From: Gracilariopsis chorda
Taxonomy: Eukaryota > Rhodophyta > Florideophyceae > Gracilariales > Gracilariaceae
Reading direction: 5' to 3'
Assembly (NCBI GenBank): GCA_003194525.1
Contig: NBIV01000011.1
Coordinates: 551,016 to 615,015, forward strand
DNA: 64,000 nt
In this document: piece after piece, positions 1-64,000 of the stretch
Layout of the letters: every line of letters begins with the position of its first letter
Position numbering within the stretch: the first letter of the stretch is position 1
Notes under the pieces: model-generated
Seen by the model: only the letters and a program-made list of their open reading frames with translations
Database searches by the model: none
Told to the model about the DNA's origin: nothing
Translations under genes and position numbers: made by a program

Positions 1-1
1 A

Positions 2-1468
2 ACTACGGGGGATAGGATGTATGTAGCGGATTCAGGAAACAACAGAATTCTGGAGATTGATTTGGATTCCAAACGAGTTCTACGTGTCTTTGGGAGTGGG
101 GAAGCCGCATTGGCAGACTCCAATGACCCTACAAAAGCTGCCTTCCACAGTCCACAAGGATTAGCAGAGTTCGAGGGCATTCTGTACGTCGCTGACACAG
201 AATCCCACGCAGTGCGTGCAGTAGACCTCAAAACTGGGGACGTGACAACTATAGGCGGGAATGGCTTGCAAGGATTTGATTACGCAGGGGGAAAGATTGG
301 AAAACTTCAGCCTTTGTCTTCGCCATGGGATGTTGAAGTAGCTGATAGTACGTTATACGTCGCTATGGCTGGCACACATCAAATCTGGAGTTTGGAACTG
401 CCAAGACCGGGGCTTAAGCGGTCTTTTGCAAATCCGTGGCAGGTCTTTTCGGGGACTGGCAGAGAGCTGGAGAAGAACTCCCAGAACGGGAAACTCGCTG
501 GATGGGCACAGCCCAGCCACCTTAGCGCTGGATCAAATGGATGGCTATACGTAGCAGACAGTGAATCCAGCTCCGTGAGAGGAATTGAGATTGATAATGA
601 TCTTCACCCAACGAAGACTATTGCTGGTGGTGATGGTCTCATCGCTGAAAATCTATTCGCGTACGGAGATAAGGAAGGACGCGGAGCAGGGGCCAAATTC
701 CAACACCCTCTGGCTGTCTGCTATGACAACCAGCGGGATGTAGTGTATGTTGCAGATTCCTACAATCATCGCATCAAAGTAGTAGAACCGTCAGGATCTG
801 CCAGAGTCTTGTGCGGAAATGGTGCGCCGGGACTGCGTGATGGCTCTGCAAAGGATGCCATGTTCTGGGAGCCCGCAGGGCTCAGCCTGTCTGCGGAAGG
901 AGATAAGCTGTACGTTTCTGATACCAACAATTTTGCTATTCGCGTGGTTGATATCGACAAGAGGACGGTTGCAACACTTACTTTGGCTTCAGAAGTACCG
1001 AAGGCTAGCGTTGGCGAAAAAGAGAAGCCGCTTGTGCCTTATCGTAGGCGTGCTGTCGAAATATCCTGTGACCCAGTGAGGCCGACTTCTACAATCACTT
1101 TTGCAATAGGCCTTCCCGACAAATCGCACTTTACACCTGGAACCACGAGTAGGTATCAAGTGAATCTCAAGAACGGGACGTCTGAGGACAAGACATCATC
1201 CGGCTTGATGGTCGCGACGAGCGGAGTAGTAAAGCAAAATGGAAGCTACGGTTCGTTCGCTCTGAATCTCTCTGAGTATTCTGGGTTGCTCAAATCGTCA
1301 GAAGCGATTGAAGTAGAAGCAGTGACTTATTACTGCACGGATGAGGACGGCACATGCAGAACAGAGGCCGACATCTTCGAAATACCCCTATCGTACGAAG
1401 CACCGGATACTAGAGAGGTATCACACAAGATTGTTCCGAGGCGGAGAGCGACCGTGCAACAAGCTTGA
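2..1468 (+). CDS. NHLRC2-like NHL-repeat beta-propeller protein, C-terminal part (5' truncated by window edge)
   Basis: The reading frame is open to the left edge, so the real start lies outside; the first internal Met codon is at 17. The visible 488 residues carry successive NHL repeats (motifs such as YVADSGNNRI, YVADTESHAVR, YVADSESSSVRG, YVADSYNHRIKVV, YVSDTNNFAIRVV), which form a beta-propeller. A C-terminal beta-rich domain with a Cys-containing VTYYC..DGTC motif follows. This order matches the C-terminal two thirds of NHLRC2 and of plant SOQ1-type proteins, in which a thioredoxin-like domain precedes the propeller. That upstream domain is not visible here, so whether this is a cytosolic NHLRC2 or a plastid SOQ1-like protein cannot be decided. 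The stop is TGA at 1466-1468 and no intron is seen. Confidence 0.85.
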   Translation, partial: TTGDRMYVADSGNNRILEIDLDSKRVLRVFGSGEAALADSNDPTKAAFHSPQGLAEFEGILYVADTESHAVRAVDLKTGDVTTIGGNGLQGFDYAGGKIGKLQPLSSPWDVEVADSTLYVAMAGTHQIWSLELPRPGLKRSFANPWQVFSGTGRELEKNSQNGKLAGWAQPSHLSAGSNGWLYVADSESSSVRGIEIDNDLHPTKTIAGGDGLIAENLFAYGDKEGRGAGAKFQHPLAVCYDNQRDVVYVADSYNHRIKVVEPSGSARVLCGNGAPGLRDGSAKDAMFWEPAGLSLSAEGDKLYVSDTNNFAIRVVDIDKRTVATLTLASEVPKASVGEKEKPLVPYRRRAVEISCDPVRPTSTITFAIGLPDKSHFTPGTTSRYQVNLKNGTSEDKTSSGLMVATSGVVKQNGSYGSFALNLSEYSGLLKSSEAIEVEAVTYYCTDEDGTCRTEADIFEIPLSYEAPDTREVSHKIVPRRRATVQQA

Positions 1469-1681
1469 ATGGCGAACGAATTGATTAGCCGCAAGTAATG
1501 TATGGAGATTTGTCATGTAAGTGTAATCTACACTAAAATCACAGAAGTTATGCTTGGGGGAGGTTAGTAAGACGCGTTTCCACATAGGCAACATCCCGTG
1601 ACCTTTGGGTACATTTTCCCAGTCTTCTTCGAAGCGAGAAAGACTGTACTCAAAACAGCGAAAAGGACTGGCTATCGATTG

Positions 1682-2603
1682 CTAGAACGCCTTGACTACG
1701 GTTACATCAAAGTACAATGTCGCGTTTCTCGGAATTCCTGGTGGTGGGTTCTGACCATACCCTAAATCTGGGGGAACGATAAGATGTCTCTCACCCCCTT
1801 CGCGCATGTTGCTTATGCCAATATCAAAACCTTTGACACATTCGCCGATTCCAAGACGGAACTTGAACGGCTTTCTCGCATCGGCTTTGTCGATGATCTT
1901 TCCGTTCTCTAGCCGAAGGGTATACTTAATTGCCACATTTCGTCCTTGAACTACCTTCTTTCCAGAACCGACGATAATGTCTTGGAACTGAAGACCAGAG
2001 CGGTGCGTGATAACGGGCAACCCCCGCTTTCTTACTACAATTTTCTTACCCTCAGCATCATCCTTCTTTTCAGAGCTGTCCTCGTCGTCGGCATCATCTT
2101 CTGAAGAGTTGTCGTCGGACATATCTTGATTGCCTTCTTCCCCATCGTCAAAGACGACTTCCATCCCCATCATACCCGAGGCAAGGTCGACGTCCTCGTC
2201 TTCATCTGAAAAAACGTCGTACTGATTCCCCACAACGTGAATGACGGCACCATTAGCTGAGTTGCCAGCTATAGATAGACCAAGTCTGGAGGTAATCGGT
2301 AAATCCAACTTTGCGTTCTCAGATCTCGATGAGAGAACAGCAATCGCTACTCTTTTCGCTTCCTCTTCATCTTCCACATCATCATCTTCCGGTTTGCAGA
2401 TTTCGAGTACCACTCTCGCATCCCTTTTTTTCGGATATTCAACTAGACACGCCTTGTAGAGTCAAACAGTTAGTGCCTAGATGTACATTGCTCCGTTATG
2501 GATATTTTATGCAACTTACATTGCTCAGATATACATGTTGTTCAGATGAAGCATCTATCCACACGACTTGCTTCGGTTTAACTTCCACACCAACGAAAGA
2601 CAT
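1682..2603 (-). CDS. Nuclear FKBP-type peptidyl-prolyl isomerase with nucleoplasmin-like N-terminus
   Basis: Two exons on the minus strand: exon 1 2603-2520, intron 2519-2453 (GTAAGT..AAG, 67 bp, phase 0), exon 2 2452-1682; 284 aa. The spliced N-terminus (MSFVGVEVKP...VYLSN then ACLVEYP) is the first strand region of a nucleoplasmin-like domain. Highly acidic Asp/Glu stretches and a short basic stretch (KKIVVRKRG) follow. The last ~110 residues are an FKBP domain with GYGQNPPPGIP and LYFDVTVVK. The active-site Trp of FKBP12 is Phe here (VKGFD). This architecture is that of nucleolar histone-chaperone FKBPs (yeast Fpr3/Fpr4, plant FKBP53). It probably binds histones and isomerises prolines in chromatin. 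It is divergently transcribed from the PDI gene at 3289. Confidence 0.9.
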
Positions 2604-3288
2604 TTTAACTAATGTAATGCGAGGGAGGGTGGTTCGCTCGTTGTTGCGCGGCTGCTGCTACGAGTAAGGCGACTGCGATCTGCTACTTTGTAGCTCCCTG
2701 TGTTCTTCTTGACAGGCGCAGCACAAAAACTGGACTGCCACTCGATAAAGATGGGGACCTTTGACTGGAATCGTTCTACACTTCTGCCTTCAAGGAGACT
2801 CTTAAGCGCCTTATAACCGACGGTGAGTTGTCACCGACGAAGCACACCCACGTTACCTTCAGCGAGTCCCACAACGGATCTACTCAAAGTAGATACTGTA
2901 CCTTTGTACCTAAACATTGAATCACCTTACGCGAGGCATCTTGCAAGTTGCAACGCGAACACGGATCATGGCACAAGACGTTCCGGATCAAACATAGATG
3001 AGATCAAATAATTGCAACTATCTGCATAATCTAATCTCATGACACGTCAACTAGAAATCCTTGTCAAACGTGTCAGAAAGAAAACGCCCGGATCTACTCT
3101 CTACGCATGCTGCGGAACGCAAACCTCGCATTGGCTGCCCATTGATTGTTGGCTCCTGCTACAGAGCTATTCACATCGTTGTGCGGTAAAAAGCTATCTA
3201 TACCTTCAATTGCTTCGAAACTAGCCGCAGTGAATCCCCTATCGCCCTCTTATCGTCATTTACAGACTAATCTAATCTTCGACACCAC
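2604..3288. promoter_or_regulatory. Divergent intergenic region between FKBP and PDI genes
   Basis: 685 bp separates the two start codons, which point away from each other, so both promoters must lie here. Small ORFs on the plus strand (2823-3011, 3039-3224) have no recognisable content and look like chance frames. I see no clear TATA box, repeat or RNA gene. Confidence 0.4.
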
Positions 3289-4667
3289 ATGAAAGCTTTA
3301 TCCACCATGCCGATCATCACCTTTGGAGTTCTCTTTTCCGCTTTAGCGTCATTGACCTATGCACTTTATCACAACGATATCACTCCGAAGAACTTCGATA
3401 CGCTACTCGATCCAGCGAAGGCATCCATCATGGTAGAATTCTATGCCCCATGGTGTGGACACGTAAGTTGTTTGAATCTCACTGGCTCTGCCATTCGTCT
3501 CTTTCAATAAGCGATTACCTCTAACATCTTTCAGTAGTGCAAGAAGCTGGCACCAGAATACGAGAAACTTGGTGAAACGTTTGCTTACACGAAAGACGTC
3601 GTCATCGCTCAAGTTGATGCAGACGCTCACAAAAGTCTCGGCGATCGTTTCAAGGTTCAGGGCTTTCCCACACTCAAATGGATTCAAAAAGGCTCGTCTT
3701 TTGACAAGGCAGAGGATATCAATGTCAGGCGCACGGCGCCAGAGTTGCTCAAGTTTGTCAATGAGAAGACCGGCCTCAGTAAGGAACTCAAGGGCTCTGA
3801 AGACCGCACACTTGAACTCACGCCAGCAAACTTTGAAGAAGTGACGCAGAGCTCGGATCATCATACTCTTGTCATTTTCTTTGAGCCAAAGTAAGTAACT
3901 TGTCTCTATATCCTCCACAACTACCCGAGGCCGTTGCTCGTCATTCCTTATCGCTAACTTGTTCATCCGTGCGTGTGATTTTCTTTCTCTTTTGTTTCTC
4001 AGTAACCGAGCAGTACGTTCCAGTCCATCACGTCCCGTTTCTGTTCCACTGCTGTGTTCTGACATTATACTTCTTCTGTAATCAATTGTTTCAGAGCGAC
4101 GCGGCTTTGCTAGTCTGGAAGCGACTCGCTTTTCTTTACTCTGACGACAAAGAGGTCGTCATTGCCAAGTTGGACAGTGACAAATTTGCGCACCTAACTG
4201 AACAGCAAGGTGTATCTTCATATCCATCAATCAAGTACTACAAGAAGCAAGGAGCTGAGAAATATGAAGGAGAAACCACAATTGAAGCACTCGTTGACTA
4301 CGTCAACATGAAAACTGGACTAGAAGTCTCAAGCGATGATGGAGTAATCCCGTCAGCAGGAACGATTCCGGAGATAGCTGAGCACATTAGGTCATACATC
4401 GAAGCAAGGACGCAAGAAGACCGTCAAAAGGTCGTAGATGCGTGCAGGACCACAGTGGAAACATTGGACGCGAGGGCTAAAGAAAACTTCGATTACTACT
4501 CAAAAGTATTTTCGAGAATTGCTGAGAAGGGAGAAGAATACATCATCAAGGAGAGGGCCCGCTTGGAGAAACTGCTTGATGACGCTGAAAGTATGCAACG
4601 AATTTATCGCAGGAAGTTCATGAAACGTATGAATGTACTGCATGACTTCTCTAAAACTGAGCTTTGA
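3289..4667 (+). CDS. ERp38-type protein disulfide isomerase with ERp29 C-domain and KTEL retention signal
   Basis: Exon 1 is 3289-3462, with a signal peptide (Met-1 to about residue 26) and thioredoxin active site WCGHC. The first intron, 3463-3537, splits the CGHC motif between His and the last Cys. Exon 2 runs 3538-3890. Intron 2 starts at 3891 (GTAAGT) and ends at 4096 (single intron), or is split by a possible 10-nt microexon at 4003-4012 with the next exon at 4095; both restore the frame. A second thioredoxin fold follows without its CxxC (FFEP in place of FYAPWCGHC). The last ~100 residues form an all-helical ERp29 D-domain, and the protein ends in KTEL, a KDEL-like ER retrieval signal. 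Domain order matches plant PDIL2-1/ERp38, but with only one redox site. Expected role: oxidative folding in the ER lumen. Confidence 0.9.
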
Positions 4668-5290
4668 CTTGATTCCTGGGATATACGGCTAACGCTAGTC
4701 AATCGCGGACGAGCCGAGACAGACTGTGGCGTCCTGTCCATTAGGTAATAGTGCATAACAATGTCCTCCTAGGATGTCGCGTTCTAGTGGTGAGGGGAAG
4801 GAGTCGTAGAAGCATGTACGCTTGTTCGTTCACAAGAAAGAGAACCTTCACAAGTGTGCCTCGAAAAACAACTTGCCATATTCCATGAGGCGTCTTTAAT
4901 AAGATTCATAAGCCACTTTTCTAACATGAGACTCCTGCAAGCCCCACATCCTTCGATCAATAGAAGTCTTTAAATCATGGAGCTAGGTGGAGGTTCGGTT
5001 CTCATGTAGACAGGCAGACAAGACGGACATACAAGAACTTTGATTGGTACGAAACCCTTCTGTGCTATCCATGTATGCGTAGCTTGAAGAACATATGTTG
5101 TACAACTCGAGGTCTCACCCTGTGTAGTCAAACTCTTCGGATGTTTCTCTGTCAACCCACCGCAAACTTCACATCCTATGCACACTTGACATGGTGTGTT
5201 CCTCTTTCTTTTGTTCACTTCGCTCTTTGTATGGTTTGCAGATCTTCGGGGCGTTTCAGAGATTCCGAAATGACTCGTTCTACTTCACAT
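4668..5290. other. Convergent 3' intergenic region, nothing recognised
   Basis: 623 bp lies between the stops of the convergent PDI (+) and dehydrogenase (-) genes. It should hold both 3' UTRs and polyadenylation sites. Short frames here (for example 4970-5218 minus) have no recognisable domain. Confidence 0.5.
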
Positions 5291-7134
5291 TCAAGACTCA
5301 CGATCACCCCATGGCATTGGCGGGTTCTGCTGTTGGGGTGTCGGTACAGGGGGCACTGCAGCCGCGGCAGCCGCTGTCGACATGGTAAGAGGCACGGTTG
5401 GAACAGCAGTGACAGAAGCAACCGAAGCAACCGACGCAACTTGAGTAGGCAAAGAGGTTGGAAGTGAAGTATTGAGACCGGTCTGAATAGTGTTTGCAAT
5501 GTTTGGAAGGGGATTGTTAATTGGCGGGGCAAGAGTATTGGCTTGTGAGGTTATTGGTTGAATGGGGTGGGGCGTGCAGTCGATGATAACTTTGATAGCC
5601 TTGCCGACACGGTTTCGCGCAGTCTCAAATGCATCCAAGGCATCCATCATCTTGAAGCGATGGGTCACAAGTCTCTTCAAGTTAACCTTACCGGAGCTGA
5701 CCAACTCAAGTGCAGCGGGGTAGGTGTTGCAGTAACGGAACACACCACGTATGTCGACTTCGCGCATGGAAATCTCAAGGACTGGTAACGAGATATCCGG
5801 ATGGCCCATTCCTACGAGCACGACAACGCCACCTCGTTTGGCGCCATATATACAAGCCTTAATAGCGGATTCGACACCGGATGCATCAATGCAAACATCG
5901 GCTGCAATGGCTTCCACTGAGACCTTGGGATCTCCCTCGGTGTGGGCAAGAATGACTCTGTCGGCTCCAAGCTCCTTCGCCACTTGCAGTCGATCGGCAT
6001 CAATGTCTTGAATGAGAATGCGGGCAGCACCCGATGCTTTTGCCACCAACATGCACATGAGACCGACCGGACCAGCACCAGTGATAAAAACGGTGGAACC
6101 CAGGGAAACGTTTCCTCTTCGGCATGCATGGATACCAACAGACAGCGGTTCGAAAAGAGCGGCTTGGTCAAAGGAGATCATAGGAGGAAGTTTGTATAGA
6201 AAGTGGGCGGGATGAACAATGAAATGAGCGAGAGAACCATTAATGGGCGGAGTAGCAGCAAATTTGACATGCGGACAAAGATTGTAACGACCGTGTCTGC
6301 AATGTGAACATGCAGAGCAAGGAACTCCAGGCTCGATTGCAACTCGATCGCCCTCTTCAAGCCCTGTGACGTTTTCACCGATAAGACGGACTACACCCGA
6401 GCCTTCATGACCGAGAATCATAGGCTTGTCAATGACAAAGTCGCCAATGCGGCCATCGGTCCAGTAGTGCACATCCTGTAAAAAAATTGCATGCAATGGA
6501 TGAGAACGGGGCGTGTTAGAAGACGTGATGGGGATACGGACGTGGAGAATAAAATGGTACTTACCGAGCCACAAATGCCGACAGAGCGCATAGCAACGAG
6601 AACGTGACCCTCCGGAATGGCTGGAATGGGGACCTTGTCGATACGAAGATCACCGGCGCCGTGAAGCACGACAGCCTTGTTTTCAATACCATCCACGTTG
6701 AGGTGAGCATTGGCCTTGAGCAGGCCATCGTACTTGAGGCGTTTGGAAGGGTCGACGTTAGCAGTACCAGGCTGTCTTTTACGGAAGCGAGCGGGATGTC
6801 GTTCGTACACGGCCTTTTGTGAAGCGGGGATCTTATCGCACTCGAGGATGTGATTCTTCATGGTTTCAATTTTTCCGCGGATACGGGTTTGAATATCTGC
6901 TTTGAGACAATAGCGACAGTTTGCGATGCGAAACTTGGATTCTTCGCCGTTGACGGTCTGCCACATGCCCGCGTCGGCGAAGAAAATCCACTCTGGACTG
7001 CGCTTAGAGCGGTTACGAATGCGATTCTGACAGGCTAGTTTGACGAGATTGGGGTCGAGTTCGTCTTCCGGGGCGACATCCTGTGGGCCTGTAGGCATGG
7101 GCTGGGACATCTGCTGCGACATGTGCTGCGTCAT
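5291..7134 (-). CDS. BED-type zinc finger fused to a sorbitol-dehydrogenase-like medium-chain dehydrogenase
   Basis: Exon 1 is 7134-6565, intron 6564-6476 (GTAAGT..CAG, 89 bp, phase 0), exon 2 6475-5291; 584 aa from the Met at 7134. That start is chosen because the upstream frame runs into G-tract promoter DNA. Residues ~48-115 hold a CxxC-x18-HxxxC finger (C73, C76, H95, C99) like BED/hAT fingers. A zinc MDR dehydrogenase begins near residue 153: catalytic-zinc GICGSD (Cys188) and GHE; structural-zinc cysteines CSACSHCRHGRYNLC; Rossmann GAGPVG. This is the sorbitol/xylitol dehydrogenase subfamily, oxidising polyols with NAD. About 90 residues of Pro/Thr/Ala/Gln-rich tail follow. Exon 1 encodes both the finger and the first 38 residues of the dehydrogenase in one frame, so the fusion does not depend on the intron call. 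Confidence 0.85.
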
Positions 7135-8254
7135 TTGGGGGGGGGGGGGGAACGGTGGGGGGGGAGACGGGAGGGCAACGAGGGGGGGTGTGAAGAGGGG
7201 AGGGGGGGGAGGTGAAGTCGAAACGAAGAGGGTTAAGGATAACGGAGATGGTAGCGCGGCTAGCTGCGCGTGGCGCGGGGGCGTGGAGAGGGCCTTTGGT
7301 GTAGGTGGTGGCAACTTATTGCGCTGCACGTCGTCGGCTGTCGCTGCGCACTCGAGTTCAAAACCGGCGCGCGGCGCAAGGCGAGTCGCGCGCACCAGCG
7401 GCTCCACGGAGGTCGTCCACAGTTGGCACGCCTACAGTGCGCGCGCACGTGTGCGCGTGTGCACGTGTGAACGTGTGCACGTGTACAGCGGGACGCGTGG
7501 CGCGTTACAGGGCGCTGCAGCTGACAGTGCTGCTGTTGGCGGCGGCACGCGCGCCGCGGCTGACAAACGTGGCGCAGCACATGGGTATCTCAACAATGCA
7601 AGTGCGAGCGCGGCGCGAACGGTCAGCGAGTGCGCGCGCGCGCTGGCGTGTCCGTTTCAGCGTTTTTTGGAGCTCGTCTACATGCACCAGCATTAGCGCT
7701 GTGCTCTTTAAGGCGTTCGTTGCAACGCTCTTTTCAACGGCTACGCTTTGCTACCATACGCGACTCCCGTCGCGGTCGCGCGCTCGATTCACTGCTGCGC
7801 GCTTCTTGAGCATCCGCCATTAGTGCCGTTTCGTTCATTGCCTCCCCCTCGTAACCTTTAGGCTCGGTGAACCGCTCGGTGAACGTTGAAAACGCAAACT
7901 TCACAACTGCACACACCCCCCTCCCCTCTCCTCTCCCGCAGTCAAAAAAGGTTGCATCCATTCCCTCCCCGCCCCAACCCCCCTCCCCCCCCCTCCACTA
8001 ATCCCGCGTTTATTACGCGTGGGCCCTTCCAAACCATACCTCCACCAACCACCCGACACGTCAATACGAGACCACTCCATCCTCACTCACCCCCTCCCAT
8101 TTCTTCCCGCCCTCGCGGAAGAAGAAAAAAAAAAAAAAAGTCGACACAAGGCGTAGCCCACGCTAATCGCAAGAACGGCTAGCGCCCACCCGCATTCAAA
8201 CCGTCCGCGCGTCGTACGCGTTTGTTGTCCGCTTTGCCGACCCGCCCCCTCATC
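7135..8254. promoter_or_regulatory. Divergent promoter region with G-tracts and alternating purine-pyrimidine DNA
   Basis: 1.1 kb lies between the divergent dehydrogenase (-) and tetraspan (+) starts. It contains long G runs (7137-7210), a CpG-rich stretch with alternating GT/GC dinucleotides (about 7435-7486), a C-rich pyrimidine tract (7913-8000) and an A run (about 8126-8142). Long overlapping ORFs here are low-complexity artefacts. Confidence 0.5.
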
Positions 8255-9027
8255 ATGTCAAAGCTCTTTTCCGTGCTCGCAGCCTTTCTCAGCTTCGTAT
8301 CCCTCGTCTTGGTCGCCGTTTCAATAGCAACCAATTACTGGGTCAAACTTTCTCCCGACACCCAACCACAATCCCCTCTAAACCCTCTTGCAAATGATAC
8401 CTTTTCGGATCCCACCCTCTTGGTGCAGTACAACCTTGATTACTTTGGTTTATGGGTTGGTTGTCATCGCGAAGTTGTAAGTCATTGCTCTGCCTTGTCC
8501 GCCGCCTCCTTGCCAGTTCGTCTCGCGCTTGCGTTCAAAATGCTTACCGATTGTGTTGTCCATTGTGTTTGTGCCAGACCTTTAACAAGGTATCATGCGC
8601 CTACATAGGCGCTTCTTGCTATTCCGATGTGTGCTGGGTGCGAAACGGTCGACAGGAAAAATGCTCTAATTTCCGCTTGCCGCAGATAGACAACTGTTCA
8701 GCCTACCAAGCAACGCGAGCAATGGCCATAATCGGCACCATCTTTCTTGTACTGGGTTCTTCAATTCTAGTCGTATCCGTGTGGGTCTCCTCCAACAGTT
8801 TGTCAATTGCGGGAACAATCTCAACGTTGCTTGCATCAGTCTTCCTCATGATTGCTTTCGCTGTGTTTTACGATCGCAATTTCAACTACCTCGACGATAT
8901 TGGCTCTATCGGTTGGTCTTTCATTCTTCTCATCGTCGCATGGCCGCTGGCATTTGTCGCTTTTCTGCTCGGTATTCCTGCCTCGCTGCAAAGTGAAAAG
9001 CGCGACGAGTACAGTCAAATGGAGTAA
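8255..9027 (+). CDS. Claudin/PMP22-like four-helix membrane protein
   Basis: Exon 1 is 8255-8476, intron 8477-8577 (GTAAGT..CAG, phase 0), exon 2 8578-9027; 223 aa. Four hydrophobic segments are visible: residues ~5-26, ~106-128, ~131-152 and ~161-183. The first extracellular loop reads NYW...YFGLWVGC...VSC, which is the W-GLW-C-C signature of the claudin/PMP22/EMP superfamily, in the right place between helices 1 and 2. Further cysteines (CYSDVC, KCSNF, DNCS) sit in the same loop. The C-terminus is short, charged and cytosolic (SEKRDEYSQME). Superfamily membership is well supported; function in a walled alga is unknown (membrane organisation or cell-cell contact are guesses). Confidence 0.75.
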
Positions 9028-9586
9028 CAAGTGTCCATGCGCAAGCCGAGCGTGGTGTGTCGTTGCACGTGAAGCATCAGCCTATGTGTTTCGGGGCTTT
9101 GTGTTTTCTGTTTCGTTTTTTTGGTCCTTGTCGCCGTGTGCCCCATTTTATCGGCCGTCACACTCTTTCGTTTTGCCTCATCGTGGCAAGTTGGCGCTGT
9201 TCATGCTCTTTGTCTTTCATATCATTTGTTGTTTCTTACCGTTAACCTCAAATTGTCGTTTTCTGGTGTTTCTGTTTCTGTTAACCATTGTTCTTGGGAG
9301 CCTTTGTGGGTTATACCTCCGGCGCTCCGATTTTCGATTAATTCTAACCCTTAAGACGTCTGACATGCTCCATTTCTCTCATAAAAGCCCCCATCCATTC
9401 TTCCGTATGGCCTTTGCCTTTTTGTCTTTTCCCTCCAATGCCTGCCACCTCTTGCCAAACAACAAACTTCAAAAGGTATGAGCTTTACAGGGATATAAGG
9501 TTGAGCCCCTGCTCTTTAATTACGCTTTTAACGTAGGGTGTAACATAGATATACATACATACATACGCAAAATGCTGCCGTCTCGC
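9028..9586. other. Convergent 3' intergenic region
   Basis: 559 bp lies between the stop of the tetraspan gene (+) and the stop of the putative plastid gene (-). It is T-rich on the plus strand (long T/TC runs 9090-9330), as expected for a 3' UTR, and holds a short CATA repeat (9555-9566). No gene is recognised. Confidence 0.5.
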
Positions 9587-10222
9587 TTAGCTGGAGTTGC
9601 TACCTTCCGACAGTTTCTTCAGGAACGTTAGCACAGCGTTTGTACTCACTTTGTCCCAGTTTTCGTCCGAAACAACACGACCCACCACATCTTCTTCAGT
9701 GGCCATCAAATTTACAGACAGGCGAAGCTTTGTCTCACTATCCACGTCGCTCACGGATGTCTTCTCCAACACCACGTCAGTGGCGCCTCTCAGGTCCACA
9801 AACCCATCCTGCCCATGACTGTCCATCAACAATGGGCGCAACCAAATTCTGCCCTTTCCGTCATCAAGCTCCTGCACCACCTCTGCAAACATGGTGGCAA
9901 ACCCCAGTTTCTCCACCTTGACGATGTTTCGGAGCCGTCGATCGGCGCCCTTTTCACGAGACTCGACGCGCCGAGCAGAGTAATTGAACTCGGCCTCCAG
10001 CGACTCTGGGCGCCACGGCGGAAGCAGCGGTTTCGAGCCGTCAAACCGTTCAAACTCGCGTCTGTGATGTCGGTGTATTGGCGGCAGTTCGTCAAAGTTG
10101 TGGCCTCCGGGGTTCTTCGCGCACGCTTGCGGACTAATAGCCGGGCGCACGGAGCTATTGTTGAGCCACGCTCGGCCTCGACTGGACGCAAAAGCCCCCG
10201 TAAAGCTGCTCACGAAAGCCAT
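9587..10222 (-). CDS. Conserved-looking protein, probably plastid-targeted, function unknown
   Basis: The ORF gives 211 aa from the Met at 10222. This start is preferred to the upstream non-ATG extension because it yields a Ser/Ala/Arg-rich N-terminus (MAFVSSFTGAFASSRGRAW) that resembles a plastid transit peptide. The mature part is mixed alpha/beta with a compact central core (VKVEKLGFATMFAEVVQELD, then GRIWLRPLLM) that looks like a folded domain. I do not recognise the family. It may be one of the plastid proteins of cyanobacterial origin; that is inference. No intron. Confidence 0.6.
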   Translation of the reverse strand: MAFVSSFTGAFASSRGRAWLNNSSVRPAISPQACAKNPGGHNFDELPPIHRHHRREFERFDGSKPLLPPWRPESLEAEFNYSARRVESREKGADRRLRNIVKVEKLGFATMFAEVVQELDDGKGRIWLRPLLMDSHGQDGFVDLRGATDVVLEKTSVSDVDSETKLRLSVNLMATEEDVVGRVVSDENWDKVSTNAVLTFLKKLSEGSNSS

Positions 10223-10815
10223 GGCTCGCGGTATTGAGTCAATGACCAAGTTGCCGGATACGCAGCAGCGAGCTGAACGTCTGGTGGTTACACCCCGGTT
10301 GGCGTGCAACCCGCATCGGTGCTTAAACCGCAATACGTGACGTGGAATGTTGCCGCGTATGCAGTTCTTTTTTTACTGTATCCTGCAAATCTCGGTGCAT
10401 ATTATCTTCCCAAAAAGGAACGCCTGCAGCATTCATGCAGCGTCCAGCTGGGCAAAACTGGTGAATTCAACGCCAGCGCTTTCCAAAGTGGCCAATCAGG
10501 GCAGAACAGACGCTTACAACACTACTGGCAAACTGGCGGTGCGGAGCATCTGGATTGAGGCAACCAAATGCTCCGTTGAACGAGCCGCCACCTCCTTCGT
10601 TCGCTTCGACCTTCGTGCAATGCGAAGATTATGGAGGTTATGCCTATCTACACGCTCCACGTCTATGCGGTTGAGGAAAATTGGGAAACGCCAGATCCCG
10701 ACACATGGCGACGTTCAGTGCTCGGCACCAACAAAGTCAGTTAGTTTAGTCGATAATTTATCTCTCTGGTTACGGCAAACGCCGAGCTAATGGAAACAAA
10801 TCACAGTGGGGTCGA
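10223..10815. other. Intergenic, nothing recognised
   Basis: 593 bp upstream of the putative plastid gene and downstream of the TPX2-domain gene. It must hold the promoter of the former and the 3' UTR of the latter. Plus-strand frames here are short and unrecognised. Confidence 0.4.
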
Positions 10816-13800
10816 TCAAAAGTTAGGCCTGGGCATAGGATTCGAGAAGTCAGGCATGGGCCTTGCCTTGAACACCCTACGTCGTCTCTCCATTTCTTCT
10901 CGTCTACGCCTCTGCTCCTCCAACTGTTTCAACGCCTTTGCTTGTAACTCGGCTCCGGTTAGTTGGAAAGGTTCAGGAATCGTCACGCGATGTCGGGGTG
11001 GTCGTCGTGTTTCCGACAAAGTCGCACGCCTACTGCCAGCACCACCGGGTAATCCACGCATCTCATGCAGTCTTGACGACGCCGCGCCGCCCCTCAGACT
11101 CGATGGTGACAGTGTAGCACGTCTGTTGTTGTTGAAAGACATCGTTCTCCGAAGAGGTGCCTGCAACGGAGTGACATCGGCCATTCCCTGAGGTGAGCTT
11201 CTCGGCCGATTGTTAGGGGTCACCGGTGAGGAACTTGTTCCCATGCGTCGACTTGCAGTGCTTTGTCCAGGAGACACAGAACTTCGTGGTGGTGTACCGG
11301 AGAATGTTGAACCGCGCGGAATACGGCCAGCGGGAGGAGCAGAAGTGCGATCTCGAGAGCGCGCTGTCAACAGCTCGGCAACGCGAGGAAGCTTCACGGG
11401 CTTGCGATCATTTGCAAGCGACCTCGACGTTGCAGAATTAGCAACACCACCCCTACGCCCGTGAAGCTGCAAGGAACTTGGCCCGGCTCTGCTTAACGGG
11501 CTCAGACCCTTTGGTGAAGTAGCAGCACTTCGGGATAACGGCGTTGTTGTCCCCGAAGATGGTGCTCTGCCCTGTGGCAGTCGTGCGGACAGCGGACGAG
11601 TTCGAGGAGACTGAGCCATTGGCGTCCTCGAGCCAGACGCTCGGCTCCGAGTTGTAGATCTTAATTCGCTCACAGTTCTCTCTTTCTTGGCTCCAGCTGT
11701 ACTTGTATGAGCGACACTTCGCATAGGGGGGCTCTTTTTGCTCTTCAGCTTTGGAGAACTACCAACGCTTCCTTGATCAAGATCTATTGAACCGGAATCT
11801 GCGCTCCCCGGAGCGATGAGCACTTCTGCTTCGTTTGTGGACAACGAAATCGTTTTCTCAGACAGTCTCGTGTCATCCACTTTCTCAACGCCTCGATCGG
11901 AGCAACTTTTCTGTGAATCAGTAGCGTGAAACTCTGTCGATGTAGCTGGGTTCCCTAACTTCTCAGCTGCCATCCGCGCACGGGAAGATCGAGATGCTAG
12001 GCCGGTAGATGGTTGCTTACTGTCCTCATCCGACTTCTCCAGCGCACTGCGGATAGAGGAACGAACATCAGACTCACCTGTTGCGAAAGAGTCGTTACTC
12101 TGCACATGCGGTTGGACGTTGGCGCTTTCATTCTCAACGGCCGGGCTATCCTTGACTTCTACAGGTACTTGTTCCGACAACGTTTGAGAAGATGAAACCG
12201 TTGCTTCATATCTCGGAATAGGAGCGGACTCTCTTGTCTCGCGTTCCATGGAGACATGCACACCCTGAGGCTGTTCACTGTCTCGGACGTGTCCATCACG
12301 CATCAGCGCGGAATCCGCTGTAGGAATCATCCTGTTCTCTTGAGACGAATGGGCTTTCGTGGCTTCTACCGGTCCAGATTCTACGCTCAGATCACTTCCC
12401 TTTTCGTTTGAAACTGGTGTCGATGTGTCTGTGAATGGCCTGGCACTAGGTTCAGTCTCAGCGCTGGTCTTTTCAATCACTGTCCTGGGTTGCGATTCCG
12501 TCATTTCATTTGAAGTTTGGACCGCAGGGACAGACGCATCACGCGCCGTGTCGTGATTCACAGTGGGTTCAGGCGTCTCCGAATTTGTGTTGATCATTGG
12601 CACTGACTTCTCCTGATCACTGATCTCCGAAGGAGCGTCAGTCGGTACAGACACGTTCTTGCTTTCGTTCACACCAGAAATGTCGCTCTCCTGAACTGCT
12701 TGTGGATCCATAATTTCTGAACGTTGTGGTTCTATACCAGCGGCCTCAGAAAAGGAGTCCAACGTCTGGATTGCACGAGCAACCGATTCTTCTGTAACCT
12801 CAAGTGCTTCAGCATCTACTTGAAGGGACTTGGAAAGCGCGTCAACGTCAACGGTGCTTCCTTCAAAAGGCACCTTGGCGCTCGATTGGATATCCGGTGT
12901 AGCCTGCCCGATAACCTCAGCTGGTTTCTCTACATAAGGTGTAACGGATGCACCCATAGACATGCTTACTGCTGCAGGTGGAGTTGTAGCTTCCACATGA
13001 TGTCGCTCAGGTATGTTGTTAATCGAGGAGGGTGATCCGGTACGCTGGGTGATTCCTTCTGTTTCTTCATGCAGGAACTCGAATTCGGAGGGGTCTGCTA
13101 TGGCACCAACCGACGATAAGTCGCCATCGTTTGTTTCTTCTTCGTCGTCCTTAGTATCTGATTTTGCAGATTGTGAATTGAAAGATGCGATGCGCTTTCC
13201 AACGGAACCTCTCTCGATTGATTCAAGGTCGTTCGGCACGTCGCTCTGCTTGGCTTGCTCTCGAACATTTTTCTGTTGGGTGTTGGTATCCTTGGATGGT
13301 GAGTTATCGTTGTCCGCGCTTGGAGAGAAGGAGACTGAAGAGCGGGTAGTTTTGGTGTTGGAATTTGATTCGGTTGGTTGCTTAGCGTGTTGGAACTGTT
13401 TGACGATGGATGCGATGGAACTGCGAGCGTTTTGTTCGAAGTGTGCATTATCTCGAGGGGTGGAGTGCGAGGTGTTTCCAGTATCAAGTCGATCGACTAT
13501 TGGTGCTATGGGTGCATTTGCGGGGTGTAGTTGATTGTCGCGCACAGAATGTTGAGCTTGAAGAGTGGATTCGAAATGCTGAACAATATCGGCGATAGAG
13601 CGAGTGGAAGAACCATGTATGCGTGGTAGAGGTGAGCCGGTAATAGTGCTGACTTGGTAATCTGAAGTGACGGAAACAGCTTCTTCGATGGAGAAGGTGG
13701 ATTGCTCAGAAAGACTGCCGTCGACGGAGAGACGGGTATTTGTAGTGGTGTGGTCTGCGGAGACGTTGTTCGGTGCGATGTGAAGGTCTGTTGATAGTAC

Positions 13801-14040
13801 GGGTTTGTCGAGATGCTTTATGGTGGCTGCGTACATGTGCTCACGGGTGTTGTCGGGCGGGGCTGGATATTCATTTCTTTGCGGTGGAGGCGGATGTGCG
13901 GACGGGGTGTGTACAAGACGTTGCTCAATGGTAGCAACTGCATTCTGTACGTTGTTTATGAAGGAGAGCGTTTGCGGAAGATTTGGAGACGGCTCATCTT
14001 CATGTAACGGAGGGGCGGGTGCAGAATCGTTTGCAGCCAT
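10816..14040 (-). CDS. Large Ser/Thr-rich protein with C-terminal TPX2 domain (microtubule-associated)
   Basis: A single 1074-residue ORF. The first ~700 residues are acidic and Ser/Thr/Glu-rich with no fold visible; residues ~740-1000 are Ser/Arg/Pro-rich and basic. The final ~60 residues carry a TPX2-type module: VTIPEPFQLT, then a charged helix (ALKQLEEQRRRREEMERRRR), ending FKARPMPDF. The PF-x-L and FKA-x-PMP-F elements are those of the TPX2/WVD2 family, which bind microtubules and, in TPX2, aurora kinase. The likely role is in spindle or cortical microtubule organisation (inference from the domain). The disordered part gives no further hint. Divergent from RACK1. Confidence 0.7.
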   Translation of the reverse strand: MAANDSAPAPPLHEDEPSPNLPQTLSFINNVQNAVATIEQRLVHTPSAHPPPPQRNEYPAPPDNTREHMYAATIKHLDKPVLSTDLHIAPNNVSADHTTTNTRLSVDGSLSEQSTFSIEEAVSVTSDYQVSTITGSPLPRIHGSSTRSIADIVQHFESTLQAQHSVRDNQLHPANAPIAPIVDRLDTGNTSHSTPRDNAHFEQNARSSIASIVKQFQHAKQPTESNSNTKTTRSSVSFSPSADNDNSPSKDTNTQQKNVREQAKQSDVPNDLESIERGSVGKRIASFNSQSAKSDTKDDEEETNDGDLSSVGAIADPSEFEFLHEETEGITQRTGSPSSINNIPERHHVEATTPPAAVSMSMGASVTPYVEKPAEVIGQATPDIQSSAKVPFEGSTVDVDALSKSLQVDAEALEVTEESVARAIQTLDSFSEAAGIEPQRSEIMDPQAVQESDISGVNESKNVSVPTDAPSEISDQEKSVPMINTNSETPEPTVNHDTARDASVPAVQTSNEMTESQPRTVIEKTSAETEPSARPFTDTSTPVSNEKGSDLSVESGPVEATKAHSSQENRMIPTADSALMRDGHVRDSEQPQGVHVSMERETRESAPIPRYEATVSSSQTLSEQVPVEVKDSPAVENESANVQPHVQSNDSFATGESDVRSSIRSALEKSDEDSKQPSTGLASRSSRARMAAEKLGNPATSTEFHATDSQKSCSDRGVEKVDDTRLSEKTISLSTNEAEVLIAPGSADSGSIDLDQGSVGSSPKLKSKKSPPMRSVAHTSTAGAKKERTVSELRSTTRSRASGSRTPMAQSPRTRPLSARLPQGRAPSSGTTTPLSRSAATSPKGLSPLSRAGPSSLQLHGRRGGVANSATSRSLANDRKPVKLPRVAELLTARSRDRTSAPPAGRIPRGSTFSGTPPRSSVSPGQSTASRRMGTSSSPVTPNNRPRSSPQGMADVTPLQAPLRRTMSFNNNRRATLSPSSLRGGAASSRLHEMRGLPGGAGSRRATLSETRRPPRHRVTIPEPFQLTGAELQAKALKQLEEQRRRREEMERRRRVFKARPMPDFSNPMPRPNF

Positions 14041-15242
14041 GTGCTAAACGGAAGGGGGGGAAGGCGGTGTGAAGGGCGATGAGGGACGGGGGGTGAGAGG
14101 TGAGGGGTGAGAGGTGAGAGGTGAGAGGGGTTATTGTAAACGGTTTTCGGTTCAGAGGGAAGGCGCTTATATCTGACAAGTGATTCAGCGGGCAAGACGG
14201 GAAGATGGCGGGCCTGCTGTGAGGGCTGTCCCGAGCAGACGTGGGTTGTCGGCGTGGCAACGGAGTGGCGGCGTGAGCGAGCTGCGGCGGGGGCGCGCTG
14301 CGGGGCTCGGTGGTGGTGGTGGCGCATGAGGTGGAGGGCGGCGCTTGACGTGGAATTGTTAAGAGACTGACCAATGGTGTTGGGGGTGTGTTTGCCACTC
14401 CACCAGTGACGCGCCTTCGCGGCTCGCCTGGCGGACTGATGCCGCTCTGTGATTGGCTCGTGCAGATGGCGCCGCTTTTGGTCACGAGAGTGTCGATGTG
14501 GCGCTTTTCATCTTCTCGCTCAGGTGGTGCGCATCGCGAGCTCTGCGCTTCGTGACTGCTCTTGTACACGGGTTGCCTCAAGTGGATATGCGAAGAGTAG
14601 CTGCTTTGTTCTTTTCTTTCGCCTGCACTCGTTGAAACGGCGACGTGCCGTCGCATGTGCCGTCGCATTTCAGCCGCAAAAAGCGTCCACTTTTCTCGTT
14701 CCTGTCGGTGCTAGATAGCATACTGCGCAACGCGAACGGCTTGGGCCACCAACACGCCACGACGCCAGTTACGAACGGATTCAAGCACCCTGCGATTGTT
14801 CAAGAGCACCGGCTAAGTAAAAGCGCAACTTGTTCTGAGCTGCGTCTGAGCTGTTGCGCCTTCGACGCACACTGTTGTGCTCCCGAGCTTTTCACGGGCG
14901 CGAAAACGTTGCACATCTTCTCCACTCTACGCTGCCAATGCTCCACTTGTGTGCATTGGCGTTTGACCACGCTTCTGAACTCGTCAACCTCCGCCCCATC
15001 TTCTCTTCGTCTCGCCTGTTCCTCCCTTCCGTGACGGGTTTCCTCAGGAAACTTTCCTGTCACACTGCCACGTGGCCACGGGTACACATATCAATACTTG
15101 ATCTGTTTGGCGCCGTCGCCGCCGACCGAGCACCGCATCTTGAATGCGTATTGGTCACCATTGCGCTCCGCCGCTCGGGAACACGGCAACGTCGCTCGCT
15201 CTTCACCACTTCTAACTACACACACACGCACACGCTCTCATT
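14041..15242. promoter_or_regulatory. Divergent promoter region of the TPX2-domain gene and RACK1
   Basis: 1.2 kb between divergent start codons. It contains a GGTGAGA-type microsatellite (14093-14132) near the TPX2-gene start and a perfect G-box palindrome GCCACGTGGC at 15067-15076, about 170 bp upstream of the RACK1 ATG. CACGTG is the classical bHLH/bZIP core. A CA-rich run (15222-15237) lies just before the RACK1 ATG. No coding content is recognised. Confidence 0.45.
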
Positions 15243-16217
15243 ATGGGCGAAACTCTGTCTCTGCGCGGATATCTCAAGGGCCATTCCGGTTGGGTCACCT
15301 CCATCGCCACCACCGTCGATCCCAATGACAACGATGGTCCGGATATCGTCCTCTCCGCCTCCCGCGATAAGAGCATCATCGTGTGGCAGTTGAGAACCGA
15401 TTCAGATGATCAAACCTCTTACGGAACACCGAAGAAGGCTCTCCACGGCCACGGCCATTTTGTCTCCGACGTCGTCTTGTCCTACGATGGACAGTTTGCC
15501 TTGTCCTCCTCGTGGGACCACACCCTTCGTTTGTGGGACCTCAACACTGGAAACACCACGAGAAGGTTTGTCGGTCACACCAACGATGTGCTCTCGGTTG
15601 CTTTCTCAGCCGACAATCGTCAGATCGTGTCCGGATCGCGCGATCGCACCATCAAGTTGTGGAACACGCTTGGAGAATGCAAGTACACCATTCATGACGA
15701 GGGTCACACCGAGTGGGTTTCTTGTGTTCGTTTCTCTCCATCTACCCAGAATCCGCTCATTGTGTCCTGCGGATGGGACAAACTTGTCAAGGTGTGGAAC
15801 CTCACCAACTGCAAGTTGCGCACCAATCTGCAAAAGCATACCGGCTATTTGAACGCCGTCACCGTATCGCCCGATGGATCGCTCTGTGCATCTGGCGGAA
15901 AAGATGGTGTTGCCATGCTGTGGGATTTACAAGAAGGCAAGCATCTCTATTCTTTGGAGGCCAATGATATCATTCACGGTTTGTGCTTCTCTCCGAATCG
16001 CTACTGGCTTTGCGCTGCAACCAACTCTTGCATCAAGATTTGGGACTTGGAATCAAAGACCGTTGTCGCTGAACTGCGCGATGATCAGGGCGAGATTGGA
16101 AAGAAGTCTGCCGTGCCGGCTTGCATATCGCTTGCATGGTCTTCTGATGGATCTACGCTGTTCTCTGGTTACACGGATAACGTTATTCGTGTATGGAGTG
16201 TCGGTATTGGTCACTAA
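15243..16217 (+). CDS. RACK1: RACK1, 40S ribosomal WD40 scaffold
   Basis: Intronless 324-aa protein made of seven WD40 repeats. GH..WD-type repeat ends are easy to see: [74 protein letters not shown] and DNVIRVWSV. The N-terminus ([16 protein letters not shown]) and length match RACK1/GNB2L1/Asc1 throughout. It sits on the head of the 40S subunit near the mRNA exit, acts in ribosome quality control, and scaffolds PKC and other signalling proteins. The start is the first ATG after a CA-rich leader. Confidence 0.97.
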
Positions 16218-16642
16218 TGCGATTTATGTTTAACGCGACTCACATTGTTTGAGCTACTCAGTACACTCGCCATCTTTTGTTTTATGTAGGCGATGAAGGG
16301 ATGACTAGGGAGAGCCTGTTCGTCAGTGCGACGTTACACGGTCGGTGCCGTCGCCGGATGCCTACGATGGTGCGTAATTTTTGTAGACGAGTGATAGCAT
16401 CCGTTAAGCATATATAAGTCTTGGTTGACGCAATATCTAACACAGTGTAAAAAGTTGTTAAGCGAAACGTAACATGGGCCTCATTTTGTTGAGCCCGGCC
16501 TCTATCCATGTTGGTATGGCGGCTAGTGTGCAAGAACTATGTACGTAGAAGAGCGCTTCAGTGTCCATCGAGACAAAGATCGAAGAATCAGGTCACCCTG
16601 GCTGTTGAAACAACGTTGCCATTTGGAAATGGAGGTTTTATG
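16218..16642. other. Convergent 3' intergenic region
   Basis: 425 bp between the RACK1 stop and the stop of the convergent membrane-protein gene. No ORF or RNA is recognised; it presumably holds both 3' UTRs. Confidence 0.5.
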
Positions 16643-17257
16643 TCAAAACACCAACTCGCTATCGTTTGCTGGAATCGTTGCCACAATTCGCTGTGGCGAG
16701 AAAGCATCTTTGTCTATCTCGAGCTGTACCTCTTCGGAGTGCTGCGACTTGCTTTGATGGACATCCAGTCCGACATCGTGATACCGGTCCTGAGTACGAA
16801 CTCTCATTGCCCGTCCAAAGAGAAAACATGAAGACCCTAGCACGCCAACTAACAACGCAAGGCCGAGCACTGCAAGGCATAGAATCCAGATTATCCCGAC
16901 TTTTGAGGCAATGTACGTCCAAATCGCTTGGGAAACAATAACCAGACAGCATCCGGATGAAGCAAGGATAACAGCAAGAAGAAACAGGTTTAGATAAAGC
17001 TTGTCGTCTTTTGAGAGGTACTGTCGGGTTGGAAAGGTAGTTCGGTGGATATGCACGACAGCTACTGATATCAAAATGGAGCACACGCTACATGCCCATG
17101 ACGTTGTTATACAAACCAACAATGCAAGCCGCAAAGATTGTGGTTGAAAAGCTTTGTGATGCGTGTAAATGGTCATGAACGGGAAGATTGATACGAATAT
17201 GGTGAAGAGCGACGAAGCCGTCATATGGTGAACGCGGCGACGGTGGAACGCAAGCAT
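16643..17257 (-). CDS. Small four-helix membrane protein, family unknown
   Basis: 204 aa from the ATG at 17257; a second in-frame Met 11 codons later (MTASSLFTIF) is an equally good start. Four hydrophobic stretches are visible: residues ~13-30, ~42-68, ~87-113 and ~119-148. A charged cytosolic-type tail of ~55 residues follows (QDRYHDVGLDVHQSKSQ and on). The organisation resembles the claudin-like protein at 8255, but no GLW-C-C motif is present. I do not recognise the family. Confidence 0.55.
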   Translation of the reverse strand: MLAFHRRRVHHMTASSLFTIFVSIFPFMTIYTHHKAFQPQSLRLALLVCITTSWACSVCSILISVAVVHIHRTTFPTRQYLSKDDKLYLNLFLLAVILASSGCCLVIVSQAIWTYIASKVGIIWILCLAVLGLALLVGVLGSSCFLFGRAMRVRTQDRYHDVGLDVHQSKSQHSEEVQLEIDKDAFSPQRIVATIPANDSELVF

Positions 17258-18441
17258 GAGTACTCTCTGGATTTATAGGGGAGAGCGTGCATCTCATCTA
17301 CTGAGATTCACGTACTCCAGCGTGGATCAACACTTGATTTCGAAGAAGTTCAATGTATAGTGCGGTTCCGTAAACTCCTTTCTCTCCATAGAGGTCACGA
17401 GCCATGTGGAGTTGTCTCAGATTAGAGGTAAGCGAAATGCAACTCAGGCTTGCATTGTACAGTGACCACCACAAACCTGCTGAGTTATAACAATCGTTAC
17501 CGATACTCTGAAGAAGTTGTACGTAATGCCTATTCGAATTCTTAGAAAAGTACTGACAAAGTCGTCTTAACGAAAACCTATGAAAGGTCAAACCCAAGAA
17601 AATGCAGGTGCTCCGTACCGAAACAAGGCACAATCCCTGATCATGGTTAGCTGGCAACAAAACTCTGAACTGCTTGCGTAAACTCTGGAACAGGGTACAT
17701 GTGCGGGAACGGTAATCAAAGGAGTGAAATGTTCTTCTAAACTTCGTAGTAAGATCTCTTGTTTTCACGGGCAGAGACAAAGGGTTACGCATCCACTAGA
17801 GTGCATAACTGTATAGTTTTGTATTATACGATGTGCGCTCATAACGAATCATTGCGGCGTTAGAGAGGTTGCATCTCCCTAAAAGAGGTTCTTCATTCTT
17901 CGTAGGAAACCAACAATTTTCTATGGCAACCAATTTATGATGATCTCAAACCTTTCTGCTTTCTGAGATTATAGCAACCTGTATCCAACCCGATGAAAAG
18001 AATCGTTACGCCTTCCCGTTAACTCCATAATCTCAAAGTCTATGTAATGATTAATCAACTTGGTTTCCTCTTCTCTTCTGCTTCATTTGTGCTTCATTGG
18101 TCCTGTTCCGATTACACGGTAGGAATAGCTGCAAGATGCTTTCCCTCTGGTGCACTCCCAGAAACTGCTTGGCCATTGTCATATTGCTTCTTTCACACCT
18201 TTCCCTTTTCTACGACGAGTGCTCCGGAGCTCATTCCAAAGTGACCTGCTTGTATTCGGTGTCTTGGTATCTAACGTACAAGCGTACAGTACAAGAACTA
18301 AAAAACCTCTATCAATATGCCGTAATCAGACATATTGAACCCAAAATAAAGAAGAAGAACTACACAAGGAAACCCTTTACATTGCTTTCCAGTGGGTTTT
18401 GACGGGACATTACTCTCTCTCTCTTTTACGGGTACGCTAGT
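17258..18441. other. Intergenic; one uncertain minus-strand ORF
   Basis: About 1.2 kb without a recognised gene. An ORF at 17298-17792 (minus, 164 aa) has no domain or composition that persuades me it is expressed. The 3' half is AT-rich and merges into the LINE remnant. Confidence 0.35.
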
Positions 18442-18656
18442 TTAATTCCTACTTAGCGCAGAGCGCTTCATATGAAAGTAGCGCTCTCTCACGAGGAAAA
18501 CCAGCATTCTTTCAGGCCATTTCTTGATGATCTCTTGAACACCAAGTCCTTGTCTATCACGCATATTCGGCAAACATAACCTTCTCGAAGAGTTTCGTAG
18601 AGGACATCGCAGAACAAAGTGCTCTACAACATTTAGCACTCCTGGGCTACATCATG

Positions 18657-18711
18657 TATTGAAAAGACGACTGGTGTGCCAATGATTGGCACACCAGTCG
18701 TCTTTTCAATA
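18657..18711. repeat. Perfect 26-bp inverted repeat with 3-nt loop
   Basis: Left arm 18657-18682 and right arm 18686-18711 are exact reverse complements around the loop TGA. It interrupts the reading frame of the LINE tail, so it arose after insertion of the element. Confidence 0.95.
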
Positions 18712-19015
18712 GGTAAGAACCCAAAGGATGTAAACAAGGAGTGTGACCAACTGCCAGTTGCGCCAATGCTACCTCTGCTTCTTTTTGGGAAATGGTCTTC
18801 TGCAGCATTTGTGGGACACTCTTTAGAATCGATTCACCTCTTCTCCTGCTTGAAAGCCGCCTCTTCACGTCCGCATAATCGACTACTTCAACTTGGTTTT
18901 CTATCGGTAAATCTAAAGTTTCTTTCGTAAGTGCATCGACTAGTTCATTTTGGTAGAGGCCCCAGTGACTTGGTACCCACAGAATATCTACAATGCAGCT
19001 CTCACTGATCTTAAT

Positions 19016-19046
19016 CAGCAACCTTGTCCAAAGGACAAGGTTGCTG
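19016..19046. repeat. Perfect 14-bp inverted repeat with 3-nt loop
   Basis: Left arm 19016-19029 and right arm 19033-19046 around AAA. It lies at the point where RNase H similarity of the LINE remnant stops. Confidence 0.9.
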
Positions 19047-19324
19047 TTTGTTGTTTGTCGACAACTGCAAATGGGACATTCCACTTAATGCTAACCAGTA
19101 AGAAGCAAAATTTTGGGCCCCTTTTGGGTCTAGCTTGGACGTTGACCTTCGATGCAGTTTTGTTTTTTGGATTGAGTATCTGAATCAGGACACTTATTTC
19201 CATGTCTTGTTACACTGCAGTATCTTGTGGGAAGAACTTCTGCCTCCACAGGACCGGAAATTTATTTGACCACTTGTTGTATGATACTTCATACGCCTTT
19301 ACCTCTTTCGCTCTCTCAATGGGA

Positions 19325-19360
19325 CCAGTTCTTGCCTCCTATCTAGGATACAAGAACTGG
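19325..19360. repeat. 10-bp inverted repeat
   Basis: CCAGTTCTTG at 19325-19334 pairs with CAAGAACTGG at 19351-19360, loop 16 nt. It is one of a cluster of foldbacks in this kilobase. Confidence 0.8.
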
Positions 19361-19811
19361 CCCCCAGGAGCCTATACCGATTTGCCTTTTGATATCCTAG
19401 TACAAAGTGCTCCGTTGTGATTTTCGCTGTAGCTCCAAAGATTCAGTAGGCTGGAGAAAGCCAGCAAGCAGCGAGAAGTAAAAAAAGAGTTCCCCGCCGG
19501 CATCAATCCAAAAACCAGGAGAGTTGCCATCTCTCTCATTGTTGTGCTTTGTTGTGTATTGAGGGGGTAAGGGGTTACATTGACGGCGCCGCTGCTTAGA
19601 TATCTGTAGAGTCCTTGGGTCATGCAGTCGTAAGCAGCGTTCCGAGCTAGTCAGGGACGTCATTAAGCTTACACATTGTATATGCATTCATAGTGAGACT
19701 TGGTAAGTTGACTTCGTGGTATTGATTCCTTTGATTCCAGTGCCGTGATGAACATGGACTCCGACCGTTCAGAGGCAGCCAGCGAATCAAAACGCGTCCA
19801 AGGTTCATACA

Positions 19812-19850
19812 ATGGCTGTGCGTATACATTTCCTGTATACACACAGCCAT
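19812..19850. repeat. 17-bp near-perfect inverted repeat with 5-nt loop
   Basis: Arms 19812-19828 and 19834-19850 differ at one position, which would be a G-U pair in RNA. It lies in non-coding DNA upstream of the glycerol kinase gene. Confidence 0.9.
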
Positions 19851-20418
19851 CGTGGTATAGATACCCTTGTGTATGTTGATCTGCGCAAGCGGAGCTGTGA
19901 TGTAAATGCTTTCTGTTCTTGGGAACTGTTTCCGCGCAAACCGACGGCAACGTAAAAAGTCCCGACAAGCTCCTCGGCTCTTGTAGTTCCCACTTGCAGC
20001 AGTGCAACAGGTCCTACCTGACAATTGGTCTTTTGCCGCCGTTTTTTATTTGCCCCCAGGCCTTGCTGAGGCACGCATGGAGAACACCCTGCTTTCTGAA
20101 AATAGCTAATGACATCGCATGTGTCTTGTCCCGTTGATTCACAGTTTGCACGGGCTGCGAGCCAGGCACAGTAAGCAGGAGATACAGTTAGGGTAGGGCC
20201 GCCATTGGTATCTTTGTTTTCTGTTCGTTTCGTTGCGCAGTTCAGGTTTTGCTTCTGCAGCTCCGTAGTACCGAATCCGTAGCCCATACCTCATCCGTTT
20301 CACTATCTGAAGATCGCGGCATCTCTTTCCCTTACCGTCTTGAATTCCACAACTCCAGTACTCGCTGCAAAAGTTCTGAACAGCTCATTTTGTTCGTTTG
20401 GGGAGTGTCTTCTGCATT

Positions 20419-22129
20419 ATGTCCGCCCAGTATGTTATTGCAATTGACGCGGGAACAACTTCGACTCGAGCAATCTTGTACAACCGAAGATGCAACTCAG
20501 TCTGCTCGTCGAAAAAAAATGAGAACCTTCCCTTACATCCTCACGCGGGATGGGCTGAACATGACCCTATGCGTACGTATCTCATTTCATGTTGATCATT
20601 GCACGACACGTGATACTGACTGCAGCTGAGGTCCCACCTGTGAAACGACAATAGTACTCCTGGGGAATGCCAAGCTATCTATCGAGCAATGTCTTGCCGA
20701 AGCTAAGAAGTTATCAATCAAACCGTCGCAGATAAAGGCAGTAGGTATCACCAATCAACGTGAAACCACTGTTGTATGGGATCGTAACACTGGCTCGCCC
20801 CTTTACAATGCCATCATATGGCATGATGCCCGGACTGTTTCCACAATGGAGACCCTGCGGAAAAAGTTCAAGTCGGAACAAGTTCGATCAATCAGTGGTC
20901 TTCCGATATCTACCTACTTCTCCGGTGTCAAGTTACGCTGGATGATTGACAACGTTCCGGAAGTTGCGACGGCGATTGAAGAAGGGACAGCGCTGTTTGG
21001 CACGGTGGACACATGGCTCGTGTGGAACCTCAGCATGGAGAAATCTCATGTTACTGATGTAACGAATGCCGGCAGGACAATGATGATGGACATCCGTTCA
21101 TTGTCATGGGATCCTACCCTCGTTGATCTCATTGGGGTCAGCACAGATATTCTTCCCGAAATTCTTCCGTGTTCTGCTGAGTTTGGTCATATGGCTGATA
21201 CGGCTTTAAAGGGAACCGTGATTTCTGGAGTGATTGGGGACCAGCAAAGTGCACTCGTTGGACAGGCCTGTTTTGAGACTGGCGAGGCCAAGAACACCTA
21301 CGGAACTGGGTGTTTCTTGATCGTCAACAGCGGGACCAAGCCGAAATTTACCAACAGTTACTTGTTGACTACACCGGCATATCAGTTTGAATCAAACCCA
21401 GACTCATGCGTGTACAGTCTTGAAGGAAGCATTGCAGTAGCCGGAGCAGCAATTACTTGGCTACGTGACAACCTTGGAATAATAAGGAATGCTCCTGAAG
21501 TTGAAGATCTCGCAATGAGTGTGCCAGATACTGATGATGTATATGTAGTGCCAGCCTTTTCGGGATTCTTAGCACCTTACTGGAGGGAAGATGCTCGCGG
21601 AACGATTGTAGGAATCACTCAGAGAACAACTAGAGCCCATATCGCGCGGGCGACGTTGGAAAGTATGGCGTACAAAACACAAAAAGTGCTTGAAGCCTCA
21701 GAAAAAGATATGGGCGTTCCCCTCAGACAACTGAGAGTAGATGGGGGTGCTGCCGTTAACGATTTATTGATGCAGATGCAGGCAGACATCGTTGGCACTG
21801 AAGTTCTCCGTCCATCTGACGTGGAGACTACGGCTATGGGCGCCGCATTTGCTGCGGGGCATTTCATTCGTTTGTACGAGTCTCTCGATGAGTTCCGTGA
21901 AAGTCGTACTGTTGGTAAGAAGTTTATACCGATGATAACAGAGGAAGAACGCGAGCGAAAGATATCTAGATGGAACGACGCGGTTGAACGGTCCCTTGGT
22001 TGGGTACTAGACCCTCGTCCCAAACCCTTGATATGGATCCCACCGCCTTCTGTGGTGGCTGCTTTTGCCGTTGGAGCTGCAGTTGGGGCGACTGCCATGG
22101 CACTGCTTTGTCGGTACAAGAAAGCATAG
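20419..22129 (+). CDS. Glycerol kinase with C-terminal membrane anchor
   Basis: Exon 1 is 20419-20572, intron 20573-20630 (GTACGT..GAG, 58 bp, phase 1), exon 2 20631-22129; 550 aa. The acceptor is the one after CTGAG, because using the CAG just upstream meets a stop. FGGY-kinase features are clear: IDAGTTSTRAILYN (ATP phosphate loop), GWAEHDP, VGITNQRETTVVWD, IIWHDART, GVIGDQQSALVGQ, YGTGCFLIVNSG, and VDGGAAVNDLLMQMQADI. It phosphorylates glycerol to glycerol 3-phosphate. The last ~30 residues are a hydrophobic helix (VVAAFAVGAAVGATAMALLC) with a short basic end (RYKKA), like the tail anchor that holds animal glycerol kinase on the outer mitochondrial membrane. An organelle-surface location is inferred. 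The enzyme may feed glycerol lipid or floridoside metabolism. Confidence 0.93.
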
Positions 22130-22178
22130 TTGTTGGCAATACCACAAAGAACGAAGGTCTCGTACCCTTGTATTCGAT

Positions 22179-23348
22179 TCACCTGCGCCCACAACAAGAC
22201 AAGATATAGCTGTCTAACTCGTGTTTTAGGGAAGAACCTAAGATAATTCGTTGTACTGGAGGTATTGGGGCATTTTCTGCGTCATCAAGCGTAAAAGGGG
22301 TCAGTGCATTGTTATTTAGATGGAGGACATAAGCATGTCTGCGGTAGCTTGAGAAACGCAAACTTACAGAGTGATATAAGGTTAACAGAAACGTGATTGC
22401 AACACTTGTCAAGAACAAGAAGAATAACCCCGCAGCCGTCTGGCCATGTTTGTTCGGGATTACAGAGGGAAGTTCCTGAACAAGAATCACAAGAATTGAT
22501 ATGCTCACACATGTTGCAGAGACAAAGAATCCCTCTGCAACATACTGTGATCGGGAACCGCCTGCAATGTATTCGGTCACCCCGTGCTGATTGACCACAG
22601 CCAAGGGGGAATTGTGAATCCACGAATAATGCCCTCCACCAACTGAGAAAATGTAGATGAGCATAACAACAGCGAACCATAACATAGGGCTCTTGTATGC
22701 ACCGGTGAACACAACTACGGCCGCAATAGCCAATACGCCGAAGAGGATAAACGGCTTAAACATGCGAACTGTTTCCACGAACGGAATTTGATAGTTGCCG
22801 CGTACTACTCGCAATCGAGATCCACATCGCGAATTAATGAATTCTCTCAAAGTGTTCGCGCCCAATCCAGCTTGAACCGGATAGTTGTCAGCAGATCGTT
22901 CGTCCAATTGCTTGGGATACGTCTTAGATTTGCTTCTGCCAAAGTGGTAAAACACTGGAACATGTCGCAAGCCATATCTTATGAGGAATTCCTGATCTGT
23001 AGTTTTAACATTGACGACGGCGAAGAAGACAGGCTTGGAAGAAGATTTCGATGAAGGAAGAGCATAGTACTCTTTCGCGATCATGCCAATAATTCTTTTG
23101 GTCGATGCACATGGTTGGCACAGCGAACTGTCGGCAGAAAACATAACGAACAACGAGTACGATCTTGGGGCTGCCTCCACAACATCTTGAAACTCTTCAA
23201 TGTTGAAGGGTATTAAACCAGATGGAGATCTGTCACGTCTTCTTTCGAGCTGCGCAAGGCGTTTCGAATCTGATCCCGCCCCATGTTTGAAAGAGCAAAT
23301 GAAAAGGAAACATAAGAGAATACGCTTGGAAACATGCATGGAATTCAT
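22179..23348 (-). CDS. OST3/OST6 (TUSC3/MAGT1-like) subunit of oligosaccharyltransferase
   Basis: Start is placed at the ATG at 23348 (or 23339) because it begins a good signal peptide (MHVSKRILLCFLFICSF); the upstream extension in this frame is antisense to another ORF. 389 aa. A lumenal thioredoxin-like domain contains the CxxC motif (CQPC) and RYGLRHVPVFYHF with its cis-Pro. Four transmembrane helices follow with the conserved SVGGGHYSWIHNSP segment between helices 2 and 3. These proteins are oxidoreductase subunits that tether cysteine-rich substrates to OST for N-glycosylation in the ER. A GTAAGT lies in the coding frame near 22371, but the frame is open through it, so no intron is called. 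The 3' end nearly meets the convergent glycerol kinase (50 bp). Confidence 0.9.
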   Translation of the reverse strand: MNSMHVSKRILLCFLFICSFKHGAGSDSKRLAQLERRRDRSPSGLIPFNIEEFQDVVEAAPRSYSLFVMFSADSSLCQPCASTKRIIGMIAKEYYALPSSKSSSKPVFFAVVNVKTTDQEFLIRYGLRHVPVFYHFGRSKSKTYPKQLDERSADNYPVQAGLGANTLREFINSRCGSRLRVVRGNYQIPFVETVRMFKPFILFGVLAIAAVVVFTGAYKSPMLWFAVVMLIYIFSVGGGHYSWIHNSPLAVVNQHGVTEYIAGGSRSQYVAEGFFVSATCVSISILVILVQELPSVIPNKHGQTAAGLFFLFLTSVAITFLLTLYHSVSLRFSSYRRHAYVLHLNNNALTPFTLDDAENAPIPPVQRIILGSSLKHELDSYILSCCGRR

Positions 23349-23427
23349 TTTACATTTGATCCCGTGCATTGCAATGAAATGGGTTGACTGATTCGCTACG
23401 AGTTCTGATATTCGCAGCAGCAGTGGT

Positions 23428-23658
23428 TTGCGGAAGGCGTTCTCGAGGGCTTTCAAGCAGGACAACGTGCGTCAGAAGAAGTTGTTGGAACGCGGAGAAT
23501 CTCAAAGATCTAAGAATGTCCAGGACATGCTTTGGAAAGCGAAGAAGGGAAAAAGATACAAAATGCATTACCCTCGCCCAAGGAATGCGAATGGATTTGC
23601 TTTAGGAAAAATGATTGATGAAAATAATCCGCTTTTTTCGGCTCAGCTGGACAGGTAA
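23428..23658 (+). CDS. Possible small basic protein, unknown
   Basis: A 76-codon frame rich in Lys/Arg/Gln (RKAFSRAFKQDNVRQKKLLE, then KAKKGKRYKMHYPRPR) begins without an ATG. An acceptor-like TTCGCAG lies just upstream (near 23416), so this may be the second exon of a small gene divergent from OST3. The composition looks more protein-like than neighbouring frames, but no family is recognised. Confidence 0.35.
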   Translation: MRKAFSRAFKQDNVRQKKLLERGESQRSKNVQDMLWKAKKGKRYKMHYPRPRNANGFALGKMIDENNPLFSAQLDR

Positions 23659-24807
23659 CCCTTTAATTCTAAAGGCGCCGTTTGATACCTTTGCAACTTT
23701 TTATCCTCAAAGCCTTTATAGATACAGCTGCACAAGCGGGCTTTTCGGAGGCACTTGGGTAGCAGTTTCCCTTATCCAAAAGGGGAAATAAGGTTTCGTC
23801 AGTATCATCTTTCCGTTTGTAGCTCTCCTTCACACTTGTATCCTTGGTATGCAAATGACAACGGAAGTTTCTCGTTCGTACAGTTGGTTAAAGGGTTAAT
23901 CCTTCAAAATCAGAACGATGAGCTCCTCGAGCTTCGAAGTTAAAGTGGTCTTTGGTTTTATATTGAAGTTGCGCAGGAGTGAAAGACTTTTGAGGGTTAG
24001 GCTTTCCATCGTTTGAAAGGACATTGATTACTGGGGTTGCATACAAAATTTGATAGTCTTCTACCGTTCAATACCTTGTAGGATGTGCGTAACAAGCGCC
24101 GTACAAATGGTTATCAATGGACTGAGCAACCACGGATATGAACAATAGTTCAGCTCAATCGCTTTAACCCTATTCTGACACGGTTTAAGCTTATGGCGCA
24201 ACAGAACGTTCGCTGGAAGCCATTTGCTGCTCATCCCCGCCAGCTTAACGATTGGGCTCATGTAGGTTGTCTTTCAGATGGCTTCACAACTTGAGAGATA
24301 CGCTCTTCATAGTCGCAAAGAAAGACTTCGAAGAAATTGGTCTTCCCCAAAGAGAGACATGTGAGCAAGTAGTAAACCATATAGCCAGTGCAAGACGGAA
24401 GAGTAATTCATATGATCACACGCAGGACGAATCTTCTCATATCCGTCTCAGCCCATAAATTCGTCCTGCTTATGTTTCCTTCCGAGCAACCATTACAAAT
24501 GGGTCCCTCACATGTTCAATTCAGTGTGACCTGTATAAGAAGAGAACCCAAGCGTTGAAGAGTATACGGATAAGGGGGTGATAGAAGACTACCTCTTCAC
24601 TTACGGTTGTTGCGTTGTCCACATCTATTGGTGCGAGGACAACATGATTATGCAAAATCGTCCGGCGAACATCCATTGAAGAACTAGTGCAATATATGCC
24701 GTCACAAAGGTATGAGTCGTTCGATTCAACGACCCTTCCAAAAAAAAATGTTCCCGCTTCCTTACTGGCGGTAAAGGGCTACATTTCGGTCACAAATGGA
24801 GCGAGCC
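23659..24807. other. Intergenic, one foldback, no gene recognised
   Basis: About 1.15 kb downstream of the small basic ORF and of the pICln stop. The 11-bp arms GCAGGACGAAT (24422-24432) and ATTCGTCCTGC (24459-24469) form a foldback with a 26-nt loop. Short AT-rich ORFs are unconvincing. Confidence 0.4.
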
Positions 24808-25248
24808 TCATTGTCCTTGTCCATCAGTAGTTTCGAGGGGGACGTGTTCCATGTCACTGCTTGCAGCATCCCCGTTCCTTGCAACACCCTCGCAAAGTGC
24901 GTCATACAACTCTCGAAGTTGCGATTCCTCTGGAATCATGCGTACCTCCTTAAACTCTTCCCCTGTTTGGGCGTATATGCTGGGCGGATAACCGCTCGAC
25001 TCATCAGTGGACATAGCATGCAAGTTTATATCCGTAAAATTCACCGTCCACTCTGAGGGAGGCTGAGATTGTGAAGAGGAAGAGCTCTGCCAGAGCACCG
25101 TTTTCTGGGTGATCTGCAAGGTTCCGATAAGGGAATCCGTGTGCGCTTCATCTACTAGACGCACATTCACAAAGCTCCTTAACACTTGATCTTGTTCACC
25201 TACACCATTCTGAGAACGGGGTTCCTCAGCGTTGGGGTCTCGCACCAT
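24808..25248 (-). CDS. pICln-like methylosome subunit (Voldacs/PH-like domain)
   Basis: 146 aa from the Met at 25248. The PH-like core of pICln is visible: SLIGTLQITQKTVLW, a Ser/Gln-rich loop, then WTVNFTDINLHAMS, the partner strand YPPSIYAQ, and the C-terminal helix ESQLRELYDALCEGVARN. In animals and plants pICln binds Sm proteins and the PRMT5 methylosome and chaperones snRNP assembly. The acidic tail is shorter than in animal proteins. The frame extends upstream of 25248, but without an ATG and without similarity. It is divergent from the gene at 25787. Confidence 0.75.
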   Translation of the reverse strand: MVRDPNAEEPRSQNGVGEQDQVLRSFVNVRLVDEAHTDSLIGTLQITQKTVLWQSSSSSQSQPPSEWTVNFTDINLHAMSTDESSGYPPSIYAQTGEEFKEVRMIPEESQLRELYDALCEGVARNGDAASSDMEHVPLETTDGQGQ

Positions 25249-25786
25249 CTGAGTCTCAGATTCTGAGATTCGGAAAGTGTAAATTGAAAAGTATGTTGAA
25301 CCTGCCTGCGATATTGATCCCCCGAAGTCACCGACGCCGGGAGTAACAAGGTTACAAAGGTCATATCTAAGGGCAAATGGGACGATTATTCGGCTCACCG
25401 GAACTTAAATCGTGCTTCGTATTATGTATTCACCGGCATCAACGGCCACTGGCAAAGCGACATTTGTTGCGGACCCACGTGACATGGCGTCATCTCTACA
25501 GTAAAGGGATTGCTAACTCCATGCCACCACTGTACATGCCGCATTCACGGACCTGGTGACCAATCACGTGCTGAACCACTTTTCAATGCTTGCACCTCAC
25601 CTTCGGGCTATCTTTCGCTTCAGAGGCCCACTCTCAGCCCCGGGAACCACTGAAACCCGTACCATCGCATATTACAGGTGGTATGAGCTCTGTTGGATCT
25701 TCCTATGAATTTCGGAGTCCCTCTCTGATTCATGTGGGGCACGAACTCCTTAATGAGGCAGAACTAGCTGAACTTGGTTACGAGAT
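25249..25786. promoter_or_regulatory. Divergent promoter region; contains an overlapping plus-strand ORF
   Basis: 538 bp between pICln and the polyproline gene. An ORF here (ATG at 25683, ending 25823) encodes a plausible acidic segment (HELLNEAELAELGYEI) and overlaps the start of the next ORF in another frame. It may be a missed first exon or an upstream ORF. Confidence 0.4.
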
Positions 25787-26983
25787 ATGCGAGCCCACTC
25801 CAGAATACTCGATGAGAAGCTAATCAAGGCAGAAAGACGTATTCAATGTATTAAGAGCAGGCTGGAAAGCATAATTGCTGACCATTCTTCGCTCACTTCC
25901 TCGTCGTCGCGCTCCTCTTTGACACCGGCTACCTCCCTTTCTTCTTCGAGCCCAGCTTCCTTGCACTTGGAACCTGTCAAGTCTCCTCATCAACATGAAG
26001 GGATTCAGCCATTCCCCTCTCCATCAAAGAAACTTGCTGACTCAGGGCGCATTTCCGACGTGAATTCTTCGAGAACTGATTCTAATTCAAGCAACAGACC
26101 GCAGCACAACAAGGGTTCGTCTTCCATTCGCCGAAGATTGCACTTGGAGCAAACCTCATCGTCTCAACGCGGCTCTCTCACAGCTGCATCTCCCCATGCC
26201 TGTATTCTGGCTAGTTTATCACAGCGAGCTCAGTCCTCTCTGGTCGTTGACACAGTGGATAAACATTCGCTGTGTCCTTCCAATGGAAGCCAGCCTATTC
26301 CACGAACACCGTCTTCTTTGTCTGAAGAAACCAGAGAGAGTGGCTCCTCTCCGGGTCCGCATACTGAAACGCATTCGAGCTCATTGCCGCCCCTCTCGCC
26401 GCCATTGCCGCCTCCGCCGCCACCGCCGCCGCCACCGCCACCGCTTCATTGTGACACGCGCGACTCAATCAAAAAGCCTTGTGTGTCGTCTCCGTCTTCT
26501 GTCAACAACAGGCAACAGACCGCCGTAGATCCACAACCCAGAACAAAGACAACCCCGACGCCGCCACCTCCACCACCTCCACCACCTCCGCCACCTCCAC
26601 CACCAAAAATCGTGCAAAAAGCCTCCTCAAAGCGTCCCGCACCACCTCCGCCGCCGACAGCTGTTCAGAAGAACGAAGTATTAGAAGACTCCGACCTTTC
26701 TGATTCAACTTCACAATCGCGCATCGAGAAAAAGCTTGACGCTTTGCATGCTGCGCTGACGACAGCATTGTCTCTCTTGCAATCGCAGCCTTCTGGTATC
26801 GGTGATTCCATGGGTGCTTCGATGAGTGCTTCGGTAGATAGGCGCACACCTCTAAAGAAGCAGCCACCACCTGAACATGCTGTACAAGTTTTCGACGCCA
26901 GACAAAAAATGTTGGAAGAGCTGAAGAAGAAGATAGAGAAGAGACAGAGAGCAGCGGAAGAAGGGGCCATTGCCAACTATTGA
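25787..26983 (+). CDS. Polyproline-tract protein with short coiled coils, unknown
   Basis: 398 aa. A short N-terminal coiled coil (RILDEKLIKAERRIQCIKSR) is followed by a long Ser-rich disordered region. Two polyproline tracts (DNA at 26388-26447 and 26560-26605, built from CCN repeats) follow, then a helix (RIEKKLDALHAALTTALSLL) and a C-terminal charged helix (FDARQKMLEELKKKIEKRQR). Polyproline runs of this type bind profilin or SH3/WW domains, suggesting an actin-related role, but no WH2, FH2 or VCA motif is visible. The true N-terminus may lie upstream in the overlapping ORF ending at 25823, if a very short intron or frame correction is needed. Confidence 0.6.
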   Translation: MRAHSRILDEKLIKAERRIQCIKSRLESIIADHSSLTSSSSRSSLTPATSLSSSSPASLHLEPVKSPHQHEGIQPFPSPSKKLADSGRISDVNSSRTDSNSSNRPQHNKGSSSIRRRLHLEQTSSSQRGSLTAASPHACILASLSQRAQSSLVVDTVDKHSLCPSNGSQPIPRTPSSLSEETRESGSSPGPHTETHSSSLPPLSPPLPPPPPPPPPPPPLHCDTRDSIKKPCVSSPSSVNNRQQTAVDPQPRTKTTPTPPPPPPPPPPPPPPPKIVQKASSKRPAPPPPPTAVQKNEVLEDSDLSDSTSQSRIEKKLDALHAALTTALSLLQSQPSGIGDSMGASMSASVDRRTPLKKQPPPEHAVQVFDARQKMLEELKKKIEKRQRAAEEGAIANY

Positions 26984-27690
26984 GAGTTCCAGTTGCGCAG
27001 TGAGCTATGACGTCATCAGCTAAGAGCACCACTTTGACACAATCCTAGGGTGGAGAGGAAAGTCAATGTAATGAATACGAGAGCCAGAACAATCGCGGCC
27101 GGGCTTTGAATGAGGTGCGCTTTTGGGCGAACGTCGACATCTCATTATTATATCACGGGACCTGTGAATGTGTGTCAACGGGGCACGGGCATATGGTTCA
27201 GGGCGGAATAATCCGTTTCACTTGCATCTCCCACCGTGCTGCGTAGAATAGATCATCAGTTTTGAGGAATGTCGTTCAAGGTGTGGCATGATTCCGGTAC
27301 GATATCCAGCATATTATCAAAAGCCTCCGCGGTTTATAAGTAGACTAGAGATTAAGAGGTAAAAGCAATCCTACACTTATTCCACAAGAGCTCAGACAAT
27401 TCTCAGATGTATCTAGTGAGGCAATAACGATAGCAACAGCCAAGTTTGAAAGGAGAAATCTCTGATGAGTCCTGACTGAATCCTTTCAAGGCTTAACGTG
27501 GTAGAGAGATGACACGTTCCCTGGCCCCTTCTTCAAGATTGTTGTAAGCGATGGGATACCTGCTTCTATTTGGCCGCGGCATATTGCGAACGAAAGATGA
27601 AAAGAAAAGCTTCCAAGCTTCACTCTTGTGCGGAGATCACAGTTTCAAAGAACAAGGGCAAGAAATTCTGAAAATGAATGCTGATTGTGA
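26984..27690. other. Intergenic, nothing recognised
   Basis: 707 bp between two plus-strand genes, holding the 3' UTR of the first and the promoter of the second. A perfect ATGACGTCAT palindrome (bZIP/CRE-type core) lies at 27007-27016, but so close to the upstream stop that a regulatory role is uncertain. Confidence 0.4.
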
Positions 27691-28818
27691 ATGCGAGCTC
27701 AGAGTTTGAGCCCCAAGAGCCTTCACCAAATTTCGCTCGTTGCTCCTTCCATACTTCTCCGGCTGGAAATGAGGCTAGCATCCACGAATCAATCACAACC
27801 AAACACGAACATGTATAAATCAGAGCTGGGGTGGATTTCGCCATCGTTTTGTGGAAGCCACGAAAAGCGCTATTCCAGTCATGAAGGCATGTCATGTTCC
27901 AGAACTCCATCTCCGCAAAGTAATGCACGAGAAACAACTAGACGGTCTTTTCTACTTTCACTGGTTGCTGTCGCAATGTCGAACCCTCTGAAACGGGCAG
28001 AAGCACTTTGTGGCGAACCAGATCCTTTCTTTGCCCACTTTTTAGAATGGCAAGAAGATTTTGCTGCGTATGACCGCCGTCAAGTACACTACCGATTGAT
28101 TGGGTCCAAGAAAAAGGAACAGAAAGCGAAGAAGTATCCAGTCGTTTACCTTGGAGACGCAGGAGTAGCTTTGGCCAGCGGTGAGACATTAGAGTTGCTT
28201 GGAAAGACAGACCGCCGAATTCTGTTCTCTGATTTACTGGGGGTTGGTGAGTCACAAGCATTCAACTCGAAAGACCAAGCTGAATGGGTAGATCTAGCGG
28301 CTAATGAGGTGTCTGCTGTGCTTCTCAAGTCAGGAATTGCAGATACGAAGGCTAAGACAGTCCCGAAGCTACATATCGTTGCGGTAGGGTTTGGAATAGA
28401 GGTAGCAGATGTTCTCTTAAAACGTTCATCAGCTGAAAGAACAGGATATCAGGTAGCCTCTGTGGTTGCTGAAGGTTGGTCTGTACCGGGAAACATGAAG
28501 AGCATTACATTTGCCGATATCCAAGGAGAGAAGCTTTGTGCTACTGAAGGTGCAGAGGGTGGTAATATTAACATACTCCGAACGGTATATCAGAGTGGAG
28601 AATGGCAGCCTCGAGAAGCCTTGAAGCATGTATCAGAAGTCGTACCTGTGCTGGCATTACGAATGGAAGTGTCACCGTCTATAGCTTTCCAAAACACTCG
28701 CCTGAGAGAGGAGGTGCTAAGAGGAGGTGGACGACTACCACACCTTATGCAAACGGAAGAATGCATGGTAGAGATTGATAACTTCCTTGAAGAGGTTGAA
28801 AGCATGGATAAGCAATAG
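27691..28818 (+). CDS. Alpha/beta-hydrolase-like protein with twin-arginine thylakoid-lumen signal
   Basis: 375 aa. The N-terminal ~80 residues look like a plastid transit peptide. They are followed by a twin-arginine lumenal signal (TTRRSFLLSLVAVAMSNP, then AEA before Leu106). The mature part begins like proline-iminopeptidase-type hydrolases (VHYRLIG, PVVYLGDAG, RRILFSDLLGVGESQA). The nucleophile elbow, expected as GxSxG, reads GFGIEV with Gly in place of the catalytic Ser. A C-terminal His (GGGRLPHLMQTEE) sits in the usual place. It is therefore likely a catalytically dead lumenal member of the fold. The exact start is uncertain; Met codons at residues 27 and 41 are alternatives. Confidence 0.75.
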   Translation: MRAQSLSPKSLHQISLVAPSILLRLEMRLASTNQSQPNTNMYKSELGWISPSFCGSHEKRYSSHEGMSCSRTPSPQSNARETTRRSFLLSLVAVAMSNPLKRAEALCGEPDPFFAHFLEWQEDFAAYDRRQVHYRLIGSKKKEQKAKKYPVVYLGDAGVALASGETLELLGKTDRRILFSDLLGVGESQAFNSKDQAEWVDLAANEVSAVLLKSGIADTKAKTVPKLHIVAVGFGIEVADVLLKRSSAERTGYQVASVVAEGWSVPGNMKSITFADIQGEKLCATEGAEGGNINILRTVYQSGEWQPREALKHVSEVVPVLALRMEVSPSIAFQNTRLREEVLRGGGRLPHLMQTEECMVEIDNFLEEVESMDKQ

Positions 28819-29287
28819 CAAGGTTAAGCGTGTCTTCGCCCGTGTGCCTTCAGTCCCCAGCTCCGAGATCGCGGTCGGGGCTTTGCTTGAGCACAACTTT
28901 CGAATGCACCTAAAGCTTCTCTGGACGCTATCTCTAAGAACTTTCAACACTGAGTTTTTGCTTCTCTCAAAGTGTCTTGGGCAAATGTTGCACGAGGCTA
29001 ACCACGCGACAACCTCCAAAGACAAGACTAATTGTTTTCAGTAGTGACTTTCGGCTACCATCATGGACTCAGGGAAGTGTTCAGAAGGCCATAGATGCTT
29101 TGTACCAGCGCTGCTGCGTAAACCAACAGCATGTCAGCGCCAGAGATATCCAAGTCTACGAGAAGATCTACATCCAGATCGTATGCCGTTGTTGACCATG
29201 AAGCAATGAAGATGGTCGGTCGCGAGTCGGACAAAATGCAAACAAGATTAAATATTAAAAATGTGTGGCACATTTTCATCAGAGGAC
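28819..29287. other. Intergenic, nothing recognised
   Basis: 469 bp between the hydrolase-like gene and the tRNA. Frames here (28775-29044 plus) are antisense or short and carry no recognisable domain. Confidence 0.4.
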
Positions 29288-29371
29288 GTTCGTGTAGTAT
29301 AATGGTTAACATCAGCCGATGTATATCTCGCTGTCACCGAGGAGATCCGGGTTCAATTCCCGGCACGAGCT
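29288..29371 (+). tRNA. tRNA-Asp (GTC) with a 12-nt intron in the D arm
   Basis: Acceptor strand GTTCGTG (29288-29294) pairs with CACGAGC (29364-29370). Anticodon stem-loop TCTCG-CTGTCAC-CGAGG is at 29326-29342 with anticodon GTC. T arm CCGGG-TTCAATT-CCCGG is at 29347-29363. The D arm is canonical (GTAT-AATGGTTA-GTAT, as in animal tRNA-Asp) only if 12 nt at about 29309-29320 are removed. The insertion begins ACATC-AGCC-GATGT, which forms a 5-bp hairpin across the junction (29309-29322), a shape suited to bulge-helix-bulge splicing. No intron lies at the canonical 37/38 site. A T run (29385-29388) can terminate RNA polymerase III. The base after the acceptor stem is T rather than the usual G73 of tRNA-Asp. 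Confidence 0.9.
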
Positions 29372-30864
29372 ATCCTCACTTCGCTTTTGCACCTCGCTCA
29401 TAGAGTGTTCAATGATGACGATGCGATGGACGATCACATCGCATGTTTACGCATATGTTGCATCCCACGGAGGTGCAAAACGGGTGAACATGGCCACGTC
29501 TTGGTGTGTAGCTCGGGTCAAAGGAAAACTGCACATCATGTCGTCCTCGACGCAAACATTGCAAAACCGTGAGCAAGATAGGTCGTACAGTGCGGCGATA
29601 CTGTGCTGAAACGTTTTTCAATTCGCCAGTTTGTAAGACAGTTTATCAGGGGCGTACCCTTGCAGATGTGGTAGATGTGATAGATGTGATAGATGTGACT
29701 CGCTGTTCAGGCTTCTCCCTCATTCAGGGCCAACGACTTTTGGTCCAAGTCAGTCAACTCAAGTGACAAATTAGTTAGGTACGCAAGGAGGAAACTCTTG
29801 CCCCAGTAGGGTGTAACAAACCAAGTTGCTGCCGCAATAGAGAACATGGTACAAACACGCGAATAGCTTCGCTCATTTCCAAGCGGGTTACTTAGAAGAG
29901 ACTGAATCTGATTTTCCTCCAAGCTCTAAACGTTGCTAAAATGACGTTCAGCGGAGAAGCTTGCGAAGACAACGCGGCCCTGGTACTTATATTGAATGGT
30001 ACAAGACTTACCGCACCATGTGTTATGTTGGCGTCCTCCAAGAAGCACAAAACCGAGTTGCCTACGACCTCTTGTAGCAAACCTCCACTTCATCTCTTCG
30101 TGAAATAGGTCAAATATAACCTTCAAATCATTTTCATGGTCCGCGTCCGAGCAGGCTAGCTCAGTAGAGTTTCTCACACAATAACCGTTTACAGAAGCGC
30201 GACATAATCTTCCTTTTCTGACTCGGAGCAATACAGAAAGTCTAGCATGCATTCTCTAAGAGCGGAAAGAGTAACAAAATGGAACAGAAGCGCTCTACAA
30301 TTTTTCCATTTCTCCTCATCTCCAATATCTGCTTCTATATCTTCCTCCTGACCGTCTTGTTTTCCTCAAGAGACCTAAAGTTGTAAAGCATGACTAGAAT
30401 TTGGCTAACTAGTCATTCGACTTTGCAATCATTCAGTTGAAGTCGAAGCCATGCTGTTTTTGTACTGTCAGCCAGACATATCTAATGGCCTGCAGTTAAT
30501 GCATAGCGAAATTGAAGGAGATTCTGGTTCGCGAGTCAATCCCCGCAATGGAGATGAATTGTTCATGCGAATTTTTATCACGTCACACGCCTCCTTGGCC
30601 ACGCAAAGGGAGCACAGGCAGGTTTCAATTTGTTAGTTCTTAATAACATTCGTCCAAAACCTGCATGCCTGAGCGCAGTTCAAAACGGCATACGCTTGGC
30701 CCATGACACGATTGCTATGTAGCTAGCAGAATGGGAGGAACGGCCATGGCTGGTAATCGACTACCCTTTACTGAACAGTGTTGTGAACCAAGCATGGACC
30801 AAGACCAGGAGTGTGAGACTAGTTTGAAACCGTGCTATGAACACGCAAATGATTATGCGACAAG
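29372..30864. other. Intergenic with a 9-bp tandem repeat; no gene recognised
   Basis: 1.5 kb downstream of the tRNA. Four tandem copies of a 9-mer related to TAGATGTGA lie at 29662-29699. A minus ORF (30252-29926, 108 aa) has no recognised domain. The right end must include the 3' UTR of the methyltransferase gene. Confidence 0.4.
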
Positions 30865-31713
30865 TCATTTGGCAGGCTTCCATCCACAAACATACCAACT
30901 CTCAATCTTATCTGGTACAAAGCCCTCAACATCTCTTCGATCCTCAAGGCCTTGCACCCATCGAATTCGGAGTCGTTGCAACTCGTCTGACGACAAAGCT
31001 CTCACCCTTCCTAGAAGTGCGTTGTTACCAACCATATTATCCCACATAGTCTCCAGTCGTTGGACATCAATTTTTTCATGTGTAACCTCCATTTCAGCGC
31101 GAATGTTGTCAAATCCAGCGCGCTGCATTAGCTTCCGATTCGCTTCTGTGTCGTTTGTGATGCCGTGGGGAAGTTCAAATAGTTGCCTTGCTCGCTGTTG
31201 CCCGAAAACGTGAATGAGAGCGTTCTGTAGCTCAACTCCGGCTACGTAGGAGTCCAGCGAGACGGCCTGATAGGCAAAAAACGCTCCGTTTTCAAGCACT
31301 CTGTAAGCTTCTCGAAGAACAGCGTCAACGTCTGTGAAGTACACGATTGCAGAACAGACGTAGACGGACTGGAAGCTTGCGTCAGGAAAGGGAAGATTCT
31401 CAGCTCTTCCCTGAACGAAGGTGCCTTTGGGAAGAGCGTTGCGAGCGTGCTGTAACATGGCCTCTGTGAGGTCGAGACCGGTTACACCATCGCCGTGTCG
31501 ACCTAACAGTTGGCCAAGAAGCGCAGTGCCGCATGCTATATCCAGTAGTGGGTATCTTGGAGGGTACTTGGCAAGCAGAGTGTTGAGGAAGCCACGGTGC
31601 TGCTCTCCACTGATTCCGAGATTATACGCGGGCGCCCTTCGAGTGAAATCGGTCTGGATGGTGCGGATGTAGTCGTTCTCGGAATAGGAATCGTCGAAGA
31701 CGAGGTTGGCCAT
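30865..31713 (-). CDS. Class I SAM-dependent methyltransferase
   Basis: 282 aa, one exon. The Rossmann SAM-binding motifs are LLDIACGTALLGQLL (motif I), VTGLDLTEAMLQHAR (motif II acidic residue), and ENLPFPDASFQSVYVCSAI (motif IV region), followed by VDAVLREAYRVLENGAFFAY. This is a methyltransferase type 11 domain as in UbiE-like or small-molecule methyltransferases. Substrate cannot be read from the sequence. No transit peptide is evident. It is divergent from the kinase-PP2C gene. Confidence 0.88.
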   Translation of the reverse strand: MANLVFDDSYSENDYIRTIQTDFTRRAPAYNLGISGEQHRGFLNTLLAKYPPRYPLLDIACGTALLGQLLGRHGDGVTGLDLTEAMLQHARNALPKGTFVQGRAENLPFPDASFQSVYVCSAIVYFTDVDAVLREAYRVLENGAFFAYQAVSLDSYVAGVELQNALIHVFGQQRARQLFELPHGITNDTEANRKLMQRAGFDNIRAEMEVTHEKIDVQRLETMWDNMVGNNALLGRVRALSSDELQRLRIRWVQGLEDRRDVEGFVPDKIESWYVCGWKPAK

Positions 31714-32495
31714 GGTTGCTGCAGCTGCACAAGCGCATCGACATGGAAGTTTATCGCACCGCAGCAGTGGGGATAACTGTGCTGTCCATGCGTATCGCCA
31801 TCGTTGCCGTTGTCTTGCTCGTTTCTCAAGCGTTCCTGCGTTGCGTTTGATTGGCTACGCGTCTGGCAACAGTGCGATAAGCACATTATATCGAACAACT
31901 CGAAGCCAAATTTGGTACAGCACTGCCCCTTGCGTGCGCTGCAATCCGCGTGTGACGGTGACGTGGAGCTGAGCAAACAGTAGTGTAGCGCAGCCTGCTG
32001 TTTTTCCAAATTCAGCCACGTGTGCCACACGTGGCACACCACTCAAAGGCAATCTTTTCGTGCTGCGTGTAAGTGGCTGCACTTGGAAGACGGCCATTGG
32101 CAGCGCTGTACCATGGCGCGCGCCACGACGAGGCACGAACGAACGTTGACACGGCTGTGCATCCAATCAGCGCTGCACAAAAATTCCCGAACTTGTCCCA
32201 TTGTCGACCGCATCCAACCTGCGCTCCGCCACCGTCATGCGTCCCATTCGTCGTACCCACCAAACAAACTTGACACTCACTTCGTTGCTGACCCTTTGCC
32301 AATTTGCTTGCCGCACACGCTTCGTTGCCCCCTCCCTATCTCTTTAACTGCCGCACGCATACCTCACCCCCCACCCCCCGAGCCGCATCACTCTCGCCTG
32401 TTCAATCGCTTGTCGTTCATCCTCACCCAACTGCCCGCGTACCACCTTAAAAGCTCGCTCTGTTCCTTCATAGCACACCCCCATCGCCTCGCATC
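31714..32495. promoter_or_regulatory. Divergent promoter with paired G-boxes
   Basis: 782 bp between divergent ATGs. At 32015-32035 a perfect inverted repeat (GCCACGTGT, 3-nt spacer, ACACGTGGC) holds two CACGTG cores 11 bp apart (32017-32022 and 32028-32033), the core bound by bHLH and bZIP factors. Further downstream the DNA becomes C-rich (32360-32490) up to the kinase ATG. Confidence 0.5.
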
Positions 32496-34439
32496 ATGGG
32501 TTCTGTCGGCGACATCAACTGGCGCGAACTTCGCCCACAGTCCTTCGCCAACCTCGAGCTGAAGGCACAAGGCGCGGGCGCATCAGTTTATCGCGCACTT
32601 CTGCCCTCCGCGCATCCCGCCGAGAAGCCGCTCATGGTAGCTCTACGCAAGCCTCGGATAACCTCAATGCTAGCCCTGGACCGTTTTGAAGCCGAAATCC
32701 GTCTACGTTCAAACCTGTCACACCCTAATCTGCTCCCCTTAATAGGAGCGTGTACCACACCCCCCAACTATTGCACAGTTTCCCCCTGGATGAACGGCGG
32801 TACAATGTTTGACGCCTTACATGCCAAGTCGGTTAAGATGTCCTTTGAACGTCTAATTTCTCTCACTTTGCAGTTTGCAAAAGCTATGGCTCACATGCAT
32901 CAAGTCAACCTTGTCCACCGTGACTTGAAGACCGCTAACATCCTCCTCGACGAAAAGTGGCAAAACCTCATGGTTGCAGACCTTGACCTGGCTGTCGATG
33001 TCAATGAACTGCTTTATGCTGCATCTCGTAATGGCGGTCGCGCACTTCACAGGGGTCCGTCAAACGGTCGTCTCTCCCACATGGTTGGCACCCTCGTCTA
33101 TATGGCCCCGGAGGTATTGCAGGGTCGACCCCATTCCTTTGCTGCGGATGTGTATGCGTTCGCTATCACCGTCAACGAGATGGCAACGTGTGCCGTGCCA
33201 TATGTCGACAGAAAGATGCCTGTGCCTGAGCTACATACCGTTCTCGAAACTCGTTTTAACGAAGTCAAACTACGCGGTGCAATTGTGAAGAACAATCTGC
33301 GACCGGTGCTTGCTCACGGCGTTCCGGAGGAGTTCCGCCGACTAATAGAACAATGCTGGCACCCTGTCCCAGAGCAACGTCCCACATTCCACCAGATTGT
33401 CTCCCAACTCGAAACTCTGCTTTCTAAAGGCTCGCAATACTTGTCACAGTTTTCTGGCTCTACTTTTGACACTGACGAACATTTGGCTGCTACTTCAAAG
33501 AACATGAAGATTGACGACACGAATATCATCTTTGATGAAATTAAGGCGAGTGCCTTGAAACCGAGAAAGCCCATCTGGGAGCTATGTGACCAGAAGAGTC
33601 AAAACCCAGGGTACTGTCGCATGGAAGTGGAAACATCTAACAACAACTTAGAAATCACCGCAGCACTATCATCAACTTGCGGAGATAGAGGTCCAGATCG
33701 AATGGAGGATAGAAGCCTCGTTGAGACGGAGCTTTCGGGCCTCCCAAATCATCACTTGTTCGCTGTATTTGACGGTCATGGCGGTCAAGCATGTTCTGAA
33801 TTTGCCGCTACACATTTTCCGGGAGCGCTTTTCCGCGCGTGGTCCAACGAAGATTCAACTCCTGAGTCGGCTCTTATTCATGCGTTCGAGGATGTCGACT
33901 ATGCTTTCCTGAAGGACTCTTCGATGGAAGAGAACAGCGGTTGTACTGCTCTTTCTGCGCTCGTCGTTGATTCTACCCTTTTTGTCGCTAATGCTGGCGA
34001 TTGTAGGTGCATTTTAAGCAGGAAAGACGGCACTGTGCTCTCTCTGAGCAAGGATCATCTGGCAACAGATCCGGCAGAGCAAGCACGAGTACTTGCAAGA
34101 GGTGGCTCTGTCTCTGTCAGTGGTAGAGTAATGGGCTGTCTCATGGTATCAAGATCGCTTGGTGACCGACCATTCAAGAGATACATTTCTTCAACACCAG
34201 ATGTAGTCAAGCACCACCTGACGAACGATGACGATTTCATCATTCTTGCAAGTGATGGATTGTGGGATGTTGTACCAATCGACGAGGCGGCTGCATTAGT
34301 ACGGTCAACAGTCCGGGTACCGGACCTTGCTGCGAAGAGACTTGCCTTGAAGGCTGTAGAACTGGGATCTGATGACAACATATCTGTCATTGTAGCCTTT
34401 TTTGGAGGAAACGTTAGCTTCAGTTACCTCGAGAACTGA
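32496..34439 (+). CDS. Protein kinase-PP2C phosphatase fusion protein
   Basis: 647 aa, intronless. Residues ~20-310 form a TKL-like kinase: loop QGAGASVY, HRDLKTANILLD (141-152), APE at 204-206, and CWHPVPEQRPTF. Two key positions deviate: the VAIK lysine is Arg (VALR, with Lys52 next to it) and DFG reads DLD (162-164). Residues ~390-640 are a complete PP2C phosphatase: DRMEDRS, FDGHGG (425-430), ANAGDCRCILS, SRSLGDRPFK, ILASDGLWDV and GSDDNISVIV, with all metal-binding aspartates present. Plants have a kinase-PP2C fusion of the same order (Arabidopsis At2g40860), so this may be an ancient archaeplastid signalling protein. It is likely cytosolic; targets are unknown. Confidence 0.92.
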   Translation: MGSVGDINWRELRPQSFANLELKAQGAGASVYRALLPSAHPAEKPLMVALRKPRITSMLALDRFEAEIRLRSNLSHPNLLPLIGACTTPPNYCTVSPWMNGGTMFDALHAKSVKMSFERLISLTLQFAKAMAHMHQVNLVHRDLKTANILLDEKWQNLMVADLDLAVDVNELLYAASRNGGRALHRGPSNGRLSHMVGTLVYMAPEVLQGRPHSFAADVYAFAITVNEMATCAVPYVDRKMPVPELHTVLETRFNEVKLRGAIVKNNLRPVLAHGVPEEFRRLIEQCWHPVPEQRPTFHQIVSQLETLLSKGSQYLSQFSGSTFDTDEHLAATSKNMKIDDTNIIFDEIKASALKPRKPIWELCDQKSQNPGYCRMEVETSNNNLEITAALSSTCGDRGPDRMEDRSLVETELSGLPNHHLFAVFDGHGGQACSEFAATHFPGALFRAWSNEDSTPESALIHAFEDVDYAFLKDSSMEENSGCTALSALVVDSTLFVANAGDCRCILSRKDGTVLSLSKDHLATDPAEQARVLARGGSVSVSGRVMGCLMVSRSLGDRPFKRYISSTPDVVKHHLTNDDDFIILASDGLWDVVPIDEAAALVRSTVRVPDLAAKRLALKAVELGSDDNISVIVAFFGGNVSFSYLEN

Positions 34440-34623
34440 GAAAAGCGGAGTAGACATAACTTATCACCATCCCCGACGTATGGTTGTATTCTAGTATTGC
34501 TTAGAGTTTTCGAATCTGCTACAGCTCAGGTTGTATGTACTAGACAAAATCGCAATTATAACAGGTCATTCACACAGAACTTTTTATATTAGGAATATAC
34601 AGAACGTGCAGGTCTTTTCACTC

Positions 34624-36759
34624 TTATCGAGGCACGGGGGGCCAGACGGGGGTAATCAGGCGAGCGCGACCAGGCTGTCCAGCATTTCCATGAGTGCCGT
34701 TTCCAATCGGTGCAAGAGGAACCTGAGGATTTCTTTGCTTTGGAGGGCCGAACCCAGGCAGATTAACCATTCGAGAAGATGAATGTCTTCCCCCTCGAAC
34801 GGTTTCCTCTCCTGTTACACATCTGCTGCATCTTGGTTCGTTAGGTTTGTTGGCGTAAAGCCAGAAAGTTTGAGTTAATGGAAGTCTACATATTGAACAA
34901 GTTAAGCAGTCTTGATGCCATGTTTTGTCCATAGCCGTGATGACGGTGTCCATAATGGGCTTTGAGCAGCGTGCACATTTCGAAGCAAGATGGTTCGCGT
35001 AACATGTATGGCAATATGGAATCCCACCGCGTTCACGAAACTGACCCGCTCCTACACTCATTGGGCGCCTACAAATACCGCAACAGAAACACTGTGGATG
35101 AAAGTCTTTTCCCATTGCCTTCGTGTACGAGCCTGAGGTCGGGAGGCCGCATGCAGCGCATTTCGGTCCGTTTGCTGTCGGAACATGGTCTTCCGGCCGT
35201 GACGATGATACTTTTTGCTTCTCGTCCACTTTCTTCTCCGGCTCTGAGTTTTCTTTCACTGCAGGGGCCGAGGTTTCCTTTTCAGGTTGATTCACGGCAG
35301 GCTGGCGAGTTTGAACCTGACCTTGTGCAGGAGCCCTCGTTGGTTTTCCCTTTTGCTTCTTTCTGGACTTCTTTGCTTTGCGATTCGCTTTGTTTCTTGG
35401 AAGTGACGAAGCAGCAGCGGCAGCAGCTACCTTCTGGGCATTTGAATTTGTTTTCTTGGCAGTAGATCCTGCTTTCTTTGAAACGGACGATCTCTGTTCA
35501 GAGCTCTTTGCTTCCAGCTCATTCGATGTTTTCGTCTTATTCAATGGCGCAGGTACATCTGACAGCCCAGAAAGTGCGGCAGCATGATTGAAGCCTGAAG
35601 GAGTTTTCTTAACAGCGCGAGAATTCGGTTTTTCACCTTTCACTACGGCTACTTTCGCAGCGATTTCCGATCTCAGTGCAGTACGCGTCGTTTCCTCAGC
35701 GAGCGTGTACAATTGTGGTGTTGAGAAGTTGGCAAGGGCCACGTTGTACGACTGCTGTACAAACTCAATGGTGAATGTTTCCCATGCCCCTCGTCCGCTT
35801 CGCAATTCTAGACGGCCTCGTGGACCTGCCATGAGCCACTGAGCATTATCCAGTTGCTTGTCTTCGGCGACGCCAATATGGAATCTTCCTGGAGAATTGG
35901 ACATGCACAACAGAAGTTTCGTTTCCTCATCGACTAGTTTCGCGCATGACCCATCTACTGCGGTTGTAGTGATTGCAAAGTAGCGGCCACTACTCGCTTC
36001 CTTTAAGGAGATGGGCATGAAGCCACCTGTAGGTGGTACATTCTTTGCCGATTCGAGCTGGGAACCGGTGAAAATAAGATCAGAATCACGACTGGATTGA
36101 GTACTGCTCTTCGCACCGGTCTGAAAAATTGTGGCGACCGAATCGTCGCTCTCTGCACGATGCAGTACTCTGGAGTGGACAGACCGGAGCCTGATACGCA
36201 CGCCCAGCAACAATAATGCTTGTGAGATAGCCTGCGGAACTGTGAGATAAGAGCCGGTAGAAGTTTGTGCGTTTTTGAGACCCTTACCAATGGTGCCAGG
36301 AATGATCTCCAAATGGAAGAGCTCCCATTTGGAGCACACATCCCGTAAGCGCACATTCTGACCGTCTTGCACCCCGTGCATGCTGATGTATTTGCGGGGC
36401 TTGTTAATGGATGAGATAGAAAAAAGGAGGCGACGTGGGTTTGCAATATTATTCATTTGCACCTTGAGCAAGTTTGGGGTGCTCTCGAGAGTGGGCGTTT
36501 TACCGAGCGTTAAGAACGTGTGAGATTCATCGTCAGAACGCTGGGAGAGGACAGCAGCTTGAATCGGCTTTTCCACGGATGTTTCATCGCCCGAAACGAA
36601 AAAAAACAATGAGCCATCTCCTCGCTTTGTAGTGCGAGATAGAGAGTCTGACTGTTGTTTGACAAACATGTCCGCAGGCTCTGCGCGAAGTCTGGCTGCA
36701 AAACCTAAGCGCAGAAGAGCATTGAACTGGGACACAGAGGGACGCTCGAACAAAGCCAT
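34624..36759 (-). CDS. Two-LIM-domain protein with N-terminal beta-trefoil-like region
   Basis: 711 aa from the Met at 36759 (an ATG at 36810 would add 17 residues). The N-terminal ~360 residues contain two beta-rich segments of fascin/trefoil character (KYISMHGVQDGQNVRLRDVC; GRYFAITTTAVDGSCAKLV). A Lys/Ala-rich linker follows (~410-530). Two LIM zinc domains lie at ~534-647: CAACGL...HPQCFCCGICRRPM...CHTCY and CARCSKPI...WHQDCLTCSICRLPL...CSRC. The tail is Pro/Gly-rich. LIM pairs of this kind bind protein partners, commonly in the actin cytoskeleton. With a fascin-like front end an actin-bundling or adaptor role is plausible but inferred. Confidence 0.82.
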   Translation of the reverse strand: MALFERPSVSQFNALLRLGFAARLRAEPADMFVKQQSDSLSRTTKRGDGSLFFFVSGDETSVEKPIQAAVLSQRSDDESHTFLTLGKTPTLESTPNLLKVQMNNIANPRRLLFSISSINKPRKYISMHGVQDGQNVRLRDVCSKWELFHLEIIPGTIGKGLKNAQTSTGSYLTVPQAISQALLLLGVRIRLRSVHSRVLHRAESDDSVATIFQTGAKSSTQSSRDSDLIFTGSQLESAKNVPPTGGFMPISLKEASSGRYFAITTTAVDGSCAKLVDEETKLLLCMSNSPGRFHIGVAEDKQLDNAQWLMAGPRGRLELRSGRGAWETFTIEFVQQSYNVALANFSTPQLYTLAEETTRTALRSEIAAKVAVVKGEKPNSRAVKKTPSGFNHAAALSGLSDVPAPLNKTKTSNELEAKSSEQRSSVSKKAGSTAKKTNSNAQKVAAAAAASSLPRNKANRKAKKSRKKQKGKPTRAPAQGQVQTRQPAVNQPEKETSAPAVKENSEPEKKVDEKQKVSSSRPEDHVPTANGPKCAACGLPTSGSYTKAMGKDFHPQCFCCGICRRPMSVGAGQFRERGGIPYCHTCYANHLASKCARCSKPIMDTVITAMDKTWHQDCLTCSICRLPLTQTFWLYANKPNEPRCSRCVTGEETVRGGRHSSSRMVNLPGFGPPKQRNPQVPLAPIGNGTHGNAGQPGRARLITPVWPPVPR

Positions 36760-37567
36760 TTTCGTTTGGGATACGTGCAAGTCAAAGCAAACACGAAGCA
36801 AGTGTCGCAAGGCAGTGGTTGAGTGTTGTGTGAACGGTGTCGCAGTCCTCTTCGTAGATACGCGAAGTGGGATGGGTCACTAATCGCCAAGACAGTTGTG
36901 GTCGTGATGCTACTCTGCGACTGAGGAGCTGCAGCGCTGACGTTGAATATTGTTCAACACAACTTGCCGCGATACCTGTCGCTTTGTACCGTTGGTACCT
37001 GACCTTGTCAGCACTCAATTGAGTTGACCTCACACACGGTTCTGAGTCACACCGTTCGTGCTTCAAAGTAGACAGAACTGCCCCGTTGGCTAGTCTACCA
37101 CCTCGATCTGGGAAGGGTCCCTCTAGTTACGCCGTGAACATGCAAATTAATTGGACAGCGACAAGTAGAAACCCACCTCTCGCCCAATAGCGATCGCTAT
37201 TCGTCAGCTTCCCACAATTATTCATTACAGCGGCTTACTGTTCAACTGCCCGTCAGAAGCGGAGACGAACTCCGTGCAAGATATCAAACCATTTGTATCT
37301 ACCGCCATGTTCACCTGCTTCTCCATCTAGGACGGTTCGAGGCTACTCTGATCCATGTCTCTCCCGAAACCTGACGTCTTCTTAAAAGAGTAAACGTCAG
37401 CGAGTTCAATGAGCATCAAACGTTAAGCTTACTTCGCAAATCCTCTGACGGTTTGTGGGGAGCACTCATTTACATTTAATGGTTCACCAACCCCTTGGCA
37501 CTTGCAGCAGATAGCGGCCCTGAAAGCCTTGATTTCCATAAGTCTCCATTCCTGTTAAAACAACCCT
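36760..37567. promoter_or_regulatory. Divergent promoter region
   Basis: 808 bp between the LIM gene (-) and the sugar porter (+). No recognisable repeat, RNA or ORF. Confidence 0.4.
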
Positions 37568-38866
37568 ATGTTACCTCGTTTTCACCGCGCTATTACCAAG
37601 CGCCGCAGTATGCCGACTTCACTACGTCTCTGGTCCATGTGCATATCTGCAAATCTGGGCGGTTTGCTTGTCGGTCTTCATCTCGCTTTGTTCTCAGGAA
37701 TCCTAGAGATGCCATCCTTTACGAAGGACATGCCTTTTGATCTGACTCCACCCATCAAGTCCGTCATCACATCTGCATTAGTCTTAGGCTTTATCGCTGG
37801 CGCCATTCCCGCTGGTCCACTCTGCGACAAGTATGGTCGTCGAGTGGCGCTGATGATCACAGCCGCATTGTTCTTATCCTCAACGATCGCAATGGCCTTT
37901 GCCAGGAAACTCTACCAACTCGTGCTAGCCAGATTGGTCGCTGGTTTGGGTTATGCGGTTGCAAATGTCACATGCACTCTGTACACTGCCGAAGTGGCAC
38001 CACCTCAAGTACGCGGCATTCTGGTAAATCTCTACCAACTGCTCATTACTGTTGGAATCTTTGCATCGCAATCTGTGAATGCACTTATTTGGGAACATGG
38101 GCAGTGGACCACACCAGTCTGGCTTGCTACTATCCCGGCCGCGCTAATGCTCATACTCGTTTTCCTTTTAGTGACTGAGTCTCACGTATGGGAAACTCGT
38201 CCCAGCTCCGAGGAGCGCAAAACGACACTGCTAGACGTTTGGAAAAGCGCCTCCGGCCGAAAGCGACTGGTAATTGGCTGCGGACTTGCTGTGTCACAAC
38301 AACTAACGGGTATAAATGCAATCATATTCTTTGGACCAGCGCTGGTTTCAGATGTGCTAAAGCTTGAGACTTCCAGCGCCCCGTTTATAGCAGCTGCAAT
38401 TATTGGAGCGGCGAATGTTCTCGCTACAGTTGCTTCTCTTGGCATCGTAGAGCGCTTCGGACGAAGAGTGCTTCTTCTTACAGCAGGGCCACCGATGATC
38501 AGTAGTTTGCTCGTTATCGGAGCTATGCGCGGTGAGATCGTCCCGACCAACCGCACTCTCGGGGTAGGAGCTTTGCTTCTGTTCGTTATCTCGTTCGCGA
38601 TAGCGTATGGTCCGGTACCTTTCCTGATCATCGCGGAAATATTCCCAGTTGCCTACAAGGGAACTGCGATGGGTTTCTGTAGCCTTGTGTTAGCCACAGC
38701 TTGTCTTGGACTTGGCGCATTCTTTCTACCTGCATTGAAAGTGTTTGGTGGCTATGTGTTTGGTTTCTTCGCTATAAGCGTGGCTGTCAGCAGCTGGTTC
38801 GTGTTCACAAAAGTGCCAGAGACAAGAAACCTAACCCTAGACGAAGTGGATGAGCTATTGTCTTGA
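37568..38866 (+). CDS. Sugar porter family MFS transporter
   Basis: 432 aa, intronless, about 12 transmembrane helices. Sugar-porter signatures are visible: DKYGRRVAL after helix 2, RLVAGLGYAVAN in helix 4, AEVAPPQVRG, QQLTGINAIIFFGP in helix 7, ERFGRRVLLL after helix 8, GPVPFLIIAEIFP in helix 10 and the closing VPETRNLTLDEV. The family carries hexoses, polyols or inositol with or without protons. The motif set is closest to hexose carriers, but substrate is not readable. There is no transit peptide, so plasma-membrane or endomembrane location is likely. Confidence 0.93.
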   Translation: MLPRFHRAITKRRSMPTSLRLWSMCISANLGGLLVGLHLALFSGILEMPSFTKDMPFDLTPPIKSVITSALVLGFIAGAIPAGPLCDKYGRRVALMITAALFLSSTIAMAFARKLYQLVLARLVAGLGYAVANVTCTLYTAEVAPPQVRGILVNLYQLLITVGIFASQSVNALIWEHGQWTTPVWLATIPAALMLILVFLLVTESHVWETRPSSEERKTTLLDVWKSASGRKRLVIGCGLAVSQQLTGINAIIFFGPALVSDVLKLETSSAPFIAAAIIGAANVLATVASLGIVERFGRRVLLLTAGPPMISSLLVIGAMRGEIVPTNRTLGVGALLLFVISFAIAYGPVPFLIIAEIFPVAYKGTAMGFCSLVLATACLGLGAFFLPALKVFGGYVFGFFAISVAVSSWFVFTKVPETRNLTLDEVDELLS

Positions 38867-39706
38867 GATGACAATTCTGACAACGGCTAATTTGAAAGAT
38901 TCTTCACATGTGATGAGGAATGGAGTTTGACTGTTGTGCAAGTTGATGTGTTATCCAAATGAAAGCTGATCAAAGGGTGCATCCGCTCGCAGCGTTTCCG
39001 CACGCACTAAGGTTTGTAGACTTGGGTTTTCCGACCATCGGGACACAGTTCAAGCGATTCTGATAAATGTTTCAGAGTTTCGCCTTCTCTCGAAGGAGAA
39101 AGCAGCACCAGCTAGATATCGACACATGGGGATTGGGCAGCGATGACGGGACCGAACCATGGATTCTAGGGAGGTGCGGGGCTCGCCACTCAAGGATGCA
39201 TACATTGTACTCTTGACCTGGAAGCGCGGGGAAAGAGCTCCACCTGGCTCGTTTTGAATTCTTGTTTATTTATTCTGCATTTTGATTTGAAACGGAAGCG
39301 AAACTCGTACAGAGCGACTCCCATTTGGCGCCTTTCTGTGCTGAACTCTAATACCCTTGGTAGAGAGAGTGCATCGGTCTGGCGTGGTGGTCGGACATGA
39401 GCGATGTTGCTCCATTACATCACACTCAACGCCCTTTGTGTTTCACCCCTCGAGGTCCTGCGTGCAAGCTCATTACCCTCTCTCACGTTCCTCATTCGGC
39501 AAAAAGACTTTCCGCTTGGGAAACTGAGCGCTTAAACTCGTTTTCTTCAAGCCCATGATACACCGCGACCTTCGTCCTGTTTTCTATAGGCTGCACACGC
39601 ATCAGGCGCAACCACCAGCACTGCCGCATCCTTTTCTTAATCACATATCACAACCGTGCGCCGTCTGCCCTTTTTTGTGCCTTGAAGGATCTGTACACTA
39701 GTCCAG
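38867..39706. other. Intergenic, promoter of the SNF2 gene
   Basis: 840 bp between two plus-strand genes. AT-rich in the middle (39255-39300). No RNA gene or repeat recognised. Confidence 0.4.
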
Positions 39707-42700
39707 ATGCAGCAATCCGCGAAGAACACGAATTCGAGCAAAGACCCCGGCTCTCTGCCACCAAACGAGGTTAGGCCTCTTGCAAAGCGATACCGTATTC
39801 ACCCGCGGCAAAGCAATCGAAACTACGTTCATTTACAGGGTCTACAACAGGCCCCGAGTTCTCAACCCATGCTCTTCAGCGGCGATTCAGTTCTTCCTAA
39901 GCCATCAAATAACTCTGCGGGTGCACATCCGTCACGGCTTCGCCAGGACGGTGAAGTATGGGTAATAGAGGACAACTCGGACTCCGAGCCTTCCCCCCAA
40001 AAACTGGCCCGACAACAAACAAAAACACAGCCTGCTCGGGTAGAACTCGCTAAAACAGGTAACGAAAGTCCTGCCTCTGCGTCCATCATCGTCCTAGACG
40101 GTGACGAAGATCAGGTTGAATCAGAGGACCGCTTGCAAGGGAACAGACAAGAAGAAGACCCGAAGCTGCCGGAAAACCCCAGCATTTCTAACAAGGAAAT
40201 CGACGTTATTGACCTGGACGATGACGACGCACTAAGCCGGCTTCAACCCATTCGCAGACCCCCGAATGTCAAACAACACGCGTCACACCCAATGCGACCA
40301 CTATCTCTGAACCCAGGTTTGCATTCTTCTCATGCCGATGACCGTTTCCACCCTGGATGTTCTGGCAACACGAACGTAGTTGGCTCCGACAGGAACAATT
40401 ACACTGTTCTTCAGCGAAACACGACAATCTTGCGCGGTTCTCAGATTGCTCCTGGGCACAATACAATTGCAAGACCCCATCAGACTGCCCAGGAAGCCAC
40501 GAGACAAGCACCGTTTAATTCCATTCCTCAAGACCAACAGACTAATCCCCTCGACAACACCTCGAGAGTTTCAACGATCGCACCAGGCTCGACTTATCAT
40601 CCCCTCGCTCATTCTAGCAATTACCCTAACTCAGTTTCTAACATTCCTCAATCGTATCCTCAACATAAAAGGGGAAGCCTTTCGCACATTCAGTCAGTCA
40701 TGCAACATCAGCCACCAAACCCTTGGGATAATGGGAGCTCACCTCTACAGTTCACTCCCTTTGCAGTTGGAGGTGCTGTGCAACCTCCTCAAAGAGCGCG
40801 ACCAATAGCACCGGCCCCTATGCTTCAAAGCTCGAATTCTGGACTTCCGGTTACCACAAATATGGTACCGACACATCTCGGCAGTGTCCAGCAACCTGGC
40901 ATGAGTAGTACGTGGCAAACAAGTCTTGCTCCTCAGAGCTCGGGACATAGTAACCATGGGATAAGAGCACCGTCTGTTCCAAGTCTTCCCACTAAGCCCG
41001 CTGGGGTACAAGGTGATGGTTTGTATGATGAGGGTCTCAAGGCACTTGCGAAGCACAACAACTTGACCGCTGATGCAACCGAGGAGGCAAAGACGCCACC
41101 AGAATTGAGCACAGAGCTGATGCCCCATCAGCGTCGGGCATTAGCTTGGATGGCAAAGCGAGAAAGTCCCATAGACACAGACGAGGAAGTTATGGTTACA
41201 GACGACCAATGCTTGGGAGGAATACTGGCAGATGAACAAGGACTTGGTAAGACCTTATCCATGATAGCATTGCTTTTGAGAAACAAACCAAAACCAGTTC
41301 GTAACAATCAAGCACAGAAGAATCACATTGAGCATATCCCGCAAACTTATGGCGCACGAAGCTTTAGGCGGGGTAACCAAAAGAAGAACTCTTGGCGAAC
41401 ATTGATAGTTTGTCCCATGTCTTTAATCGGTCAGTGGAAGAACGAGATTGAGGCAAGAGTGAGAGAAGAGCATTTACCTTCGATCCACGTTTACCACGGA
41501 CCTAAGAGAGAACGGAACCCACTGAATATTGAAAAGTATGATATTGTTATAACAACGTACTCGATTTTGGTTCCGGAATATCCAAAGGTTCTGAAAGAAG
41601 ACCCTGAATACGAGCTCAGAAAGACAGCAAAGCTCCCCTTGCCCAAAAGACGCAGAGGCCCGCTGTATAACGTTTCGTGGAACCGGGTTATATTGGATGA
41701 AGCGCAGTATGTGAAGAACAGGGGTACGGAATCCTGGTCAGCAGTATGCGCTCTAAAAGCGGAAAAGAGATGGTGTCTCACCGGAACCCCAATTCAGAAT
41801 TCCGTGGACGACATCTACTCCCTATTTTGTTTTCTGAGGTATAACTTTGTTCCAAACTATCGCGCATGGAGGGTGAGGTGGAAGAATCTCCTTGAACATC
41901 CAAACGCAGCTGTTCGCCAACGAACTTTTCAAAAGCTACAGACGGTCGCAGGAGTGGTTCTTCTGAGAAGAACAAAGCAGGACAAAATCAACGGACAACT
42001 TTTGCTCAATTTGCCTATCCGCAATGTTGATGTGAAGAAAATACAGTTTCGGGACAAGGACGAAAGTGATTTCTATAATGCGGTTGTAGAAAGAAGCGTG
42101 GTAACTGTCAATCGTTTCGTTGTTAGTGGAACACTTGCCCTTAACTATAGCCATGTGCTTCTTGTGCTCTTGAGATTGCGACAGGCTTGTTCACATCCAT
42201 TCTTGATCGAATATGCTAGGATGAGGGTCCGAAACAGTGTGTCTCAGTTTTCCATGGTCAGTAGCTATGAAACAAACTTTGATTTTGAAGAATTGGAAGA
42301 GACAATTCAGATAATGGAAGGTGGCGATTCTTTGCTGGATCTGATTGAAGATCCAGTGAGAGGAACAGTGATGTATAATCTATCACCTCGTTTGAAGGCG
42401 GAAGGAAAAGCCCAACCAAACTACTTTCATTGCAGTAACTGTACCAGGGTAGTCGAATGGAAGGAAGGGTCTTTTTTGTCATGTGGTCATTGTTTCTGCC
42501 CGACGTGTCGTAGCAGTATTCGCCACCACAGGAAGTGTTTAAAATGCCATATACTTACAAAGGATCCTAACTTGTATGAAGTCTTTATCAATGCGCAAGA
42601 GCTCCGAAGAGAAATACATGCCAAAGTGATCATGGGCAACCGGCACGATGCATCCAATTTGACAGTGAAGCAGTTTAAGAAATGGATGTACAGACAGCTT

Positions 42701-43492
42701 GAGGACAATGGATATGACATACTCGATAATTGTGATTCGTTCCAACCACGCGATGTAACTGTAACGTCAAACGCCGGCAGTAGCAGTAGTGATCGCAAGG
42801 GCGAGGAGCAAAGTCTTGAGGAAACTAGAAGAAAATGCATGAAAGCTATGTCACAGCCATCCACGAAGATTACAGAAATTCTCAAGATACTGTCGGAGAT
42901 CAAGCAACGCGGCCACAATCAGAAGACTTTAATATATTCCCAGTGGACTTCTATGCTTGACATAGTCGAGTTCCACGTGCGCAGGGATGGGTACCAAACT
43001 TGTCGCCTGGATGGGACTATGACAGCTACAGATCGTCAGGCCCAGATTGAAGAATTCGATACAAGTGAGACAAAAAATGTTTTCTTAATATCGTTGCACG
43101 CTGGAGGTACCGGTCTGAACTTAACTGCAGCGTCAAATGTAATTCTTTGTGATGTGTGGTGGAATCCTGCAGTTGAGGAGCAGGCCATAGACAGAGTCCA
43201 CCGTATTGGACAAACGCGGGATGTTCATGTTACAAAGTTTCATATTGTGCAAAGCGTTGAAGACAAGATTTATACTCTATGTGCCCAGAAACGCGCAGCG
43301 GCTGATGGAGTCCTTGGCACACCAGGTGCACAGTCATGGGGCAGAAGAAAACTCTCTCTGGGAGAAATAATGACCATGTTTCGTAGTGTTGCAGAGGATG
43401 TTGCGAAAAACGCTCAGCAAGGAACTGAAGCAGCGAATGCCGCCGCCAACATTCTTAGCTGTACTAATAACGCCAGGACGAGGTTGTACTGA
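39707..43492 (+). CDS. SNF2-family DNA translocase/RING ubiquitin ligase with SUMO-interacting motifs (Uls1/Rad5-like)
   Basis: 1261 aa, intronless. The disordered N-terminus contains three acidic hydrophobic patches typical of SUMO-interacting motifs: VWVIEDNSDSE (84-94), IIVLDGDED (127-135) and IDVIDLDDDD (165-174). Then come the SNF2 helicase motifs: Walker A DEQGLGKTLSMIALL, DEAQYVKN (motif II), LTGTPIQNSVDDIYSLF, a RING finger between the two helicase lobes (CSNC..CGHCFCPTC..CLKC), and the C-lobe LIYSQWTSMLDIVE, LHAGGTGLNLTAAS, QAIDRVHRIGQTRDVHV. A RING inserted between lobes marks the Rad5/Rad16/HLTF group; SIMs without a HIRAN domain favour a Uls1-type SUMO-targeted translocase. It is expected to remove SUMOylated proteins from DNA. 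Confidence 0.9.
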   Translation: MQQSAKNTNSSKDPGSLPPNEVRPLAKRYRIHPRQSNRNYVHLQGLQQAPSSQPMLFSGDSVLPKPSNNSAGAHPSRLRQDGEVWVIEDNSDSEPSPQKLARQQTKTQPARVELAKTGNESPASASIIVLDGDEDQVESEDRLQGNRQEEDPKLPENPSISNKEIDVIDLDDDDALSRLQPIRRPPNVKQHASHPMRPLSLNPGLHSSHADDRFHPGCSGNTNVVGSDRNNYTVLQRNTTILRGSQIAPGHNTIARPHQTAQEATRQAPFNSIPQDQQTNPLDNTSRVSTIAPGSTYHPLAHSSNYPNSVSNIPQSYPQHKRGSLSHIQSVMQHQPPNPWDNGSSPLQFTPFAVGGAVQPPQRARPIAPAPMLQSSNSGLPVTTNMVPTHLGSVQQPGMSSTWQTSLAPQSSGHSNHGIRAPSVPSLPTKPAGVQGDGLYDEGLKALAKHNNLTADATEEAKTPPELSTELMPHQRRALAWMAKRESPIDTDEEVMVTDDQCLGGILADEQGLGKTLSMIALLLRNKPKPVRNNQAQKNHIEHIPQTYGARSFRRGNQKKNSWRTLIVCPMSLIGQWKNEIEARVREEHLPSIHVYHGPKRERNPLNIEKYDIVITTYSILVPEYPKVLKEDPEYELRKTAKLPLPKRRRGPLYNVSWNRVILDEAQYVKNRGTESWSAVCALKAEKRWCLTGTPIQNSVDDIYSLFCFLRYNFVPNYRAWRVRWKNLLEHPNAAVRQRTFQKLQTVAGVVLLRRTKQDKINGQLLLNLPIRNVDVKKIQFRDKDESDFYNAVVERSVVTVNRFVVSGTLALNYSHVLLVLLRLRQACSHPFLIEYARMRVRNSVSQFSMVSSYETNFDFEELEETIQIMEGGDSLLDLIEDPVRGTVMYNLSPRLKAEGKAQPNYFHCSNCTRVVEWKEGSFLSCGHCFCPTCRSSIRHHRKCLKCHILTKDPNLYEVFINAQELRREIHAKVIMGNRHDASNLTVKQFKKWMYRQLEDNGYDILDNCDSFQPRDVTVTSNAGSSSSDRKGEEQSLEETRRKCMKAMSQPSTKITEILKILSEIKQRGHNQKTLIYSQWTSMLDIVEFHVRRDGYQTCRLDGTMTATDRQAQIEEFDTSETKNVFLISLHAGGTGLNLTAASNVILCDVWWNPAVEEQAIDRVHRIGQTRDVHVTKFHIVQSVEDKIYTLCAQKRAAADGVLGTPGAQSWGRRKLSLGEIMTMFRSVAEDVAKNAQQGTEAANAAANILSCTNNARTRLY

Positions 43493-43649
43493 TAAGATGT
43501 ACCGTCGAGCACATCCCTGGATTCGTCAATTGTTAGGATCAATGGTCGACAAAAAAATAGAGAGTCCACGAAGGTAGTTGCAATTTGGACCATGCCGCTG
43601 GTGCATTCGCTTGATCCGAGCGAAATATCTAACTTTGCGTAAATAGCCC

Positions 43650-44474
43650 TCAGCCTGTAAACCTGTGTATCCTCTGATCTTGAAGCTCCCCAAGACGCGA
43701 AAGCCCATCTCGGAGAATAACATCCCACCACGGCCACACAAATCTCTCCATAATTATTGTAAACCATGGAGTCATCTTCAATTTTTCTGACGTCTTCGCC
43801 TCGTAAAACATCTCTTCAAGTTCCGGTTTCGTAACGTATCGAACTTGTTGCACTTCATTCTTCTCGGGTTTCAAAGGTACATTTTTCTGGATCAGAAAAA
43901 TATAATCGAGCTCGCGCTCACCCCAAACCCCATCGCTGCATTCAGAGCGGTAAAGAATACGAGTCATGAAAGTTAGGTCGGTAGAAGTAACAGCCCCTGG
44001 ACTAACACCTAGTTCATGCGATAGCTTTCTGATTGCTGCACGTTTTGCGCCAAACACTGCGTCACCTTTGTCCTCCTCTCCTAGTTCTGACGGAAGGTAC
44101 AACGGATGAGAACAGACCGTATTGGTCCAGTATGCAGGAAATGTCACTTTCGCATCTGCTCTTTGCTGTAGTAGCATTCTTCCCTCTGTGTCGAATAGGA
44201 GAACTGAAAACGCTCTGTGAAGAGGGAGATCGTTTTTGACAAGGTGAGCGTCCCTCTTAGACATCCTTCCAATGACGTTGTCTTTGCCATCTACCAGTAT
44301 CACTTGCTCTGCCATAAGCCTTGCCTGTTCTGGATCTGCTCCTGCTAAAACATCCCGTGCCTGGCTCGCTCTGGTACTCATGCCTTCTACGAGAAAAGAC
44401 TTCGTGAAGGTCGTTGGTGATGTTATCTTGCAAACGCGTGACAATAATCTGCTCGGATTGCATCCACGAATCAT
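43650..44474 (-). CDS. IDI: Isopentenyl-diphosphate delta-isomerase, type I
   Basis: 274 aa from the first ATG of the frame (44474). A Ser/Thr/Arg-rich N-terminus of ~45 residues suggests plastid or mitochondrial targeting. Catalytic features are present: TNTVCSHPL with the active-site Cys, and GERELDYIF with the active-site Glu. The Nudix-like helix reads AAIRKLSHELGV; FSVLLFDTEGRMLLQQR and TPWFTIIM are also typical. It interconverts IPP and DMAPP and so supplies carotenoid, phytol, quinone and sterol synthesis through either the plastid MEP or the cytosolic pathway. Convergent with the SNF2 gene, with 157 bp between stops. Confidence 0.95.
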   Translation of the reverse strand: MIRGCNPSRLLSRVCKITSPTTFTKSFLVEGMSTRASQARDVLAGADPEQARLMAEQVILVDGKDNVIGRMSKRDAHLVKNDLPLHRAFSVLLFDTEGRMLLQQRADAKVTFPAYWTNTVCSHPLYLPSELGEEDKGDAVFGAKRAAIRKLSHELGVSPGAVTSTDLTFMTRILYRSECSDGVWGERELDYIFLIQKNVPLKPEKNEVQQVRYVTKPELEEMFYEAKTSEKLKMTPWFTIIMERFVWPWWDVILRDGLSRLGELQDQRIHRFTG

Positions 44475-45307
44475 GCTACACCCCCAGAACTTGCACGGCG
44501 CCTTCGGAACGCGTTGTTTCTCTGCAGTGTACGGCAATATACTGCCCTTGATAGGATCACACGAACGAATGGGCAATGATCGAAAATTTTCAAGGCATTA
44601 AGACGTTGGTATTGCAGTCAAGGATACAGTGCTCCGGAATTTTGACGAAGGCCAACCCTCAACACGAGATGGGGAGACCTTTGCTTTACTTCACGAGCCG
44701 TCCCCAGAAAGAAAATGGAAGTGGAGCTCCTTCCGATGTATTCCAGCGAAACTGCTTATGCCCATCCTCATAGTGGACGTCTTCTTCACTTTTGTGATGG
44801 GGATGCACTTTTCACAATTGCGATATCTTGATGAGAGCTGCCTAACAGGTGTTCTATGTGTTTCTGAACCCTTTTCCTGTGAGGACCGAGCACAAAGTAT
44901 GCCAATGTGGTCGAAAGTCGGGAAGATACATATTGCTTTCTCAAGCACTTGGTGAACCCATGCCTACACTCAGATTACGATTTCTAGCACATGCTGATTC
45001 CTGTTTCTGCTCCTTTATGTTTATATGCCTATATGTACCAGATCTCTCATGACACTTTGTTCCAGTGCAAAAGAATGAGCCTTCACATAGCACTATGGTG
45101 CGCTGGTGTCGCTATTAGTTATTGAAGACTAGTCGATTCATGGTTCTCCTGAACACGCATTGCAGAATACTTCGATAGACCGCATCAGCAAAGAAAGCTG
45201 GTTTTGCCTATTACTCGTTCTCGCCGAAAGCACTCGAAAGCGATCCAAAATTGACAGTACCAGGGGTAGCGGTTTATCCCTGTTGCGGTTGCTGACGTAC
45301 ATTTGTC
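44475..45307. other. Intergenic with an uncertain membrane-protein ORF
   Basis: About 830 bp. A plus-strand frame at 44629-44955 encodes a possible type II membrane segment (KLLMPILIVDVFFTFVMGMH) followed by a Cys-containing stretch. It lacks an ATG and stops early. It could be an internal exon or a gene relic; too weak to call. Confidence 0.35.
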
Positions 45308-46109
45308 CTATTCCGTAGAAGCCGGAATCTTCCTTGAGCGAAGGCGTCTCCTCCTGTTCAGCAATGCCACAGAGCGAAAACGCTTCATATCAGCCATTAA
45401 AGTCTCTTCTACAAATCTGCCTATGAAATCATTGTTATTTATGACGCTCGCTATGGACTGAGGGACATCGAATTCCACAGCTAGAGTAACTGAGCAGTTC
45501 TGTTGACCTTTGTCTTCGAACACCACTCTGCCGCGATTTGTCAGTCCGCTTTCGCTCTTCCATGCAATTATCTGGCCCCTTTTCACCTTTGTATTCCCTG
45601 TGTTACAGCAGCATCACAAAGCAAGAAGCATCGTCAGTTTTCGACTTGAATAAACAGGGGAACAGGCTGCAACAAATTGTAAACATACGAGCTTTCCACG
45701 AAATAGTGATTCCCCTGGAAGCTAGGGTCCATCTTGAGACGTCGCCATCTTCCTTATCCACTTCGACGCTCCTGAGCCATGTAGACCTTCGCTTGTGGAA
45801 ACGTGAATGTATAATCGAAGTTTAGTTAGAAACTCGCAAACACAAAGGTGCAGTGCAACACCACAGGCATATCGTTAGTACGCACCATTTCGGCATGGCT
45901 TCGAGGTCGATATAGTAATCATAAGCTTCTTCTGGAGGCATTTCAATACAAATTGTGGCCGAACGTTCAACCCATACACATGTTGGTGTCACCCGCGTTT
46001 GCGGTCCGGGAATTGCTTCCATGTTTGCACTTCGTTTTCTTGATACAAATGCCTTGTTCCTGCAAACTTGAAATGGGCCTGAAAATACTGGCGGGATAAA
46101 GGAATACAT
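45308..46109 (-). CDS. Plastid-type SRPBCC (polyketide cyclase/dehydrase-like) protein
   Basis: Three exons on the minus strand: 46109-45886, 45786-45689 and 45597-45308, with introns of 99 bp (45885-45787) and 91 bp (45688-45598), all GT-AG and frame-preserving; 203 aa. The N-terminal ~35 residues (MYSFIPPVFSGPFQVC and on) look like a plastid transit peptide. The core reads VERSATICIEMPPEEAYDYY, MPKW then STWLRSVEV, IISWK-type strands, IIAWKSESGLTNRGRVVF, and a long C-terminal helix (FVEETLMADMKRFRSVAL). This is the START-like cyclase/dehydrase fold widespread in cyanobacteria and plastids, which binds hydrophobic ligands. Ligand unknown. Single-frame reading misses it because each exon is short. 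Confidence 0.8.
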
Positions 46110-48851
46110 GATGTACGTTACACTTCTGTCTTCAGAGATTGCCGCTGTTTGTAAAGTCAAACTAAACTACCAAGAAACCAAAACTGATCTTCCAAGGCTA
46201 TACCATAACTGTGGTAGAGTGCAACTCTCAAGCCTAAGAACAGCCCTGTAGACGCTAACCGACCCGATATGCAAAGTGCTCAGGTCCAAAGAACCCAAGG
46301 CTTTCACCTGGCAGGTCTTAGTGGAAAGGGCGGAACTGAACAGAGCATGTTTCTGTGGTTCCTGAAGGGCCATCTTGGTAGCAGTAGAGAACACAGGGAT
46401 GGCAAACAAAACAATAATAAAATAGGTTTCAATTGCAGCCAGTAGGAGAGCATTAACCACAACAATGCACGAAGTGGATTGTGAGTGTCATGTTGCACGA
46501 TTTCTCGACACCGGACGATGACAGTCCTCTTTGTGCCCATTTTTGCCGGAGAGCAAATTGGAAATAGATTCGTATCTCGAGAGTACCAGAGCTCGGGTGC
46601 AATGGCAGTAGATAGTAGACCGAAAACGATTAATAGCAACGTGAGCACTGCAGTGACAGGCGCAAGAAATGCCGAGCACCAACTACGGCAAGGCAGAAAT
46701 AGATGATAAAAGTCGCACACTCAGGACAGCGGCCTACTAGTAGCGCCAGAAAAAGGGGGAATGAAAACAGATGCGCGACCAAATCTTGAGGTCTGGCCCA
46801 AAAAAAATAAATACCTCTTCGCTGAAAACGTATAATCAAGACCTCAGTTTTAGTTCGTGACTTGAACCAACTGTGGGCGCCATCACGGGACGGTGACGCA
46901 GGGGGCCAAAACGTTGTACTAATAAAAGCCAAAAGGGTGCTCTTCGTAGCTAAAAGCCCCAAAACAAGTTAAAAACAGTGGGATCAAAAGAACTAAACCC
47001 ACTCGATGAAATAAAACAACACTAGGGAGAGCAAGAAGCTCAATCCCCAAATAAAACTTCTTAACTTCTTGTTGAAACGGCGCACAACCCAAGAATTATT
47101 TCAAAGATCACTAAGGGTCAGACCCTCGGCTTCCGGTGAGACACTCCGGATGTGAAGTGTATTCTGCAGCCTACCTACCTCTGCACTAACCAGAAGCAGG
47201 CGCATACAATCCTTACAGGGCTTCCCGAGGAGAGCTACTAACAGCAGGATATGCTTTCACTCTATACCCAAGCTGGCCCTTTGCAGGAAAGATTGCACGG
47301 CACGTCGCCTGCGGATAGCTTCCCGTCAAGTACTTCCGTCCGGAAATCACCAGGTCTTTCGACCGACACCATTATCAGACCAAAGCTCCGGTGGGGCTCA
47401 CAGACGACAGAAACACCTTTGGTACACACTACCCGTCTCCCGTCCACGCCTAAGGCGCTTCAACCGGTCTTAGCGACGGTAATTCCCCACCCTATTGGAC
47501 AACTAGCGGCACACGCCTCACTAGAAGCCCTGTATCCAGCGGCGAACGCCTCACTGGTTGTTGATGATAGTTGAAGTGGCTGAAGGTTGATAGGGGGTGG
47601 GGCTTAGATGTTGTTCGATTGTTGAGGTGAGTTCAGACCGAAGTCCGAAGCTCAGAACCTCTTTTTATAGTGTTTAGAGGCACTACAAACGAGCCAAATA
47701 CGCATTTCTACTTGCTAGTTACTCATGTGTGCGTCTAGGTTACTCCATTGGCTTCTATAGACCTCTGGAGCTGCACACTAACCAATAATAAAGCGACAAT
47801 TTGCGCCAGCATCACTAAAATACTGTAGTCTTTGCTGGGTCAACAAAGCGTGCAATGTGCTAGACACTACTGGAACATTCTACACGTGTGTTCCAGCAAT
47901 GTCTGGCACATTCCGCAACATTCGCGACCGACACCAACCTTAGTAACGTGCGTGACCAACACTTGGGGTCTGGCAAACGTTATGTGGTCGTGATTAGTAC
48001 ATCAGCTGTTCTTATACCGACTGAGACAGCCAAGTCACTGAAAATGTGCAAGAGATTAAGGTACACGTTTATGGAGATAAATTGGGCTAGAGTAGTGTTG
48101 GGGTAAGAAATAGCAGACATCTCTAAGAGAAGATGGTCTGTTCTATAAAAAGGTGAGGTGGTCCGGACCGAGTTAGCCTGTAGGCCACCTAACTTGTGCG
48201 TTTCTACACAATTGTTCCATATGCATAACGTCTAGTTCTTCATACTAGTTTTAAGCAAATCAACATAATAACCTGCCATAAGACACATTATTCTTATGAC
48301 GGACCACTTGGCAAAAGTTATTGGACCTCTTATGGTATTGTTTGTCTACATTATATCTTGTGAGGGCCCTGGATAGTTCTAGCAACATTGTTACACCCAT
48401 TTTACCATGTCAAATCCAGATGCAACAGCATTATTCGAGAGCTCCTAGACGATTCCAGCTTGGTGGGCCATTCGGTTCAGTACTGTAATTTTGTAGAGTT
48501 GGAAGCAGAAGAAGAGGATTCGTCATTGCTGTCACCCCCGTGGAACGCACAACCGGCAACGGTAAACGTCACGAATAGTGTTGAGGGTTTTGGATTTCCA
48601 TCGTCGTTACTGCGCGAACTAGGGGATATTTTACGCCTTGTTCTAGAAATTAGTTCAAGATAGAAGAATTTGTTACAATCCTGAATTATCTCATATCTCA
48701 AGCGCCCGACTTGTATGTGCCTGGTCTCATGCACGGGACGGTCTTCGCTTCAAACTACTAGTGTCTGCAAAACCTCACTTCTATCTATTCTCTTCTCCCT
48801 ATTATATACAAGCGTCTCAATAAGTAAAGATTCCTGCTTTTGCTTAACAAG
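46110..48851. other. Gene-poor region left of the retrotransposons
   Basis: 2.7 kb without a gene I can support. ORFs at 46304-46720 (minus), 47251-47574 (plus) and 48388-48663 (plus) lack domains. An 8-bp foldback (47870-47877 with 47889-47896) is present. The stretch 48,000-48,850 is AT-rich. It could contain old transposon debris, but no similarity to the neighbouring elements is visible. Confidence 0.4.
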
Positions 48852-49646
48852 TGTAGTGCAATGCCCGGAAGCGGGAACGCACCGAAAGACGTTCGGGATC
48901 TTTCCTCGTTAGAGGTGAGCCCAGTTGGGTAGAGCCCTCCCAGGAGTGGCACGACTATGTCCGGTTGTAAGGCCAAGGCCACCCGTCGCGACTTGCGCAG
49001 GGAGGTTGATGCAAGAATCGGGTATCCGCAAGAGCGGTGTATGGGTGTGTTCGTCCTCTAGAGAGGTTAGGTTTCCACGTTAGTGGCACGCGCGAACACG
49101 AGCCGTTGGTAGCGGGAAAGCCACCTTGTAAAGGGAAAAGTAAGGGGGAGCTGAGTCACGAGTGTCGTGACGAAGACTAACGGCAGTGCCGGTAAATAAA
49201 CCTTATACAGGCGAACACCAAGAAATCTGGAATAACAATCCGAATACTCGGGTCCTTTAGATAGGCCAGGGGGTTAGACTTCTCGTATGCAACGGAGCTT
49301 CCCTCCAAGCAGGAGTACAGAACACACGAAGGCGGTGAGGTCTAGAGCCGATTCCCCAGCTTGGGGTCCTTTTTTGGGGAAGTTTTACTGCTGCGACGGC
49401 AACCCGCCGGCGCACTAGGTACGAACCATCCCAGAAATGGGTGTAAAAATAATAAATAGAATTAACTAAATTACTCCACTTTGGTGGTTCATGCCCACTA
49501 CTATGGCCAACCGCCAATTGACTCTTCCCTGTCCCACGTGTCAAATCCACCATTAGTGGTGGTAGTTCATGCAATGACTATATTACCGAAACATTCGGGC
49601 AATCAAGCAAGTACCAAGAATCCCTCTCTGAGGGCATTGCACTTCA
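48852..49646 (-). repeat. 3' LTR of element 1 (LTR A)
   Basis: 795 bp from TGTAGTGCAA to TTGCACTTCA. These ends form near-perfect 10-bp terminal inverted repeats with TG..CA. It aligns along its whole length with LTR B at 54745-55552, with many substitutions. It contains a CACGTG G-box (49535-49540), an AT-rich box (49446-49470) and about twenty micro-hairpins. Confidence 0.85.
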
Positions 49647-49858
49647 TATCCTAATCCTTAGTAAGGAAGGCAACCGCAAACGCTGGCGAATCCCAGCGGA
49701 AAATAGGTGATAAAATTCCAAACCTCTCCGGGTCACCCTGTCAAGCCTCTCCCTCAGAGAAACAACCTCCTGCAAAAGCAGCGAACCAGCCTTCCACAAG
49801 TGCACGCTCCTCCTCTTCCTGCTCAACTCAGTCAGATCATGCCCTTTCGAAGGGGAAT

Positions 49859-51529
49859 ATGAACAACAACAACAACCAGCCTCTAAGACCGACTCCAGTC
49901 CGGAACTTCACGACCGGTTTCCGGTCGGTACCCCTGCCCCAAGGGAGGCCAACTCCGGCACAGCCGGCCAACATTGGCGCAGCGTCCCAGTATGGGTTCC
50001 AACTTCCACCAGTGGTGGCTCCTTCCGGACTGATCCCGGCGGCCACTTGGCCTTCTTATAACGCCCTTGTATGGTTTGATCTGATGAATCAGAGTCACGC
50101 CTCCCGGCTCCAGCTTGCGCCATGGTTCCATCCCATCGCTGCCCTCAACGAGGATTTAATTACGGCCTACGCGGATGGTTCCTGTACTTTTCCCGGGGAT
50201 CTACCCAGCCTCGTCACCTCGTCGTGGGACTGGCAGCATCGAATCGCCATCCCGGTGCCCCATATCCGAAGAAACTCGGGAGAATCCACGATTGCGGCTC
50301 ATGCAGCGCTGGTGCGGATTGCATATCAACGGCAGAGCCGGGCGCCTTTCGAATTCGTGGTGCCTACCGGCTTTGGCTTCGACGTCAGCCTATTCCGCAC
50401 GCGCGGTGAAATCGGTTATGGCGAACGCCTGGCCAGCCTCGAAACCCCCGCGTGGAGGAACTTTTCCGCTGCGCGGCAAGAAGCCCTGTGTTGGGAACGA
50501 CCGATACTTCGGGCTGAATTCCGGTACCTTTCCCGGCAGTTCCGATCCAACTTCCTCCAAAACTTCATCCGTTATGAACGGCGCTGGCGATCCCGATTCG
50601 GGTACTTTGTCCCGTATCAAAACGTGGAGATTGAGCGGATTGCTCCGCCTCACCGACAAGGCCGGTATGTCGCACTCCCCGAGTGGTGGAGGTTCCTTGA
50701 GGCCTGCCGGGGTTGCTAGGTTGAACTCCCGCCAGCACTCACGTACCTTGATTCCTTTTTGATTCAGGATCTCCGGTCGGGGCTTTGGGCGGTAATCGTA
50801 ACCGAGTGGGCTGCCCGCAGTGCGGCGTATATCCTCGCTGAGGTTTATGGCCAGTATCGACTGTGGTTCATCTAACCGCGTGTGCGGGCCGCTATTCGCA
50901 ATCTGGACCTCAGCGTCCCCCTTGGGGGTATTGCCTATAATGACGAAGTACTCCAATTACTTGGTTTGATCGACAGTATTGACTGGCGCGAGGTCCCGCT
51001 GGAACAGAGCGGTCAGATTGACGGCGGCGGTGGCGGTACCGGTGGTCCGGGTCTTGGTAGAAACACCGCCCTTGCGGGGGATTTCATCTACTTCGATCCC
51101 TGGGAGTTCCGGGAGATTTCCTCCCAGGAGGCAAGTGAACTCCGCGACACACCGCGGCACGTGCCGGACGACCACCCGATTGGGTACGTCGATTCCGACG
51201 ATTACTACCGCGCGTATAGCGGGGATGACCCGATGGTCGATAACGAACCCGAAGAGCCAGGGGACATGGAACTAGACGTTGGCGACATGGTCGTCGACGA
51301 ATCCCCCGAGGGGGTGCCTCCGGCTCCCAGTCCTCCGACGGCGAGCGCCGGGCCTTCACTCCCCAGCGGGGGTACAGTCAATGAAAGTGATATCATTGTC
51401 CGCTTCCTCCGCGGAGCGGGTTTAAGCACTGCCGAGGTTTCGGGTGACGTCACCGCGATGGCGGATGCCTTGGCTTACCGCGTAGTGGGTGGTCACGCCC
51501 CGGACGATGGGGAGGGGTCGAACCTTTAA
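49859..51529 (+). pseudogene. Opposite-strand retrotransposon ORF, element 1 copy (two in-frame stops)
   Basis: It aligns without frame disruption with the intact 595-aa ORF at 55610. Two point changes create stops: TAG at 50717-50719 (Tyr codon in element 2) and TAA at 50873-50875 (Gln in element 2). The start used is the ATG matching residue 37 of the element 2 ORF; the upstream ATG of element 2 reads ATA here. Otherwise the frame is open over 1.67 kb, with many conservative replacements. Confidence 0.8.
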
Positions 51530-51715
51530 TGTAGTATCTGGTCTCTTTCCCTGGCTTAGCCAGTAATGTAACCTAGCATCACACAGGAGCGCGAGGCTCC
51601 TGAGTGAACTTTCCCGTTTAGAACGGCGTTTTCTCTTTCATTCCCGTCCTTGACAGAGTCCATACAAAAGGGGGTGCACTCCCTCTTTCCTACCTTCCCC
51701 GGCTTCGCGGCGTTT

Positions 51716-54700
51716 TTATCCCACTTGGGCGTTGCACAGCGTAGCTGGGTTTGCGGTACCCGCGCTGCGGTGATATTGGACCACCTTCGAACGAGGGAGG
51801 TGTTCGATGGGTTCCATGGTGTCCCAGCTTGGGTCATATCCGTACCAACGGACGCGGTATCTTACAATGCCTTCCTGATTCCAGGTGTGCCCGACGATTA
51901 GGTCAATCACAAACTCTTGTTTGTATACCTGCCGGCCTTGCAGTGTTATGGTGACCTCGCTTGTCAGGGGTTGCCCGATGGACGGGACATTTCCCCTCAG
52001 GGGTGCGTCAGGATGCAACGTGCCGACTTCGCTCGGAGGATGCGGCGCAGAGTGCTGAATAATATCCCTCATGAGGGTGTCTTCGTGGAATGTTTTCCGC
52101 GTACCGCGATAACTGGGTCGTACCGCTAGTTTGCAGGGGTCCTCCATCCCATGTTGACGGTTGCCGCGTACCGCGGTAATTGGGTCGTACCGCTAGTTTG
52201 CGGGCGTCCTCCGCCCCATGTTGACGGTAGTCCGGTCGAACCGCGAGCTTGAAGGCATCTTGCCGCTTTGGCGGAGTTGTGTAGGTCACTCCCTGGTAAG
52301 GCTTTCCGCGTCGCGTGGTGATTGGTGTGGGGCGCACAATTTCCGTGCATTCACGTGACTCCCACGGCATGTGGCTCTGAACTGCCTCCTTGCGTACTGC
52401 CTCCCTTGGCTTGGGCTTTACACTGTTCGGCTGAGCCGTGCACTGCTGTGTTGGCACCCGGTATCCGGCGGTTACTTCCGGTGCTCCTGTGTGTTGCCTC
52501 AAACTCCCTGATGGGGCGTGGACAGCTGGCGCCGTGGACACCCTGGTTGGAGACTTTGCCTCTAATTGAGGTGTGATGTCTTCCTCAAGAGGTGCATCAT
52601 CCGGGACGACCGGTTTATCCATGGCGACGACGCCAAATTTTTCCGAGACGCTCGGTATATTACCGCGATTGCGCGGAGACTTCGGCACTTCTATCTCCGA
52701 AGTTCGGACAACATTCTCGTTATGAACGGTTCTCAAGTCCGGGGCTGTAGAGCCAGGGACTTGAGTTGCAAGATGTGCATTCCTGCCTTCCTCCCTCAAG
52801 ACGGTCTTTTCACTTTCCAGCGTTGCTGGTTTCCCAAGACGTGCGTTGCCTGCTACCAGCGGTGTGGATGGTGCTGAGGAATCCGTTTTGGCGGGAAATT
52901 CCGTCGACGACGGTTCTGCGACTACACCCTGGTGAGGGGTCTGCGAAACGATATCGCTATCCTGATTCAGGGAATTGCCGTGGTTCAGGGATACGGACTG
53001 CGATGTCGGTCCACTCTCCCGTATCATACGGTGTACCTGCGTCGTGCCGGAACCCTGTGTAGGGCATCGACCTTCCGTTTTTCACGGCTCAAATCCCGTT
53101 CCGACAGTAATAAATTTCCAGCGTGGCGATAGGTCCCCTCCCCCTCCTTAGACGGAGCAAGAGGTGTAATAGTAGGATATCCCGCATGGCGGGTGTAAAT
53201 GCGAGCCGAAGGGGCGGTAGTGTTAGGAGTAGAGAAAGGTCCGTTTGGACCTGAACGATCCGGCCGAGCCGGGGGTTCCGACAAAGTCGGTAAATCTGAG
53301 AGGCCCCGAGTAGGGTGTGGTAGAGTAGTCGGTCTATTTAGTCCAGGGGTTTCCAGCGTTGCTGATTCCCTAGAGACGGGTAGCCCTGTTTCCAGGACGA
53401 CCTCAGACGAGGGAGGAGGGGCAGGTACAACACGATCGCGGGAAATCCGCTCGTGTGCCTTGCCCATTTCCACTACGACAGTGTCGGAGTTAACGGATAC
53501 CACTTTAAACGGTCCATCCCCCACAGGCGAAATCTTGTGACGCTTCTCCCGTTCCGGGTTATAATATTCCTTACTTATAAAGACGTAGGTATTAGCCCGT
53601 ATGCGGGGAGCATTATCTCGTAAACGAGCGTCGAAATCCCGCATGTACGCGGCTTGCGCGCGTTCCATAAACTTTTGCGCTGCGGGGACCAGTTTAGTAA
53701 GCCATTGCTTCCATTCCTGGCGGTAGCGACCCACAGATGGGAAATTGTCCAAGGTGGCTTGGGATTCTAACGCCGTAGGCGGGGGTGGACGACATAGAAC
53801 CAATTCGAACGGTGACACCCCGGTAGTCCGGTGAAATTGTGTATTGTACGCAAATGTTAAAGCATATGCATACAAGTCCCAAGTTTTGGGGTGGTCAGCA
53901 ACGTAGGAATGGAGAGAGGCCAACAAAGTCCGGTTGAAGCGTTCGACTTGCCCATTACACTGGGGATGGTAGGTAGTCGTGAACAAGTTCTTCACGCCTA
54001 CGATGCGACAAACATCCTGGAAGAACTTGGACGCGAACTGCCGTCCGTTATTGGAGACCACCTTCACAGGAGGACCGTAGACAAAACTCCAGTGCATTAC
54101 CAGAGCCTGGGCCACCGTGAAATCGGTTATCCTCCGAAGAGAGACAGTCCGAACAAGCTTTGAAAAGCGATCGGTGATCACAAGTAAGAACTTGTTGCCT
54201 CTCTTTGTAGTGAGGAGAGGTGCGAGAATATCGATTGCGATAAACTCGAGTGGCGCCCTAGCACGGAATAACTTCATGTTCTTCGCGTTCCTGTGGAGCT
54301 TCACCCGGTTCTTCGAGCATTCGGTACAAAACGGCACAGTTGCGTAGCAATCAACCGCCATGGCGGGCCAGTAAAAAGCCCTTCGGAGGGTAAGGTAGAG
54401 CTTTCTCCCACCTACGTGGCCACCGAGCTTCGCACAGTGCGAGAAGATGTAACACCCGCAACTGCAGGGAATGAGGTAAAACAATCTGTGGGCGAGCTTA
54501 GACCAACCGGACGAGGTAGCCTTTATCGTTCACCTCGAACGGGAGGTCTTCGCCACCGTGTAAACGGGCACGAATCCTCATACAGAAGGGGTCACCGAGT
54601 TGTTCTCGGATCAATTCCTCCGGTGAAACCGGTACAAAACTTCCCGGTAAGGGGTTCTCAGTGGTCTCGTGGGATGCGAATAAGTTGTCAAAATCAGCAT

Positions 54701-54742
54701 CCTCATCCCAGTCTTCTGGCCATTCCTCGAACTTCCACTCCG
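51716..54742 (-). pseudogene. Element 1 pol fragment: integrase, linker and chromodomain
   Basis: From right to left on the minus strand: end of the RNase H/integrase connector (DWDEDADFDNLFAS), integrase zinc region (GGHVGGRKLYLTLRRAFYWP, FCTECSKNR) and catalytic core (EFIAIDILAPLL; TYHPQCNGQVERFNRTL). A long Pro/Ser-rich linker follows, then a chromodomain near 51.75-51.9 kb (VIDLIVGHTWNQEGIVRYRV, then YGYDPSWDTMEPIEHLP). The second catalytic Asp of integrase is Asn (SNNG for SDNG). The frame is broken between 52.0 and 53.03 kb and again near 52.15 kb and 54.49 kb. Confidence 0.85.
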
Positions 54743-54744
54743 GG

Positions 54745-55552
54745 TGTGGTGCAATGCCCCAAAGGGGAAAAACACCGAAAGACGTCCGGGATCTTCCTCT
54801 CACGAGGTGAACCCAGTTGGGTAGAGCCCTCCCAAAGGTGTCACGGCGAAGCCGGTTTGTAAGACCAGGGACACCTGTCGCGACTCGCGCAGGGAGGTGA
54901 AGGTGAAGAATCGGTATCCGCGTGAGCGGGGTGTGGTCCTCAGTAGAGGTATGTTTCCACGTAAGTGGGGGTGTGTGAGCGGATGCGCACACGAGGGCCG
55001 CGGATAGCGGGAGGTGCTACCCTAAAAAGGGGAAAGAGGACGGACGAAGTGGGTCGCGAGAGCGACGAGCAGATACGGCAATGCCGGTGGACAGGACTCC
55101 CTATACAGGGCGAAACACCAATATGATTGGAACAATTAGTACTCCCAATGATGGGTCTTCTTTAGATGTGCAAGGGGGGTGAACTTCCGTACACTACGGT
55201 GCTTCCCTCCAAGGAGGAGTTGAGAACACGCGGAGGCGGTAAAGCTCAGAGCCAATTTCCCAAGTTGGGGTCCCTTGTTGGGGAAGGTTTACTGGTGCGA
55301 CGGCAGTGCGCCGTCGCACTAAGTACTAGCTTCCCAGAAATGGGTGTGAAAATAATAAATAAAATTAACTAAAATACTCCACATTCCGTGGCAACATCCA
55401 CTACTGTGGCCAACCGCCAATTGACCCAAAACCGTGTCCCACGTGTCCATACCCACCATTGTGGGGCGTAGTTCATATACACACTACACAACCGATAATA
55501 TCGGGAAAGCGTTCAAGTACCCAGAATCCCTCCCTGAGGGCGTTGCACTTCA
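54745..55552 (-). repeat. 3' LTR of element 2 (LTR B)
   Basis: 808 bp from TGTGGTGCAA to TTGCACTTCA. It contains a CACGTG G-box (55440-55445), an AT-rich box (55349-55378) with TATA-like and AATAAA motifs in the plus direction, and many micro-hairpins at positions matching LTR A. Its left border abuts pol sequence of element 1 (5 bp CCGGG at 54740-54744 is the predicted target-site duplication). Confidence 0.87.
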
Positions 55553-55609
55553 TATCCCCCCCCTTAAGACGGGAAAGCGACCGCGGACGCGGAGGATTCC
55601 CAGACGAAA

Positions 55610-57397
55610 ATGGGTGATAAAAGCGCGTGCTTTGTCTCCGGTTCTCCCGTAAATCCCTCTGCACCAGAGTCATCAAGCACACAAACGACAACAACAGCCA
55701 CCCTCCAAAAGGGAAAAATGAACGACGACAACAATATCAACAACCACAGCCAACCGCCGAGACTTCTCGGGCGATACACCACCGGTTTCCGGTCAGTTCC
55801 CCTGCCTCAGGGCGATCGAAATCCGGTACAACCGGGGAATATGGCTGCGGCAGCCGACCATCCCTTCGCACTACCACCTTCGGTGGTGTCCTCCGGAACC
55901 ACTCCGGTGTCCAACTGGCCAACTTACAACACCCTGGTGGGGCTCAACCCGATGAATCGGAATCACGCGTCGCGCCTGCGCCTTGCCCCGTGGTTTCACC
56001 CGGTCGCCGTCCTCAATGAGGGATTGGTCACCGCTTATGCGGATGGTTCAGACACCCTTCCGGGGGATCTGCCCAGAGCAGTCACCACATCGTGGGATTG
56101 GCGTCACCGGATTGCGATTCCGCGTCACCACCTCCGAAGAAACTCGGGCGAGACCGTCACTGCGGCACAGACCGCGCTGACGCGCATGGCGTATCAACGG
56201 CAGAGCCGGGCTCCATTCGCTGTACCGGTCCCACCGGAGTTTGGCTTCGACGTTAGCTACTTCCGCACTCGCGGGGAGATTGGGTACGGCGAGAACCTGT
56301 TCCGCCTCGAGACCCTCGCTTGGAGGAATTTCCCCGCAGTGCGGCAAGAGGCCCTTTGCTGGGAGCGACCGATTATTCGGGCGGAGTTCAGGTACCTTCC
56401 CCGGCAATACCGGTCCAACTTTCTCCAAAACTTCATCCGCTACGAGCGGCGTTGGCGATCCCGATTTGGGTATTTTATCCCGTATCAGAACGTGGAGATA
56501 GAGCGGATTGCGCCGCCTCACCGACTAGGTCGGTATGTAGCACTCCCCGAGTGGTGGCGCTTCCATGAAGCCTGCCGGGGGTGCTACATAGAACTCCTGC
56601 CGGTACTTACGTACCTCGGTTCGCTGCTCATGCAGGATCCCCGGTCGGGGTTGTGGTCCGTAGTGGTTACGGAGTGGGCGGCCCGCAGTGCGGCTTATAT
56701 CCTCAACGAGGCGTACGACCAGTATCGTCTCTGGTTCCTTCAACCGCGTGTGCGGGCAGCGATCCGAAACCTGGATCTTCGCATCCCCCTTGGGGGCCAG
56801 GCCAACAATGAAGAGGTCCTCCAATTACTTGGGTACATCGACAGCGTTAGCTGGAGTGAGGTCCCGCTGGAGCAAAGCGGTCGTCTGGATGGCGGTAGCG
56901 GTAACACCGGTGGTCCGGGACTCGGTAGAAACACCGCCCTTGCGGGGGATTTTATCTACTTCGACCCCTGGGAGTTCCGGGAAATTTCCTCCGAGGAGGC
57001 GCGCGAGCTTCGCGATACGCCCCGGCATGTGCCGGAAGACCACCCGGTGGGGTACGTCGATTCCGACGACTACTACCGCGCATACGGCGGGGATGACCCA
57101 ATGGTCGATAACGAACCGGAAGAACCCGGGGAGATGGACGTAGAGGAAACCGGCGCTAGCGCGGAAGCTTTCCCAGAGGGGGCATCTCCGGCCGAGCCGG
57201 CTGCTGACCCTTCGGCGGCAAGTGCCGGACCTTCAATCCCCAGCGGGGTGATGGCGAATGAAAACGAAATCATCGCACGTTTCCTCCGGGGTGCCGGTCT
57301 TAGCGCTGCCGAGGTATCGGGGGATGTCACCACCATGGCGGACGCGTTGGCCTACCGCCACGCTGGTGGTTACGCCCCGGACGATGGGGGTGAGTGA
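55610..57397 (+). CDS. Opposite-strand retrotransposon ORF (595 aa), unknown function
   Basis: An intact ORF on the strand opposite to gag-pol, beginning 57 bp inside the 3' LTR and ending 190 bp before the pol stop, so the two genes converge without overlap. A second ATG at 55718 (residue 37) is the one conserved in element 1. The protein has a disordered N-terminus, then a Trp/Arg/Tyr-rich, apparently folded central region (~residues 75-400, e.g. NFIRYERRWRSRFGYFIPYQ, LPEWWRFHEACRGCYIELLP). A Gly-rich segment and an acidic Asp/Glu/Pro region follow (~455-540), then a C-terminal short helical domain (IARFLRGAGLSAAEVSGDV). No envelope, protease or known viral fold is recognisable, and no signal peptide or membrane helix. 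Transcription would need a plus-direction promoter in the LTR. Confidence 0.75.
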   Translation: MGDKSACFVSGSPVNPSAPESSSTQTTTTATLQKGKMNDDNNINNHSQPPRLLGRYTTGFRSVPLPQGDRNPVQPGNMAAAADHPFALPPSVVSSGTTPVSNWPTYNTLVGLNPMNRNHASRLRLAPWFHPVAVLNEGLVTAYADGSDTLPGDLPRAVTTSWDWRHRIAIPRHHLRRNSGETVTAAQTALTRMAYQRQSRAPFAVPVPPEFGFDVSYFRTRGEIGYGENLFRLETLAWRNFPAVRQEALCWERPIIRAEFRYLPRQYRSNFLQNFIRYERRWRSRFGYFIPYQNVEIERIAPPHRLGRYVALPEWWRFHEACRGCYIELLPVLTYLGSLLMQDPRSGLWSVVVTEWAARSAAYILNEAYDQYRLWFLQPRVRAAIRNLDLRIPLGGQANNEEVLQLLGYIDSVSWSEVPLEQSGRLDGGSGNTGGPGLGRNTALAGDFIYFDPWEFREISSEEARELRDTPRHVPEDHPVGYVDSDDYYRAYGGDDPMVDNEPEEPGEMDVEETGASAEAFPEGASPAEPAADPSAASAGPSIPSGVMANENEIIARFLRGAGLSAAEVSGDVTTMADALAYRHAGGYAPDDGGE

Positions 57398-57588
57398 AAC
57401 CTCTGGTCCAGTTTCCTGGTTCTTCTTTCCCTGGCTATGCCAGTTAGTGTAGTGTAGTATTGTGGGGAGCTAGCTGCTCCCCTGAATAAACTTTCCCGTT
57501 TAGAACGGTGCTTCTCGGTTGAGTTCCCCGTCTTCGACGGACTTTGCCTTGTTATCCTTTCCTTTCGCTCTCCGCTCGCGCGGCAACG
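57398..57588. other. Convergent gap between opposite-strand ORF and pol
   Basis: 190 bp with two strong hairpins: CCCGTTTAGAACGG (57496-57509) and CCGTCTTCGACGG (57529-57541). The first is exactly conserved in element 1. It may serve as a bidirectional 3'-end region (inference). Confidence 0.5.
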
Positions 57589-60500
57589 TTACCCAACTTG
57601 GGCATTAACCAGCGTGGCTGGGGCTGCAGTTCCCGTTTGACGGTGGTATCGCTCGACCTGCGACCGTGGGAGGTGTTCGATTGACTCCCACGTATCCCCA
57701 CTGGGGTCATACCCGTACCAGCGCACGCGGTATTGTAGAATACCATCCTGGTTCCAGGTGTGTCCGACAAATCGGTCTACTACGAACTCTCGTTCGTAGA
57801 CCTGCCGGCCGTGCCGGGTGGTGGTTGTACTCCCTTGCGAGGGCTGCCCGCTGTGCGGTATAATGTCCCTTAGCAGGGTGTTCGGCGATAACTCCGACGT
57901 TGCCGTGCGCTGTCCTAGTGGCCGCTGCTCATGCGGGAAAATATCCCTCAAGAGGGTGTGTGGTGTCACGGTTTTCCCCGGCAAGTCATTCCCCATTGGG
58001 GTGTCGTTGTTCCCGTCTTCACGGTAGGCCGGGCGAACCGCCAGTCGGCGGGGGACTTGGGCTCCGCCTTCGCGGTTGAGCTCACGAACCACGAGTTTGC
58101 GGGACGATGACCGCTCCTGCGGGATCGGCATTTCCACAATCCCCTGGGGGGTCCCGTGCGACACGGTGATTGGGTGGCAAACCGCCTCCCTGCCAGGCGC
58201 ACGAGCGCTCTGCACCATACGTTCCGGCGACGCCGTGGTGTCCCCGGCTACTGACGGGTTGCCTGGGGCTAACTCCGGTACACCGGTATTTTGGTCAAAA
58301 TTCCCCTTTGGGGGGTTCTGGGCAGGTGCCGATGACACCCTTTTCAGGGGAATTGCCGCTGAGCGCAGTGCACCATCTCCGTGAGGAGGAGCAGCGTCCG
58401 GTACGACCGGTTTCGAGCGTGCGATGGCGCGCGTTATTCCCGAGTTCCTCAGTTCTTCGCCGCAGCGATGCGGGGGTTGGCGCAAATTATTCCCCGTAGC
58501 GGGGGCTTTGATTCCGTCAACGACGGGAGGCGTTTCCGGTGCTTGCGAGCCAGGGCTTAAAGCTTCGACTGCAGCTTGGCCGCCTTTTTCCCCAAGAGGG
58601 GTGTGGGTATTCCCCTGTGAGGCCGGCGTATCTGGGCGCCCCTTCTCCGCAGGGCGCGGGTCTGATCGACCTGATTGAACCGCTTCCGCGGGGACTTCCG
58701 CCAATGGCGGCTTCGAGGCATCGGGCGATTGCCTTTCCGCTGCTGCGGTATTGGAGTGAGGCTTCTCGTTTTCCCGTGACAAACGGTGTATTTGCCGCTT
58801 TTGCGGGGCCTGCGCGTCTGGTTCCTGTTGCACAGCACTGCCCGGGAACGGGGGATTAGTGTCGCGTGACATACTCCGTGCTCCACGGTCAGTGTTCCGT
58901 ATGTTACGGTGTGTTTCCCGTTGCGACGGTGATATCGTTCCTCGAAAACGAGTGTTCTCCTCCCCCTCCTTAGACGGAGCGGCGGGATAAGGGATAACAT
59001 TCCCCGCCTGGCGGGTATAAATGCGCGCCAGTGGGGCAGACGTGGTAGGGGCGGGCGCTGAGGGGCCCGAATTACCCGGCTGAGCCGGTGATTCCGACAG
59101 AGTCGGTAGGTCTGAGAGTCCCCGGCTGGGGTTTGGTAGTACCGTAGGTCTAGTACTCCCGGATGGTTCCGGTGTTGCAGACTCCGTAGAAACGGGGTTG
59201 CCTGGATCCAGGACTACCTCTGACGAGGGAGGAGGGGCAAGGACAACACGATCACGGGAAATCCGTTCGTGCGTGTCGCCCATCTCTACCACGACAGTGT
59301 CGGTGTTAACAGAGATGACCTTGAGGGGTCCATCCGCTACAGGCGAGAGTTTGTGACGCTTCTCCCGTTCCGGGTTGTAGTACTCCTTCCTGATGAAGAC
59401 GTAGTTATTTGCCCGAATCGGGGGGGTCGTTCCTCGCAAGCGAGCGTCAAAATCCCGGTTGTAAGCGGCTTGGGCCCGTGCCATAGACTTCCGCGCAGCG
59501 GGGACCAGCTTGGAAAGCCATTGCTTCCATTGCTGCGGGTAGATACCCACAGATGGGAAATTGTCCAAGGTATCTTGGGGTTCCAGTGCCACAGGCGGGG
59601 GTGTTCTAGATAGAACCAACTCGAATGGCGAAACTCCGGTAGTCCGGTGTACCTGCGTATTGTACGCGTAGGTCACCGCATCAGCGTAGAGATCCCAATT
59701 CGTTGAGTGGTCAGCGACTTAGGAACGTAACGCCGAGAGTAACGTCCGGTTAAACCGTTCAACTTGCCCATTACACTGGGGGTGGTAGGTAGTCGTGAAC
59801 AAGTTCTTGACATCCAGGATGCGACAAACATCCTGGAAGAACTTGCTCACGAACTGCTTCCCGTTGTCAGAGAGCACCTCCACAGGGGGACCGTAGACAA
59901 AAATCCAGTGCGTCACCAGAGCCTGGGCCACCGTGAGAGCGGTTATCCTCCGAAGAGGGACAGTCCGTACCAGCTTAGAAAAGCGGTCGGTGATGACAAG
60001 TAGGAACTTGTTTCCACGTTTTGTGGTGAGTAGTGGTCCGAGAAGATCAATTGCGATAAACTCGAGTGGTGCCCTTGCGGGGAATAGTTTTATCTTCTTC
60101 GCATTTTTGCGGAGTTTGACGCGATTCTTCGCGCATTCGCTACAAAACTGCACAGTTGCGTAGCAATCCACCGCCATTGCGGGCCAATAGAAATCCCTTC
60201 GCAGGGTTAGGTAGAGTTTCCTCCCACCTGGGTGACCTCCAATGGGGGCGTAGTGTGATAGATGTAACACCCGCGATTGCAGGGAATGTGGTACCACAAT
60301 CTGTGGGCGGGCTTCGACCTTCCTTACGAGGTAGCCTTTGCCGTTTACCCCGAAAGGGAGATCTTCACCACCGTTGATACGGGCACGAGTTCTCGTACAG
60401 AATGGGTCGCCGAATTGTTCTCGGATCATTTCTTCCGGTGATACCGGTACAAAGTTTCCCGGTAACGGGTTCTCAGATTTATCTCGCGATGCGAGTAGTT

Positions 60501-63152
60501 CGTCAAAATCAGCATCCTCGTCCCAGGTTTCTGGCCTAGCCTTGACGGCATATTCCGGATCATCCGGGTCTATAGACATGAAACATGGGACTTCATCATC
60601 CTCCGTTGGGAGTGCTTCCCCACTTGTGGGTAACCGCGACAAAGCGTCGGCCTGGGTGTTCTGCGCACCCTTTTTATAAATGACTTGAAAGTCATATTCC
60701 GCGAGGCGGAGTCTCCAGTGCATGAGACGTCCCGACGGGTCGGAGATATTCATCAACCACCTCAATGAGGAATGATCCGTGTACACGGTGAAGTGAATTC
60801 CCATAAGGTAGGGGCGCAGAGTGGTCATCGCCCATACGACGGCGAGGCACTCTTTCTCCGATACGGAGTAGTTCCGCTCATGAACATTGAGCGAGCGCGA
60901 CCAATAACCAATTGGATTTCGTTCCCCCTCGGGGGTGGTTTGAAAAAGAGCACACCCGACTTGGTAGTCGCTCGAGTCCGTATCTACGGAGTATGGCAAC
61001 CCAAGTTTTGAGAGATGTAGGATTGGTGCTGATGTGACAGCCTCCTTTAAGGAGTTGAAGGCTTCCGATTGCTCGGGCGTAAATATTCCCAGTTTTGGGG
61101 GGTTCCCCTTTCGCAACAACGCGTTCAGGGGCGCTGCAGTATCCGAAAAGTTCGGGATAAACCGTCGATAGACGTTGACCAGCCCCAGAAAGGAGCGCAG
61201 TTCCGTTTGAGTACGGGGTTCTTTCGCCTCAACGAGGGATTTGACTCGAGCTTTCTCGATCGCTAACCGTCCAGGACGGATAATGTGACCCAGATACTTC
61301 CCAGTGTCTGTGAAAAACTCGCATTTCCTCAACTTGAGGGCAATTCCCGCATCGCGGAGTACGGTGAGCACGTCTCGGACGTGAGTGAGATGATCGTCCA
61401 ACGAGTTGGAGAAGATGATGATATCATCAAGGTAGACCAGACAACTCCGCCACTTAAAGCGGTTGAGTAGAATATCTACTGCACGCTGAAAGGTGGCGGG
61501 GGCGTTGGCTAACCCAAATGGCATCCGCTTGAAGCGGTACGTTCCTGCATGGCAAGTGAATGCGGTTTTGTCGCGATCCTCCTGTCTGACAGGTACTTGC
61601 CAATATCCTCAATTGGCATCAAGGGCCGTGAACACGGTGGCGTCTCCAAGGGAGTCAATGCACTCGTCCATACGAGGGATGGGGTACGTGTCCCTAACAT
61701 TCACGGCATTGAGCCGGCGGTAGTCGACACAGAACCTCCAGGTTCCGTCGGCCTTTAAAGCCAGTACAACTGGGGATGCCCAGGGTGATTGAGCGGGCTC
61801 AATCACACCTGCGCGGAGCATCTTGTCCACCTGGGACTGCTCCTCTTCCCGAGCTTTCGGACCTGCCCTGTAAGGGGGTTGTGCAACCGGTCGCGCACCG
61901 GGGATTAAATCGATCCGGTGTTCCGTTGCATCAATCTCGCCAAGCGAGCCATCCCACATTGTGGTGAATTCCCGTAACATAGTACGTAGTTTGTCGCGGT
62001 GCGACTCTGGCACGTGGCTGAAGTCCAGCGCTTCAAGTGCTTTTTCCGGATCAATCCGGTCATTGCTCGATGGAGCATTGTCCTGTGGAACAGGTGTGGT
62101 TCGCAATTCCGAGTTACTCGGTATGTTCGACGCTGAAGTAGCGGTTTCCTCCCCCTCCTTAGACTTGACGTCTTCGGACGGCGGTGCGAACTCCTCAGAA
62201 GAGGTGGTAACTCCGAGTACATCGGCGGCTGTCATCTTCGTTGGCAGCATTCCCATAGGATGGGGGGTGACACTCCCAATTACTTGGTGTTTGACCAGAT
62301 ACTGGGGGTGTTTGCCAAGGTTGGCAATCAATATCCGGAAAGGGACATCCGGGGAAATGGAGACAATTCCATTAGCCTGCGCCAGCTGGGATTTCTCGTA
62401 CAACGAGGCGAGGGGTTGTATAACCCGAAGACCGTGTTGACGGGAATATACCTGCACCCAGACTTGGGACTCAGCCGGTATAGAAACCGAGGCAGCGACG
62501 CGGAGCTTGGTGGACTCGCGGGACGCGGGCGGTGGTTCCTGTGCAGCAGGGAGCGGACCTTGTTTCCCAGAGGACCGCTTTAGCGGGCGGCGAACAATCC
62601 GAACCGACGATCCGTCGTCAAGTTCTACACGCCTGAGGCGGGGCCTGATTGCGTCGACAAATCTGTCGCAGTAATCACATCCCAGTATGACTGGTGCTGC
62701 CAATGAACGGCAAACGATGAAGTCCAACTTCACCACAGAGGTACCAAGTCTCACGACGAGGTCCACTGTGCCCACCGTTTGTAACGGATTGTTGTTCGCA
62801 TCCGAAATGTCGGGGACCGCGTCAGAGCGGATACGCGACCGCACAAGCGGGAGGTAACAATGATTCCACAACAAAGTTGGGGCCTGCACCTGTATCCAGG
62901 GACGGTGAGAAACCTCACCATAAACTGGGGGTCAAGGCCAAGGTCGGCATAGACCTTATAATTGCGCTTGGCCAAGACCAAGACTCTACCGGGAATCCGG
63001 GGATTTTTACTCCGTATCCACGGGCGACGCAACACACCGAGGTGCACAGAGTCCGCGTCAGCGGTGTCTTTCCTCGAGAGGACTTTCACCGGGGAGCGAG
63101 GCGAGGACGCCTCGGGCGCCAACAGCCTCGTTCTTGAGGACGCCTCTCCCAA
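57589..63152 (-). pseudogene. Element 2 pol: protease, reverse transcriptase, RNase H, integrase, linker, chromodomain
   Basis: Minus strand, right to left. Aspartic protease with DTGAGPNF near 62.9 kb is in one frame; its continuation (SDANNNPLQTVGTVDLVVRL, VILGCDYCDRFVDAI) is in another, implying a one-base indel near 62.87 kb. Reverse transcriptase has FCVDYRRLNAVN and YLDDIIIFSN. RNase H has DTDSSDYQVGCALFQ. Integrase has GGHPGGRKLYL, CSECAKNR, AIDLLGPLL, LSDNGKQF and NGQVERFNRTL. A disordered linker of roughly 450 residues leads to the C-terminal chromodomain (VVDRFVGHTWNQDGILQYRV, then DTWESIEHLP). Two in-frame stops interrupt it: TGA at 61606-61608 (Ser expected) and TAA near 59716 (Tyr expected). 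All catalytic residues seen are intact. Confidence 0.9.
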
Positions 63153-63169
63153 AGGGGAGACTCCCTCAG

Positions 63170-63982
63170 TTAGTTTTCCGCCTTCGGCGGTGGGTTGGTT
63201 TCCTCGACAACGAGTGCTTCATCCCGTTGACGGGGGTTTCTATCCGCATAAGCGGGGGTTGCAACGGATGGTTGCGTGATCTCCCGAATCGGGGTGTATG
63301 AAGCTTGCCGCGCACGCGGGGTCTGTGGTAGGGCGTGGGAAAAGTCCGTTTTAGCACGGAGGTAGGAAGCCGTCAGGACGGAACGTTTCTCCTCTGGAGT
63401 GAGGGCCTCATAATTTGCCACCACCTTGGCCATATCCTTCAGTGAACAAATACACTGAGGAGAGGTATGGCCATGGGCATAGCACAGGTGGCAAATGAGA
63501 GATAGCACCGCGACACGCGGATTATTATTCCGAGTATCGGAGAAGCGAACCGCAGGGCGGGTGTCAGTCCATCCAGGCCGTTGATAACGGATTGACCGTT
63601 TTGAAAACGGGAGTCGTTGGGGTTGAACCCGACTGTTTACCACCGTATAGAACGGGATTCTTCTGTTCCCGTATCATGGGTCATCTCCGTCGTTGACGGT
63701 AACTCACTGGTGGGTATCGACACACCATCCCCCTGCGCTAAATGCACGGTATCAAATCCCTGTCCAGGGTTCCCATCCGCGGTGAGCGGGAGAGAGGAAG
63801 CTTCGCTTTCCAGCAAACAACGCCTTGGCGGATTTAGACCGATTGTTCGGAGTTTCTTGCACGAAGTGCATCCCCTTCCGCTCGAGCGTGTTGGACCAGC
63901 TCGAGGTAGGTGATCTTCGCTTGTTCTCCCGATAACGGGTAACTAAACTCCGGATTGCCGGGTCAAGACCATCAATGAACAT
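63170..63982 (-). pseudogene. Element 2 gag C-terminal part with CCHC zinc knuckle (broken, partial)
   Basis: Two minus-strand frames. 63982-63752 encodes a capsid C-terminal segment (MFIDGLDPAIRSLVTRYREN). After a break, 63643-63170 carries a CX2CX4HX4C zinc knuckle (CHLCYAHGHTSPQC) followed by a Pro/Arg-rich nucleocapsid tail ending close to the protease. The start of gag is to the right of the window. The frame change at about 63.65-63.75 kb may be a mutation or the gag internal decay. Confidence 0.7.
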
Positions 63983-64000
63983 GGTACTGCGCTCCCCAGC

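Follow-up and report, generated by a model that had tools for sequence, protein, structure and literature searches.

Two chromodomain retrotransposons at the locus

The window, a 64,000-nucleotide stretch of contig NBIV01000011.1 from the red alga Gracilariopsis chorda, carries two diverged LTR retrotransposons between positions 48852 and 64000, each with its coding parts on the − strand (Table 1). Element 1 stops at 54743, where element 2 starts. Element 2 has its 3' LTR and polypurine tract in place, whereas its 5' LTR lies beyond the contig end; the LTR match to element 2 in another locus, L032 (90.5%), ends at 55554. The Pfam matches of its central ORF, RVT_1 (PF00078), RT_RNaseH (PF17917), Integrase_H2C2 (PF17921) and rve (PF00665), follow the RT - RNase H - integrase order of Ty3/gypsy chromoviruses, and a chromodomain lies downstream of the integrase core. 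Judged by position and eye, the ORF upstream of the RT ORF probably encodes the protease and the first part of RT. The ORF with the zinc-knuckle motif is taken as the C-terminal part of Gag, the rest of which would fall outside the window. Between pol and the 3' LTR sits a conserved antisense ORF, which gave no significant Pfam match and a predicted structure with a mean pLDDT of 38. The genomes of Gracilariopsis chorda and Gracilaria domingensis contain ORFs related to it.

Table 1 Features of the two elements and of individual hairpins, in window positions
Feature	Position	Strand	Evidence and remarks
Element 1, 3' LTR (right end approximate)	48852..49646	−	Element-2 LTR alignment; 13 non-overlapping CC..GG micro-hairpins
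Element 1, region of the antisense additional ORF (not a single open frame)	49859..51547	+	23 micro-hairpins
Element 1, integrase and chromodomain region	52008..54743	−	33 micro-hairpins
Element 2, 3' LTR (TG..CA)	54745..55552	−	Sequence; 19 micro-hairpins (23.5 per kb)
Polypurine tract adjoining element-2 3' LTR	55553..55563	−	C-run on + strand, read directly
Element 2, antisense additional ORF (595 aa)	55610..57397	+	32 micro-hairpins
Element 2, ORF downstream of integrase core	57589..59676	−	Chromodomain PF00385, E 2.2e-9; 46 micro-hairpins (22 per kb)
Element 2, RT - RNase H - integrase ORF	59719..61524	−	26 micro-hairpins
Element 2, ORF upstream of RT ORF	61609..62889	−	20 micro-hairpins; no Pfam match
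ORF with CX2CX4HX4C zinc-knuckle motif	63170..63643	−	Motif by eye; no Pfam match
Micro-hairpin CCCG-GAAG-CGGG	48864..48875		Partner 54757-54767, CCCC-AAA-GGGG, differs in both arms and in loop length
Micro-hairpin CCGA..TCGG	49240..49251		Partner 55144-55155, CCCA..TGGG; both arms differ
9-bp LTR hairpin, different type	55296..55318		Element-1 partner 49392-49414 has one mismatch

A dense excess of short hairpins with a fixed foot

We counted on the sequence all hairpins of the form CC-NN..loop..NN-GG with a total span of 11-13 nt. Positions 48852-64000 hold 270 of them, whereas 200 local dinucleotide shuffles gave 23.7 ± 5.8 and never more than 41. The dense short inverted repeats that a first-pass annotation had noticed across both elements are thus real and stronger than it claimed, and all 12 of the sequences it quoted were found where it had placed them. 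In contrast, the remaining 48.9 kb of the window yields 27 hairpins against 24.2 expected from dinucleotide shuffles. Perfect stems of at least 5 bp with loops of 1-6 nt give the same picture, with 240 in 48852-64000 versus 85.5 ± 8.3 shuffled (z 18.7) and 217 in 1-48851 versus 241.6 in dinucleotide shuffles, in agreement with the earlier remark that the surrounding host genes lack the feature.

The range of 4-9 bp stems and 1-5 nt loops given at first proved too broad. The unit is a stem of 4-5 bp with a loop of mostly 3-4 nt and a CC/GG foot, and pairing is seldom extended. Perfect stems exceed expectation at total spans of 11 nt (116 observed/48.7 expected), 12 nt (170/48.7) and 13 nt (153/48.5), with only a weak excess at 14-15 nt; at spans of 10-14 the CC..GG foot occurs 274 times against 27.4 expected, and stems of 7 bp or more are scarce (11 versus 4.8 expected). 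We read these counts as 4 bp plus 3 nt at span 11, 4 bp plus 4 nt at span 12 and mostly 5 bp plus 3 nt at span 13, further complementary bases in the loop occurring at about the frequency of chance. The invariant bases form the foot of the stem and do not adjoin the loop, and the base pair directly outside the foot is Watson-Crick in just 22 of 270 hairpins. No fixed loop motif was found when we looked for one, and Rfam returned 0 matches at the gathering score in 48000-64000. The 9-bp LTR stem with its one-mismatch counterpart also exists as described, though it belongs to another hairpin type.

CC and GG are common in the elements, but chance, base composition, codon use or an assembly artefact has a negligible probability of explaining these numbers. 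The first-pass annotation had proposed a count against dinucleotide and codon-preserving shuffles, and the excess holds in both: synonymous-codon shuffling leaves it intact (49 versus 8.4, 28 versus 4.1 and 35 versus 6.5, with five further ORFs similar), and codon-order shuffles likewise fail to give the observed count. As for an artefact, at least 39 other places in the genome match at 98% identity over a 1241-base stretch, and one young copy, L002, shows the same excess (75 hairpins versus 4.2 expected).

A protein-driven origin of the hairpins was also tested and was not supported. Compared with L064, L067 or L062, the protein positions encoded by hairpin codons are no more variable than the others (protein identity at hairpin versus other codons 46/101 versus 191/394, 45/96 versus 179/375 and 37/126 versus 134/440, respectively); compared with L048 they are less conserved (27/126 versus 160/473, p 0.009). 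No clear frame preference was seen in the coding parts.

Hairpin density is alike in coding, non-coding and LTR parts, at about one per 60 nt. Regular spacing was not found in copy L002 (CV 0.77 versus 0.77 ± 0.08 if random; L008, L019 and L023, which have gaps, were omitted from this run), so no coat lattice is visible. Even density, short stems only and random spacing would all suit hairpins that hinder RNA silencing or nucleases on the genomic RNA or mRNA without any specific partner, and genome-scale ordered RNA structure has been proposed as such a shield in viruses. A shield would need neither a fixed CC/GG foot nor a fixed span nor an upper bound on stem length, yet the array has each of these, and we consider this explanation unlikely.

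Hairpins are conserved between elements and apparently under selection

Between elements 1 and 2, stems diverge by 16-18%, loops by 38% and other sequence by 30% (p about 1e-16). Hairpins had been said to sit at the same places in both, and indeed, of the 113 sites in element 2, 63 coincide at least partly with one in element 1, against a mean of 17.0 and a maximum of 27 in 145 circular shifts; 17 of these 63 have a shifted register or a different length. The further claim of changes on both arms together was borne out in part. Inner pairs altered on both sides are still Watson-Crick in 17 of 24 cases versus 205 of 532 control pairs (p 0.002), and a second count, which is not independent of the first, gives 16/27 versus 147/422 (p 0.013). 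The integrase region, in contrast, offers no such case: comparing commonest states, a double change that preserved pairing was seen at 0/96 and 0/92 stem pairs. Here the comparisons covered 8 of 30 element-2 copies and 18 element-1-type sequences, namely the 8 best matches and 10 picked by hand among the more divergent of 40 listed. A pair cited from the chromodomain tail (53019-53031 / 58897-58909) could not be confirmed as homologous; this stretch is weakly alignable between the elements, and the element-1 hairpin aligns opposite a different element-2 hairpin.

We then applied a McDonald-Kreitman-type test to these 26 copies over about 1.5 kb of the integrase region. Stems vary freely among copies and are conserved between subfamilies: their fixed/polymorphic counts are 12/194 and 7/183, compared with 203/1060 and 206/1071 for sites outside them, which corresponds to odds ratios of 0.32 and 0.20. 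Restricting the test to third codon positions yields 0.36 (p 0.007) and 0.28 (p 0.001). This combination points to purifying selection on the structure in propagating lineages rather than to mutational renewal.

Renewal, by which template switching of the reverse transcriptase perfects imperfect hairpins, might explain why the elements differ by paired changes and by shifts of register. However, in the 30 element-2 copies variants fall about equally often in stems, in loops and elsewhere (0.110, 0.092 and 0.108 for singletons; 0.124, 0.112 and 0.140 for all variants), stems are the slowest class between subfamilies yet vary among copies at least as much as other sites, and the fixed bases lie at the foot, not beside the loop. 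It is therefore highly improbable. The first-pass annotation had left the choice between selection and renewal of the structure; the data support selection and do not support ongoing renewal.

The array marks one clade, and the antisense ORF does not suffice for it

Among the loci sampled, the hairpin array marks one clade of chromodomain Ty3/gypsy elements. Ascribing it to the two elements alone was an understatement, as it extends to many-copy families (1029 and 1084 first-look candidates, 40 scored for each) and to degraded relatives in L034 and L035, whereas the sampled Copia and other gypsy loci of the genome show no clear excess; the eight 6-kb genome samples came from arbitrary places on contigs known from the copy search, not from a random draw.

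L035 has both the hairpins and the antisense ORF. The C555 family (L064 and L082) carries a relative of the ORF, also antisense (33% over 94 aa), without a hairpin excess (3 versus 2.0 expected and 2 versus 2.4), so the antisense ORF is insufficient for hairpins. No relative turned up when viral contigs were searched with the RT-integrase protein.

The C555 result bears on the idea that a dimeric protein, for instance the antisense-ORF product, binds the repeats as palindromes in double-stranded DNA. Outer CC..GG half-sites fixed at 11-13 bp and a conserved antisense ORF would fit this idea, but the gypsy relative with the ORF shows no excess, and the inner bases, though free to vary, match each other across the stem: at span 12 the third pair is Watson-Crick in 157 of 257 hairpins, on a rough estimate about twice what base frequencies at those positions predict. 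We judge this idea improbable.

Folding and composition favour the gag-pol-sense RNA

Whether the structure acts in RNA or in single-stranded DNA had been left undecided by the first-pass annotation; folding and composition favour the sense RNA, and wobble pairs do not. On the gag-pol strand, loops are A-rich and G-poor (A 0.32, G 0.17) relative to linkers (A 0.23, G 0.26), and A reaches 0.51 directly 3' of the stem. Over 246 sites the predicted stem probability is 0.462 for sense and 0.379 for antisense (difference 0.082 ± 0.025); the difference has the same sign in six data sets and, in element 2 alone, is larger than two standard errors. Within 110 nt of sense sequence, 48% of stems are predicted to form at P over 0.5, and native flanks favour the sense hairpin weakly over shuffled ones (0.039 ± 0.023). 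With DNA folding parameters the strands differ by 0.015 ± 0.012, stems forming at 0.64 and 0.63.

Wobble pairs, though few, lean to the + strand. At L002 near-sites outside the 75 perfect ones, pairs 3-4 show TG, a wobble on the strand opposite gag-pol, 8 times versus 1.2 expected and GT 0 times versus 1.3, with AC at 2 versus 1.2 and CA at 3 versus 1.2; window near-sites give 25 TG+GT versus 11.3 and 22 AC+CA versus 10.0. Another wobble test leaned to the same strand. The + strand of the window corresponds to the first, minus-strand cDNA.

Protein-bound hairpins in single-stranded DNA, formed as cDNA folds during reverse transcription or as cruciforms, would fit this wobble lean and a motif that folds on either strand under DNA parameters; candidate binders would be integrase, nucleocapsid or a host protein. 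The A-rich, G-poor unpaired context and the RNA folding preference both single out the gag-pol strand instead, and we rate the DNA alternative as rather unlikely, if still a serious one.

A putative mark on the element's own RNA

We tentatively propose, short of calling it probable, that the hairpins form a cis-acting array on the genomic RNA, kept by purifying selection and putatively marking that RNA for the element's own coat. They would act as repeated low-specificity marks; the partner may be Gag/nucleocapsid, which is a guess, and the element RNA could thereby be recognised, packaged or condensed along its whole length, by analogy with the dispersed packaging signals of some RNA viruses. 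Like such signals, the array comprises many dispersed stem-loops with a shared feature, and their stems appear to be conserved by selection. Counting against a coat mark are the wobble lean, the weak flank effect, the prediction that about half of the stems form, the random-like spacing and the lack of paired change in the integrase region.

Put more generally, and with comparable reserve, the array may be a distributed structural code, in which hundreds of micro-hairpins that can stand in for one another, each with the fixed foot and with arms of any complementary sequence, run through coding and regulatory parts and tell the element's own nucleic acid from that of the host. Packaging signals of retroelements are usually described as localised; such a code, if true, would be a self-recognition system without a single packaging site. 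A selected, element-wide micro-hairpin array offers a direct way to study the marking of RNA or cDNA by the retroelement that it belongs to, with natural controls in the same genome (gypsy relatives without clear excess, one with a related antisense ORF) and many genomic copies for covariation tests.

Comparison with known systems

Our search of part of the literature, mostly outside the subscription journals, came upon no retroelement described as having an array of this kind. The elements share with Ty3/gypsy chromoviruses the RT, RNase H, H2C2 and integrase core domains, the downstream chromodomain and the 3' LTR with polypurine tract, and differ in two additions, the hairpin array and a large antisense ORF that separates pol from the 3' LTR. 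Some RNA viruses have genome-scale ordered RNA structure. As there, structure in the algal elements spans the whole genome beyond what composition and codons explain; unlike there, it is made up of separate hairpins of 4-5 bp whose foot and span are fixed, and longer stems are not favoured.

Antisense ORFs at the same place, between pol and the 3' LTR, are described in PMC11963269 for the plant elements Retand, Grande and RIRE2. According to that paper, Retand is a non-chromovirus, unlike the algal elements, and its antisense ORFs mostly have a TRP28 domain; in the main text of PMC11963269 the terms 'hairpin' and 'secondary structure' occur 0 times each.

Dispersed RNA packaging signals of RNA viruses and of hepatitis B pregenomic RNA are set out in PMC6281560; STNV, parechovirus and MS2 are viral examples. 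Such signals resemble the algal array in being many, short, sequence-degenerate stem-loops with a common recognition feature and a genome-wide spread. The algal array differs in its density of about one per 60 nt, its narrow geometry, its retrotransposon setting and a coat binding that is putative, and its shared feature is the stem foot, whereas in the viral signals it is the loop. Should Gag be the partner, the range of dispersed packaging signals would widen to LTR retrotransposons, where they would be unusually dense and regular.

Two related LTR retrotransposons at the end of the window

The window (C11:551016-615015 of the 91.3-Mb, 1081-contig assembly) contains an isopentenyl-diphosphate isomerase gene with 68% identity to that of Agarophyton chilense and 64% to that of Gracilaria domingensis, which suggests a red algal host close to the Gracilariales. 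Positions 48852-64000 are occupied by two related LTR retrotransposons with gag-pol on the - strand. Element 2 encodes RT, RNase H, integrase and chromodomain (Pfam), with a zinc-knuckle motif spotted by eye and a polypurine tract adjoining the 3' LTR. Its antisense ORF has no significant Pfam match; relatives were found in Gracilariopsis chorda (50%), Gracilaria domingensis (47%) and three further sequences, and two other gypsy loci of the same genome hold relatives with 32-33% identity. Some plant elements also have antisense ORFs in this position (PMC11963269). Compared over ~4.2 kb, 29 other copies of element 2 lie 1.9-2.9% away from the one in the window and 0-3.1% (median 1.3%) from each other. 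Element 1 also contains a tandemly duplicated unit, and the LTRs share a 9-bp hairpin of another type than those below, which could be an LTR signal.

Coordinates of the elements and associated features in the window
Feature	Position	Strand	Remark
Element 1	48852-54743	-	stops where element 2 starts
Element 2	54744 to contig end (64000)	-	
595-aa antisense ORF	55610-57397	+	between pol and 3' LTR of element 2
67-bp unit, two tandem copies (90%)	52094-52227		element 1, chromodomain-side region
9-bp LTR hairpin	55296-55318		element 2
9-bp LTR hairpin, one mismatch	49392-49414		element 1

Both elements are densely filled with micro-hairpins

The first-pass annotation had proposed an unusual hairpin density in the elements, absent from the host genes, and both parts hold. 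Against local dinucleotide shuffles, perfect stems of >=5 bp with 1-6 nt loops numbered 240 versus 85.5 +- 8.3 in 48852-64000, and 217 versus 241.6 in the rest of the window. Sorted by stem and loop, the excess tracks the total span, with 11, 12 and 13 nt enriched 2.4-, 3.5- and 3.2-fold, 14 and 15 nt ~1.5-fold, and 10 nt not enriched. The CC..GG foot formed by the outer two pairs is tenfold above expectation (274 versus 27.4). With sites defined by this foot, four pairs and a span of 11-13 nt, 48852-64000 holds 270 against 23.7 +- 5.8 expected (maximum 41 in 200 shuffles), and the other 48.9 kb holds 27 against 24.2. Since the pair directly outside CC/GG is Watson-Crick in only 22/270 sites, the stem mostly ends there. 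The inner pairs (pairs 3-4) can be any bases, yet are complementary; no fixed loop motif was found among the micro-hairpins.

Every part of element 2 carries 14-24 sites per kb; in the parts of element 1 the figure is 12-16 per kb. Synonymous-codon shuffles preserving protein and codon usage lose most hairpins, and the excess remains in the real ORFs: in element 2, 35 versus 6.5 (antisense ORF), 49 versus 8.4 (chromodomain ORF), 28 versus 4.1 (RT-integrase ORF), 21 versus 3.4 (upstream pol ORF) and 10 versus 0.8 (gag ORF); in the element 1 ORFs, 10 versus 1.6, 18 versus 2.6 and 13 versus 2.5. Together, the codon and dinucleotide shuffles speak strongly against coding constraint or composition as the source of the hairpins.

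Stems are conserved between the elements and probably protected in propagation

Hairpins do sit at matching places in the two elements, as had been claimed: 63/113 element 2 sites overlap an element 1 site, against a mean of 17 and maximum of 27 under random shifts, with 17 of the 63 in another register or length. Between the elements, 16-18% of stem positions differ (p about 1e-16), compared with 38% in loops (p 0.002-0.008) and 30% in all else. The claim that both arms changed together survived in part. Inner pairs altered on both arms stay Watson-Crick in 17/24 and 16/27 cases (not independent counts), against 205/532 and 147/422 control pairs; in the integrase region alone, 0/96 and 0/92 pairs had changed on both sides yet still paired.

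Such conservation had been ascribed to either selection on the structure or its renewal. Among 30 element 2 copies, variant rates are similar throughout (singletons 0.110 in stems, 0.092 in loops, 0.108 elsewhere), and inside the element-1 group stems are no less variable than other sites (0.65 versus 0.57 singletons per position). We compared fixed with polymorphic differences in the integrase region, using 18 element-1-type copies and 8 of the 30 element 2 copies, with hairpins defined in element 2 (first figure) or element 1 (second). Stems had fixed/polymorphic ratios of 0.062 and 0.038, loops of 0.25 and 0.29, and the sequence outside of 0.19, giving stem-versus-outside odds ratios of 0.32 (p 4e-5) and 0.20 (p 4e-7). 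Restricting the comparison to third codon positions (0.36, p 0.007; 0.28, p 0.001) or to C/G positions (0.30, p 3e-4; 0.12, p 8e-7) left the result intact. A mutational process rebuilding the hairpins is not supported, as stems vary among copies, yet their fixed/polymorphic ratio between subfamilies is low. We read this as purifying selection on the structure, with stems free to decay once a copy is dead but protected in the propagating lineage.

Folding and composition favour the sense RNA

On the gag-pol strand, loops carry much A and little G, and 51% of stems are followed 3' by an A. The predicted stem probability is 0.462 on this strand versus 0.379 on the opposite one (difference 0.082 +- 0.025, 246 sites); the sign favours sense in 6/6 data sets, exceeding 2 standard errors only in element 2. 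We prefer sense RNA as the predicted acting molecule; single-stranded DNA or the other strand may act instead. The few wobble pairs speak against sense RNA. Those at pairs 3-4 of a young copy lean to the + strand, TG occurring 8 times versus 1.2 expected and AC+CA 5 versus 2.4; across the window as a whole, pair 4 is T..G 24 times versus 5.6. Restricted to linkers, the window gives 25 versus 11.3 for TG+GT and 22 versus 10.0 for AC+CA.

The array seems confined to one clade among the sampled loci

Among eight arbitrary 6-kb stretches of the genome (L031-L038), four have no clear excess (L031, 3 versus 3.6; L036, 3 versus 1.6; L037, 5 versus 2.3; L038, 1 versus 1.9), and two contain LTR pieces resembling elements 1/2 (L032, 20 versus 2.9; L033, 6 versus 1.9). 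The remaining two show an excess without DNA match to the window (L034, 31 versus 4.7; L035, 17 versus 5.7). L035 has 53.6% identity in pol over 375 aa and 32% in an antisense ORF. L034 is one unit of a tandem array with a 5047-bp period (six consecutive matches at 98-100%, C19:285863-313093). It matches the chromodomain weakly (E about 1e-3) and pol not at all at E 0.01; its commonest flank pair, on the strand of the chromodomain match, is A..A (11/31), equal to T..T on the window + strand. This array is possibly a non-autonomous relative.

The Copia loci sampled, eight in number (L039-L046), together hold 1 site versus ~13 expected, fewer than shuffles; several probably represent a single family, and L041-L046 look like one. 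Five of six gypsy loci from an H2C2 search total 1 versus ~5; the 27 sites of the sixth, L049, are due to a neighbouring LTR and internal part of element-2 type. Seven 2-kb gypsy pieces (L062-L068) total 11 versus ~12, with the highest count in L067 (5 versus 2.5). L064 and L067 each have pol at 46% identity, and the L064 contig has a relative of the antisense ORF, yet no hairpin excess. Judged from this distribution, the array would seem to be a derived trait, confined to a single clade among the sampled loci. Separately, at L061 (C65:235000-239500) an element-2-type copy adjoins another gypsy family; its LTR is followed by sequence resembling the chromodomain-side spacer, and it seems to be without the antisense ORF.

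A possible role and its nearest precedent

Even density, uniformly short stems, a constant foot below freely variable arms and loops, and selection in propagation suggest that the micro-hairpins may be numerous interchangeable low-affinity marks read by a single partner. The most economical candidate would be the element's own Gag/nucleocapsid, whose putative binding could serve to package or condense the RNA along its full length. A regular lattice is unsupported; hairpin spacing is random. In the literature covered, with most subscription journals outside it, we found no report of such a hairpin array in a retroelement. The nearest described idea is the packaging-signal-mediated assembly of RNA viruses (PMC6281560).
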